From NCBI GenBank assembly GCA_020847695.1, contig JADLBP010000187.1, forward strand, positions 1 to 64,000: a stretch of DNA of 64,000 nt, written 5' to 3'. Source of the DNA: Planctomycetota bacterium. Its GTDB lineage: Bacteria; Planctomycetota; UBA1135; GCA-002686595. The notes below the pieces were generated by a model. That model worked only from the letters and a program-made list of their open reading frames with translations. It made no database searches and was not told where the DNA came from. This document shows positions 1 to 64,000 of this stretch, in pieces. Numbering within the stretch: position 1 is the first letter of the stretch; each line of letters opens with the position of its first letter. Made by a program: the position numbers and the translations under genes.

Positions 1-250
1 ATCGACAGGGTCCGGACCCACCGCCGGGCTCGATAGCTGGGCGCTCGCGCGCGCCAGCTCACTTCTTATACACCTTTCGCGCGCCGAACGTGCGCGCGGC
101 GTCCGAGGCGTCGCGCGCGTGACGCGGTCGAGCCCGCCGAGCCCGGCGATCTCGAGCGCCGCGCTCGCCTGAGCTTCGCCGCGAGGGGCGCGCCGTCTCG
201 CGTCTCGCCTCGCGCGCTCGACCCTTCGCGCGTTCGCCGAGCGCGGGGCA

Positions 251-340
<90 letters not shown>

Positions 341-342
<2 letters not shown>

Positions 343-427
343 ACGTGCGGCGTCTCACGACGCCGCGGTCCACGTGCGGCGTCTCACGACGCCGCGGTCC
401 ACGTGCGGCGCCTGACGGCACCGCGGT
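341..427. repeat. 3 x 29-bp tandem repeat, each with an internal hairpin (GGCGTC-TCAC-GACGCC)
   Basis: Copies 341-369 and 370-398 identical (ccacgtgcggcgtctcacgacgccgcggt); 399-427 diverged. Confidence 0.9.
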
Positions 428-519
428 TCCTGCGCGGCGCTCGAAGCGCGCCGCCGATCGACACGCGCCGCCGTCGCGGCGCGCGGCCGCCCGGCGCGCA
501 CGCCGAACGGCTGTGAAAA

Positions 520-609
520 TGGCGGAGAGGAAGGGATTTGAACCCCTGGTACCCGTGAGGGCACACCGGTTTTCGAAACCGGCCCATTCAGCCGCTCTGG
601 CACCTCTCC
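520..609 (-). tRNA. tRNA-Ser(CGA), CCA encoded
   Basis: Reverse complement GGAGAGGTGCCAGAGCGGCTGAATGGGCCGGTTTCGAAAACCGG...GGTTCAAATCCCTTCCTCTCCGCCA. Confidence 0.95.
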
Positions 610-613
610 GCTC

Positions 614-744
614 TGGTTCCGCTCGCCGCTCGCAACGCGAACGGCGTGGTTCCGTTCGCCGATCGCTACACGAACGGCGTGGTTCCGCTGCCGATCGCTG
701 CACGAGCGACGTGGCTTCGCTCGCCGCTCGCGGGGCGAGCGGCG
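614..744. repeat. 4 x ~33-bp degenerate tandem repeat with internal inverted repeats
   Basis: Copies at 614-646, 647-679, 680-711, 712-744 (tggttccgytcgccgmtcg...cgarcggcg). Confidence 0.85.
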
Positions 745-789
745 TGTTCCATGGACGCGGACCCACGGCCGACTGGCCGTGCTCCGCGG

Positions 790-1377
790 TCAGGAGCCTT
801 CGGGGCTCCCGCGCTTCTTGCGAAAGAACGATTGCAAGAGCTCGCGCGCCTCGTCGGCGCACACGCCCTCGTGGATCTCGGACTGGTGGTTGGCGCGTTC
901 GTCGCTGAGCACGTGGCCCAGCGAGGCGCAGCCTCCGAACTTCGGGTCGCGCACCGCCCACACGACGCGCTTGACGCGGGCGTGCAGCAGCGCGCCGGCG
1001 CACATGAAGCACGGCTCGACCGTCGTGAACACCTCGGCGTCGACCAGGCGAGCGACGCCCAGCGTCCGCGCGGCGCGCGACAGCGCGAGCAGCTCCGCGT
1101 GGTTCGTCGGGTCGGTGTGCGTCCGGGTCAGGTTGTGCGCGGCGGCGATCACGCGGTCGCCGATCACCACCACCGCGCCGATCGGCACCTCGTCGAGGCG
1201 CTCCGCGGCGCGGGCCTCGTCGAGCGCGATCCGCATGAAGCGCTGGTCGCGAGCGAGCTGCGAGTCGCCGCCGACTCCGCCCGCGGACGCCGCGCTCACC
1301 GAGCTGCTCCCGATGGGCTCAGCGGCAACGCGCGCGCGCGGCGCGAAGGTGTCGGGTTGGGCTCCCAAGGTGTGCAC
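790..1377 (-). CDS. tadA: tRNA-specific adenosine deaminase TadA (start uncertain, N-terminal extension)
   Basis: Zn-deaminase motifs NHAE and PCFMCAG; FMRIALDEARAAERLDEVPIGAVVV. Confidence 0.9.
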   Translation of the reverse strand: MHTLGAQPDTFAPRARVAAEPIGSSSVSAASAGGVGGDSQLARDQRFMRIALDEARAAERLDEVPIGAVVVIGDRVIAAAHNLTRTHTDPTNHAELLALSRAARTLGVARLVDAEVFTTVEPCFMCAGALLHARVKRVVWAVRDPKFGGCASLGHVLSDERANHQSEIHEGVCADEARELLQSFFRKKRGSPEGS

Positions 1378-1511
1378 GGGCGTGTGCTCGGGGTTGGGCT
1401 CGGGAGAGACGGGCGGACTCGGTGCGGGGTCGTTGGAGCTTCCGGTGCGCTCACCGGAACGTTCGCCGACGAGGCTCGCGGCGGTGGGCGGCGTGCTCGT
1501 CGGCGTGTGCT

Positions 1512-1588
1512 TGGTACACCCAATAGGACTCGAACCTATAACCTTCTGATCCGTAGTCAGATGCTCTATCCAATTGAGCTATGGGTGC
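1512..1588 (-). tRNA. tRNA-Arg(ACG), CCA encoded
   Basis: Reverse complement GCACCCATAGCTCAATTGGATAGAGCATCTGACTACGGATCAGAAGGTTATAGGTTCGAGTCCTATTGGGTGTACCA. Confidence 0.95.
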
Positions 1589-1699
1589 GTGAGGGGCGAC
1601 CTATGTAGCCGCGCTCCCACCCCCTGTCAAGGCGAGCGCGCGTCCGACGACCGCCACGGACGCATGGACACCGCCCCCGCGAGGATTAGGCTGGCGCGC

Positions 1700-2716
1700 A
1701 TGTCCGAAAAGCGTGTCCCCCAGCATCTGATCCGTCTGAACGATCTGTCGCCCCAGCAAGTCGACGACTTGCTCGAGCTCTCCACGCGCCTGAAGCGCAA
1801 GGGCACGCGCGCGGAGCTCGCCGGCCGCACCGTCGGCCTGCTGTTCTTCCGCGGGTCTTTGCGCACCCGCGCGTCGTTCGAGGCCGCGATGGTGCAGCTC
1901 GGCGGCAACACGATCAACCTGACCGCCGCGAGCGACTTCTGGGACCTCGAGGTCCGCGAAGGCGCGGTGATGGACGGGCGCGCGCCCGAGCACATCCGCG
2001 ACGCGGCGGCGGTGCTCTCCTCCTACGTCAACGCGCTCGCGATCCGGCCGAAGCCCGCCGGACGCTCGTGGGCGGAGGATCGCAAGGACAGCGAGATCCG
2101 CTCGTGGGCCGATCACGCCCGCGTGCCGGTGATCAACATGGAGAGCGCGCTGTGGCACCCGCTGCAGGCGCTCGCCGACCTGCTGACGTTGCGCGAGACG
2201 CTCGGCGACGTGCGCGGCAAGCGCCTGTCGGTCGTGTGGACGCACTCGCCGACTCCGGCGACGCCGGCGGTCGTCCATTCGCTCGTCCACGGCGCCGTGC
2301 GCGCCGGGATGCACGTGCGCGTCGCGCACCCGCAGGGGTACGAGCTCGACACCCAGGTGCTCGAGGAAGTCTCCACGCTCGCGAAGACGAGCGGCGGCAG
2401 CTTCGAAACCGGTCTTCCGTTGGTCGAGGGCGTGCGCGGCTCGCACGTCGTGTACGCGCGCTCGTGGGAGTCGCTCGAGGACTACGGCAACCCGACGCTC
2501 GCCGCGAGCCGACGCTCGCGCCAGCAGGGTTGGGCGGTCGACGAGCGCTTGATGGCGCAAGGCGCGGACGCGCGGCTGATGCACGCGATGCCGGTGCGGC
2601 GCAACCTCGAGGTCACCGACGAAGTGCTCGACGGACCGCGCAGCCTGATCGTGCAACAAGCGGAGAACCGACTGCACTCGCAGAAGGCGCTGCTGACGCA
2701 CATGCTGCGCGGCTGA
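1700..2716 (+). CDS. N-acetyl/N-succinylornithine carbamoyltransferase-like
   Basis: Transcarbamylase fold motifs SLRTR, HPLQALADL, MHAMPVRRNLEVTDEV (acylornithine type rather than canonical STRTR/HPCQ/HCLP). Confidence 0.8.
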   Translation: MSEKRVPQHLIRLNDLSPQQVDDLLELSTRLKRKGTRAELAGRTVGLLFFRGSLRTRASFEAAMVQLGGNTINLTAASDFWDLEVREGAVMDGRAPEHIRDAAAVLSSYVNALAIRPKPAGRSWAEDRKDSEIRSWADHARVPVINMESALWHPLQALADLLTLRETLGDVRGKRLSVVWTHSPTPATPAVVHSLVHGAVRAGMHVRVAHPQGYELDTQVLEEVSTLAKTSGGSFETGLPLVEGVRGSHVVYARSWESLEDYGNPTLAASRRSRQQGWAVDERLMAQGADARLMHAMPVRRNLEVTDEVLDGPRSLIVQQAENRLHSQKALLTHMLRG

Positions 2717-2739
2717 GCGCGACGACGGAGTCCGGCGAA

Positions 2740-2757
2740 CGCCGCGCTTCCGCGGCG
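2740..2757 (+). terminator. Hairpin CGCCGCG-CTTC-CGCGGCG between carbamoyltransferase and dnaE
   Basis: Perfect 7-bp stem, 4-nt loop, no T tract. Confidence 0.4.
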
Positions 2758-2796
2758 AGCGCGAGCTAGGATGCGCGCCCCCAACGAGGAGCGCGC

Positions 2797-5700
2797 ATGT
2801 CGGAACCGGACTTCGTACACCTTCACGTCCACTCCGAGTATAGCCTGCTCGACGGCGCGAACCGCATCGGCGACCTGGTCAAGGCGTGCACACAGGACAA
2901 GCAGCACGCGATCGCGCTGACCGACCACGGCAACATGTTCGGCGCGATGGAGCTCTACCAGACGGCGAGCTCGTCGGGCATCAAGCCGATCCTCGGGTGC
3001 GAGGTGTACCTCGCGAAGAAGTCGCGCAAGGAGCCGCACAACAAGAAGGACAACGGCTACCACCACCTGACGCTGCTCGCGCGCAACGAGCGCGGCTACA
3101 AGAACCTGCTCGACATCTGCTCGACCGCGTACACCGAGGGCTACCACTTCCGGCCGCGGATCGACAAGGAGTACCTCGCGAGCCATGCCGAAGGGCTCGC
3201 CTGCCTCTCCGGTTGCCTCGCCGGTGAGATCAACCAGCACTTCTTGCGCGACGAGGACGCGAAGGCCGAGGAGCTCGCCTCGACGTTCCGCGACTTGTTC
3301 GGCAAGGAACACTTCTGGCTCGAGCTGCAGCGCAACGGCATCGACATCCAGGCGAAGGCCAACGAGGCGCTGGTGCGGCTCGCGCAGCGCACCGCGATCC
3401 CGCTGATCGCGACCAACGACATCCACTACCTGCGGCAGGAGGACTGCCACGCGCAGGACGTGCTGCTCTGCATCAACACGCAGGCGAAGCGCGCGGAGAA
3501 GAACCGCTTCCGCTTCGACACGGACACGCTGTTCTTCCGCACGCGCAAGGAGATGGGCGAGATCTTCCGCGATCTGCCCCACGCGCTCTCGGCGACGATG
3601 GACGTCGCGAACCAGGTCGAGCTGAAGCTCGAGTTCGGCAAGTACCACGTGCCGCTGTTCCACACCGGGACGAGCGAGACGCCGACCGCGTTGCTCGACC
3701 GTTTGTGCGAGGAAGGCCTGCTGCGCCTCTATGGCGCCGATCCCGCGGGCGTCGCGAAGGCGCGCGAGCGCATCGAGCACGAGAAGCGCGTCATCCGCCA
3801 GATGGGCTTCGAGTCGTACTTCCTGATCGTGTGGGACCTGATCCGCTGGGCGCGCGACCACGGCATCCCGGTCGGTCCGGGCCGCGGCTCGGCGGCGGGC
3901 TCCGCGGTCGCCTACGTGCTCGGCATCACGCAGATCGATCCGCTGCGCTACGACCTGCTGTTCGAGCGCTTCCTGAACAGCGCGCGCGTGTCGATGCCCG
4001 ACATCGACATCGACTTCTGCATGGACGGCCGCGAACGCGTGCTGCAGTACACCCGCGAGCGCTATGGGCAAGCGAACGTCGCGCAGATCGTGACGTTCGG
4101 GACGATGGCCTCGCGCACGGTCGTGCGCGACGTCGGGCGAGTGCTCGACGTGCCGCTGAAGGACGTCGATCGCATCGCGAAGAAGATCCCGGCGGGGCCG
4201 AACGCGCCGTCGCTCGAGGAAGCGCTCGAGAAGGACAAGGACCTGGCCGCCATCCGCAAGGAGCGGCCGGAGTTCGAGGAGCTCTTCGAGTTCTCGAAGA
4301 AGCTCGAAGGCCTCGCGCGACACATCTCGACCCACGCGGCGGGCGTCGTCATCTCGCCGCGGCCGCTGATCGAGTTCGTGCCGCTCTGCACGCACGACGG
4401 CGAGGTCGCGACGCAGTGGCCGGCGAAGCAGCTCGAGGATCTCGGGCTGCTGAAGATGGACTACCTCGGGCTGCGCACGCTGACGATCCTCGCGCGCGCG
4501 CTCGTGAACATCGAGAAGCGCGGCGGCACGGCGCCCGACCTCTTGCACCTGCCCGAGGGCGACCCCGCGACGTACCGCATGCTGATCGCGGGCGACACGG
4601 AAGGCGTGTTCCAGCTCGAATCCGACGGGATGAAGAAGCTGCTCGCGCGGATCAAGCCCGACTGCTTCGAGGACCTGATCGCGATCCTCGCGCTGTACCG
4701 CCCGGGCCCGCTCGAGTCGGGCATGATCGACATGTTCGTCCGCCGCAAGCACGGCGAGGAAGCGATCGAGTACCCCCACCCGCTGGTCGAGCCGATCCTC
4801 AAGGACACGTACGGGTGCATCGTCTACCAGGAGCAGGTGATGCTGATCGCCTCGAGCCTGGGCGGCTTCTCGCTGAACGAAGCCGACAACCTGCGCAAGG
4901 CCATGGGCAAGAAGAAGCCCGAGATCATGGCCAAGTACGCGGACCAGTTCGTGTCCGGCGCGGTGAAGAACGGCGCGACCGCGCACGTCGCGCAGGCGAT
5001 CTGGGACAACATCGTCAAGTTCGGCGGCTACGGCTTCAACAAGTCGCACTCGACCGCCTACGCGCTGATCACGTATCAGACCGCGTATCTCAAGGCGAAC
5101 CACCGAGCGGCGTTCCTCGCGGCGAACCTGTCGTGCGAAATGTCGAACACCGACAAGGTCAAGGCCTTCTGGGACGACGCACGGCGCGCGAAGGTCGAGA
5201 TCCACGGTCCGGACCTGCGGTCCTCGCGCTGGACGTTCGAGTGCGAGGGTGACGGCGTGCGCTACGGGCTCGGTGCGATCAAGGGCACCGGCGAGCGCGC
5301 CATCGAGAACCTGCTCGCCGCGCGTGACGCGCTGCAGAAGGAGCGCTTGCCGATCGGGATGCACGAGCTCTGCGCGCGCGTCGATTCGAGCGAAGTGCCG
5401 AGGCTGTGCTGGGAAGCGCTGATCAAGGCCGGCGCGCTCGACTTCAGCGGCGTCAACCGCGGGGTGCTCGTCCACCAGCTCGACTCCGCGCTCGCGGAGG
5501 GCTCGCGCCTCGCGGCGGACCGCAAGGCGGGACAGGGCTCGCTGTTCGGCGGACCCGCGGAGCCGGCGCCCGCGAAGCACGGACTCGGCGGGCCGAACGA
5601 CGACGCACACGCCTGGACGCGCGCGGAGACGCTGCGCGCGGAGCGCGAGGCGCTCGGCTTCTACCTCTCGGGTCACCCACTCGAGGAACGCGCGGGGCTC

Positions 5701-6264
5701 TTCGCGTTGCTCTCGACCGTGCGCACCAGCGAGCTCGCGACGCGCTCCGGCGGCAGCGAGCTCACGATCGCGGGCCTGGTCGTCGGCTTCTCGGAGCTGA
5801 TCGTGAAGTCCGGCTCGCTCGCCGGTCGCAAGATGGCTCGCTTCCGACTCGAGGACCTCGAAGGCTCGGTCGCGGTCACCGTGTTCCCGCGCACGCTCGA
5901 AGCGCAACAGGGCCGCCTCGCCGAAGACACGGTGATCGTCGCGCGCGCGAAGCTCGAGGAGCACTCCGAGGAGCCCGCGCTGATCCTCGAAGAGGCGTTG
6001 TCGATCGACGAGGCGCTCAAGCGCTTCGACGGCGGCCTGGTCGTCGAGCTCGAGCCCACCGATCGCGAACGGCTCGCGGAGCTCAAGTCCGCGTTCGCGT
6101 CCTCGCCCGGCAAGAGCCCGGTGTGGTTCCTCGTCAACGGCGACGACGGCTACCTGCGCCGCGTCCGCGCGTCGAAGGACCACGCCGTGACGATCACGCC
6201 GGACCTCGCCGAGAAGGTCCACGGACTGCTGGGCCGCGGACGCCTGCGGCTCGCTCGGATCTGA
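2797..6264 (+). CDS. dnaE: DNA polymerase III subunit alpha
   Basis: 1155 aa; PHP domain HLHVHSEYSLLDG/TDHGNMFG, PGRGSAAGSAVAY, MPDIDIDFCMDGRE, GFNKSHSTAYA. Confidence 0.97.
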   Translation: MSEPDFVHLHVHSEYSLLDGANRIGDLVKACTQDKQHAIALTDHGNMFGAMELYQTASSSGIKPILGCEVYLAKKSRKEPHNKKDNGYHHLTLLARNERGYKNLLDICSTAYTEGYHFRPRIDKEYLASHAEGLACLSGCLAGEINQHFLRDEDAKAEELASTFRDLFGKEHFWLELQRNGIDIQAKANEALVRLAQRTAIPLIATNDIHYLRQEDCHAQDVLLCINTQAKRAEKNRFRFDTDTLFFRTRKEMGEIFRDLPHALSATMDVANQVELKLEFGKYHVPLFHTGTSETPTALLDRLCEEGLLRLYGADPAGVAKARERIEHEKRVIRQMGFESYFLIVWDLIRWARDHGIPVGPGRGSAAGSAVAYVLGITQIDPLRYDLLFERFLNSARVSMPDIDIDFCMDGRERVLQYTRERYGQANVAQIVTFGTMASRTVVRDVGRVLDVPLKDVDRIAKKIPAGPNAPSLEEALEKDKDLAAIRKERPEFEELFEFSKKLEGLARHISTHAAGVVISPRPLIEFVPLCTHDGEVATQWPAKQLEDLGLLKMDYLGLRTLTILARALVNIEKRGGTAPDLLHLPEGDPATYRMLIAGDTEGVFQLESDGMKKLLARIKPDCFEDLIAILALYRPGPLESGMIDMFVRRKHGEEAIEYPHPLVEPILKDTYGCIVYQEQVMLIASSLGGFSLNEADNLRKAMGKKKPEIMAKYADQFVSGAVKNGATAHVAQAIWDNIVKFGGYGFNKSHSTAYALITYQTAYLKANHRAAFLAANLSCEMSNTDKVKAFWDDARRAKVEIHGPDLRSSRWTFECEGDGVRYGLGAIKGTGERAIENLLAARDALQKERLPIGMHELCARVDSSEVPRLCWEALIKAGALDFSGVNRGVLVHQLDSALAEGSRLAADRKAGQGSLFGGPAEPAPAKHGLGGPNDDAHAWTRAETLRAEREALGFYLSGHPLEERAGLFALLSTVRTSELATRSGGSELTIAGLVVGFSELIVKSGSLAGRKMARFRLEDLEGSVAVTVFPRTLEAQQGRLAEDTVIVARAKLEEHSEEPALILEEALSIDEALKRFDGGLVVELEPTDRERLAELKSAFASSPGKSPVWFLVNGDDGYLRRVRASKDHAVTITPDLAEKVHGLLGRGRLRLARI

Positions 6265-6330
6265 GCGATCCGCGCGGAACCCCACGGCGAAGCGCGCTCC
6301 GTTATCCTGGCGCGTCGCCCGCGGGCGCGC

Positions 6331-6897
6331 ATGGATCGACCCGACTGCAACCCCTCCGCCGCCGCAACGGAGCGCGACCCTGTCGCTTCCGGGAAGCTCT
6401 TCGCGCTGCTCTATGACGATCTCCGGTGCACCGCCCGGCGGCTGTTCCGCGCCGCGCCCTGGAACAGCGACCTCCAAACCACTGCGCTCGTCCACGAAGC
6501 GTGGATCCGTTTGGGACCCGAGGGTGAGCAACGGTTCGCCGCACAGCGGGCGTTCGTCGTCGCGATCACCAAGACCATGCGGTCGATCCTGGTCGACAGC
6601 GCGCGGAGCCAGGGACGGATCAAGCGCGGAGGCGATCGCGTGCGCGAGCCGCTCGACGACGTGCTCGCCGTCTACGAAGCGTCGGGGACCCACGTGCTCG
6701 ACCTGTGCGAGGCGCTCGCGGCGTTGGCGGCGATCGACGTCGAGCTCGCGGAGCTCGCCGAACTCCACTTGATCGGCGGGCTCGGGCTCGACGACATCGC
6801 GCTGCTGCGGGCGGAACCGCGCGCGCGGGTCGCGCGGGACTGGGATGCCGCGCGGCGCTGGCTCGCGCGACGGATGCGACGCGGGGAAGACGCGTGA
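6331..6897 (+). CDS. ECF-type sigma factor (Sig-70_X6-like family)
   Basis: LFALLYDDLRCTARRLFR...LQTTALVHEAWIRL...MRSILVDSAR...RDWDAARRWL. Confidence 0.85.
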   Translation: MDRPDCNPSAAATERDPVASGKLFALLYDDLRCTARRLFRAAPWNSDLQTTALVHEAWIRLGPEGEQRFAAQRAFVVAITKTMRSILVDSARSQGRIKRGGDRVREPLDDVLAVYEASGTHVLDLCEALAALAAIDVELAELAELHLIGGLGLDDIALLRAEPRARVARDWDAARRWLARRMRRGEDA

Positions 6898-9578
6898 ACG
6901 CGAAGCGCGTCCTGCAGCTCCTGCGCGCGGCGTTGGAGGTGCCCCACGCGGACCGCGCGGCGTGGATCGACTCGCACTGCGCCGACGACCCCGCGACCGC
7001 CGCCGAGCTACGCGCGTTGCTCGCCGAGGATGCCGAACGCGGCGCTTCGTCCTCCGCGATGGACTCGCTCGCCGCTCGCATCGCGACGGACGCGGGCCCG
7101 GTCGATCTCTCGGGCACGACGCTCGGCGAGTTCCGCCTGGTCGCACGCGTCGGCGAAGGCGGCTCCGCGATCGTGTACGTCGCCGAGCACGAACGACTCG
7201 GGCGGCGCGTGGCTCTCAAGCTGATGCGCCGCGCATGGACGCTTCGTTCCGGTGAAGCGAACTTCCGGCACGAGGCCCGCGCGCTCGCGCGGCTCCGTCA
7301 CGAGCACGTCGCGGTCGTCTACGACTACGGGTTGCACACGTCGCAGGATCCGCTCGGGCGTGCGCACTCCGTTCCGTGGCTCGCCGTCGAGCTCGTCGAA
7401 GACGCTCGGCCGATCTTCGTCGTCGCACGCGACGCGCCGCTCGATCGCAAGGTCGAGCTGCTCGTGCAGGCCTGTCGCGGACTCGCCGCGGCTCACCAGG
7501 CGTTGATCGAGCACGGAGACGTCAGCTCCGCGAACGTGCTGGTCGACCGGAACGGTCGCGTCAAAGTCGTCGACTTCGGGCTCGCACGGCTCGAAGCCGA
7601 AGTCGGCGAACGCACGTCGACCGCCGTCTGCGGCAATCTGCCGTACCTCGCGCCCGAACTGCTCCAGGCCCGCGACGATCAGCCGATCTCGAGCGCGCGC
7701 CGCGACGTGTTCTCCTTCGGGATGGTGATGCTCGAGGTGTTGTCCGGGGTGCCGGCGACCGAGCTGAGGGGCGCGACTTCGGAACTCGCCGAGTTCGGGC
7801 GCCGCGAAGTGCCTCGGCTGGACCGCGTGGCGCCATCCTTGCCGAAGGATCTCGCGTGGATCGTCGCCAAGGCGACCGCGTTGGACCCCGCCACGCGCTA
7901 CCGCAGCGCGGACCTCGTGCTCGACGATCTCGAACGCTTCCAGCGCGACGAACCGGTCTCCGTCGGCGCGCGCGAGTGGAGCTACATCGCTCGGAAGTTC
8001 GCCGCGCGCCACCCGTGGCACATCGCGACCGTCGTCGCCGCGATCACCGCGCTGGGCATCAGCGGTTCCTGGGGCATCGATCACCTGAACGCCGCGGAGC
8101 GGGATCGCATGAACTCGGCGTACATGCTGACGCTCGAGAGGCTCATGTCCGGGATCATCGGGGCGTTCGATCCGTCGGGCGAGTCCGCCGAGCCGCTGCG
8201 CCTCGATCCGAACGACCGGCCGCTGCTCCGAATCCACCGCGACCAGCTGATCGAGAGCGAAGTCGGCGACGCCGAGCGACTGATCGGATTGCTCGCTCGC
8301 ATCGGCAACACGCTCCGGGCCCGCGGCGACTTCGAAGACGCCGAGCCCGCGCTGCGCCGTGCGTCCGAGCTCGCCGTCGAGCACTTCGGTGAGGACAGCC
8401 GAGCGTGGGCGGAGCGCGAGCACGATCTCGCGATCCTCGCTCACGCGCGCGAGCACCTCACCGTCGCCGAGCCGCACCTGCGCGCGGCCTACTCGACCCT
8501 CGAGCGGCTCGCGGGCGCCGCCGCGGATCGAACGCGGCACATGCGCGACGACCTCGCGGAGCTGCTGATGGTCGAGCCCGCGAGGTGGGACGAGGCGGAG
8601 GCACTGCTGCGCGCGAACGTCGAGCTGACCGCCGCCGCTCCGGCCAAGGAACATGCGCGCGCCTGGCAGCGGCTCGGGACGTTCTTCCTCGTCTCGCATC
8701 GGCTCGACGCCGCGGCGGACGCGATCGACCGGGGCACGCTCGACGAGCTCGACCCGGCTCTCGCCGCCGAGCGCCGTGCGGCGGCCTGGGTGTTGCGCGG
8801 CAAGCTCGCGATCGCGAGGAGCGACTGGCCGACCGCGCGAGCCACCTTCGGCGAGGGCGTCGCGGCGTGGAAAGAAGTCGGAGCGCGCGGCCTGCTCAAG
8901 GCCGCCGATGCCCAGTTCGGGATCGCGCATGCACTGGCCGCGGAAGAGCGGATGGAAGAGCGACTCGCGTGCGTCCGCGACTCGATCGCGATCTACGCGA
9001 AGTTGCTCGACGACGATCATCCGCTGGCGCTGATCGCGCGCGCGAACCTCGCGGACGTGCTCTCCGCGGCCGGGCACAGGGAGGAGTGCTTCGTGGTGCT
9101 CGACGAGTTCCTCGCATCGATCGATCGCAAGTTCGGACCGAACAGTCGGCGCGCGATGCGCGAGTCTGTCGTGGCCGTGGAATGGTTGCTCCGCGACGGC
9201 TCGGCTCGCGAAGCGAGTTGCTACCTCGCGCAAGCGCTCGATGCGCGGCGGCGCGGCGGCCTCCCGCTCGATCACGATGCCGCACGCGCGGCGCACGCCG
9301 CGTACGGGGTCCGCGCCGCGCTCGGCGACCGCGAGGGTGCGCTGCGGTGGGCGCTCACGGCGGCGGTGCTGACGCGCGCCAATGCGTCCGCGACCGAGAG
9401 CGCGCATCTCGATGCCCTCGCGGACGTCTGCGCCTCCGCCGCGGCGCTCGGCCGACGCGAGCTGACGCTGGCGGCCGCGAACGCGCTCGCGCGGAAGTCC
9501 TGGACGTCGCCCGAGCGGGCCGCTGCGGCAGATGCGATCGCGAGGACTCGCCGCGCGGAAGCCTTGGCGATGCGTTGA
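6894..9578 (+). CDS. Serine/threonine protein kinase with TM segment and C-terminal TPR-like region; GTG start overlapping the sigma stop
   Basis: VALKLM, HGDVSSANVLV, VDFGLA, YLAPELL, DVFSFG; GTGA overlap at 6894-6897. Confidence 0.85.
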   Translation: MNAKRVLQLLRAALEVPHADRAAWIDSHCADDPATAAELRALLAEDAERGASSSAMDSLAARIATDAGPVDLSGTTLGEFRLVARVGEGGSAIVYVAEHERLGRRVALKLMRRAWTLRSGEANFRHEARALARLRHEHVAVVYDYGLHTSQDPLGRAHSVPWLAVELVEDARPIFVVARDAPLDRKVELLVQACRGLAAAHQALIEHGDVSSANVLVDRNGRVKVVDFGLARLEAEVGERTSTAVCGNLPYLAPELLQARDDQPISSARRDVFSFGMVMLEVLSGVPATELRGATSELAEFGRREVPRLDRVAPSLPKDLAWIVAKATALDPATRYRSADLVLDDLERFQRDEPVSVGAREWSYIARKFAARHPWHIATVVAAITALGISGSWGIDHLNAAERDRMNSAYMLTLERLMSGIIGAFDPSGESAEPLRLDPNDRPLLRIHRDQLIESEVGDAERLIGLLARIGNTLRARGDFEDAEPALRRASELAVEHFGEDSRAWAEREHDLAILAHAREHLTVAEPHLRAAYSTLERLAGAAADRTRHMRDDLAELLMVEPARWDEAEALLRANVELTAAAPAKEHARAWQRLGTFFLVSHRLDAAADAIDRGTLDELDPALAAERRAAAWVLRGKLAIARSDWPTARATFGEGVAAWKEVGARGLLKAADAQFGIAHALAAEERMEERLACVRDSIAIYAKLLDDDHPLALIARANLADVLSAAGHREECFVVLDEFLASIDRKFGPNSRRAMRESVVAVEWLLRDGSAREASCYLAQALDARRRGGLPLDHDAARAAHAAYGVRAALGDREGALRWALTAAVLTRANASATESAHLDALADVCASAAALGRRELTLAAANALARKSWTSPERAAAADAIARTRRAEALAMR

Positions 9579-9585
9579 CAAGCGA

Positions 9586-9616
9586 GCGGGCGACGCGCTC
9601 GCAGCGCATCGCCCGC
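9586..9616. terminator. Bidirectional hairpin between convergent kinase and rplQ
   Basis: GCGGGCGA...TCGCCCGC with nested GCGC/GCGC. Confidence 0.5.
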
Positions 9617-9639
9617 CCGTGAACTCGACCCGGCGTCCG

Positions 9640-10101
9640 TCAGGACTTCGCGGTCGCTGCCTTCTTGGCCTTCTTCTTCGGCTCCGGAGCGGCTTCGGGC
9701 TCGGCGGCGACCTCCGGAGTCGGGGCTTCCGTCTCCTTCGGCGTGCGCTCGACGAACTCGAGGATCGCGCGGGCTCCGTTGTCGCCGAGCCGAGGCTTGG
9801 CGAGCTTCAGGATGCGGCAGTAGCCGCCCGGACGCGCTTTGAAGCGCGGGCCGAGCACCGCGAAGAGCTTCGACACCGCGTCCTTGTCGCGCAGACGGGC
9901 GAACGCGAGCCGGCGGTTGTGGACGGTCGGCTCCTTCGAGAGCGTGACCATCCGTTCGATGAACGGCTTCACGTTCTTGGCCTTCGGCACCGTCGTGATG
10001 ATGCGCTCGTGAGCGATCAACGCGTTGGCGAGGTTGCGCTCCATCGCCGTGCGGTGCGCCGCGGTGCGGCCGAGGTGGTTGACTGAGGAACGGTGACGCA
10101 T
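9640..10101 (-). CDS. rplQ: 50S ribosomal protein L17 with Ala/Lys/Pro-rich C-terminal tail
   Basis: MRHRSSVNHLGRTAAHRTAMERNLANALI; position after rpoA. Confidence 0.97.
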   Translation of the reverse strand: MRHRSSVNHLGRTAAHRTAMERNLANALIAHERIITTVPKAKNVKPFIERMVTLSKEPTVHNRRLAFARLRDKDAVSKLFAVLGPRFKARPGGYCRILKLAKPRLGDNGARAILEFVERTPKETEAPTPEVAAEPEAAPEPKKKAKKAATAKS

Positions 10102-10106
10102 GGTGA

Positions 10107-11096
10107 CTAGGCCTTCATGCCGAGAGACAAGCCCCTCTCGGCCAGCTTGGACTTGATCTCGGTGAGCGAGGTCTTGCCGAGATTCTTCAGGTTCATGACT
10201 TCGGCTTCGGTGAGCGTCACGAGCTCCTTGAGCGTCGTGATGTTCGCGCTGTCGAGGCAGTTGCGCGCGCGCACGGAAAGTTCGAGTTCGGAGATCGGAC
10301 GCACGAGCGTCTCTTGCACGCGCGACACCTCGCGGACGCGCTCGCTGAACTGGGTCGTCGACGGATCGTCGGCCATCGGTTGCTGCTCCCGGTTGTGCTC
10401 GTAGAGCACGAACGGGTTCAGGTGGCGACGGTAGATCTTGGCCGCTTCGACCAACGCCATGTCCGGGGACACGGTGCCGTCGGTCCAGATCTCGATCACC
10501 AGGCGGTCGTAGTTCGTGAACTTGCCGACGCGCGTGGCTTCGATCGCGTAACGAACGCGGTGGACCGGCGAGTAGATCGAGTCGACGGGAATCGTGCCGA
10601 GTTGGTACCCCTCGTTCATGTTCTCCTCGGCCGAGACGTAGCCGCGGCCGCGACGGACCTCGAGCTCCATCTCGAAGCTGCGATCCGCCGTCAACGTGGC
10701 GATCACCATGTCCTTGTTGACGACCTGAGCGTCACCCGGGCACTGCACGTCGGCGCCGGTGATCGGTCCCTTGCCCTTCTTCTGGATGCGGCAAGTGATC
10801 GGCGTCTCGCCCTCGTAGGCGAACCGCAGACGCTTGATGTTGAGGATGATGTCGGTGACGTCCTCGTAGACGCCTTCGAGCGAGTCGAACTCGTGCGAAG
10901 CGCCGGTGATGCGCACGGCGGTGGCCGCCGCGCCCTCGATCGACGAAAGCAGCACACGGCGCAAGCCGTTGCCGATCGTGTGTCCGAAACCCTGTTCGAA
11001 GGGCTCGATCACGAACTTGCCGTACTCGCGGGTCAGCGTGTCCTTGTCGGGCTGAACCTTGCTCGGCAGTTCGAAATTGCGCCAGCGAATCCGCAT
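10107..11096 (-). CDS. rpoA: RNA polymerase subunit alpha
   Basis: GFGHTIGNGLRRVLLSSIEGAA; C-terminal domain ELSVRARNCLDSANITTLKEL. Confidence 0.98.
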   Translation of the reverse strand: MRIRWRNFELPSKVQPDKDTLTREYGKFVIEPFEQGFGHTIGNGLRRVLLSSIEGAAATAVRITGASHEFDSLEGVYEDVTDIILNIKRLRFAYEGETPITCRIQKKGKGPITGADVQCPGDAQVVNKDMVIATLTADRSFEMELEVRRGRGYVSAEENMNEGYQLGTIPVDSIYSPVHRVRYAIEATRVGKFTNYDRLVIEIWTDGTVSPDMALVEAAKIYRRHLNPFVLYEHNREQQPMADDPSTTQFSERVREVSRVQETLVRPISELELSVRARNCLDSANITTLKELVTLTEAEVMNLKNLGKTSLTEIKSKLAERGLSLGMKA

Positions 11097-11112
11097 GGGA
11101 TGACCTCCGCGT

Positions 11113-11739
11113 CTACTTCGAGCAGAGCTCGATGATCAGCTGTTCCTGGATCGGGTGCGGCACGTCCTCGCGTCGCGGCAGCGCCACGACCCTCGACGAG
11201 AGCGCGTCGCGATTGACTTCGAGCCAGCTCGGGACCGGTTGCGACTTGTTGACCTCGACGGCCTCCGCAACGATCTTTCGAGTGTTCTCCTTGGTACCGG
11301 GCGCGATCACGTCACCGGGGCGAACTTGGAAGCTCGCCACGTCGACGCGACGTCCGTTGACCGTGAAGTGTCCATGGTTGCAGAGCAGGCGGGCGTGATT
11401 GCGCGAGAGCGCGAAACCCGATTGCAGCACCACGTTGTCGAGCCGGCGTTCGAGCAAGGCGAGCAGCGTCTCGCCGGTGTTGCCCTTCAGTCGCTCGGCC
11501 TCGGCGAAGTACAGACGGAACTGACGCTCCATCACGCCGTAGATGCGCTTCAGCTTCTGCTTCTCACGCACGCGGACGCCGTAGTCGGTGACCTTGGTGC
11601 GCTTCTGCGCGTGGACCCCCGGCGGGTAGTCGCGGCGAGAGAGCGCGCACTTGTCCGTGAAGCAGCGCTGACCCTTCAGGAAGAGCTTCATCCCCTCCCG
11701 ACGGCAGAGCTTGCACTTGTTGCCCGTGTAACGACCCAT
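11113..11739 (-). CDS. rpsD: 30S ribosomal protein S4
   Basis: MGRYTGNKCKLCRREG; S4 domain RLDNVVLQSGFALSRNHARLLCNHGHFTVNGRRVD. Confidence 0.98.
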   Translation of the reverse strand: MGRYTGNKCKLCRREGMKLFLKGQRCFTDKCALSRRDYPPGVHAQKRTKVTDYGVRVREKQKLKRIYGVMERQFRLYFAEAERLKGNTGETLLALLERRLDNVVLQSGFALSRNHARLLCNHGHFTVNGRRVDVASFQVRPGDVIAPGTKENTRKIVAEAVEVNKSQPVPSWLEVNRDALSSRVVALPRREDVPHPIQEQLIIELCSK

Positions 11740-11761
11740 ACTTGTTTCCTCTGGAGTCCGA

Positions 11762-12148
11762 TCAGACGCGACGACGCTTGCGCGCGCGGCATCCGTTGTG
11801 CGGGAGCGGGGTGACGTCCTCGATGATGCTGACGAGCAGGCCCGAGTTGGCGAGCGCGCGGATCGCGGACTCGCGTCCCGAACCGGCGCCGCGCACCTTG
11901 ACCTCGACTTCCTTCACGCCGGCTTTCATCGCGTTCTGCGCGGCGTGTTCGGCGGCGCGTTGCGCGGCGAAGGGCGTCGACTTGCGCGTGCCCTTGAAGC
12001 CGACGATACCCGCCGAGCCCGTGGCGATCGCTTCGCCTTGAGCGTTGGCGATCGTCACGTGCGTGTTGTTGAACGAGGCCTTGATGAACGCGACGGCCTT
12101 CGCCGGTGCGCGTTTCACCTTCTTCTTCGGAGCGGCTGCTTTGGACAT
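11762..12148 (-). CDS. rpsK: 30S ribosomal protein S11
   Basis: [18 protein letters not shown]...[16 protein letters not shown]. Confidence 0.98.
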
Positions 12149-12151
12149 GGA

Positions 12152-12535
12152 CTACTTCATTCCCTTCACGGACTTCTTGCCGGCGACCGTCTTGCGCGGT
12201 CCCTTGCGCGTGCGCGCATTCGTGCGCGTGCGCTGACCGCGCACCGGCAGACCGCGGCGGTGACGCAGTCCGCGGTACGAGCCGATGTCGCGCAAACGGT
12301 TGATCGATGCGGTGACCTGGCGGCGCAGCTGACCCTCGACCGAGAAGTTCTTCTGGATGTGGTTCGCCACCACCGTCAGCTGATCTTCGTTCAGATCACG
12401 GGCGCGCATCCCGGGGTCGAGGTTCAGTTCCTTGCAGATCTTCGACGCCGTCGTCCGACCCACTCCGTAGATGTAGGTGAGGGCGACTTCGAGGCGCTTG
12501 TTCGGGGGGATGTCTACGCCGATGACACGCGGCAT
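12152..12535 (-). CDS. rpsM: 30S ribosomal protein S13
   Basis: [26 protein letters not shown]...[24 protein letters not shown]. Confidence 0.98.
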
Positions 12536-12574
12536 GAGATTTCGACTCCTGGAGAGAGGTGTACGGGTGAAGGG

Positions 12575-12691
12575 CTACTTGCCCTGCTTCTGCTTGTGCG
12601 TCGGGTCTTTGCAGATGACGCGCACGACGCCACGGCGTCGCACGACCTTGCAGTTGGCGCACATGCGGGATACTGAGCTGCGGACTTTCAT
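12575..12691 (-). CDS. rpmJ: 50S ribosomal protein L36 (38 aa, Zn-binding type)
   Basis: [38 protein letters not shown] (not in ORF list, read from sequence); ATGA overlap with infA. Confidence 0.95.
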
Positions 12692-12924
12692 TGGTGGTCC
12701 TTCTTCTTGGTGCCGCGGTAGACGATTCGACCCTTGGTCAGGTCGTACGGCGACATCTCGACGGTGATCTTGTCTCCGGGCAGGATGCGGATGTAGTTCA
12801 TGCGCATCTTGCCGCTTACGTGGGCGAGGATCTCGTGGCCGGACGAGAGCTTCGCCCGGAAGCGCGCGTTGGGCAGCGCCTCGGTCACGATGGCCTCGAC
12901 CACGATCGGTTCTTCCTTCGCCAT
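12688..12924 (-). CDS. infA: Translation initiation factor IF-1
   Basis: [51 protein letters not shown]. Confidence 0.97.
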
Positions 12925-13586
12925 CAAGCCGCCTCTCCGCCGATCGAACGGCGGGACAGGTCGCGGAAGACTTCTTCTTCCGGACGATTGCCGTCGACTT
13001 CCGCGAGCAGCTTGCGGCCCGCGTAGAAGCCTTCCAGCGGCTGGGTCTGGTTGCGGTACACCTCGAGGCGCTTGGAGACGACCTCGAGCGTGTCGTCGGT
13101 GCGCTGCACGAGCTCGCCGCCGCACTTGTCGCACTTCCCCGCCACCTTCGGCGGCGCGAAGCGCAAGTGATGAACGTGATTGCACGCCTTGCAGGTACGG
13201 CGAGCGGTCAGACGCTCGAGCAGCACCGGCTCCGGAACTCGCAGCGAGAGCACGACGACCTTCGCGTGGCCGCCCAAGCGCTTCTCGAGCGCCTCGGCTT
13301 GCGGGATCGTCCGCGGAAAGCCGTCGAGCAGGTAGCCCTGGCGGCAGTCCGGCTTCGCGACGCGGTCGAACAGCATCTCGAGCACGAGCTCGTCCGGCAC
13401 GAGTTGCCCCGCGTCCATGAAGCCCTTCGCGCGCTTGCCCAGTGCGGTGTCCTGCTTCAGGTTCTCGCGGAAGAGGTCCCCCGTCGAGATGTGCGCGAGC
13501 GAGCGAGCGGCACACAGGCGCGCGGCCTGCGTTCCCTTGCCCGCCCCCGGCGGCCCGAGAAGGATCAGCACCAGGACCACGGTCAT
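12924..13586 (-). CDS. adk: Adenylate kinase with Cys4 zinc lid
   Basis: [23 protein letters not shown]...CDKCGGEL. Confidence 0.97.
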
Positions 13587-14908
13587 TCTCCGTCGCGCGG
13601 CGTTTCGCCGCTGCGGCCCCAGGTCGAACCGGTCTGCTTCATGAAGCCCTCGTAGTTGCGCATCACGAGCTGCGCATTGAGCTTGTCCACGAGGTCCATC
13701 GCGACGCCGACGACGATCAGCACCGACGTGCCGCCGATGAAGTACGCCATGCGACCGTGGAAGCCCGAGCTGGTCGTCATGAGGTTCGGCAGCACGGCGA
13801 TCAACGCGAGGAAGGCGGCGCCCGCCATCGTGATTCGCGTCAGCGTGTAAGTGAGGAACTCGGCGGTCTTCTGACCCGGTCGGATGCCCGGGATGAAGGA
13901 GCCGTGCTCACGCAGGTTGTTGGCGATCTCTTCCGGCTGGAACATCAGGCGGTTCCAGAAGAAGCAGAACGCGAAGATCAGGACGATGTAGAGCGAGATG
14001 TGGATGAACCCGCGCGGGTCGTTCATCAGGTTCTCGAGCGTCGTCCAACCGAACACCTTGAACAGCACCCCCGGGATCACGAACAAGATCGAGGCGAAGA
14101 TGATCGGCATCACGCCCGCCATGTTGATCTTGAGCGGCAGGAAGTGACGCTGACCGCCGTAGACCTTGCGGCCGCGAGTCAGCTTCGCGTACTGGATCGG
14201 GATGCGGCGCGCGCCCTTGGTGATGTAGACGATCACGACGACGGTGATGATCCAGATCACCACGTAGGTCGAGAGCGTTTGGATCCAGTCGGGATCCGCC
14301 GTGATCTGCATCATGCTGGCCGGGAGCTCGGCGATGATGCCGGCCATGATGATCAGCGACGCACCGTTGCCCAGGCCGTACTCGGTGATCAGCTCGCCGA
14401 TCCACATGCAGAGGACCGTACCAGCGGTCAGCGACAGCACGACCAGCACGAAGAGCCCGACGCCGGGATCGACGCCCGGCGCGATCATCTCGGGGAACTG
14501 CTTGAACACGCCGGTGTAGACGAACACCGCCTGGAGCATCGCGATCGGCACGGTCGCGAGGCGCGTCCACTGGTTGATCTTCTTCTGGCCGGTGGCACCT
14601 TCCTTGGCGACCGCCTCGATGCGCGGGCTGATCTTCGCCAGCATCGAGAAGATGATCGACGCCGAGATGTACGGCATGATCCCGAGCGCGAAGATCGTCG
14701 TGCGCCCGATCGCACCGCCCGAGAAGGCGTTCATCAGGCCGAAGAGACTGCCCTTCATGCCTTCCGCAGCCTGCGCGAGGAACTGCGGATTCATGCCCGG
14801 CAACGGGATCTGGAACCCGAGACGGAACGCAAGAATCAACATCAACGTGTTGACGATCTTGTCCCGTACCTCCGGGATCTTCAGGAGTTGTAGAGCTCGG
14901 TGCTCCAC
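13583..14908 (-). CDS. secY: Preprotein translocase SecY (GTG start proposed at 14908)
   Basis: [49 protein letters not shown]. Confidence 0.96.
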
Positions 14909-14913
14909 TCCGT

Positions 14914-15417
14914 TCAACCTTTCTTCTCCGGGCTCTGGCCCGGGTCGCACGCGACGACTTCGCGGTGCGCCTGGTCGAGTTCGACGACGGTTCCGCCGGC
15001 GGCCTCGATCTTCTGGCGCGCGGTCGCCGTGAACTTCTGGGCGCGCACGGTCAGCTTCTTCTTGAGCTCACCGTTGCCCAGCACCTTGAGGAAAGGCGTG
15101 TTCATGCTCGCGAGACCCTTCGCGACGATCGCGCCGAGGTCGACGACCGTGCCGGCGTCGAACGACTCCAGCTTGTCGACGTTGACGACCGTGTACTCGG
15201 TACGGAACCGAGCGTTCGTGAACCCGCGCTTCGGCACGCGGCGGTAGATCGGCATCTGACCGCCTTCGTAGCCGGCGCGCCGCGGGGCGCCCGAGCGCTG
15301 GCCCCAGCCCTTGTGACCACGACCGGAGGTCTTGCCCAGACCGGAGCCCGGGCCGCGACCGACGCGCTTGCGGACGTCGGTCTTGACGCCCTTGTTGCAG
15401 ACGGACTTCAGGTCCAT
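14914..15417 (-). CDS. rplO: 50S ribosomal protein L15
   Basis: RVGRGPGSGLGKTSGRGHKGWGQRSG. Confidence 0.97.
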   Translation of the reverse strand: MDLKSVCNKGVKTDVRKRVGRGPGSGLGKTSGRGHKGWGQRSGAPRRAGYEGGQMPIYRRVPKRGFTNARFRTEYTVVNVDKLESFDAGTVVDLGAIVAKGLASMNTPFLKVLGNGELKKKLTVRAQKFTATARQKIEAAGGTVVELDQAHREVVACDPGQSPEKKG

Positions 15418-15418
15418 G

Positions 15419-15988
15419 TCACTTCGTCTCCGGATTCGGGGTCGTGGCCGAGGTGCTCGCGGCGGGCGCGGCAGTGATCAGCGCGACGCCGCGCAGCGCG
15501 GCGACGTCTTCGGGGGTGCGCAGCTCGGACAGCGCCTGCAGCGCCGCCTTGACGACGTTGATCGGGTTGGTCGAGCCGTACACCTTGGTGAGGATGTTCT
15601 TGATGCCCGCCATCTCGCACACCGCTCGCACGCCCGCGCCGGCGATGATGCCGGTACCGGGAGAGGCCGGGACGAGACGCACGCGCGTGGCGCCGAACGC
15701 GGCCTCGACCGTGTGAGAGATCGTGCCGTCGGCGGTCAGCGGGACGTGCATCAGGTGCTTGCGCGCGTCGCGGGCGGCCTTCTCGATCGCGCTCGGGACT
15801 TGCCGGCCCTTGCCGTAGCCGAGGCCGACGACGCCGGAGCGATTGCCGCTGACCGAGAGCGCCGAGAACGAGAACCGGCGACCGCCCTTGACGACGGCGG
15901 CGCTGCGGTTGATGCGGACGAGAACTTCGCTCAGCGTCGACAGTTGGTCGACCTCGGCGGCGTCCAGGTAACGAAGGGTTTGGACCAT
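15419..15988 (-). CDS. rpsE: 30S ribosomal protein S5
   Basis: VVKGGRRFSFSALSVSGNRSGVVGLGYGKG. Confidence 0.97.
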   Translation of the reverse strand: MVQTLRYLDAAEVDQLSTLSEVLVRINRSAAVVKGGRRFSFSALSVSGNRSGVVGLGYGKGRQVPSAIEKAARDARKHLMHVPLTADGTISHTVEAAFGATRVRLVPASPGTGIIAGAGVRAVCEMAGIKNILTKVYGSTNPINVVKAALQALSELRTPEDVAALRGVALITAAPAASTSATTPNPETK

Positions 15989-16007
15989 CTTGCTTCCTCG
16001 TGTGCGC

Positions 16008-16376
16008 TCAGAACTTCAGACCGCCGGCGCGCGCGGCATCGGCGAGGGCCTTGACGCGGCCGTGGTAGCGGGCATAGCCGCGGTCGAACACGACTTCCTC
16101 GAGGCCCAGCTCCTTCGCCTTCGCCGCGATCGCGGCGCCGACGACGGCGGCCTTCTCGGACTTCTTCTTCCCGACGAGCTGCGGCGCGGCTTCCTTGCCG
16201 ACCGACGTCGCGGCGCACAGCGTGCGGCCCGTGTTGTCGTCGATGATCTGCGCCGAAATGTGCTTCGACGAGCGGAACACCGAGAGACGCGGACGCGTGG
16301 TCGTGCGACGGATCTTCCCGCGCACGTGCCAGAGGCGACGCTGACGACGGATCTTCTTGTCTTCCTGTTGACTCAT
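16008..16376 (-). CDS. rplR: 50S ribosomal protein L18
   Basis: [20 protein letters not shown]; operon position. Confidence 0.96.
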
Positions 16377-16378
16377 GA

Positions 16379-16921
16379 TCAGCTACCGAAGCTCTTCCCG
16401 GCCTTCTGACGGACGTACTCGCCCTTGTAGCGAACACCCTTGCCCTTGTAGGGCTCGGGCGGACGCGTCGAACGGATGCGCGCGGCGATCGCGCCCACGA
16501 GCTGCTTGTCGGGCCCGAAGATCGTCAGGCTCGTCGCGCTCGGCGCGCCGGCTTGCACGTTCGGCGGGAGCGTGATGACGATCGGGTTGCAGAATCCGAC
16601 CTGCAGCGTGACCTTGTTGCCCGCGACCGCGGCGTTCCAACCGACGCCGACGATCTCGAGGTCCTTTTGATAGCCCTTGGTGACGCCGAGCATCATGTTC
16701 GCGAGCATCGCGCGCGTCATGCCGTGGTAGGCACGCACGTCGCGGGCATCGCTGGCACGGCTGACGAAGACCTTGCCTTCCTTGATCTCGATGTCGACCT
16801 CCGGGCGGAGCGTCAAAGCGAGCTCGCCCTTCGGGCCCTTCACCTTGACCTGACGGGTCTTGGTGAGCTCTACGTTGACGCCCGGGGGAACGACCACGGG
16901 CTGCTTTCCGATACGGGACAT
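16379..16921 (-). CDS. rplF: 50S ribosomal protein L6
   Basis: [39 protein letters not shown]. Confidence 0.97.
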
Positions 16922-16956
16922 GACAGAGGCTCCGAATGGATCAGTAGAGCTGGGGA

Positions 16957-17355
16957 TCAGTAGATCTTGGCGAGGACTTCGCCGCCGATGTTCTGCGCAC
17001 GGGCAGCGCGATCGGACATGACACCCTTCGACGTCGAGAGCACGTAGATGCCAAGGCCCTTGAGGACCGGCACCAGCTCCTTCGGGCTGCTGTACACGCG
17101 ACGGCCGGGCGTGGACACGCGCTCGATCGTGCGGATGACGCGCTCGCCGTCGGGACCGTACTTCAGGTCGACCTTGAGCTTGGACTGGGGTACCGCGGGC
17201 TCGACGGAGACGTTGGCCAGATAGCCTTCCTCCTTGAGCACCTGCGCGACGTGCACCTTGAGCACGGACGCCGGCAGCACCAGCGACTTCTTGCCAATCT
17301 CGTTGGCGTTGCGGATGGCGGTGAGCAGGTCACCGATCGGATCAGTCATCGACAT
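16957..17355 (-). CDS. rpsH: 30S ribosomal protein S8
   Basis: MTDPIGDLLTAIRNANEIGKKSL; STSKGVMSDRAARAQNIGGEVLAKIY. Confidence 0.97.
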   Translation of the reverse strand: MSMTDPIGDLLTAIRNANEIGKKSLVLPASVLKVHVAQVLKEEGYLANVSVEPAVPQSKLKVDLKYGPDGERVIRTIERVSTPGRRVYSSPKELVPVLKGLGIYVLSTSKGVMSDRAARAQNIGGEVLAKIY

Positions 17356-17370
17356 GGTCGGTGGAGCTCC

Positions 17371-17556
17371 TTACCAGGACGCCTTGCGCATGCCCGGGAT
17401 CTCACCGAGCAACGCGCGTTCGCGCAGACAAATGCGGCAGATGCCGAACTTGCGGTACACGGCACGCGAACGGCCGCAGATTCCGCAACGGGAGTAAGCC
17501 CGAGTTTTGAACTTGGGCTTTTGCTGGGACTTGTAGATCCAGGAGGTCTTTCCCAT
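17371..17556 (-). CDS. rpsN: 30S ribosomal protein S14, type Z (zinc-binding)
   Basis: 61 aa; [23 protein letters not shown]. Confidence 0.97.
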
Positions 17557-17594
17557 GGGTCAATCTCGCGCAGTGGCTCGCGTCGTAACGCGGC

Positions 17595-18176
17595 TCACGC
17601 CTTCGCTTCCTTCTTGCTCTTGCCCGACTTGGCGGCCGGCGTCTGGAACGGCATCCCGAGTTCTTTCAGCAGGTAGTAAGCCCGCTCGTCGGAACCGGCG
17701 CTGGTCACGAACGTGATGTCCATGCCTTGGGTGGCTTCGATCTTGTCGAGCTCGATCTCCGGGAACACGGTCTGCTCGGACAGGCCGAGCGTGTAGTTGC
17801 CGCGGCCGTCGAGCTTGTCCTTCACGCCGCGGAAGTCGCGGATACGCGGGAGGACGACGGAGATCAGTCGGTCGGCGAACTCCCACATCCGGTCGCCGCG
17901 CAGCGTGACCGCGCAACCGATCGGCATGCCTTCGCGGAGCTTGAACGCCGAGATCGCGATCTTGGCCTTGCGGATCGTCGGCTGTTGGCCGGTGATCATC
18001 GCGAGGTCCTTCGCCGCGGCATCGACGCGGGTCTTGTTCTCGACGGCGCCCTTCACACCCATGTTCACGACGACCTTGAGCAGCTTGGGAACCGCCATGT
18101 CGTTCTGGATGCGGAAGTGCTCCTTGAGCTTGCCTTTGACTTCCGATTGGTATCGCTCTTTGAGACGCGGTGCCAT
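17595..18176 (-). CDS. rplE: 50S ribosomal protein L5
   Basis: [47 protein letters not shown]. Confidence 0.97.
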
Positions 18177-18179
18177 GGA

Positions 18180-18482
18180 TCAGCTCTTCTCGGCCTTCGG
18201 GGCCTTGTCGGTCTTCGCCGACTTCTTCTGGGCCGACTTCTTCTTCGCGCCACCGGCCTCGGCTTCGACGCGCTTGACGTTGGAGGCGTGGATCGCGACT
18301 TCGCGCTGGATCCGCTCGCCCTTCGGGTTCTGCTGCGTCGGCTTCTTGTTCTTCCAGCGCAGGTTGATGCCCTCGACGAGCACCTTGGTCTCGGCGGGCA
18401 TGGCTTCCTTCACGACGCCGGTCTTGCCTTTGTCGTTGCCGGAGATGACCAGCACCGTATCGCCCTTCTTGACGTGCATCAC
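18180..18482 (-). CDS. rplX: 50S ribosomal protein L24
   Basis: [21 protein letters not shown] (KOW); Lys-rich tail. Confidence 0.96.
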
Positions 18483-18847
18483 ACGACCTCCTGGGCGAGC
18501 GAGATGATCTTCATGTAGTTCTTCTCGCGGAGCTCGCGAGCGACCGCGCCGAAGATGCGCGTGCCCTTCGGGTTGCCTTCGGCGTCGATGATCACGAGCG
18601 CGTTGCGATCGAAGCGGACGTACGTGCCGTCTTCACGGCGAGTCGCCTTCTTCGTGCGCACGATCACGCCCTTCACCACCGAACCCGCCTTGACTTCCGA
18701 AGTCGGCAGGGCCTTCTTCACCGAAGCCACGACGATGTCGCCCAGCCCGGCCACGCGGCGGCGCGTGCCGCCGAGGACCTTGATGCACTGGACGCGCTTC
18801 GCGCCGGTGTTGTCGGCGACGTCGAGGTACGTTTGCATCTGGATCAC
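18479..18847 (-). CDS. rplN: 50S ribosomal protein L14
   Basis: [27 protein letters not shown]. Confidence 0.98.
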
Positions 18848-19212
18848 GAGGCACCTCCGTCAGCCTGTTGTTCCTTCTTCTGCTTCTTCGAGGCGAGCAC
18901 GTCCTCGGCACCGGCGGCGGCGATCGCCGCGACGTCGGCACCGCGATCGGGTGCGGCCTGAACGATGGTCTCGAGGCGCCAGCGCTTCAGCTTCGAGAGC
19001 GGGCGGCACGCGACGATCGACACTTGATCGCCGATGCCGGCGGTCTCGTCCTCGTCGTGGGCGTAGTACTTCTTGCGGTGACGCAGGTACTTGCCGTACT
19101 TGGCGTGCTTGTAGAGGGTTTCCACGCGCACGATGATCGTCTTGTCCATCTTCGTGCCGATGACGGTGCCGATCACCGAGCGGCGCGTAAGGCGTGCTTG
19201 GGTCATGTTCAA
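18844..19212 (-). CDS. rpsQ: 30S ribosomal protein S17 with extended C-terminus
   Basis: [40 protein letters not shown]. Confidence 0.95.
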
Positions 19213-19421
19213 CGCGGCTCCTGTCCGCGGATCTTCGTCTTGCGCTCTCGCATGATCGTGTTGATGCGCGCGATCTCCCGGCGGAGCACACGGATGCGCG
19301 AAGGGTTGGCGGACGTCTCGGTCGCTTGCTTGAAGCGCAACCCGAAGAGTTCCTTCTTCAGGTTCCCGAGGTCGTACTCGAGCTCGCTGTCTCGTTTGGA
19401 ACGGATCTCGTCGATCTTCAT
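19209..19421 (-). CDS. rpmC: 50S ribosomal protein L29
   Basis: MKIDEIRSKRDSELEYDLGNLKKELFGLRFKQATE. Confidence 0.95.
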   Translation of the reverse strand: MKIDEIRSKRDSELEYDLGNLKKELFGLRFKQATETSANPSRIRVLRREIARINTIMRERKTKIRGQEPR

Positions 19422-19429
19422 GGCGGCTA

Positions 19430-19849
19430 TCAGGTCGTCGGCAGGCGACGAATCAACTTGACCTTGATGGGCAGCTTGTGCGCCGCGCGCTTGAAGGCGA
19501 GCTTCGCCTTCTCCTCGGTGACGCCGCCGATCTCGAACAGCACGGTGCCCGGCTTGATGACCGCGGCCCAGTGATCGACGTCGCCCTTGCCGGAACCCAT
19601 GCGGGTCTCGGCCGGCTTCGACGTGATCGGCTTGTGCGGGAAGATGCGGATCCACACCTTCGCGGTGCCGCCGGTCGCGCGGTTCGCCGCGACGCGGGCC
19701 GCTTCGAGTTGGCGAGCGGAGAGCCAGCAGGCGTCGAGCGACTGCAGGCCGTAATCCCCGAACGCGACGGTGTTGCCGCGCGTGGCGAGGCCGCGGACCT
19801 TGCCGCGGTGAACCTTGCGGTACTTGGTACGACTCGGTTGAAGTGCCAT
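19430..19849 (-). CDS. rplP: 50S ribosomal protein L16
   Basis: [32 protein letters not shown]. Confidence 0.97.
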
Positions 19850-19860
19850 GGTCCTCTACC

Positions 19861-20610
19861 TCACGCCCCTTCGGAGCTGGCGGCCGGCTGGTTGTCGCGC
19901 GGAGCGCGCGGACGACGCGGACGATCGTTCGGGCGCGGCGCGCCCGCCGAAGCGGCCTGCTGACGGAAGTCGATCTTCGCGCCCATCGGCAGGTCGCCTT
20001 TGTAGATCCACACCTTGACGCCGATGATCCCCCACGTGGTGCGGGCGATCGCGGTGCCGTAGTCGACGTTGGCGCGCAGCGTGGAGAGCGGCACTTGGCC
20101 TTCGCGCTCCTTCGCCTCGCGCGCCATTTCCGCGCCGCCGAGACGACCGTTGACTTCGATCTTCACGCCCTTGGCGCCCGCTTGGATCGTCGTCTGGATC
20201 GCCTTCTTCAGCGCGCGGCGGAACGCCATGCGCTTCTCGAGCGCCTCGGCGACGACCTCAGCGACCAGGGCGGCCTCGAGCTCGGGGCGCTTGATCTCGC
20301 GCACCGTCAAGTGGCAGGTCTGGCTGGTGATCTTCTGGAGCGCCGTCTTCAGTTCGTCGACGCGCACGCCCTTGCGACCGACGAGCACGCCGGGACGCGA
20401 GGTGTGGACGATGACGTTGACCGCATCCGCGGTGCGCTCGATCTCGATGCGCGGGATGCCGGCGCCCTTGTACTCCTCCTGGATGTGCTTGCGGATCTTG
20501 TGATCCTGCAGAAGGAGCTTGGAGAAGTCCTTCTTGTTCGCGTACCAGCGCGAGCGCCAGGGCTCGATCGTGGCGAGGCGGAAGCCGGTCGGGTGGACCT
20601 TTTGACCCAT
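19861..20610 (-). CDS. rpsC: 30S ribosomal protein S3
   Basis: [35 protein letters not shown]. Confidence 0.97.
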
Positions 20611-20618
20611 GGGACTCT

Positions 20619-21026
20619 CTACAGTTCCTTCGAGGACTTGGACTTCGACTTCGGGGCGGCCAACATCTCGGCGACCTCGACGCGGATCGTCAGGTGGCTC
20701 GTCCGCTTGTGCCAGGGACGCACGCGCCCTTGGGGGCCCGGGCGGAAGCGCATGCGGCCTTGGACCAGCGGACCGTCGTCCGCCTTGACCTCGGTGATCA
20801 CGAGGTGGTTGACGTTGACATCTTCGTCCTGCGCCGCGTTCGCGACGGCGGACTTGAGCAAGCGCAGGTAGAAGGGCGCGCCGCGCTGCGGAGTGAACTG
20901 CAGCACCTCGAGCGCTTCGTTGACGGACTTGCCGCGGATGATCGCCGCGACACGGCGCGCCTTGCGCGCGGTGATGCGCGCGAAGCGGTGCTTCGCCGCG
21001 AACGACTTGGTGGCGGTGGCTTCCAT
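20619..21026 (-). CDS. rplV: 50S ribosomal protein L22
   Basis: [46 protein letters not shown]. Confidence 0.96.
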
Positions 21027-21029
21027 GGA

Positions 21030-21329
21030 TCAGCTCCCCCCTGCGACGGCGGGACCCCTGTCCTCTTCCTTCTTGTTGGTGTGGCCGCCGAAGCGGCGCG
21101 TGGGCGCGAACTCGCCGAGCTTGTGCCCCACCATGTCTTCCGTGACCAGCACCCGCATGTGGTGCTTGCCGTTGTGGACCATGAACGTCAGGCCGACGAA
21201 TTCGGGCACGATCGTGCAGGCGCGAGCCCACGTGGTGATCGGGTCCTTCTTGCCGGACTTCTTCAACGCGGTCACCTTCTTCATGACCTTGGCGTCGACG
21301 TACGGGCCCTTTTTGATGCTGCGACTCAC
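21030..21329 (-). CDS. rpsS: 30S ribosomal protein S19
   Basis: [36 protein letters not shown]. Confidence 0.97.
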
Positions 21330-21364
21330 TTGCGCGCTCCTCTAGGTTCGCTGCGTTACCGGCA

Positions 21365-22195
21365 TCACGCCTTGTGGCGGCTGCGCACGATGAACTTGTT
21401 GGTCGGGTGGTTCTTGCGACGACGACGGCCGCCCTTCGCCGGAACACCGTTCGGGTTGCAGGGGTGACGACCGCCCTTGGTGCGGCCTTCGCCGCCGCCG
21501 TGCGGGTGATCGACGGGGTTCATCGCGGTGCCGCGCACGTACGGGCGGATGCCCATGTGACGCGAGCGACCGGCCTTGCCGAGCGCGACGTTCTGGTGGT
21601 CGAGGTTCCCGAGGCGACCGATCGTCGCCATGCACTCGCGGTGGACCTTGCGGATTTCACCGGACGACAGCAGCAGGTTGACGAACTCGCCTTCCTTCGC
21701 CATCACCTGGGCGGCGACGCCCGCGGCGCGACACATCTGACCGCCGCGACCGGCACGCAACTCGATGCAGTGCACTTCGAGACCGTCCGGGATGTCGGCG
21801 AGACGCAGCGCGTGCCCGACCTTGGGCTCCGCGCCCTTGCCCGAGCACACCGCATGTCCGACCTCGAGGCCGAGCGGCGCCAGGATGTAGCGCTTCTCGC
21901 CGTCTGCGTAGTTCAGCAGCGCGATGCGCGCCGAGCGGTTCGGGTCGTACTCGATCGTCGCGACCTTGGCGGGAATGCCGTCCTTGTTGCGGCGGAAGTC
22001 GATCAAGCGGTACATCCGCTTGTGACCGTTGCCGCGGCGGCGCGAGGTCAGGTGACCGTGGTTGTTGCGACCGCCCGTCGAGTTGAGCCGACGCAGCAGC
22101 GCCTTTTCCGGCGTGCGAGTCGAGAGCTCGGCGAAGTCGTGGACCGTGCCGTGACGGCGGCCCGCGGAGGTCGGCTTGTATTGCTTGAGCGCCAT
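21365..22195 (-). CDS. rplB: 50S ribosomal protein L2
   Basis: [38 protein letters not shown]. Confidence 0.98.
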
Positions 22196-22217
22196 GGAGG
22201 GGACTTCCTAGTGGCTC

Positions 22218-22508
22218 CTAGAGGATGTCGATGGTGTTGCCCTCAGCGAGGGTCACCATCGCGCGCTTCCAAGCCTGCGTCGAACCCGCGACATAGCCGC
22301 GGCGACGAACCTTGCTGCGCACCGTCGCGGTGTTGACCGCGAGCACTTTGACGTTGAAGAGCTTCTCGACCGCGCGCCGGATCTCGATCTTGTTGGCATC
22401 GACCGGGACGCGGAAGTGATAGGCGTTGCGCTTGGCCGTGTCGTCGGAGGCCTTCTCCGTGATCACAGGCTTCTGCAGGATGTGGTACTGACGATCGAGG
22501 GTCGACAT
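22218..22508 (-). CDS. rplW: 50S ribosomal protein L23
   Basis: MSTLDRQYHILQKPVITEKAS...NKIEIRRAVEKLFNVKV. Confidence 0.95.
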   Translation of the reverse strand: MSTLDRQYHILQKPVITEKASDDTAKRNAYHFRVPVDANKIEIRRAVEKLFNVKVLAVNTATVRSKVRRRGYVAGSTQAWKRAMVTLAEGNTIDIL

Positions 22509-23155
22509 CAGACGGCTCCGGTGGTCTGGTTCGAGGTCTTGGCCGGGCCGACGCGCTCGGCGACCAGCGCCAGCGCCGACTTCTCGGCGAGCACGATCCC
22601 GCCGGCGACCACGTCGTACGCGCACAGATCCTTCGCCGTGCGCACCTTGACGCCGGGGAAGTTGCGGAACGACTTCCACACGTTCTCACGCGGCTCCGCG
22701 AGCACGAGCACGGCGCGCTTCGCGCCGACGTCGGCGAGCATCTTGCGCGCGGACTTGGCCGACGGCGCGCTGAAGCTCGAGAAGTCGGACACCACGACTT
22801 CGCCGTCCTTGAACTTGCCGGCGAGCGCGGCGCGCAGAGCGACGCGGCGTTCGCGGATCGGCAGATCCTGACGGTAGTCGCGCGGCAGAGGTCCGAAGAT
22901 CGTGCCGCCCTTGCGCCACAGCGGCGACTTCTTGTCGCCCGCGCGCGCTTGGCCGGTGTGCTTCTGCGACCACGGCTTCTTGCCGGAGCCGTGGACCTCG
23001 GAACGACCCTTGGTCTTGACGGTGCCCTGGCGTTGATTCGCTTGGTAGGCGACGACCGAGCTCTTCAACGTCTTGAAGAGCACCTTCTCGCCGAACGAGC
23101 TCGTGTCGAACTCGCTCTCCGAGAGCTTGCCGCCTGAGTAGACCTTGACCTTCAT
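22508..23155 (-). CDS. rplD: 50S ribosomal protein L4
   Basis: YQANQRQGTVKTKGRSEVHGSGKKPWSQKHTGQARAG. Confidence 0.97.
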   Translation of the reverse strand: MKVKVYSGGKLSESEFDTSSFGEKVLFKTLKSSVVAYQANQRQGTVKTKGRSEVHGSGKKPWSQKHTGQARAGDKKSPLWRKGGTIFGPLPRDYRQDLPIRERRVALRAALAGKFKDGEVVVSDFSSFSAPSAKSARKMLADVGAKRAVLVLAEPRENVWKSFRNFPGVKVRTAKDLCAYDVVAGGIVLAEKSALALVAERVGPAKTSNQTTGAV

Positions 23156-23178
23156 GGACTCGCGCTCCTCTCAGCGAC

Positions 23179-23868
23179 TCACTTCTTCTTGCCTTCGGCC
23201 TTCTTGGCCTCGATCTTGGAAGGCTGCGTCGCCGCGCCACGCTTGCGAGCCGTCTTGGCCGATTGCACCAAGACGAAGCCGCGCACCGGACCGGGGACCG
23301 CGCCGGAGACGAAGAGCAAGTTGCGCTCGACGTCGACGCGAACCACGCGGAGGTTCTTCGAGGTGCAGCGCTCGACGCCGTAATGACCGGCCATGCGCTT
23401 GCCCTTCGGGAGCTTGCCGATGCGGCGGCTGGCGATCGAGCCGGGTTGGCGCACGTTCATGCAACCGTGCGTTTCCGGGCCGCGGTGGAAACCGTGGCGC
23501 TTGATCGTGCCGGCGAAGCCGCGGCCCTTGGTGGTGCCGACGACATCGACCATGTCGCCGACCTGGAAGATCGCCGCGGTGAGCGTGTCACCGACCGCGA
23601 CCTTGGCCGCGTCGGTCAGCCGCTCTTCGCGCAGGAAGCGCTTCGGCGCGACGCCGACCTTCTTGTACTGACCGAGCTGCGGCTTCGCGACGCGCGTATC
23701 GGGCACGTCTTCGTAGCCGAGCTGGACGGCGTCGTAGCCGTCCTTGTCCTTGCTGCGGACCTGAGTGACGACGCAGGGGCCGGCGGAAACGACGGTCACA
23801 CCCGTGAGGGTGCCGTCTTCCGCGTACAGCTGCGTCATTCCTTGCTTTCGTCCTAGGATCAGCGTCAT
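23179..23868 (-). CDS. rplC: 50S ribosomal protein L3
   Basis: GRKQGMTQLY; GTTKGRGFAGTIKRHGFHRGPETHG. Confidence 0.97.
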   Translation of the reverse strand: MTLILGRKQGMTQLYAEDGTLTGVTVVSAGPCVVTQVRSKDKDGYDAVQLGYEDVPDTRVAKPQLGQYKKVGVAPKRFLREERLTDAAKVAVGDTLTAAIFQVGDMVDVVGTTKGRGFAGTIKRHGFHRGPETHGCMNVRQPGSIASRRIGKLPKGKRMAGHYGVERCTSKNLRVVRVDVERNLLFVSGAVPGPVRGFVLVQSAKTARKRGAATQPSKIEAKKAEGKKK

Positions 23869-24118
23869 GAGTCCTGAGAACCTCGTTGGTTATGCCGGTT
23901 CGACCAGAAACCTGCGGCCGTCGAGCGTTGCTCGGGTCGGTCGCCTGGGCTTGACAGCCTGGCCACTCGGCGTGTCTTGATGGGAGTTGGAGAGAACGTG
24001 CCGACGAAACGAGACGAGCCCGGGTCGTCGGAAGAGCTGCGGGAGGCAGGTCGCGAGCGAGCGTGTCGCCGCTTCCAGACGCGACAGGGCGCTTGGCGCC
24101 GCGTCGCGCTCGAGGCCG

Positions 24119-24424
24119 TCAGGCCTTGATGCGGATATCCACCCCCGCGGGCATGTTGAGGCTCGACAGAGCGTCCACCGTCTGACTGGTGGGCTCCGAG
24201 ATGTAGATCAGGCGCTTGTGCGTCCGGATCTCGAACTGCTCGCGAGACTTCTTGTCGATGAAGGGCGAGCGCAGGACGGTGTAGCGCTCGATCCGCGTCG
24301 GCAGCGGAATGGGCCCGGCGACGCGAGCGCCGGTGCGCTTGGCCGTTTCGACGATGTCGAGGCTCGACTGGTCGAGCGCCTCGTGGTCGTAGGCCTCCAT
24401 CCGGATTTGGATCTTTCCCTTCAT
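24119..24424 (-). CDS. rpsJ: 30S ribosomal protein S10
   Basis: [40 protein letters not shown]. Confidence 0.97.
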
Positions 24425-24654
24425 GCCTTGGTCTCGTTCCGGGCGAGCTCGGGCTCGCCGGGGTTTGCCGTCCTAGGACGGCGTCGATGCCGTCCCTCCC
24501 CGTGGGCGGGGTTGGGCCGGCGTGTGCGTTGCGTCGGGTTGCGACAGTTCTACCTTCCGAGCGCGAGGGGCTTCTCTGACGGCGACAGCGGTCGTGGGGA
24601 CCGGAGGGGGGCCGTGGTCGAGGCTTTCGCTCCCGAAAGGTAAAGGGCGAGCAG

Positions 24655-24681
24655 ATTACACGTGACCCCCAGGGTCGTCAA
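24655..24681 (-). promoter_or_regulatory. Candidate sigma70-type promoter upstream of rpsJ
   Basis: Minus strand TTGACG-15-TGTAAT (alternatively 17-TAATCT) in the 290-bp rpsJ/EF-G gap. Confidence 0.4.
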
Positions 24682-24714
24682 CGCTCGTGTGGAGTTTCCG
24701 CGGACCCCCGCGGA

Positions 24715-26772
<2,058 letters not shown>

Positions 26773-26811
26773 TCCGGGAGCTTAACAACCGCCGCCGGTC
26801 CGACTCGCACG

Positions 26812-27270
26812 TCACGCGCGCGGCAAGAGCTCCGCGTTGCGCGCCAAGAACTCCGGCGCCCAGCGATAGTGCGTAAGCAGCTCGGGCCTTGGACGGTCGA
26901 GCAGCGCGACCGCGGCGTAGAGCGCCTCAATCGACGCGAGCCCGTTGCTCGGATCGGCGAAGACCTTGCTCTTGCGCGGATACGCGGTCACCAACGGCGG
27001 CAAGCGACGCGGCCGCAAGTCGCCGCGGACGACGCGGCGCAGTTCGGCGAGGTGCTTCCACGAGCTGTCGAGCACCAAGAGCCCGAGTCCGCGATCCGCG
27101 GGTCCGATCTCCTCACCCTCCGGGTCGAGCAGGATGCGCGTACCGACGTCGAGTTCGAGCCCGCGCCGGTAGTTGACGAAGCGCACGCCGGGGAAGTCCC
27201 GCAGAGGCACGAGCGAGCACTTGTGCGGCGACTCGCGCGGGTCGCGGACGATCAGCACGTCGAGGTCCAT
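26812..27270 (-). CDS. Tsr3/DUF367-like putative rRNA aminocarboxypropyltransferase
   Basis: 152 aa; KCSLVPLRDF..., ILLDPEGEEIGPADR, GLLVLDSSWK, RRLPPLVTAYP...GLASIEALYAAVALL...LLTHYRWAPEFLARNAELL resembles Tsr3 architecture. Confidence 0.6.
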   Translation of the reverse strand: MDLDVLIVRDPRESPHKCSLVPLRDFPGVRFVNYRRGLELDVGTRILLDPEGEEIGPADRGLGLLVLDSSWKHLAELRRVVRGDLRPRRLPPLVTAYPRKSKVFADPSNGLASIEALYAAVALLDRPRPELLTHYRWAPEFLARNAELLPRA

Positions 27271-27367
27271 CGCGGCTCTTCGGGCGAACGACGAGCGCCG
27301 AGCACGGCGGTGAAATGCGCGGGGCCGCGCGAAGCGGCCCCGGTTTCGTCCAGCGTGCTCGTGCGGC

Positions 27368-27844
27368 TCAGCGCGCGTAGTGCGCGTAGGCCTTGTTGGC
27401 CTCCGCCATCTTGTGGACCTGTTCCTTCCACTGGACCGAAGCGCCGGTCCCGTTGAAGGCGTCGACGAACTCCTCGGAGAGGCGGATCGCCATCGGCTTG
27501 CCTTTTTTCTTGCGGGCGTTGTCGACCAGCCAGCGGATCGCGAGCGACTGCTGACGGTTGCGACGCACTTCGCGCGGCACTTGGTAGTTCGCACCGCCGA
27601 CTCGCTTCGAGCGCACTTCGACGGACGGACGGATGTTGTCGATCGCGCGGTTGAAGATCTCCTGCGGATCTTGGACGTCCGGGAGCTTCTTGTGGGCGCG
27701 GTCGAGCGCTTCGTAGAAGATCGCTTGGGCGGTCGACTTCTTGCCGCTCCACATCAGCTTGTTGATGATCTTCGAAGCCAGGAGCGAAGCGAACTTCGGA
27801 TCCGGCTTGATCAGCGGAGCGGTCGACTTGTAGTTACGCGGCAT
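27368..27844 (-). CDS. rpsG: 30S ribosomal protein S7
   Basis: MPRNYKSTAPLIKPDPKFASLLASKIINKLMWSGKKSTAQ. Confidence 0.98.
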   Translation of the reverse strand: MPRNYKSTAPLIKPDPKFASLLASKIINKLMWSGKKSTAQAIFYEALDRAHKKLPDVQDPQEIFNRAIDNIRPSVEVRSKRVGGANYQVPREVRRNRQQSLAIRWLVDNARKKKGKPMAIRLSEEFVDAFNGTGASVQWKEQVHKMAEANKAYAHYAR

Positions 27845-27879
27845 CGGGTTCTCTCGGGATCAGGTTCGGCTGACCGCTA

Positions 27880-28254
<375 letters not shown>

Positions 28255-28273
28255 GGGTTCTTTCGGCTCTGGG

Positions 28274-28291
28274 TCGGCGACGCGTCGCCGA
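28274..28291. promoter_or_regulatory. 18-bp perfect palindrome TCGGCGACG|CGTCGCCGA in rpsL leader
   Basis: Perfect two-fold symmetry between promoter and rpsL start. Confidence 0.5.
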
Positions 28292-28308
28292 GCTCGCAGG
28301 GGGCGAGC

Positions 28309-28336
28309 ATTCTAGGGGTCGCCTTCCGGCGGTCAA
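28309..28336 (-). promoter_or_regulatory. sigma70-type promoter of the str operon (rpsL)
   Basis: TTGACC-16-TAGAAT on minus strand in the rpoC/rpsL gap. Confidence 0.65.
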
Positions 28337-28416
28337 GCACGAGTCTCGGCCGCCGGCAGGGATCCCGCCCTACCCGGCCCGCGGTGACGACCGACGGGCG
28401 GGCAGGACGGCCTGGA

Positions 28417-32799
<4,383 letters not shown>

Positions 32800-32833
32800 G
32801 GTTCGAACCTCGCCTTGAAGGGGACCTCGACGC

Positions 32834-36553
<3,720 letters not shown>

Positions 36554-36703
36554 GGGCGGTCTCTCACCGTTCGCCGAAGCCGCCGGATCGCTTCGTCATG
36601 GATCACGGCGTGGGCTTTGGATACGAGGACTAGGCCGAAAAGAGAGCGGAGTGCGGGTGAACGCTCGACCGAGCCGAAGCTCAGTTCGAACGCGTCACGG
36701 CGA

Positions 36704-36822
36704 CGTCGTGCGAACGCGCGCACGACGACCGACGCAGAGGCTGCGCCACGGAGCGACGCAGGGGCTGCGTCAACGGGCAGAGCCCTGGGCGCGGAACGAA
36801 CGCTCCGCGCCCGGGGCTGATG
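36704..36822 (-). promoter_or_regulatory. Cluster of four hairpins in the rplL-rpoB intergenic region (attenuator/processing candidate)
   Basis: Stems 36704-36727 (CGTCGTGCG/CGCACGACG), 36731-36747, 36755-36771 (GACGCAG GGG CTGCGTC), 36781-36818 (15-bp stem). Confidence 0.55.
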
Positions 36823-36847
36823 ATCGATCGATCTCGAACGGACGAGC

Positions 36848-37246
36848 TCAGTCGAGCTTGACCTTGGCGCCGGCGCCTTCGAGTTGCTTCTTCATCGCTT
36901 CGGCTTCTTCCTTCGAAGCGCCTTCCTTCACCGGCTTCGGCGCGCCTTCGACCAGGTCCTTGGCTTCCTTCAGGCCGAGACCGGTGATCGCGCGCACTTC
37001 CTTGATCACGGCGATCTTGTTCGCGCCGCCGTTCTCCAGGATGACGGTGAAGGAAGTCTTCTCTTCCACCGGGGCCGCCGCGGCAGCCGCCGCCGGAGCC
37101 GCTGCAGCCGCGACCGGAGCCGCGGCGCTGACGCCCCAGTGGCCCTCGAGGTGCTTCACCAACTTCGAGGCCTCGAGCAGGCTGAGGCCATCCAGTTCCT
37201 TGACGATCGCTTGGAGCTTCGGCTCCAGTTCAACCACTTCCGACAT
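36848..37246 (-). CDS. rplL: 50S ribosomal protein L7/L12
   Basis: Ala-rich hinge; [49 protein letters not shown]. Confidence 0.98.
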
Positions 37247-37330
37247 GAGATTCTCCTGGGAGAAGGTGCAACGAACTTTGTTTCTTGCGTTGATTCGGAG
37301 CCGCGGCGGACCGCCCACCGCGGCTGAGCG

Positions 37331-37864
37331 TTATTGGGCTTCTGCGCCCTGCTTGTCGTTCTTCGCTTGCAGGATGCGGGCGAGGCCGCTCTGGTTCGCG
37401 TCGAGCAGGGTGACGAGCGCACGGCCGGGGCCTTGGATGGCGCCGACGATCTGAGCGCGCAGCGTGTTCTTGTCCGGCACGTCCGCGAGCAGCAGCGTGT
37501 TCTTGGCGTCGAGGAACGTGTCCTCGAGCACGCCGCCGCGCACGACGAGCTTGCCGATCTTCTTCGCGTCCGGCTTGATCAGCAGCTTGGCCGTGTGGAT
37601 CGCCGCTTCCGCTTCGCCGTAGCACACCGCCACGGTTCCACTGAAGACGCCGTCACCGACTTCGATGCCGCGCTCGGCCAGCGCCCGACGAGCGAGCGTG
37701 TTGCGCACGACGCGCACCTTGACGCCCTTCTCGGCGAGCTGGTCGCGGAAGGTCTCGTTCTGCTCCATCGTTTGGCCGGTGACGGTGAGGATCACCATCC
37801 CGCGGGCCGCGCCGAGGGCTTGCTTGTACTCCTTGTCGAGGAGTCGATTGACCAGGTTCGGCAT
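37331..37864 (-). CDS. rplJ: 50S ribosomal protein L10
   Basis: VRVVRNTLARRALAERG; operon position. Confidence 0.95.
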   Translation of the reverse strand: MPNLVNRLLDKEYKQALGAARGMVILTVTGQTMEQNETFRDQLAEKGVKVRVVRNTLARRALAERGIEVGDGVFSGTVAVCYGEAEAAIHTAKLLIKPDAKKIGKLVVRGGVLEDTFLDAKNTLLLADVPDKNTLRAQIVGAIQGPGRALVTLLDANQSGLARILQAKNDKQGAEAQ

Positions 37865-37878
37865 GGATCAGGCTCCGT

Positions 37879-38577
37879 TCACGCCCCGAGGGGCTTGGAG
37901 TAGTTGATCTGCGCGCCCGGGCCCATCGTCGTGGAGACGCAGATCTTCTTCAGGAACACGCCCTTCACCGACGCAGGACGGAGCCCGGCGAGGTGATCGA
38001 GGAAGGCGCGCAGGTTGGCTTCCAGGTCGGTGGCGTTGAAAGAGCGCTTGCCGACCGGAGCGTGGATGTTGCCGCCGGCGTCGGTGCGGAACTCGACCTT
38101 GCCGGCCTTGAACTCGCGAACCGCGTTTCCGACGTCGGGGGTGACCGTGCCGGACTTCGGCGAAGGCATCTTCCCTTGCGGGCCGAGGACCTTACCGAGC
38201 TTGCCGACGTGCTTCATCATGTCGGGGCTGGCGATCACGATGTCGAAGTCCATCCACCCGCCGAGGATCTTCTCGGCGAGGTCGGACGAGCCGACGAGGT
38301 CGGCGCCGGAGGCTTGCGCCGCGGCCGCCTTTTCGCCTTCGGCGAACACGACCACGCGGACCGTCTTGCCCAGGCCCTTCGGCAGCGAAACCGCGCCGCG
38401 CACGAGCTGATCGGACTTCTTGGGATCGATACCGAGGTTGACCGCAACCTCGACCGTCTCGTCGAACTTCGCGGAAGGCAGGCTCTTCAAGAGAGCGATC
38501 GCCTCACCGGGCTCGTAGACCTTGGAGCGATCGACCTTGGCGGCCGCCGCGACGTAGCGCTTGCTGTGCTTGACCAT
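37879..38577 (-). CDS. rplA: 50S ribosomal protein L1
   Basis: KFDETVEVAVNLGIDPKKSDQLVRGAVSLPKGLGKTVRV. Confidence 0.98.
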   Translation of the reverse strand: MVKHSKRYVAAAAKVDRSKVYEPGEAIALLKSLPSAKFDETVEVAVNLGIDPKKSDQLVRGAVSLPKGLGKTVRVVVFAEGEKAAAAQASGADLVGSSDLAEKILGGWMDFDIVIASPDMMKHVGKLGKVLGPQGKMPSPKSGTVTPDVGNAVREFKAGKVEFRTDAGGNIHAPVGKRSFNATDLEANLRAFLDHLAGLRPASVKGVFLKKICVSTTMGPGAQINYSKPLGA

Positions 38578-38605
38578 GTGGTGCGTGCCTCAGACCGTTG
38601 ACGGC

Positions 38606-39031
38606 CTAACCTTCCACCTTGATCCCCGCAGCGCGGGCCGTGCCTTCGATGATTCGGCAGGCGGCATCCAGCGTGCGCGCGTTGAGATCCTTCATCTTCA
38701 TCTTGGCGATCTCCTCGACCTGCGCGCGAGTGACCTTGCCGACCGTTTCGTGGCCGGGGGCCTTCGCGGCGGATTCGAGTCCGGCCGCCTTCTTGAGCAA
38801 CACGCCCGCGGGCGGCGACTTGAGCACGAAGTCGAAGCTCCGGTCTTTGTAGACCGTGATCTCGACCGGGATGATCAAGCCCATGTCCTTGCGCGTGCGC
38901 TCGTTGAACTCCTTCACGAACGCAGCGATGTTGACGCCGTGGGAACCGAGTGCCGGTCCGACGGGCGGCGCAGGCGTCGCCTGCCCGGCCGGGCACTGCA
39001 GTTTGATCTTTGCTGTTACTTCCTTAGCCAT
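38606..39031 (-). CDS. rplK: 50S ribosomal protein L11
   Basis: [39 protein letters not shown]. Confidence 0.98.
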
Positions 39032-39075
39032 GGTGATCCGCTCTTTGTCGTGCGCGCTTCAGAAGGGGGCGCGCT

Positions 39076-39624
39076 TTAGAGCGCCTCCACTTCCCAGTAC
39101 TCGAGTTCGACCGGCGTCGGGCGACCGAAGATCGTGACGATGACCTTCACGGTGCCCTTGTCGGTATTGACCTCGTCCACCGCGCCGTCGAAGCCGTCGA
39201 ACGCGCCGGACTTGATCTTGACCATGTCGCCCTTCTGGAAGCCGATGTTGACTTGCGGGCGAGTCTCCGTGTCGCTCATGCGCGACAGGATGTTCGTGAC
39301 CTCTTGGTCCGACAGCGGCACGGGCTCGCCGCGCGGTCCGAGGAAATCTCCGACGCGCGCCGTCTCGCGCACGACGGCTTGCGCCAAGCGCGAGCGCTCG
39401 TCTTCGCCGTCGTCGAGGTCCGCTTGGACCATCAAATAACCCGGATAGAGCTTCTTGTTGACGACGCGCTTCTTGCCGCCCTTGAGGTCGGTGACGCGCT
39501 CGAAAGGCACGAGAACTTGCGGGACGACGTCCTGCAGGCCCTTGAGCTTGACGCGCATCTCGACTTGCTTGCGAACGCTGTCTTCGCAACCGGACTGACA
39601 GCGGACGAAATACCAACGGTGCAT
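39076..39624 (-). CDS. nusG: Transcription antitermination factor NusG
   Basis: MHRWYFVRCQSGCEDSVRKQ; KLYPGYLMVQADLDD; KOW FQKGDMVKIKSGAFDGFDG. Confidence 0.96.
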   Translation of the reverse strand: MHRWYFVRCQSGCEDSVRKQVEMRVKLKGLQDVVPQVLVPFERVTDLKGGKKRVVNKKLYPGYLMVQADLDDGEDERSRLAQAVVRETARVGDFLGPRGEPVPLSDQEVTNILSRMSDTETRPQVNIGFQKGDMVKIKSGAFDGFDGAVDEVNTDKGTVKVIVTIFGRPTPVELEYWEVEAL

Positions 39625-39629
39625 ATCGC

Positions 39630-40064
39630 TCAGCCTCCGAACAGCCAGTGGCTGGTGATTTTCGCAAGGACCCAATCGGCCCCGGCCAGGTAAGCCATCA
39701 GGAAGAGCACGCAGACGACGACGACGATCGAGGAGTTGACCACCTCGGGCGTCGTCGGCCACGTCACCTTCTTGAGCTCGGTCTCCGTCTCGATCAGCAG
39801 GTCCGCGATCTTCGGGGTCTCGAGCCAGCGGTACAGGAACCAGATGCCGCCGACGCAGACCACCGAGGCGATCAGGAACGACGGCGAGAGCTTGATCGAG
39901 AAGACCGGAACGGTGATCCCACCGATCGCCTCCGCGAGCTTGCCGTCGAACGCCGAGGAGAGCGTCGTGTGCAGGGAAGTCGAGCCGTAGAACACGAGCA
40001 CGGCGAGAACCCAGAACGACGCCAAGCGGGCGTAACGTCCTTGATCCTTCTTGTAGCCAGCCAT
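39630..40064 (-). CDS. secE: Preprotein translocase SecE with extra N-terminal TM segments
   Basis: TETELKKVTWPTTPEVVNSSIVVVVCVLFLMAYLAGADWVL. Confidence 0.9.
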   Translation of the reverse strand: MAGYKKDQGRYARLASFWVLAVLVFYGSTSLHTTLSSAFDGKLAEAIGGITVPVFSIKLSPSFLIASVVCVGGIWFLYRWLETPKIADLLIETETELKKVTWPTTPEVVNSSIVVVVCVLFLMAYLAGADWVLAKITSHWLFGG

Positions 40065-40188
40065 CGCGGTTCCTTTCCTCAGCCCTTCTCTTGGCACACT
40101 GCGTTCTTCGTCGACCACACTCGGACCCGCATTGGGGCCCGCACTCGGCAAGGGGAGCGCACTTCGCGCCCACCCGCGCCGCACGCGC

Positions 40189-40347
40189 TCAGAGCTTGTG
40201 CTCCTTGTGCGACGTGTGCTTGCGGCAGAAACGGCAGAACTTCTTCTTCTCGAGCTTGTAAGTGGCCCGCTGACGCTTGTGCGTCGTGTAGTAGCGGTTC
40301 TTGCACTCCGTGCACTCGAGGAACACGAAGCGTTCCTTGGTCTTCAT
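40189..40347 (-). CDS. rpmG: 50S ribosomal protein L33 (52 aa, CxxC type)
   Basis: MKTKERFVFLECTECKNRYYTTHKRQRATYKLEKKKFCRFCRKHTSHKEHKL (read directly; not in ORF list). Confidence 0.95.
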   Translation of the reverse strand: MKTKERFVFLECTECKNRYYTTHKRQRATYKLEKKKFCRFCRKHTSHKEHKL

Positions 40348-40428
40348 TCGTCAGCCTTGCTCGCGGGTCGGGAGGAGTCGGAGCTCCCCGGGAGCGATCG
40401 CCCCCGGGGAGTCGGTTCTCCACTTCGA

Positions 40429-41631
40429 CTACTTCAGGATCTTGGTCACGACGCCGGCGCCGACCGTGCGACCGCCTTCGCGGATCGCGAAGCGCAGCTG
40501 CTCGTCCATGGCCACCGGGATCATCAGCTCGACCTCGAGCTTCACGTTGTCGCCCGGCATGCACATTTCAGCGCCGCCGAGGAGCTTGGAGGTTCCGGTC
40601 ACGTCGGTCGTGCGGAAGTAGAACTGCGGGCGGTAGCCGTTGAAGAACGGCGTGTGACGCCCACCCTCTTCCTTCGACAGCACGTACACCTCGGCCTCGA
40701 AGTGCGTGTGCGGGGTGATCGAACCCGGGGCCGCGACGACCATGCCGCGCTCCAGGTCCTTCTTGTCGATGCCGCGCAGCAGGATGCCGACGTTGTCGCC
40801 CGCTTGGCCAGACTCGAGCGTCTTCTGGAACATCTCGACGCCGGTGACGACCGACTTCTGGATCTCCTCGCGGAGGCCGACGATGTCGACCTTGTCGCCG
40901 GTGCGGACGATGCCGCGGTCGATACGACCGGTGCCGACCGTGCCGCGACCTTCGATCGAGAACACGTCCTCGATGCACATCAGGAACGGCTTGTCCGTCA
41001 GACGCTGCGGCTCCGGGATGAAGGAGTCGAGCGCGTTGAGCAGGTCGTCGATGCAGGCGTTCGCCTTGTCGTCGGCACCGTTCGACTCGAGCGCCAGCTT
41101 GGCCTGGCCGCGGATGATCGGGGTGTCGTCGCCCGGGAACTTGTACTTGTTGAGCAGATCGCGGATCTCCATTTCGACGAGGTCGATCAGCTCGGGGTCA
41201 TCGAGCAGGTCGACCTTGTTGAGGAAGACCACGATGTGCGGCACGCCGACCTGACGGGCGAGCAGCACGTGCTCGCGCGTTTGCGGCATCGGGCCGTCGG
41301 CGGCGGACACGACCAGGATCGCGCCGTCCATCTGAGCGGCGCCGGTGATCATGTTCTTGATGAAGTCGGCGTGGCCCGGGCAGTCGACGTGCGCGTAGTG
41401 ACGCTTCGGGCTCTCGTACTCGGTGTGCGACGCCGCGATCGTCACGGTCTTGTCCGAGGAGCGGACGGTGCCGCCCTTGGTGATTTCGGCGTAGCTCTTG
41501 ACCTTGGTGCCGTGCTTGGCGGCCGAACGAGCCGCGAGCGCCGCCGTCAGAGTGCTCTTGCCGTGGTCGATGTGACCGATCGTGCCGACGTTGACGTGCG
41601 GCTTCGTCCGCTGAAAGAGTTCCTTTGCCAT
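40429..41631 (-). CDS. tuf: Elongation factor Tu
   Basis: [79 protein letters not shown]. Confidence 0.98.
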
Positions 41632-41839
41632 GGTGGTGGTTTGGGTTCCGATGCGGGCCGCAAGAGCCCGGTGGTTTGCGTCCGAGGTTTTCGTCCGGGG
41701 TTCCAGCCGGCCCGCCCCCGCGTGGACAGTGCCCGCGGGGTCGGATCCAGTTGTTGCCTGGTTTGTTTTCGAGGAAGCCCGGGGCCGCCTGCGCGGCACC
41801 GGACGAGTTCAAGGTCGAGTTCGGAGAAGAGCGTTTGGT

Positions 41840-41915
<76 letters not shown>

Positions 41916-42144
41916 GACCGTCCGCGCGGAGCGCGAACGGTTGAGTGTCTGGGTGGATGACGGCGGCTGCTGAAGCTTGGTGGGCGTTCGCGCAGGGGCT
42001 TTCGCGCGGCGGCCGACGCTCAGCGCTCGGCTGCGCTGCGAAGAGCGGCCGGGCCGGGTCGACGCGGCGGCGCGCTTCGCCTGCCGGACACGCGCGGCCA
42101 GGGTCGAGTCGGTGGAACCGTCTCGGGATCCCGGAGTGCGGCGT

Positions 42145-42219
42145 TGGAGCGGGCGATGGGAATCGAACCCACGCTATCAGCTTGGAAGGCTGAAGTTCTA
42201 CCATTGAACTACGCCCGCC
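42145..42219 (-). tRNA. tRNA-Gly(TCC)
   Basis: GGCGGGCGTAGTTCAATGGTAGAACTTCAGCCTTCCAAGCTGATAGCGTGGGTTCGATTCCCATCGCCCGCTCCA. Confidence 0.95.
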
Positions 42220-42242
42220 TGAGTGAACTACGCCCGCCTGAG
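42205..42242. repeat. 19-bp perfect tandem duplication of the tRNA-Gly 5' end
   Basis: tgaactacgcccgcctgag at 42205-42223 and 42224-42242. Confidence 0.95.
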
Positions 42243-42557
42243 CTCCGGCTAGACCGCACGGGCGGGTCGAGTCGCGGGGCCAGCCGTTGGGCCGTCCAAG
42301 CGTTCGCCACAACCGTGCGCGCGAAGCGCCCGACGCGACTCCTTTTGGGAGGAGAGGCGCGAGGCGGATGCGTGATCGGGGTCCGGAACTGCACGCGGCC
42401 AGAAACGAGCGTCACCCGAGCGCCGGTCGCGCTTGGGCTTCGATCAGGAGGAGCCTCCAAAGCAGTCCAGCTGCCGGTGTTCCGCTCGTCGCGCACAGGT
42501 CGTCGCGTGCGGTCGGTCGCCGGTGAGGCCTGGTCGGCCTCGGGCAGGGGACAAAAT

Positions 42558-42643
42558 TGGTGGGGAGAGGCGGATTCGAACCGCCGAAGGCATAAGCCAC
42601 CAGATTTACAGTCTGGCCCAGTTGGCCGCTTTGGTATCTCCCC
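42558..42643 (-). tRNA. tRNA-Tyr(GTA)
   Basis: GGGGAGATACCAAAGCGGCCAACTGGGCCAGACTGTAAATCTGG...GGTTCGAATCCGCCTCTCCCCACCA. Confidence 0.95.
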
Positions 42644-42887
42644 CTGATCTCGATGCTCGGTGCTGACGCGGGGCGCCGGTCGCGCAGGGTCGCGCGTTCG
42701 GCTACCACCGCTCCCGTGTCATCCGAAGGGTGTCTCGTTTCCAGTGAGCAGCGCGAGCTCGCGCTCGCGAGACCCCTTCGCCCGGTCGTCGCGCGGAGCG
42801 CGGGGCCGTGCTGGCAGGATCCAAGCCGTGTTCGGGTTGTCGAGCGCCTTGACCGTTCCGGCGCGGGGCCGGCCGTCAGCTCGCGGA

Positions 42888-42963
42888 TGGAGCCAGCGGT
42901 GGGGATCGAACCCACAACCACCTGATTACAAATCAGGTGCTCTGCCATTGAGCTACGCTGGCC
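42888..42963 (-). tRNA. tRNA-Thr(TGT)
   Basis: GGCCAGCGTAGCTCAATGGCAGAGCACCTGATTTGTAATCAGGTGGTTGTGGGTTCGATCCCCACCGCTGGCTCCA. Confidence 0.95.
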
Positions 42964-43046
42964 GCGAGGTGTCCCACGGGTGTCCGGCGGAGCCTCGAGG
43001 GCCGGTTGACGGGTCCGACCGCCTGGGGCGGTTAGACGAGCGGCAC

Positions 43047-43074
43047 ATGTTACGAGTGACCTCCCCGCGGTCAA
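43047..43074 (-). promoter_or_regulatory. Candidate promoter of the tRNA-tuf-secE-nusG operon
   Basis: TTGACC-16-TAACAT on minus strand upstream of tRNA-Thr(TGT). Confidence 0.5.
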
Positions 43075-43125
43075 GCTTCCACGAGGAATTCCTCGGCGGA
43101 CCCTCCGCGGAACGCCTGGGACGGG

Positions 43126-44280
43126 TCAAACGCGGCTCGCTTGGCTGCGCCAGAACTCGAAGCTCGCCTCGACCTCCGTGAGCGTGTCGCCGCCGAACTT
43201 GTCGAGGAACGCGCGCGCGAGCTCGAGCGCGACCACCGCCTCGCCGACGACGCTGGCCGCCGGCACCGAAGTGACGTCGGAGCGCTGGTACGTCGCCCGC
43301 ACCGGCTCTCCGGTCGCGAAGTCGACCGTGTCGAGCCCCTTGCGCAGGGTCGGGATCGGCTTCATCGCGGCGCGGACGACCAGCTCCTCCCCGGTCGTCA
43401 GGCCGCCTTCCAGGCCGCCGGCGCGGTTGGTCGCGCGCGCGAAGCGGCCGAACCGCGGCGGCCGCGCCGGATCGGCGGGGACGATCGCGTCGTGGACCGC
43501 CGACCCCGGCAGCCGGGCGGACTCGAACCCGAGGCCGAACTCGACGCCCTTGATCGCCGGGATCGAGAACAGCGCGCCGCCGAGGCGCGCGGTCAGTCGC
43601 TCGGGCGCGCTGACGTAGTGGCCGAGCCCGGGCGGCAGCCCGAGCACGCGCACCTCGAACACGCCGCCGAGCGAATCGCCGTCGGCCTTCGCCTGGTCGA
43701 CCTTCGCGCGCAGCGCGGCTTCCGCGTCGGCGTCGAGGCACTGGAAGTCCGAGGCCGCGCGCCGTGCGGCGCGCTCGGAGCCGAACGACTCGAAGAGGCC
43801 CGGCCGAGCCGCGACCCCGCCGAGCTCGACGACGTGGGCGAAGAGCTCGATGCCGAAGCGCTCGAGCAACTGCCGCGCGAAACCGGCGAGCGCGACGCGA
43901 GCCGCGGTCTCGCGGGCGCTCGCTCGCTCGAGCACGGCGCGCGGATCGCGCGCGAGCAACTTCTGGCAACCGGCGAGGTCGGCGTGCCCGGGCCGCGCGT
44001 TGGTCGGCACCGGGAGCGACTCGATCGTCTGGTCGCGGTTCGCGATCAGGAACGCGAGCGGCGAGCCCAACGTCTGGCCCGCGCGCAGCCCGGAGAGCAG
44101 CTCGACTCGATCGTCCTCGAGCTTCGCGCGGCCGCCGCGGCCGTAGCCCGCCCACCGCCGCGCGAGCTCCGCGTCGACGCGCGCGGTGTCGAGCGCGAGC
44201 CCCGCCGGCAAGCCTTCGAGCACGCCGACGAGCCCGCGGCCGTGCGACTCCCCCGCCGTGGTCCAGCTCAAGCGGCTCAA
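43126..44280 (-). CDS. aroC: Chorismate synthase (TTG start)
   Basis: TTAGESHGRGLVGVLEGLPAGL; NRDQTIE; RPGHADLAG; ERASARETAARVA. Confidence 0.97.
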   Translation of the reverse strand: MSRLSWTTAGESHGRGLVGVLEGLPAGLALDTARVDAELARRWAGYGRGGRAKLEDDRVELLSGLRAGQTLGSPLAFLIANRDQTIESLPVPTNARPGHADLAGCQKLLARDPRAVLERASARETAARVALAGFARQLLERFGIELFAHVVELGGVAARPGLFESFGSERAARRAASDFQCLDADAEAALRAKVDQAKADGDSLGGVFEVRVLGLPPGLGHYVSAPERLTARLGGALFSIPAIKGVEFGLGFESARLPGSAVHDAIVPADPARPPRFGRFARATNRAGGLEGGLTTGEELVVRAAMKPIPTLRKGLDTVDFATGEPVRATYQRSDVTSVPAASVVGEAVVALELARAFLDKFGGDTLTEVEASFEFWRSQASRV

Positions 44281-44299
44281 GCGCGACCCATCGTAGCGC

Positions 44300-46393
44300 T
44301 CAGAGCGAGTCGTACCACGTCACCTCGTCGAACGGCACCGACAGCGTCGCGGTGCCGAGGCGGACGCTGAGCAGCTCCTTCGCGTGGTCGACCTTGGTGA
44401 TCACGCAGCGTTGCTTGTAGCGCGGGATGAACACGAGCCCGCCTTTCTTGAGGCCCGCGAGGAAGGCCTTGCGGCGCTCGGAGAGCGCGGCACCGGACAG
44501 GTGCTTGTCGACTTGCTCCAAGACGACGCGCATCGGCTCCGCGGACTTCGGCGAGAGCTGCGGCAGCAGGTCGAACGCGCGCTTCAGCTGGCCGCGCGCC
44601 TCGCGGACGCGCTCCTCGAGCCCGCGCTGCGCCTCGGCTTCCAGGAGCTCGCTCTTCTTCTTCAGGTCCTGGACGCGCGTCTTCGCTTCGTCCTCGGTCT
44701 TCTTGAGCTCGACGAGCTTCTGCTCCGCGTCCTTGCGCACGCGCTCGGCGGCTTCGCGCGCGCCGCGCATCTTGCGCATCAGCTCGAGCGCCTCCGCGTC
44801 GCGCCGCACGATCCGTTGGCGCGCGTTCTCGATCAGCTTCTTCGGCAGCCCGAGCCGCGCCGCGATGTGCAGCGCGCACGACTCGCCCGGCGTGCCGACC
44901 AGCAAGCGATAGCGAGGCCGCAGCGTCGTCGCGTCGAACTCCGCGGACGCGTTCTCGGCGCGCGCGTGGCGGAACGCGAACTCCTTGAGCTTGCCGAGGT
45001 GCGTCGTCGCGACCGTCGGCGCGCGCTTCTCGAGCAGGTACTCGAGCAACGCGTCGGAGAGCGCCGCGCCCTCGTCGGGGTCGGTGCCGCCGCCGAGCTC
45101 GTCGAGCAGGAACAGCGTCTTCGGCCCCGCGCGTTCCAGCCCCACGCGGATGCGCGCGAGGTGCGACGAGAACGTCGACAGGTCCTGCGCGATCTCCTGT
45201 TCGTCGCCGATGTCCGCGACCACGCCGTCGTAGAGCGGCAAGCGGCTGCCTTCGGCGCACGGGAACGGCAGGCCGAGCCGCAGGTAGCACGCGGCGAGCC
45301 CGACGGTCTTCAACGCGAGCGTCTTGCCGCCGGTGTTCGGGCCGGTGATCACCAGGAGGTCGAACTCGTCGCCGAGCCGCACGTCGATCGGCACGACCTC
45401 GTCGAGCGCGCCGGAGAGCACCTTCTCGACCAGCAACGGGTGGCGCGCCGCGCGCAAGAGCAGCCCGTTCGGCCGTCCTTCCTCGCCCGCGATGTCGAGC
45501 GCTCGCGCTCCGTACTTCGTGCAGTACGTCGCGGAGATCGTCGCGAGCTCGAGTTCGGCGAGCCGCGCTGCCGCGAGCCGCACCGAGCCCTCGGCGTCGA
45601 GCGCGTGCCGCGTCAGCTCGACCAGGATGCGCCGCAGCTCGTGTTCCTCGTCGGCGATGCGCTCGGCGCGGCGATTCTGCTCCTCGATCACCTCGCGCGG
45701 CTCGACGAACACCGTCTCGCCGGACTGCGAGCGATCGTGGACGATGCCGGAAACCCGCCCTTGGCTCTTCGCCTTGACCGCGAGCACGAGGCGACGCCCG
45801 CGGCGATGGATGCTGCCGTCGGAGAGATGGTCGCGCGCGGCGGTCGCGATGCGCCGCAGCCGCCCTTCGATCTCGCCGGACAGGTCGCGGATCTCGCGGC
45901 GGAGCTTCGAGAGCTTCGCGGACGCGTCGTCCTTGATCTCGCCGCGCTCGTCGAGCGCGCGCTCGAGCTCGAACGCGAGGCCGGAGAGGTCGGGGAAACC
46001 GTCGTGGAGCGCGTGGATCGCCGGGGCGTCGAGCTTGCGCTCCGCGAACCACGGCGCGAGCCGCCGCGAGGCGGCGACGAAGCTCCAGAGGCTCGCAAAC
46101 TCCTCGCGCTCGAACGGCCGGTGGAACTGGCGCGCGCCTTCGAACGCCGGCATCGGATCGCAGACGCCGGCGAGCGACGGCTGCGAACGCGCCTCGACGA
46201 GCCCCTGCAGCTCGCGCACGCGCTGGAGCGCCGCCCGCGCGTCCGCATCCGAACGCGGAGCGAGCTCGCGCAGCGCGCGCCGGCCGAGCGACGTCGACGC
46301 GAGGCGCTCGAACAGCCCGCGCGCGCTCTCGAAGTCGAGCGAGGCGAACGCGAAGTCGGCGGCGGAGGGCGTCAACGCTTGGGCGGGCGGCAT
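44300..46393 (-). CDS. mutS2: MutS2-type ATPase lacking a C-terminal Smr domain
   Basis: ITGPNTGGKTLALKTVG; DIGDEQEIAQDLSTFSSH; LDELGGGTDPDEGAAL; ends after KOW-like segment. Confidence 0.92.
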   Translation of the reverse strand: MPPAQALTPSAADFAFASLDFESARGLFERLASTSLGRRALRELAPRSDADARAALQRVRELQGLVEARSQPSLAGVCDPMPAFEGARQFHRPFEREEFASLWSFVAASRRLAPWFAERKLDAPAIHALHDGFPDLSGLAFELERALDERGEIKDDASAKLSKLRREIRDLSGEIEGRLRRIATAARDHLSDGSIHRRGRRLVLAVKAKSQGRVSGIVHDRSQSGETVFVEPREVIEEQNRRAERIADEEHELRRILVELTRHALDAEGSVRLAAARLAELELATISATYCTKYGARALDIAGEEGRPNGLLLRAARHPLLVEKVLSGALDEVVPIDVRLGDEFDLLVITGPNTGGKTLALKTVGLAACYLRLGLPFPCAEGSRLPLYDGVVADIGDEQEIAQDLSTFSSHLARIRVGLERAGPKTLFLLDELGGGTDPDEGAALSDALLEYLLEKRAPTVATTHLGKLKEFAFRHARAENASAEFDATTLRPRYRLLVGTPGESCALHIAARLGLPKKLIENARQRIVRRDAEALELMRKMRGAREAAERVRKDAEQKLVELKKTEDEAKTRVQDLKKKSELLEAEAQRGLEERVREARGQLKRAFDLLPQLSPKSAEPMRVVLEQVDKHLSGAALSERRKAFLAGLKKGGLVFIPRYKQRCVITKVDHAKELLSVRLGTATLSVPFDEVTWYDSL

Positions 46394-48120
46394 GCGAAGA
46401 GCCGCACAGGATACCGGACGAGTCCCTTGTCGAGTTCGAGGGTGCCGAGCTCGCGCTCGCTCCACCCGAGCGCGTCGACGAGCATGCGTCGGTACTTCGC
46501 CGTGAACGCGCGGTTGCCGCGACGCGCGAGATCCGGCGGATCGGTGCAGAAGACGACGTCGAAGCGCGCGGCGAAGTCGGCGAGCTGCTGCTCGGTCCAA
46601 TTCGGATCGACGCCTTCGAACGTGACGTCGAGCTCGCGATGCGCGTCGGCGAGGAAGCGCTCCGCCGAGCCCCCGCGCGCGAGCAGGCCAAGGTGCAATG
46701 CCGCGGGCGAGAGCTCGCTCGACAGCCCGATCCAACCGACGCGCGCGGTCGGCCCGGCTTCGGTCGCGACCCACGCGAGCAGCAGCGAAGCTTCGCTGCG
46801 GCGCAACCCGCCGGTCGGCAGCGGGTCCGCGCGTCCGATCACCTCGCGCGCGTCCAGTTGGGCTTGCTGGTAGTCGCGCAGCGTCGGATCGGCGTCGGCG
46901 AGCGAGAGCGTGGTCAACGCGTTCGCTTGCCACCACCTGGACGCGCCGATCGATGCGCCGAGCACCACGAGGCCCGCGACCCACCCGCGCCAGGCCGGTC
47001 GGCGCAGCCACGCGACCTCGTCGAGGCGCAGGATCCCGGCCGCGGCGAGCCACCACAGCGGCGTCGCGATCGGCAACAGGAAGCGATCGAGGTGGAACGG
47101 GTGCAGCGCGGTCGGGACGACCAGCGCGAGCGCGACCAGCCAGCACGTCCGCAGCGCCGGATCCCGCCACGCGCGCAGCGAGAGCAGCACGCCGAGCGCT
47201 CCGAGCAGCCATGCGCCCGGCGGCGCGACCAACGTCGTCCAATCGAGGATGCGCATCGCGCGCGGCGTGACGAACTCCTGGTTGCCCGCGAGGAACGACG
47301 CGAACGCGGCGCGATGGCTCGCGCCGAGCTCCAGACCACCGGGCAGCGGACAGACGAACCACCACAGCGCCGCGAGCCCCGGCGGAACGGCGAACCAGAC
47401 GAGCCGGCGCGCGGTCGACGCGCCCTTCCCGGTCCTCGCGCCCGCGACGAGCTCGCCGATGCCGGAGAGCGCGAGCCCGAGCCCGAGCAGCAACCCGTAG
47501 TTGAACTTGGTGAAGAACGCGAGCGCGAAGAGCGCCCCGGCGAGCATGTCCGCGCGGCGGCCGGCGCCCGGATCGGCGCGCGCGAGCCACGCGAGCACCG
47601 CGAACGAGAGCAGCGCGGAGAACGACGCCTCGAGGAACAACGTCGGCGCGTAGAGCCGTGCGATCGGGACGAAGCTCGCGGCGAGCACGAACACCGCGGC
47701 GCCCGCTCGCGAGCGCGGGCTCACCCCGGAGAGGCGTCGCACGACGAACGCGCCGGCGAGCACGCCGAGACACCACAACGTCGCGAGCGCGGTGCGCGCG
47801 GCGAGCTCGGACACGCCGGTCGCGAGCTGCACGGCCGCGAGGTAGACCGGGACGAGGAACGGATAGCGATCGCAGGCCAGCGCGACGTCGATCGCGCCGC
47901 GCCACTCGCCCGCGCGCACGAGCTCGACCATCCGCGCCGCGGGGAGCTCCGCGTGCATCGATTCGTCCCAACCCCACGTGCGGTCGAGGTTGACCTCGCG
48001 CAACAGCACGCCCCACAGCAGCACCGCGACGATCGCGAGCTTGAAGCCGAACCGGCGCTCGGGCGACGCAGCTCGCGCGGGCACGCCTTGCGGCGACGAC
48101 GGCGCGGGCGAGCTCGACAT
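46372..48120 (-). CDS. GT39/ArnT-like integral membrane glycosyltransferase
   Basis: 582 aa, many TM segments; first-loop motif WGWDESMHAELPAARM. Confidence 0.7.
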   Translation of the reverse strand: MSSSPAPSSPQGVPARAASPERRFGFKLAIVAVLLWGVLLREVNLDRTWGWDESMHAELPAARMVELVRAGEWRGAIDVALACDRYPFLVPVYLAAVQLATGVSELAARTALATLWCLGVLAGAFVVRRLSGVSPRSRAGAAVFVLAASFVPIARLYAPTLFLEASFSALLSFAVLAWLARADPGAGRRADMLAGALFALAFFTKFNYGLLLGLGLALSGIGELVAGARTGKGASTARRLVWFAVPPGLAALWWFVCPLPGGLELGASHRAAFASFLAGNQEFVTPRAMRILDWTTLVAPPGAWLLGALGVLLSLRAWRDPALRTCWLVALALVVPTALHPFHLDRFLLPIATPLWWLAAAGILRLDEVAWLRRPAWRGWVAGLVVLGASIGASRWWQANALTTLSLADADPTLRDYQQAQLDAREVIGRADPLPTGGLRRSEASLLLAWVATEAGPTARVGWIGLSSELSPAALHLGLLARGGSAERFLADAHRELDVTFEGVDPNWTEQQLADFAARFDVVFCTDPPDLARRGNRAFTAKYRRMLVDALGWSERELGTLELDKGLVRYPVRLFACRPPKR

Positions 48121-48167
48121 CGCCCGCGATTCTAGGCAGCGCTCGCCCGCGCGCCTACACTGCGTCG

Positions 48168-49364
48168 ATGAGCCACAACCGCGAGAGCGATCGCTTCGAG
48201 ACGCGCGCCATCCACGCCGGCCAAGAGGCGAACCCGGAGAACGGCGCGATCATGACGCCGGTCTACTTCACGAGCACCTACAAGCAGGACGCGCCGGCGA
48301 AGCCGCGCGGAGGCTACGAGTACTCGCGCACCTCCAACCCGACGCGCACCGCGCTCCAGCAGAACCTCGCGTCGCTCGAGGGCGGCCGTTGGGGCCTCTG
48401 CTTCTCGTCGGGACTCGCCGCGACCAACGCGCTGCTCGATCGATTGGTGCCGGGCGACCACGTCGTCGCGGGCAACGACCTCTACGGAGGCACGTACCGC
48501 ATCTTCAAGCGCGTCTTCGAGCGCTACGGCATCCGCTTCACGTTCGTCGACACCACCGAGCCCGCGCAGGTCGAGCGCGCGCTGGAGCCCGCGACCAAGT
48601 ACGTCTACGTCGAGACGCCGTCGAACCCGCTGCTGCGACTCTCCGACATCGCCGCGATCTCGGCGATCACCAAGCGCGCCAAGACGCTGCTCGTCGTCGA
48701 CAACACGTTCGCGACGCCGTACCTGCAGCAGCCGCTCGCGCTCGGCGCCGACCTCGTGCTCCACTCGTTGACCAAGTACCTCGGCGGCCACTCCGACGTC
48801 GTCGGCGGCGCGTTGATCGGCAACGACGACAAGGTGCGCGAGGAGCTCGCGTTCTTCCAGAACGCGGTCGGCGGGACGCCGGGCCCGATGGACTGCTTCC
48901 TCGTGCTGCGCGGCACCAAGACGCTCGGCGTGCGGATGGATCGGCACGGCTCCAACGCGCTCGCGATCGCGCGCTTCCTCGAGAAGCAGCCGCTGGTCGA
49001 GAAGGTGATCTACCCCGGTCTCGAGTCGCACGCGCAGCACGCGCTCGCCAAGCGACAGATGAAGAACTTCGGGGGCATGGTCTCGTTCGAGCTCCGGGGC
49101 GGCGTGCCCGCCGGCGACGCGCTGGCGTCGAGCACGCGGCTCTTCACGCTCGCCGAATCGCTCGGCGGCGTCGAATCGCTGATCGAGACGCCGCCGTCGA
49201 TGACCCACGCGAGCATCCCGCCGGAGACGCGCCGCGCCGCGGGCCTCGCGGACGGCCTGGTGCGACTCTCGGTCGGCATCGAGCACGTCGACGACCTGAT
49301 CGCGGACCTCGCGCAGGCGCTCGACCGCGCGCGGGCAGCCGCCGGCCAGCTCGCCGCTCGCTGA
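48168..49364 (+). CDS. Cystathionine gamma-synthase/lyase family PLP enzyme
   Basis: YEYSRTSNPTR; CFSSGLAATNALL; LHSLTKYLGGHSDVVGG. Confidence 0.92.
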   Translation: MSHNRESDRFETRAIHAGQEANPENGAIMTPVYFTSTYKQDAPAKPRGGYEYSRTSNPTRTALQQNLASLEGGRWGLCFSSGLAATNALLDRLVPGDHVVAGNDLYGGTYRIFKRVFERYGIRFTFVDTTEPAQVERALEPATKYVYVETPSNPLLRLSDIAAISAITKRAKTLLVVDNTFATPYLQQPLALGADLVLHSLTKYLGGHSDVVGGALIGNDDKVREELAFFQNAVGGTPGPMDCFLVLRGTKTLGVRMDRHGSNALAIARFLEKQPLVEKVIYPGLESHAQHALAKRQMKNFGGMVSFELRGGVPAGDALASSTRLFTLAESLGGVESLIETPPSMTHASIPPETRRAAGLADGLVRLSVGIEHVDDLIADLAQALDRARAAAGQLAAR

Positions 49365-49483
49365 GCGAACCCAGGGCTCGCGCCGGCGAGCCACGGAGTC
49401 GAGGAAACGCGCCCGGGCTGCTCGTTCGGCACGCGCCGGCTGCTCGTTCGGCGTGCGCCGGGCGAACGACGGCGCCTCGCGGC

Positions 49484-49912
49484 TCAGAACGGCGAGTTCG
49501 AGGGCGGCGGCTTCGGCGGCGCGGGCGGCGGCGGCGGTTGCACCGCGGCCGGAGCAGGCGTCCCCGTGCGCTTCGGCGCCGCGGGCGGCGGCGCGGGCTC
49601 CGGCGGACGTTCCTCGCAAACGCGCTCGCGCATCAGGCGTCCGACCTTGTACTTCACCACCCGCTTGCCGGGCACCTCGACCTTCTCGAGCGTGCGCGGG
49701 TTCTGCGCGCGACGCGGCGCGCGCTCCTTGACCTCGAAGACGCCGAACTCGCGGAACTCCAGGCGGTTGCCGCGGCAGAGCTCCTCGATGATCTCGTCGA
49801 GGAACTTCTGGAGGATGTCCTTGACGATGACCTTGGTCTGCCCGGTCTGTTCCGCGATGCGGTTGACGAGCTCCTTCTTGGTGATCGTCTGGGGTCCAGG
49901 CGGTTGGGTCAT
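49484..49912 (-). CDS. HU/IHF family DNA-binding protein with Pro-rich C-terminal tail
   Basis: TKKELVNRIAEQTGQTK; NRLEFREFGVFEVKERAPRRAQNPRT; tail PAPAAVQPPPPPAPPKPPP. Confidence 0.92.
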   Translation of the reverse strand: MTQPPGPQTITKKELVNRIAEQTGQTKVIVKDILQKFLDEIIEELCRGNRLEFREFGVFEVKERAPRRAQNPRTLEKVEVPGKRVVKYKVGRLMRERVCEERPPEPAPPPAAPKRTGTPAPAAVQPPPPPAPPKPPPSNSPF

Positions 49913-49968
49913 CGAGGGCTTTCCTCGCGCGAAAGGCCGCGGGGAGGGGTGCGGCGGCGACGGCGCGC

Positions 49969-49997
49969 AATATCGAACTGCATTATCTATGTGTCAA
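49969..49997 (-). promoter_or_regulatory. Promoter of the HU gene
   Basis: TTGACA-17-GATATT on minus strand within an unusually AT-rich stretch. Confidence 0.6.
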
Positions 49998-50179
49998 GCA
50001 AGAACTTGTGACGGTAGGAGCCGCCGGGTGGCGGTCCGACCGAGCCCTGTCGGCCGACACCCCCCGTTCGGCTCAAGTGTTTGGACCGCAACGACTTGGC
50101 ACCGGTCGCGGGTCCCCGCGGCGTCCGGGCGCCATGAGCCGCCCCCGAGGGGCCGCCTAACCCACTAGGGCGAAGGAGG

Positions 50180-50647
50180 TTAGGTCGGGCCGACCGGCTC
50201 GCTCCCCGGGCGCTCCTCGAGCAGCAACGTCACCGGTCCGTCGTTGACCAGCTCGACCTGCATCGACGCTCCGAAGCGGCCGGTCGCGCACGACACGCCG
50301 AGGTGCGCGAGGCGCTCGACGAACCTGCGGTAGAGGCGCTCGGCGAGCTCGGGCGCCGCCGCGGGATCGAACGAAGGCCGCCGGCCCTTGCGGGTGTCCG
50401 CAGCGAGCGTGAACTGGCTGACCACCAGCGCGCGGCCGCCGACATCCTGCACCGACAGGTTCATCTTGCCATCGCCGTCGCAGAAGAAGCGGTACGTCGC
50501 GACCCGTTCGGCGAGCCGATCGCACTCGCGTTCCGCGTCGCCGCGCTCGACGCCGAGCAACACGAGCACGCCGCCGTCGATCGAGCCGACCACGGCACCG
50601 TCGACGCGCACCGACGCGCGCGTGCAGCGTTGGAGCAACGCCTTCAC
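50180..50647 (-). CDS. dtd: D-aminoacyl-tRNA deacylase (GTG start)
   Basis: [52 protein letters not shown]. Confidence 0.95.
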
Positions 50648-51732
50648 GGCGCGGCTCCCTTCGCGCGTTCGCGTCGGCGCTCGGCGCGCTCGAGCGCGAG
50701 CCGCGCGCGCATCGCGAGCAGTACGCGGCCGAGATCGCCGCCGGTCTGACTCGACGCGAGCAATCGCCGCCACGCCGCTTCGGCGCCTTCGGGGTCGTCG
50801 AGCCAGCTCTGGCGCAGGATCGCTTCCTGCACCCACGGCAACGCGACGTCGGGAGCGAGCTCTTCCGCCGCGCGCGTCGCGTGCAGCGCTTCGTTCGGTC
50901 GCTCGGCGCCCTGCTCGGCGGCCGCGAGCACGCACAGCGCGCGCACCGCGAGTTCGCCCTCGAGCGTCAACCGCGTCAGGAGCTCGCGCGCGGCGTCGGG
51001 ATCCTGATCGAGCACGTACAAGGTCGCGAGATCGAGCTCTGCCTCGACGAACTCGCGCAGCGCGACGCGCGGGTCGTCGACGACGTCCTCGAGCCACGAC
51101 TCGAACGCGCCGATCGCCTCGCGCCGCCGACCGTCGCGCGCGAGCAGCATCGCTTCGAGCCGTCGCGCGGGCGGCAGGAACGCGTCGAGCTCCAACGCGC
51201 GCTCGAGCTCTGCGTCGGCCTCGGTCCAATCGCCCGCGCGCGCCGCGAGGTGCGCCAACCCGTAGCGCGCCCACGCGCAACGCGGGTCGAGCTCGAGGGC
51301 GCGAGCGAGCAACGCCCGCGCGGCGGCGGGTTCGCGCGCGAGCCGCGCGGCGAGCACGCAGCGCGCCGGGGTCGGCGCGGCCTCGAGCACCGCGAGCGTG
51401 CGCTCGGCGAGCGCGTCGCGTGCGTCGGCGTCACCGGACGCGAGCTCGACCTCCTGCGCGAGGATGCCGAGCCCGATGTGGTCGGGCGCCGCGGGGAGCA
51501 CGTCGGCGAGCGCGATGCGCGCACCGGCGAAGTCGCCCGAGTCGAACGCACGCCGCGCGGCCGCGTAGCGCTCGGTCAGCGCCGCGCTGAGCTCATCGTA
51601 CGTGCTGACGACGCGCGCGCCGCCCGGTCGCGCGAACGGGCTCGCGCACGCACCGAGGACCGACAGCAGTCCGAGCGCGAGCGGCGCGAGCGCGCGAACC
51701 GTCCGCCTGGCCTGCCCGCGCCGCGCGTTCAT
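50644..51732 (-). CDS. TPR-repeat lipoprotein
   Basis: Lipobox LGAC; degenerate TPR repeats. Confidence 0.75.
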
Positions 51733-52278
51733 TCACGGACGCTGGCCGACGAAGCGCAGGACGGCGGAGCGTTGCTCGCCATCGCCCGCGAGCGGCTTGT
51801 ACCAGGCCTCGCCGCTGACTTGCACGACCACCGGCACCTCGCCGGGTCGCTCGAGCACGCGCACGCTGACCATCGCGTCGATCGTCCACGCGTCGATGCG
51901 CAAGCGGATCGGCGGCGCGCCGCCGACATCGGGCTTGACCGCGGTGAGCTGCAGGAAGCCGTCGGGCGTCGCGCGCTCCTCGTGCGTGAAGAACTCGCTG
52001 TTCTGGAGCACGAGCACGTGCTCGAGCAGCCCCGGCGGCCCTTCGATCGTCACCTCGTCTCCGACCAACGCGGCCTTCTCGCCGAACGCGGTCGTCCACG
52101 GCTTGTCGGGCTGCTTCTTCTTGATCGGCCGCGCATCCTCGGCGCCCGCCGCGCGAGCTCCGGACGCATCGGGCTTCTCGGCCGCGTCGGATTTTTTCGG
52201 GGAGCTGCAACCGGCGGCGAGCGCGAGGCTCGCGACGACCGCCACGATCGACGTGCGTAGGAACATGCGGGGGTCCAA
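51733..52278 (-). CDS. Hypothetical lipoprotein
   Basis: FLRTSIVAVVASLALAAGCSS signal/lipobox; no family recognised. Confidence 0.65.
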   Translation of the reverse strand: MDPRMFLRTSIVAVVASLALAAGCSSPKKSDAAEKPDASGARAAGAEDARPIKKKQPDKPWTTAFGEKAALVGDEVTIEGPPGLLEHVLVLQNSEFFTHEERATPDGFLQLTAVKPDVGGAPPIRLRIDAWTIDAMVSVRVLERPGEVPVVVQVSGEAWYKPLAGDGEQRSAVLRFVGQRP

Positions 52279-52336
52279 GGGTTGACGCGCGCACTCTACG
52301 CCATTTCGGCGCGCGTCTCGACGCCCGCGCGTTCGG

Positions 52337-53311
52337 TCAGCGCAAACCGCAGGCGGCCAGCGCGCGGTCGCGCGTCGCTCGTGCCCGCGCTCGCGCCCGC
52401 TCGGCGCCGCGCGCGAGCACGCGGTCGACCTCGGCCGGGTCGCGCAAGAGCTCCTCGCGGCGCGCCCGCGCGGGCGCGAAGAACGCCTCCGCCGCTTCGA
52501 CGAGGCGCTGCTTCAGGTGACCGTAGCCCGGCGCGCCCGCGCCGCCCGTCTGCACGCGGCGCTTCCACTCCGCGAGCTCGGCGTCGTCGAGGAAGAGCCG
52601 CAGCAGATCGAACAGCAGCACCGACGCCGGGTCCTTCGGCTCCTCGGGCGGACGGCTGTCGGTGACGACGCGCCCGACCGCCTTCTTGAGCTCCTTCCCG
52701 CTCGCGAAGAGCCAGATGTGGTTGCCGTAGCTCTTCGACATCTTCTGGCCGTCGAGCCCCGGCACCTTCGCGAAGGGCGAGATCGACGGCTCGGGTCGGA
52801 CGAAGACCGGCCCGTAGAGCGCGTTGAACGACGCCGCCATGTCCTGCGCGATCTCGATGTGCTGCTGCTGATCGGGCCCGACCGGCACGAAGTTCGAGTC
52901 GTACGCGAGGATGTCGGCCGACATCAGCGCGGGGTACGTGAACAGCCCGACGCTCGGCTGCAACCCGCGCTCGACCTTGTCGCGGTACGACACCGCGCGC
53001 TCGAGCACGCCCATCCCGGTGACGCACGAGAGCATCCACGCGAGCTCGGTGACCTCGGGTACGTCGCTCTGGCGGAAGAACACCGCGCGCTCGACGTCGA
53101 GCCCGAACGCGAGGTACGTCACCGCGACCTCGCGCACCCACTCGCGCAGCTCCGCGGGGTTCTTGCTGGTGGTCAGCGCGTGGTAGTCGGCGATGAAGTA
53201 GAAGTGCTCGCCGCCGGCGGCGGGCGCCGCGACGTGCTGACGGATCGCCCCGAAGTAGTTGCCCCAGTGCAGGAGCCCGCTCGGTTGGATGCCGGAGAGG
53301 TAGATGCTCAT
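52337..53311 (-). CDS. trpS: Tryptophanyl-tRNA synthetase
   Basis: SGIQPSGLLHWGNYFGAI; GLDGQKMSKSYGN. Confidence 0.96.
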   Translation of the reverse strand: MSIYLSGIQPSGLLHWGNYFGAIRQHVAAPAAGGEHFYFIADYHALTTSKNPAELREWVREVAVTYLAFGLDVERAVFFRQSDVPEVTELAWMLSCVTGMGVLERAVSYRDKVERGLQPSVGLFTYPALMSADILAYDSNFVPVGPDQQQHIEIAQDMAASFNALYGPVFVRPEPSISPFAKVPGLDGQKMSKSYGNHIWLFASGKELKKAVGRVVTDSRPPEEPKDPASVLLFDLLRLFLDDAELAEWKRRVQTGGAGAPGYGHLKQRLVEAAEAFFAPARARREELLRDPAEVDRVLARGAERARARARATRDRALAACGLR

Positions 53312-53574
53312 AGCTGTTGCGCTGCGCGCCGGGCGCGGTTGCGTCGCGCGCAAGACGCCGGTGCGCCCCGTTTGCCCAGTGCTCCCTGTTTGCCTCGGCG
53401 CCGAGCGCCGGTGACGCTCCGCGCGAGGCGCCGCGCTGCGTCGGCGAGAGGCGCTGACGCTCCGCGTGCGAAGCTGCGGACGGTAGCAGGGGTGCGCACG
53501 AGCGACAAGCTCGTCATGCACCCCGCGACCGGCGCGCACTTGAATCGGCCCGCGCCGCCTCCACAATCGCGGCG

Positions 53575-55146
53575 ATGATCGACGAGTGCGCGCGCGTCCC
53601 GGCCCCGACGAGGGCGCGAGCCCCGCGCGCTTGGCTCGCAACCTTGCTCGCGCTCTCGCTCGCGGGCCTCGCGAGCTGCGCCTCGTTCGACCAGGAGATC
53701 TACCTCGCGCCGGCGTATTCGCGCTACTCGCGCGCAGGCGGCGGCACCGAAGGCGAGCTCGTCGCCGGCGCGCTGCGTTTCCGCAACGAATCGCCGCGTG
53801 GCGCGCTGACGCACTGGGCGCTGCGACCGCTCGCGAGCCGCTACGACGAGCCGAACGGCGACAGCATCACGCGCTTCCTCGTCCCGCTCGGCTCGATCAC
53901 CCGCCGCGGCGACGAGCACGTCAACCAACTGCTGCCGGTGTGGCGCTACCAGAGCGAGCTCGACGCCGACGGCCAACGCGCGTGGAAGTTCCTCTCGCTG
54001 CCCGGGATCTTCTGGTCGCAGGACGCGAGCGGCCGGATCGTCCGCGCGTTCTTCCCGTTCGGCGGCGTGATCGAGAACTTCGCGACCTTCGACAAGATCG
54101 TCTTCGTGCTCTTCCCGCTCTACCTGCGCACCGAGCGCGAAGGGCGGATCTCCACCAACTGGCTGTTCCCCTTCTTCAACCGCACCACCGGAACCGGCGG
54201 CACCAGCGGCCGCATCTGGCCGTTCTTCGGGCACAACCGCATCGAGGGCAGCTACGACCGCTGGTTCTTCTTGTGGCCGTTCTTCCATTCGCAGGAGAAC
54301 GACCTCGCGAAGCCCGCGGACGCGCGCGAGCGGAGCTGGATGTTCTGGCCACTGTTCGGGCACACCTCGCGCGGCAGCTACGACGCGTGGACGTGGCTCT
54401 GGCCGTTCTTCGGCTACGCGCGCGACACCGAGACCGGCTTCTGGGCGTGGGACGGACCGTGGCCGCTGGTCCGCGTGCACGGCGGCGGTCGCCATCCGCC
54501 TTCGGAGGAGCGCGTGCGCTTCTGGCCGTTCTACTCGCGCTACAAGGGCGACGGTCTGGAGAAGCGGAACTACCTCTGGCCGATCGTGCAGATCAGCACC
54601 GAGGACTACCCCGACCGCGTGCGGCGCGCGACGTACGTCTTGCCGGTATGGCAACGCTGGACGGAGCTCGCCGCCGACGGCGGTGAGGAGAGCTGGACCA
54701 AGCTCTGGCCGCTCTACCAGGACTTCCACGGGCGCAGCGGCGATCGGGTCGCGTTCCCCGCGCTCAATCCGCTCTGGCACCTGCCGGTGATCGACGACCA
54801 CTACGCGTGGATCTACGAGCTCTGGACCGCCGAGACCGAAGTCGGCGGCGAGGTGCGCCACGAGCGCGCGTGGGGCGGGATCTACCGGCGCGAGCGCGAT
54901 CGCCACGAGGATCGCTCCTACCTGCTCGGGCTCTGGTCGCGACGCCGTTACGTCGACCGAGGCGCGACGGTCGAAGCGCACTCCGCGTTGCTCGGCCTGT
55001 TCCGCTGGGAGACCCGCAGCGACGTCGACGACGTCGACTGGCTGGCGCCGGCGTTCCCGGGGCCGGGTTGGCCGCTGGAGCGATCGCGCGAGGAACTGCC
55101 TCTCGATGGGAGCGCGCGCTTGGTAGAAGGAGGCGCGCTGCCGTGA
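53575..55146 (+). CDS. Lipoprotein with ~12 aromatic WPFF-type repeats, coupled to mlaE
   Basis: Lipobox LASC; repeats NWLFPFFN, GRIWPFFGH, FFLWPFFHS, WMFWPLFGH, TWLWPFFGY, RVRFWPFYS, NYLWPIVQ, TKLWPLYQ. Confidence 0.75.
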   Translation: MIDECARVPAPTRARAPRAWLATLLALSLAGLASCASFDQEIYLAPAYSRYSRAGGGTEGELVAGALRFRNESPRGALTHWALRPLASRYDEPNGDSITRFLVPLGSITRRGDEHVNQLLPVWRYQSELDADGQRAWKFLSLPGIFWSQDASGRIVRAFFPFGGVIENFATFDKIVFVLFPLYLRTEREGRISTNWLFPFFNRTTGTGGTSGRIWPFFGHNRIEGSYDRWFFLWPFFHSQENDLAKPADARERSWMFWPLFGHTSRGSYDAWTWLWPFFGYARDTETGFWAWDGPWPLVRVHGGGRHPPSEERVRFWPFYSRYKGDGLEKRNYLWPIVQISTEDYPDRVRRATYVLPVWQRWTELAADGGEESWTKLWPLYQDFHGRSGDRVAFPALNPLWHLPVIDDHYAWIYELWTAETEVGGEVRHERAWGGIYRRERDRHEDRSYLLGLWSRRRYVDRGATVEAHSALLGLFRWETRSDVDDVDWLAPAFPGPGWPLERSREELPLDGSARLVEGGALP

Positions 55147-55922
55147 TCTCCGTCTTCACCGCGTTCCTCGCCGACATCGGCTACCTGCTCGACCTCCTCG
55201 TCCAGGTCGTGTTGCGCTTCGGCGCGATCGTCAAACGGCGTGCGCTGATCCTGGAGCAGCTCTGGCAGGCCGGGATCAAGGTCGTGCACGTCGTGCTGCT
55301 GGTCGGCGTGTTCATCGGGATGATCGTGTCGCTGCAGACCGGGCTCGAGCTCGCCCGCTTCGGCCAGCAGGACCAGATCGGCACGATCGTCGCGATCTCG
55401 ATGTGCCGCGAGATGGGCCCGTTCATCACCGCGACGATCCTCGCGGCGACCGTCGGCAGCGCGCTCGCGGCGGAGATCGGCACGATGGCGGTCAGCGAAG
55501 AGCTCTCGGCGCTCGAGGTGATGTCGATCGACCGCATCGCGCTGCTGGTGATGCCGCGGGTGATCGCGCTCGCGATCATGTGCCCGCTGTTGACCGTGCT
55601 GTGCGACGCGGTCGGCATCGTCGGCGGCGGGTTCGTCGCCGACTCGCAGCTCAACGTCGGCCTCTCGCTCTACTGGGACTCGGTGATCGACGCGCTCCAG
55701 GACACCAACTTCTTCCTGGAGCTGCCGAAGGACGTCTACTCGGGCCTGTTCAAGTCGTTCTGCTTCGGTGCGATCGTCGCGGTGATCTCGTGCGGCGCGG
55801 GCTTGCGCGCGACCGCCGGGGCGCTCGGCGTCGGCAACGCGACGCGCAAGGCGGTGCGAGACTCGATCATCGCGATCATCGTCGCCAACTACTTCATGTC
55901 GTGGCTCTTCTTCCAAGCGTGA
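55143..55922 (+). CDS. mlaE: MlaE-family ABC transporter permease (GTG start)
   Basis: GVFIGMIVSLQTGLELARFG; REMGPFITATILAATVGSALAAEIGTM; GTGA overlap with upstream stop. Confidence 0.93.
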   Translation: MISVFTAFLADIGYLLDLLVQVVLRFGAIVKRRALILEQLWQAGIKVVHVVLLVGVFIGMIVSLQTGLELARFGQQDQIGTIVAISMCREMGPFITATILAATVGSALAAEIGTMAVSEELSALEVMSIDRIALLVMPRVIALAIMCPLLTVLCDAVGIVGGGFVADSQLNVGLSLYWDSVIDALQDTNFFLELPKDVYSGLFKSFCFGAIVAVISCGAGLRATAGALGVGNATRKAVRDSIIAIIVANYFMSWLFFQA

Positions 55923-55924
55923 GC

Positions 55925-56743
55925 ATGGCGAGCGTGAGCATGGCGAGCGACGACACGGCAGACGACCGAGCGACGAACGCGGGCCTGGACGCGACCAAGT
56001 CCAGCGCGGACGTGATCATCCGCTTCCGCGACGTCCACAAGGCGTTCGGCGCGCGCAAGGTGCTCGCCGGGCTGAACCTCGAGGTCCACCGCGGCGAGAC
56101 GTTCTGCATCATGGGCCCGTCGGGTTGCGGCAAGTCGGTGACGCTGCGCCACGTGATCGGGCTCTTGAAGCAGGACTCCGGCCTGGTCGAGGTCGAGGGC
56201 AACGACATGTCCAAGATCTCGCGCAAGGAGCTGCGCGAGATGCGCTCGCGGATGGGGTACGTCTTCCAGGAAGCCGCGCTGCTGAACTGGCTGACCGCCG
56301 GCGCCAACGTCGCGCTGCCGTTGCGCGAGACGACCACGCTCTCCGAGGCGGAGATCGAGCGCAAGGTGCGCGAGAAGCTCGAGCTCGTGCGCGTCCCCGA
56401 CGCCTACGAAAAGCTGCCGAGCGAGCTCTCCGGCGGCATGAAGAAGCGCGTCGGCCTCGCTCGCGCGCTGATCACCGATCCCGAGCTCATCCTCTACGAC
56501 GAGCCGACCGCCGGCCTCGACCCGGAGATCTCGTCGTCGATCAATCACTTGATCCGCGAGCTCGCGGATCGACTGCACGTCACCGGACTCGTCGTCACGC
56601 ACCACATCGGCTGCATCAAGACGGTCGGCGATCGCGTCGGCCTGCTCGACGGCGGCGTGTTGAAGTACGTCTCGACGCCCGCGGAGTTCCTCGCCTCGCA
56701 GGAACCGCGCTTGGTCCAGTTCCTCGGCGATCGTCTCGACTAG
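55925..56743 (+). CDS. mlaF: MlaF-type ABC transporter ATP-binding protein
   Basis: MGPSGCGKSVTLRH; LSGGMKKRVGLARAL; LILYDEPTAGLDPE. Confidence 0.94.
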   Translation: MASVSMASDDTADDRATNAGLDATKSSADVIIRFRDVHKAFGARKVLAGLNLEVHRGETFCIMGPSGCGKSVTLRHVIGLLKQDSGLVEVEGNDMSKISRKELREMRSRMGYVFQEAALLNWLTAGANVALPLRETTTLSEAEIERKVREKLELVRVPDAYEKLPSELSGGMKKRVGLARALITDPELILYDEPTAGLDPEISSSINHLIRELADRLHVTGLVVTHHIGCIKTVGDRVGLLDGGVLKYVSTPAEFLASQEPRLVQFLGDRLD

Positions 56744-56756
56744 CGGATCCCCCACC

Positions 56757-57941
56757 ATGGAAACTCGACGTCAAATGCTCCTCGGCGGCTTCTTCGTGGC
56801 CGTCCTCTTGGTGCTGGGCTACTACACGCTCTTCCTGACCGACTTCTCGCTGTTCAAGGAGCGCTTCGGCTTCACGGTGTACTTCCCGGAAGCGTACGGG
56901 CTGCGCCAAGGCGACGCGGTGCTGGTCGCGGGCATCCGCCAGGGGCGCGTCAAGGACATGAGCTACGACCCCACCGCGGAGTACGTCCGGCGCGTGACGG
57001 TGACGATGCTGATGGACCAGCCGGTCGAGTTGCGCGACGGCTTCTCGATCGCGATCACCGACGCGACGCTGCTCGGCGGCAAGAACATAGAGATCGATCC
57101 GGGCCCGGCGGGCGGCGCGGTCGTCGCGACCGACGCGACGCTCTTCGGCAAGATCGAGCGAGGCGCACTCGGATCGCTCGGCGCGTTCATCGACGAGAAC
57201 GGAGCGCGCTTCGAGGAGATCGTCGCGAACATCGACGTCGTCGTCGCCGACTTGAAGAACGGCAAGGGCACGTTCGGCAGGCTGCTGCGCGACGACGCGC
57301 TCGCCGATCAGTTCGGGAGCGCGGTCACCAAGGTCGAGTCGACGTTCGACTCCGCGTCGCAGATCGCCGCCGACATCAAGGCCGGCAAGGGAACGCTCGG
57401 CAAGCTCGTCAACGACGAAGACCTGTACGGAAAGGTCACCGAGATCGCGGATCGGCTGAAGGAGATCGGCGACGATCTCAGCGCGGTCACCAAGGACGTC
57501 AACGCGGGCAAGGGCACGCTCGGCCGCCTGGTGAAGGACGAAGCGCTCGCCGACGAGGTGACCAAGGCGGTCCAGCAGATCCGCGAGATCACGGCGAAGA
57601 TCAACGACGGCCAGGGCACGCTCGGCAAGCTCGTCGTCGACCCGACGCTCTACGACGACGCCCAAGCGGTCGTCGCGAAGCTCAAGAACGGCGAGGGCAC
57701 GATCGGCAAGCTGCTCTCGAACGAAGAGCTCTACGACAAGCTCGCGCAGGTCGCGGACGACCTCGCGCTCGCGAGCGACGCGCTCAAGACCGGCCGCGGC
57801 ACGCTCGGCAAGCTGATCATGGACGACGAGCTCTTCGAGCAAGTCTCCAAGGCGCTCGCGACGGTCACGCGCACGCTCGAGGAGTACCGCGAGGCCGCGC
57901 CGATCACGACGTTCACGTCGGTGCTGTTCAGCGCGTTCTGA
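56757..57941 (+). CDS. mlaD: MlaD/MCE-domain protein with six GKGTLGKL-type repeats
   Basis: N-terminal TM; MCE domain GLRQGDAVLVAGIRQGRV; repeats KNGKGTFGRLLRDD, KAGKGTLGKLVNDE, NAGKGTLGRLVKDE and others. Confidence 0.92.
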   Translation: METRRQMLLGGFFVAVLLVLGYYTLFLTDFSLFKERFGFTVYFPEAYGLRQGDAVLVAGIRQGRVKDMSYDPTAEYVRRVTVTMLMDQPVELRDGFSIAITDATLLGGKNIEIDPGPAGGAVVATDATLFGKIERGALGSLGAFIDENGARFEEIVANIDVVVADLKNGKGTFGRLLRDDALADQFGSAVTKVESTFDSASQIAADIKAGKGTLGKLVNDEDLYGKVTEIADRLKEIGDDLSAVTKDVNAGKGTLGRLVKDEALADEVTKAVQQIREITAKINDGQGTLGKLVVDPTLYDDAQAVVAKLKNGEGTIGKLLSNEELYDKLAQVADDLALASDALKTGRGTLGKLIMDDELFEQVSKALATVTRTLEEYREAAPITTFTSVLFSAF

Positions 57942-58021
57942 GCGACGGGCGCGAGCCCACCCCGCGTCGGACTCGCCGCGGCTTCCGCGCGCGCTCCGGG
58001 GCGTGCTCCGGGTGCGCGCGA

Positions 58022-58043
58022 CGGGGCGCGAGCGCGCGCCCCG
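58022..58043. terminator. Bidirectional hairpin between mlaD and the CoA-binding protein gene
   Basis: CGGGGCGCG-AGCG-CGCGCCCCG, 9-bp perfect stem. Confidence 0.5.
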
Positions 58044-58085
58044 CGGCCGACCGCGCTCTCGCTCGGGCCGCCTTGGCACCCGTGC

Positions 58086-58490
58086 TCAGCGCTCGCGATA
58101 GCCGAGCGACACCAAGAGGCACGGCCCGTTCGCGATCACGCTGAGCCCGAGCTCCTCGGCGCGCGCGACCGCCTTCGGGCTCTCGGCGCCGGGCTGCATC
58201 CAAAGCCGCGTGATGCCGAGCTTCGCCGCTTCCTCGACCAGTTTCTCGGTCACCGGCGGCGGCGTCACGATCGAGAGCCCGTGGATCGCCTTCGGCAGCT
58301 TCGCGAGCTCGGTCACCGTCGGCGCGCCTTCGATGTCGGTCTCGCGCGGGTGCACCGCGAAGACCTCGCGCGCATGCTGCTGGTAGCAGCGCAGCACCTT
58401 GTTGCCGTACTTCTCGCGGTTGGAGGAAGCGCCGGCGACCGCGTAGGTCTGGCCGGCGAGGAAGTCCTTGATGCGCGCGTCGAGGTTCAT
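58086..58490 (-). CDS. CoA-binding domain protein (YccU-like)
   Basis: TYAVAGASSNREKYGNKVLRCYQQH; LWMQPGAESPKAVARAEELGLSVIANGPCL. Confidence 0.88.
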   Translation of the reverse strand: MNLDARIKDFLAGQTYAVAGASSNREKYGNKVLRCYQQHAREVFAVHPRETDIEGAPTVTELAKLPKAIHGLSIVTPPPVTEKLVEEAAKLGITRLWMQPGAESPKAVARAEELGLSVIANGPCLLVSLGYRER

Positions 58491-58583
58491 GGAGCTCACA
58501 GCGTGGGACGTGCGTGAAGCCTCTGCAAGGGGGCTACGTCGCGCACGCCGAGCGTCTAGCATGCGCACCGAAAGGAACCCACC

Positions 58584-59102
58584 ATGTCGATCGCCCAGAG
58601 TCTGCTCGCGGAGCTCGATCACGAGCTCGCCGTCACCCGCAAGGTCCTCGAACGCGTCCCCGAATCCCGTTTCGCGTGGAAGCCGCACTCGAAGTCGATG
58701 AGCCTGCACGATCTCGCGGGCCACACCGCGGGGATCCTCGGTTGGGGCGGGATGACCCTCGCGACGACCGAGCTCGATCTCTCCGCCCCCTTCACGCCGC
58801 CGCGCTTCGAATCGACGGCTCACGTGCTCGCCGAGCTCGATCGCAACGGCGCGAGCTACCGCGCGGCGCTGGTCAAGGCGACCGACGCCGACCTCGGCGT
58901 GCCGTGGACGCTCAAGGCCGGCGCGCAGGTCTTCTTCAGCCAGCCGCGCGCCGGCGTGCTGCGCGGCTTCGTGATGAATCACCTGATCCACCACCGCGGC
59001 CAGCTCTCGGTCTACCTGCGCCTGCTCGACGTGCCGGTTCCGTCGATCTACGGTCCCTCGGCCGACGACAACCCGATGGGCGTCGGCAAGCACGCGTCCT
59101 AG
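58584..59102 (+). CDS. DinB-family protein
   Basis: SLHDLAGHTAGILGWG; GFVMNHLIHHRGQLSVYLR. Confidence 0.85.
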   Translation: MSIAQSLLAELDHELAVTRKVLERVPESRFAWKPHSKSMSLHDLAGHTAGILGWGGMTLATTELDLSAPFTPPRFESTAHVLAELDRNGASYRAALVKATDADLGVPWTLKAGAQVFFSQPRAGVLRGFVMNHLIHHRGQLSVYLRLLDVPVPSIYGPSADDNPMGVGKHAS

Positions 59103-60361
59103 CAGTCGGCGAGATGCGGGCGGTAGAGCGCTTCGAGCCGCAGGAGCTCGAGCGCCGCCGCCCGCGCCGTCGCACGTGCCATCGGCGCCGCGAGCGAGCG
59201 CTCGCCGAGCGCGCGCACGACCGCGCCGAGTCGGACCGGCTCGCGCTGGTGCTCGAGCGCGAGCAGAGCCTGCGCGAGCGGCCCGTTCTCGAGCTTCAGC
59301 GGCTCGCGCCGCCGCACCTGGAGCGCGAGCGACTCGACGCGCTCGCGATCGCGCAGGTTGCGCCGCTCGATCCGCAACGACGCTTCGGGATTCCACGCGA
59401 GCGGCTCGTCGTCGCGCGCGTTCGCGTCGAGCGGCGCGCGCGGCGCGTTGCCGGGGAGCGCGAGCACGAGCTCGAGGCTCGGCCGCCACGCGAGCTCGTC
59501 GACCAACGCGAATCGCCGCGCGGCGGGGAGGCGCGCGATGCGCTCGCGCAGCGGACCCGCGGGCACCAGCGACTCCGCGTCCCAATCCGCGGGCTCCGCC
59601 CAGCGCAGGAACTCGAGCCCCGCGCGCTCGCAGAGCGCGAAGAGCCCCGGCACGTCGTAGCTCGTCTCGTGCACGTTGAGGTAGCGATCGACGAACTCGA
59701 CGTCGCCGATCGTGCGTTGATCGCTCCACGGCCCGTGCATCAGCGGCGCGCTCTCGACGCCGGCGACCAGCGCGCGGCCGACGCGCAGCCGCTCCTCGAG
59801 CGGGAGCTCGCGCGGCGCGACCGCGTCGATCGCGCGCACCAGTCGATGGAGCGATTCGCGTCCGCGCCGGCCGTAGACCATCAGCGAGAGCACGCCGTGC
59901 GGCGCGAGCACGTTCGCGAGTCGCCGCAGTCCGACCTCGGGATCGGCGAGGTGATGCACGACACCCGACGAGAGCACGACGTCGAAACCTCCCGGCGGCA
60001 CGTCGAGTCCCGCGAGCGTCATCAGGTCGACCTCGGCGAGCCGCACGTTGGCGAGGCCGCGGCGCGCGACCTCCGCGCGCGCGTGCTCGAGCGCCGGACC
60101 GCAGAGATCGATGCCGAGGAAGTCGACGTCGGGCTGCAGCGCCGCCGCGCCGATCAGCCCGACGCCGCGGCCGCAGCCGGCGTCGAGCACTGTCAGCGGA
60201 CGCCCGGCGGGCCGGCCGCGCTCGCCGTACGACAGCAGCAGGCGTGCGTCGGTCGCCTGGCGGAAGGTCGGCGCTCCGGCGGGATACGGGAAGGCGCTGT
60301 ACATCGCACGCACGGCTTCGGTGATCGCGTCCATGCGGATCTTGTCGGCCCGCGCGCGCAT
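59099..60361 (-). CDS. Class I SAM-dependent methyltransferase
   Basis: LTVLDAGCGRGVGLIGAAALQPDVDFLGIDLC; DVVLSSGVVHHLADP. Confidence 0.85.
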   Translation of the reverse strand: MRARADKIRMDAITEAVRAMYSAFPYPAGAPTFRQATDARLLLSYGERGRPAGRPLTVLDAGCGRGVGLIGAAALQPDVDFLGIDLCGPALEHARAEVARRGLANVRLAEVDLMTLAGLDVPPGGFDVVLSSGVVHHLADPEVGLRRLANVLAPHGVLSLMVYGRRGRESLHRLVRAIDAVAPRELPLEERLRVGRALVAGVESAPLMHGPWSDQRTIGDVEFVDRYLNVHETSYDVPGLFALCERAGLEFLRWAEPADWDAESLVPAGPLRERIARLPAARRFALVDELAWRPSLELVLALPGNAPRAPLDANARDDEPLAWNPEASLRIERRNLRDRERVESLALQVRRREPLKLENGPLAQALLALEHQREPVRLGAVVRALGERSLAAPMARATARAAALELLRLEALYRPHLADC

Positions 60362-60478
60362 CGCACTCCCCCGCGGGCCGCTCGGACGTGCCGCGGCCGG
60401 GATTGCGCTCGCGCGAGCGGCCCGCGCGACGACTCGGGCGCCCGACGCTCGCGTGTACGCACCGGAGCAGGGCGAGCT

Positions 60479-60494
60479 CGGCCCGCGCGGGCCG
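60479..60494. promoter_or_regulatory. 16-bp perfect palindrome at the -35 position of the yebC promoter
   Basis: CGGCCCGCGCGGGCCG immediately upstream of TAGACT (60501-60506). Confidence 0.45.
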
Positions 60495-60512
60495 CGCTGC
60501 TAGACTGCGGGG

Positions 60513-61214
60513 ATGGGTCGACAGTGGCTGCAGAAGAAGCGTGAGATCAACGCCAGCAAGCGGGCGAAGATCACCACCAAGCTCGTGCGTGAAGTGACGA
60601 TCGCCGCCAAGCTCGGTTCGCCCGATCCGAGCATGAATGCGAGGCTCGCGGTCGCGGTCGAAGCGGCGCGCAAGGCGTCGGTGTCGAACGACGTGATCGC
60701 CCGCGCGATCAAAAAGGGCTCCGGCGTCGGCGAAGCGAGCGCCGAGCTCGCGCTCGTCACCTTCGAAGGCATGTCGCCGCAGGGCGTGCCGGTGATCGTC
60801 GAGTGCCTGACCGACAACCGCAATCGCACGGCGCCGGACATGCGCGCGCTGTTCCGCGACGGGCAGTTCGGCGCAAAGGTGATGTTCTTCTTCGATCACG
60901 TCGGGATGATCGAGGCGACGCACCCGACCGCGGGCCTCGACCTCGAAACCGTCGCGATCGAGGCGGGCGCGCAGGAGGTCGAGCCCGGCGAGGCGTCCGA
61001 CGAGGGCAGCGCGGCGCACTTCTACACCGACCCGAAGGACCTCGACTCGACGACCGCGTACCTGCGCGCCAACGGCTGGTCGGTGGTGCAATCGGAGATG
61101 GGCTACAAGCCGAAAGAGCCCGCGAAACTCGCCCCCGAGGTCCGCCACGCGCACGAGACGTTCCTCGAGACGATCGACGACCACGACGACTGCCACCGGA
61201 TCTACACCGCGTGA
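60513..61214 (+). CDS. yebC: YebC/PmpR family protein
   Basis: KRAKITTKLVREVTIAAKLG; IARAIKKGSG; EGMSPQGVPVIVECLTDNRNRT. Confidence 0.95.
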   Translation: MGRQWLQKKREINASKRAKITTKLVREVTIAAKLGSPDPSMNARLAVAVEAARKASVSNDVIARAIKKGSGVGEASAELALVTFEGMSPQGVPVIVECLTDNRNRTAPDMRALFRDGQFGAKVMFFFDHVGMIEATHPTAGLDLETVAIEAGAQEVEPGEASDEGSAAHFYTDPKDLDSTTAYLRANGWSVVQSEMGYKPKEPAKLAPEVRHAHETFLETIDDHDDCHRIYTA

Positions 61215-61298
61215 TCCCGGGCCCCGGCGGGCGCGGGTGAGGTGCTCGCGGCCGGCGCGCACGCGCAGCTCGGGCCGCACCTGGCGCTCCGGACTTCG

Positions 61299-62414
61299 TC
61301 AGAGCTCGCGCAGCAGGACGTCGGCGATGCGCTGCGACGCGCGGCCGTCGCCGTAGGGATTGGGCGCGGGCGGCGCGCTCGCGCGCGAAAGCGACAGCGC
61401 GCGGTCGAGCTCGGGCACGAGCGCCGCGCGCGACGTGCCGACCAGCCGCGCGAGCCCCTGCTCGATCGCTTCCGGCCGCTCGGTCGCCGCGCGCGTGACG
61501 AGGACAGGCACGCCGAGCGTCGGAGCTTCCTCCTGGATGCCGCCGGAATCGGTGACGATCACGGTCGCGCGCGCGAGCAGCGCGACGAACGGCAGGTACT
61601 CGAGCGGTCGGACGAGGTGGATCCGCGGGTGACCGCCGAGCAGCTCGTGCACCGGCGCGCGCACGTTCGGATTGAGATGCACCGGATAGACGAGCACCGT
61701 GTCCTCGCGGCGGTCGACGACCTCGCGCAGCGCCGAACAGAGCTCGCGCAGCGGCGGACCGAAGCTCTCGCGGCGATGGCCGGTGACCAGCACGAGCTTG
61801 CGGCCCTCGAGCGCGCCGCTCGGCAGGTCGGGGATCGTCGGCGGGCGCACGCGATTGCGTTCGAGCGCGAGCTCGAGCGCGTCGACCACCGTGTTGCCGA
61901 CGACGTGGATCGCGCTCTCCAGCACGCGCTCGGCGCGCAGGTTCTCGGCGGCGCGCGCGGTCGGCGCGAAGCACCAACGCGCGAGCGGATCGGTCAAGCG
62001 CCGGTTCATCTCCTCCGGCCACGGCGCGGCGAGGTCGTGCGTGCGCAGGCCCGCTTCGACGTGACCGACCGGGACGCCGGCGTAGAACGCGGCGAGCGTC
62101 GACGCGAGGCACGTCGTCGTGTCGCCGTGGACGAGCACCGCGTCGGGCGCGAGGTCGCGCAGCACGTCGCGCACGCCGAGCAGCACGCGCGCGGTGACGT
62201 CGGCGAGCGTCTGGTCGGGTCGCATCAGGTCGAGATCGACGTCGGGCCGCAGATCGAACGCCGCGCAGACCTGGTCGAGCATCTCGCGGTGCTGCGCGGT
62301 CGCGACGAAGAGCGCTTCGCAGCGCGGCCTGCGGCGCAGCTCGAGCAGCACCGGCGCCATCTTGATCGCCTCGGGTCGCGTCCCGACGATCACCGCGATG
62401 CGACGCGGGCTCAC
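61299..62414 (-). CDS. wecB: UDP-N-acetylglucosamine 2-epimerase (non-hydrolysing)
   Basis: VIVGTRPEAIKMAPV; VHGDTTTCLAS; VGHVEAGLRT; VTDSGGIQEEAPTLGVPVLV. Confidence 0.95.
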   Translation of the reverse strand: MSPRRIAVIVGTRPEAIKMAPVLLELRRRPRCEALFVATAQHREMLDQVCAAFDLRPDVDLDLMRPDQTLADVTARVLLGVRDVLRDLAPDAVLVHGDTTTCLASTLAAFYAGVPVGHVEAGLRTHDLAAPWPEEMNRRLTDPLARWCFAPTARAAENLRAERVLESAIHVVGNTVVDALELALERNRVRPPTIPDLPSGALEGRKLVLVTGHRRESFGPPLRELCSALREVVDRREDTVLVYPVHLNPNVRAPVHELLGGHPRIHLVRPLEYLPFVALLARATVIVTDSGGIQEEAPTLGVPVLVTRAATERPEAIEQGLARLVGTSRAALVPELDRALSLSRASAPPAPNPYGDGRASQRIADVLLREL

Positions 62415-62475
62415 GGCGTCGCGATTCCTGCGTGACGCCGGATCGCCAACCGCGCGCCACCTGCGCGACGCGCGC

Positions 62476-63237
62476 TCACCGCCCCGCTCCGCGCTCCGGG
62501 CTCGACAGGCGCTCGCGCACCAGCACCGCGAGCGTCCGCACGACCGTCCGGCCGACCTTCATCTTCGACGCGCCGACCTTGCGGTCGTAACGGAGCACCA
62601 ACGGCACCTCGCCGAAGATCGCGCCGCGGCGCGCGAGGTGCAGCAGCATCTCGACCATGCACGCGAAGCCTTCCTCGGCGAGCGGACGATCGCCGAGCGC
62701 CGCGAGCGCGTCCTGGAGGAACTTCGCACGGTACGCGCGGTAGCCGCACGAGTAGTCGCGCACGCCTTGGATCGGACACACCAGGCGGAAGAGCACGCTC
62801 ATCCCGCTCGAGAGCACGCGGCGCGACCACGGCACGCCGCGCACGACCGCGCCGGGTTGGTAGCGCGACGCGATCACGACGTCGCGGCCTTCCTGGATGC
62901 CGCGGATCATCGCCAGCATCTGCCCCGGCACGTGGCTGTTGTCGGCGTCCATGCAGACGACGACGTCGCCGGCGCGCGCTTGCGCCGCCGCCGCGGTCAT
63001 GCCGCGCAGGAACGTGCCCGCGAGACCGAGGTTCTTCTCGTTGCGGATCACTTCGAGCGAGAGCGAGCCCGCGGAGCGCGCGGCGACCGCCGCGGTGTCG
63101 TCGGTCGAGCCGTCGTCGACGACCAGCACGCGCACGTCGAGCTGGAACGACTCCGCCGCGATCTCGCCGAGGTGCGCGAGCAACGCCGGCAGGTTCGCGG
63201 CTTCGTTGTACGCAGGCAGGACGACCCAGACGCGCAT
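62476..63237 (-). CDS. Family 2 glycosyltransferase (polyprenyl-P-sugar synthase-like)
   Basis: VVLPAYNEAANLPALLAHL; VVDDGSTDDT; VVCMDADNSH. Confidence 0.88.
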   Translation of the reverse strand: MRVWVVLPAYNEAANLPALLAHLGEIAAESFQLDVRVLVVDDGSTDDTAAVAARSAGSLSLEVIRNEKNLGLAGTFLRGMTAAAAQARAGDVVVCMDADNSHVPGQMLAMIRGIQEGRDVVIASRYQPGAVVRGVPWSRRVLSSGMSVLFRLVCPIQGVRDYSCGYRAYRAKFLQDALAALGDRPLAEEGFACMVEMLLHLARRGAIFGEVPLVLRYDRKVGASKMKVGRTVVRTLAVLVRERLSSPERGAGR

Positions 63238-63240
63238 CGG

Positions 63241-63942
63241 TCAGCTCGCGGCGCGTCCGTGGAGAGGCGCGCGCGACGCGGCGCCCGTGCCGCCGACGAT
63301 CCAGATCGCCGAGCCGACGCGTTGCATCAACCCGCGCGGCCGCGCGACGTGCAGGTAGTACCGGCCGAGCACGAGCCGGCGCACGACGCCGCCCCAGTCG
63401 AGCACGGTGAAGCCGTTGCGCTCGAACGCCGCGAGCCACGCATGGCGCGCCCACTTCGAGACGTGCGTCGGATCGCGATCGAGCGCGCGCACCAGCCCGC
63501 CGAGCGGCCCGTCGTAGACCGGCACGACCGCGATCAGGTACCCGGGCTCGGCGAGCCGCGCGCGGATGCACGCGAGCGCCGCGTCGATCTGCGGGATGTG
63601 CTCGAGCACGTCCCACGCGACGACGACCGCCGGCGGACGCTCGCTCGGGATCTGCTCGTACGAGCCCGCGAGCAAGCGCGCGCTCGGCACGCGGCGGCGC
63701 GCCTCGGCGAGGCCGAAGTCGTTCACCTCGCTGCCGGTGCAACGGTACTCGGTCGACGCGCGCGCGAGGAAGTTGCCGAGGCCGACTCCGAGCTCGAACA
63801 GCTCCGCGCCCGGCGGTGCGAAGCGCCGCACGAGCTGCATGTAGAAGTCGAGCTTGCGCGCCGAACTCTGTCGCTCGTAGTCCGCATAGAACTCCGCGTA
63901 GTACTCGCGCCCGCCGACCGACATCGTCTCGAACCATACCAC
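63241..63942 (-). CDS. Class I SAM-dependent methyltransferase
   Basis: AELFELGVGLGNFLAR; VVVAWDVLEHIPQIDAALA. Confidence 0.8.
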   Translation of the reverse strand: MVWFETMSVGGREYYAEFYADYERQSSARKLDFYMQLVRRFAPPGAELFELGVGLGNFLARASTEYRCTGSEVNDFGLAEARRRVPSARLLAGSYEQIPSERPPAVVVAWDVLEHIPQIDAALACIRARLAEPGYLIAVVPVYDGPLGGLVRALDRDPTHVSKWARHAWLAAFERNGFTVLDWGGVVRRLVLGRYYLHVARPRGLMQRVGSAIWIVGGTGAASRAPLHGRAAS

Positions 63943-64000
63943 AGGAGGTCGAGCGCCGTCGCGCGCCGGCGACGCCGTCCGAGCGCCGTCCGCGCGCGTT

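Follow-up and report, generated by a model that had tools for sequence, protein, structure and literature searches.

A Tsr3-like gene in a planctomycete str operon: a predicted SAM-dependent acp-transferase in bacteria that lack the usual Tsr3 target base

Introduction

Which RNA is modified by a Tsr3-like protein that occurs in every sampled genome of a bacterial order, has a constant place in the str operon in some families of that order and coexists with 16S rRNA lacking the usual target base? Tsr3 is usually seen as a ribosome-assembly enzyme of archaea and eukaryotes, where its substrate, a uridine or m1-pseudouridine, forms the tip of helix 31 (PMC11698992, PMC6895100). The question is raised by a gene within a 64,000-nucleotide stretch of planctomycete DNA, referred to here as the window. 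A preliminary description of this DNA had likened the encoded protein to Tsr3, had suggested a small-subunit or decoding role from its location and had regarded a bacterial enzyme of this type at this place as unusual.

The gene and its operon

The window is part of a 5.6 Mb assembly in 390 contigs, and among named relatives Planctomycetota MAGs come closest (95% and 85% protein identity). The gene order on the minus strand is rpoC-rpsL-rpsG-Tsr3-like gene-fusA-rpsJ-rplC-rplD-rplB (Table 1). The open reading frame lies exactly where it had been placed before, between rpsG and the EF-G gene; its strand had not been given, and all of the motifs quoted earlier are found in the protein. It is located 97 nt past rpsG and 39 nt ahead of fusA and is presumably co-transcribed with its operon neighbors. 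The gap toward rpsG contains a hairpin that is retained in the close relatives L031 and L032, with an altered loop in the latter. This hairpin is a possible terminator, attenuator or mRNA element.

Table 1. Features of the str operon surrounding the Tsr3-like gene (positions within the window).
Feature	Position	Strand	Remarks
fusA, elongation factor G	24715..26772	(-)	downstream of Tsr3-like gene; TIGR00484 above cut-off
Tsr3-like gene (PF04034, TDD superfamily)	26812..27270	(-)	152 aa; predicted SAM-dependent acp-transferase
GC-rich hairpin GGGGCCGC-TTCGC-GCGGCCCC	27321..27341	(-)	gap between rpsG and Tsr3-like gene; sequence inspection
rpsG, 30S ribosomal protein S7	27368..27844	(-)	upstream of Tsr3-like gene; TIGR01029 above cut-off
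rpsL, 30S ribosomal protein S12	27880..28254	(-)	TIGR00981 above cut-off

Relationship to Tsr3 and other superfamily members

PF04034 was the single Pfam family matched by the protein (E=1.1e-10; 41.8 bits versus a gathering cut-off of 29.9), and the same profile was matched by all 40 aligned family members. The DTW profile PF03942 was matched by seven of these 40 (E<=0.01) and gave no match for the window's protein in the Pfam profile search. The NCBIfam models for archaeal DUF367/TSR3 returned significant E-values, with scores that stayed far below the equivalog cut-offs, i.e. 52.2 bits for PRK02287 (cut-off 152 bits) and 41.2 bits for TSR3Vulc0418 (cut-off 300 bits). A phmmer search of the PDB matched only the Tsr3 proteins of V. 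distributa (8e-10) and S. solfataricus, and use of the family profile raised the V. distributa match to 3e-13. An AlphaFold model built from the 40-row alignment (pLDDT 92.4, pTM 0.87) was compared with the PDB by Foldseek, and archaeal Tsr3 accounted for all matches at E<=0.001. The best of these was 5apg_A (E 7.5e-10, TM 0.74 of the query, probability 1.00), followed in the list by TapT with a probability of 0.66. The predicted structure is that of a SPOUT-type Tsr3 fold. Since PF04034 scores above its cut-off, archaeal Tsr3 is the best match in the PDB and the fold matches as well, the 152-aa protein is clearly Tsr3-like. Both the profile search and the fold comparison that had been proposed for this protein thus bear out its Tsr3/DUF367 homology.

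Like the window's protein, archaeal Tsr3 (V. distributa 5apg and S. solfataricus 5ap8; PF04034/DUF367) has a compact single-domain SPOUT-type fold, and the two share the D-x-S-W, RxLP and EA-helix motifs as well as a C-terminal YxWxxxFLxxN region. They differ in the archaeal ANP stretch, in place of which the bacterial family characteristically has TAYPR (or TSYPR). Maximum-likelihood analysis joined the bacterial sequences in a single clade (100/99 support), separate from the two archaeal sequences, which sit on long branches. Because only these two archaeal rows were included, root and depth of the tree are unsure, and with the same proviso the tree does not suggest a recent transfer from archaea. 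TapT/YfiP (DTW domain, PF03942), the tRNA acp3U47 transferase of E. coli, belongs to the same superfamily and shares the predicted chemistry. Yet TapT has an N-terminal Cys4 zinc region, whereas the window's protein starts directly at the core, and the two match only weakly in fold. With neither a PF03942 match nor the Cys4 region, the protein does not qualify as TapT/DTWD2.

The occurrence of such proteins in bacteria is not new, because a family of bacterial TSR3 relatives, pc1599, was described in 2014 by Burroughs and Aravind (PMC4275035). According to the passages of that paper on this family, it was found by iterative search from archaeal TSR3, is mainly distributed among planctomycetes, verrucomicrobia and chlamydiae, and already included a cited Planctomyces sequence; these passages do not mention placement in the str operon. 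A later survey stated that TSR3 orthologues belong predominantly to eukaryotes and archaea rather than to bacteria (PMC6895100). The window's protein most likely belongs to the pc1599 family, an assignment made from shared TDD hallmarks and from a taxonomic range that fits as far as the sampled Planctomycetota and Verrucomicrobiota go.

Conserved residues

The TDD hallmarks, as given in the parts of PMC4275035 that define them, are an acidic residue after strand 1, a DsoW motif and a Glu in the penultimate helix. In both Tsr3 and TapT, the D/E-x-S/T-W motif includes a Trp that binds SAM and a residue that probably acts as the catalytic base (PMC7026641). All of these hallmarks are present as E13, D68-x-x-W71 and E115, which are invariant in 40 sequences, together with C18, D59, L64, R88, T95, Y97, P98, R99, P107, G110, L111, A112, A116, L132 and Y135. 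The equivalent of V. distributa T19 is Ser19, a position with nearly invariant Ser/Thr across the family, and the SAM-binding W73 of V. distributa corresponds to Trp71, with Trp kept in the family. A76, another SAM contact in V. distributa, is replaced by Leu74, and some relatives have other residues in the center of the DxSW motif (DCAW, DSNW). The basic residues involved in RNA binding are reportedly R60, K65 and R131 of the yeast protein, as described in the Tsr3 paper of Meyer et al. from 2016. Presumably only R60 is kept here, in form of K17, and we take the K65 position to be P22, which is nearly invariant in the family.

Distribution, selection and gene neighborhood

Of the 296 sampled Planctomycetota, 63 gave strong matches to the family profile, as did 11 of 196 Verrucomicrobiota. 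The strongly matching planctomycetes include members of family f29 whose near-complete genomes consist of a single contig. If any match is counted, the planctomycete number rises to 71 genomes, eight of which have weak matches only, probably to DTW proteins. The gene is present in all 21 sampled genomes of the window's order, as detected with the family profile, since PF04034 is too insensitive for some members of the order. This, together with the 2014 report, does not support the idea that a protein of this type is unusual in bacteria. Outside this order, the distribution in Planctomycetota is patchy, and a search of viral contigs returned no relative. Comparison of the gene with its nearest relative L031 gave dN 0.021 and dS 0.337 (dN/dS about 0.06), and that of L031 with L032 gave dN 0.126 and dS 0.556 (dN/dS about 0.23). 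Purifying selection on the gene is clear.

The arrangement rpsG-[Tsr3-like gene]-fusA was found in 31 loci from three families of the order (f1, f3 and f4), a count drawn from two genome collections in which some loci may represent the same species. One further locus (G094) has fusA adjoining and an unresolved upstream side, and in families f2 and f5 the sampled copies are located elsewhere. A neighborhood survey across the rest of the phylum revealed no recurrent translation neighbor. The only recurrent neighbor outside the str operon is ispG (gcpE), which directly precedes the Tsr3-like gene in three other planctomycetes (L012, L145 and L155). As judged by eye, one RsmG-like neighbor also occurs outside the str operon. 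Hence, conservation concerns the gene rather than its position, and only some families of one order have it fixed in the str operon. As no translation neighbor recurs outside this lineage, the str location may be incidental. In the open-access literature, no report of this placement was found. The open reading frame is a real gene, as follows from the PF04034 match, the matching of every aligned family member, the low dN/dS and the retention of the rpsG-fusA slot in 31 loci.

Helix 31 and position 966

In E. coli, the helix-31 loop contains m2G966 and m5C967 (PMC7056703). The corresponding 16S loop could be read in 23 genomes from Planctomycetota and Verrucomicrobiota that carry the gene, and the equivalent of position 966 is G in all of them; a uridine at this site was consequently rejected. 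In the window's taxonomic family, the loop reads A-G-C-A-A and thus has no uridine. No 16S gene of the window genome itself turned up in its assembly, and the readings at 966 come from gene-bearing relatives. Several complete-looking f29 genomes (G024, G050, G182 and others) likewise gave no 16S match, perhaps due to masked stretches in the collection; in L067, a run of N lies inside the 16S gene. The same G966 was found in four genomes without a family match (G002, G003, G010 and G012), so the loop base does not track the gene. Moreover, all 21 sampled genomes of the window's order have RsmD-type genes (PF03602), and none of them has Nep1. With G at 966, an RsmD-type enzyme present and Nep1 absent, the protein cannot modify this base as Tsr3 does by the known N3-uridine chemistry. 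The shared decoding-site target implied by the preliminary description thus finds no support. Other parts of that interpretation are supported, namely the Tsr3/DUF367 homology, the catalytic motif and a ribosomal context that is conserved in the 31 loci.

Proposed function

The protein belongs to the TDD/SPOUT superfamily and, most likely, to its bacterial pc1599 family, which is kin to archaeal and eukaryotic Tsr3. Trp71 and Ser19 would hold SAM in the Tsr3 mode with the 3-amino-3-carboxypropyl (acp) group facing the substrate. Asp68 could then deprotonate N3 of a uridine, and transfer of the acp group to this nitrogen would afford acp3U. The likely substrate is an rRNA uridine other than that at position 966, and its modification may take place while the subunit is being assembled or on the ribosome itself. 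We infer SAM use, acp chemistry, uridine specificity and an rRNA substrate on two grounds. Transfer of acp from SAM to uridine is the best guess because the two characterized branches of the superfamily, Tsr3 and TapT, are both acp-transferases (PMC7026641), and rRNA is the likely substrate because the gene sits with those for S12, S7 and EF-G in the window's order. The protein is thus probably a bacterial SAM-dependent acp-transferase for a uridine other than 966, which would itself probably be ribosomal. The replacement of A76 by Leu74, the variable middle of the DxSW motif and the scores below the equivalog cut-offs count against this assignment. More tentatively, a Tsr3-type enzyme produced together with S12, S7 and EF-G might install acp on an rRNA uridine at a site new to any domain, in connection with translocation or assembly.

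A tRNA substrate is a serious rival, if on present evidence an unlikely one. The enzyme would then be a tRNA acp3U transferase standing in for TapT/DTWD2, and its str location would result from a chance rearrangement. This would agree with the known bacterial acp3U enzyme acting on tRNA (PMC7026641), with the scarcity of TapT-type DTW proteins in the window's order (4 of 21 genomes) and with neighbors that are unrelated to ribosomes outside this order. However, sequence and fold are much closer to Tsr3 than to TapT, and the basic N-terminal Cys4 extension of TapT is missing. DTW proteins are also encoded by 16 of the 63 genomes that have the family versus 47 of the 233 that lack it, which is not a complementary distribution, and replacement of TapT was rejected for this reason.

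A non-acp activity appears improbable, be it that of an RNase or of a catalytically weak rRNA-binding assembly factor. An RNase role was proposed for the entire superfamily from genomic context in 2014, in the pertinent passages of Burroughs and Aravind (PMC4275035), and the DCAW or DSNW variants of some relatives would be compatible with weakened catalysis. Later work has shown acp transfer for two branches of the superfamily (PMC7026641, PMC6895100), though, and all 40 aligned sequences keep the D and W of the motif. A true Tsr3 function, that is, helix-31 hypermodification at the equivalent of yeast U1191 (E. coli 966), is scarcely credible: homology and fold match to archaeal Tsr3 and the conserved site beside S12, S7 and EF-G speak for it, but it is already disfavored by the invariant G966, the uridine-free loop, the RsmD-type genes in the absence of Nep1 and an acp transfer that is known in this superfamily on N3 of uridine or m1-pseudouridine.

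Membership in the superfamily was already on record. New with respect to the open-access literature are the linkage to the str operon, the conservation throughout the sampled order and the lack of the target base. An acp-transferase for a uridine other than 966 predicts an undetected modified nucleoside in bacteria that carry the gene. If true, an acp modification of rRNA at a new site would be, within the same literature, the first in bacteria. The presence of the family in bacteria that lack the usual target base also raises the question of whether the role of Tsr3 at position 966 is ancestral or secondary.

The fusA gene of the operon is one among several EF-G-type paralogues in the genome, others being located on contigs C125 (45% identity) and C83 (29% identity). 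Between relatives, the str-operon EF-G evolves at a much higher rate than rpsL and rpsG, and the role of main translocase may fall to another paralogue.
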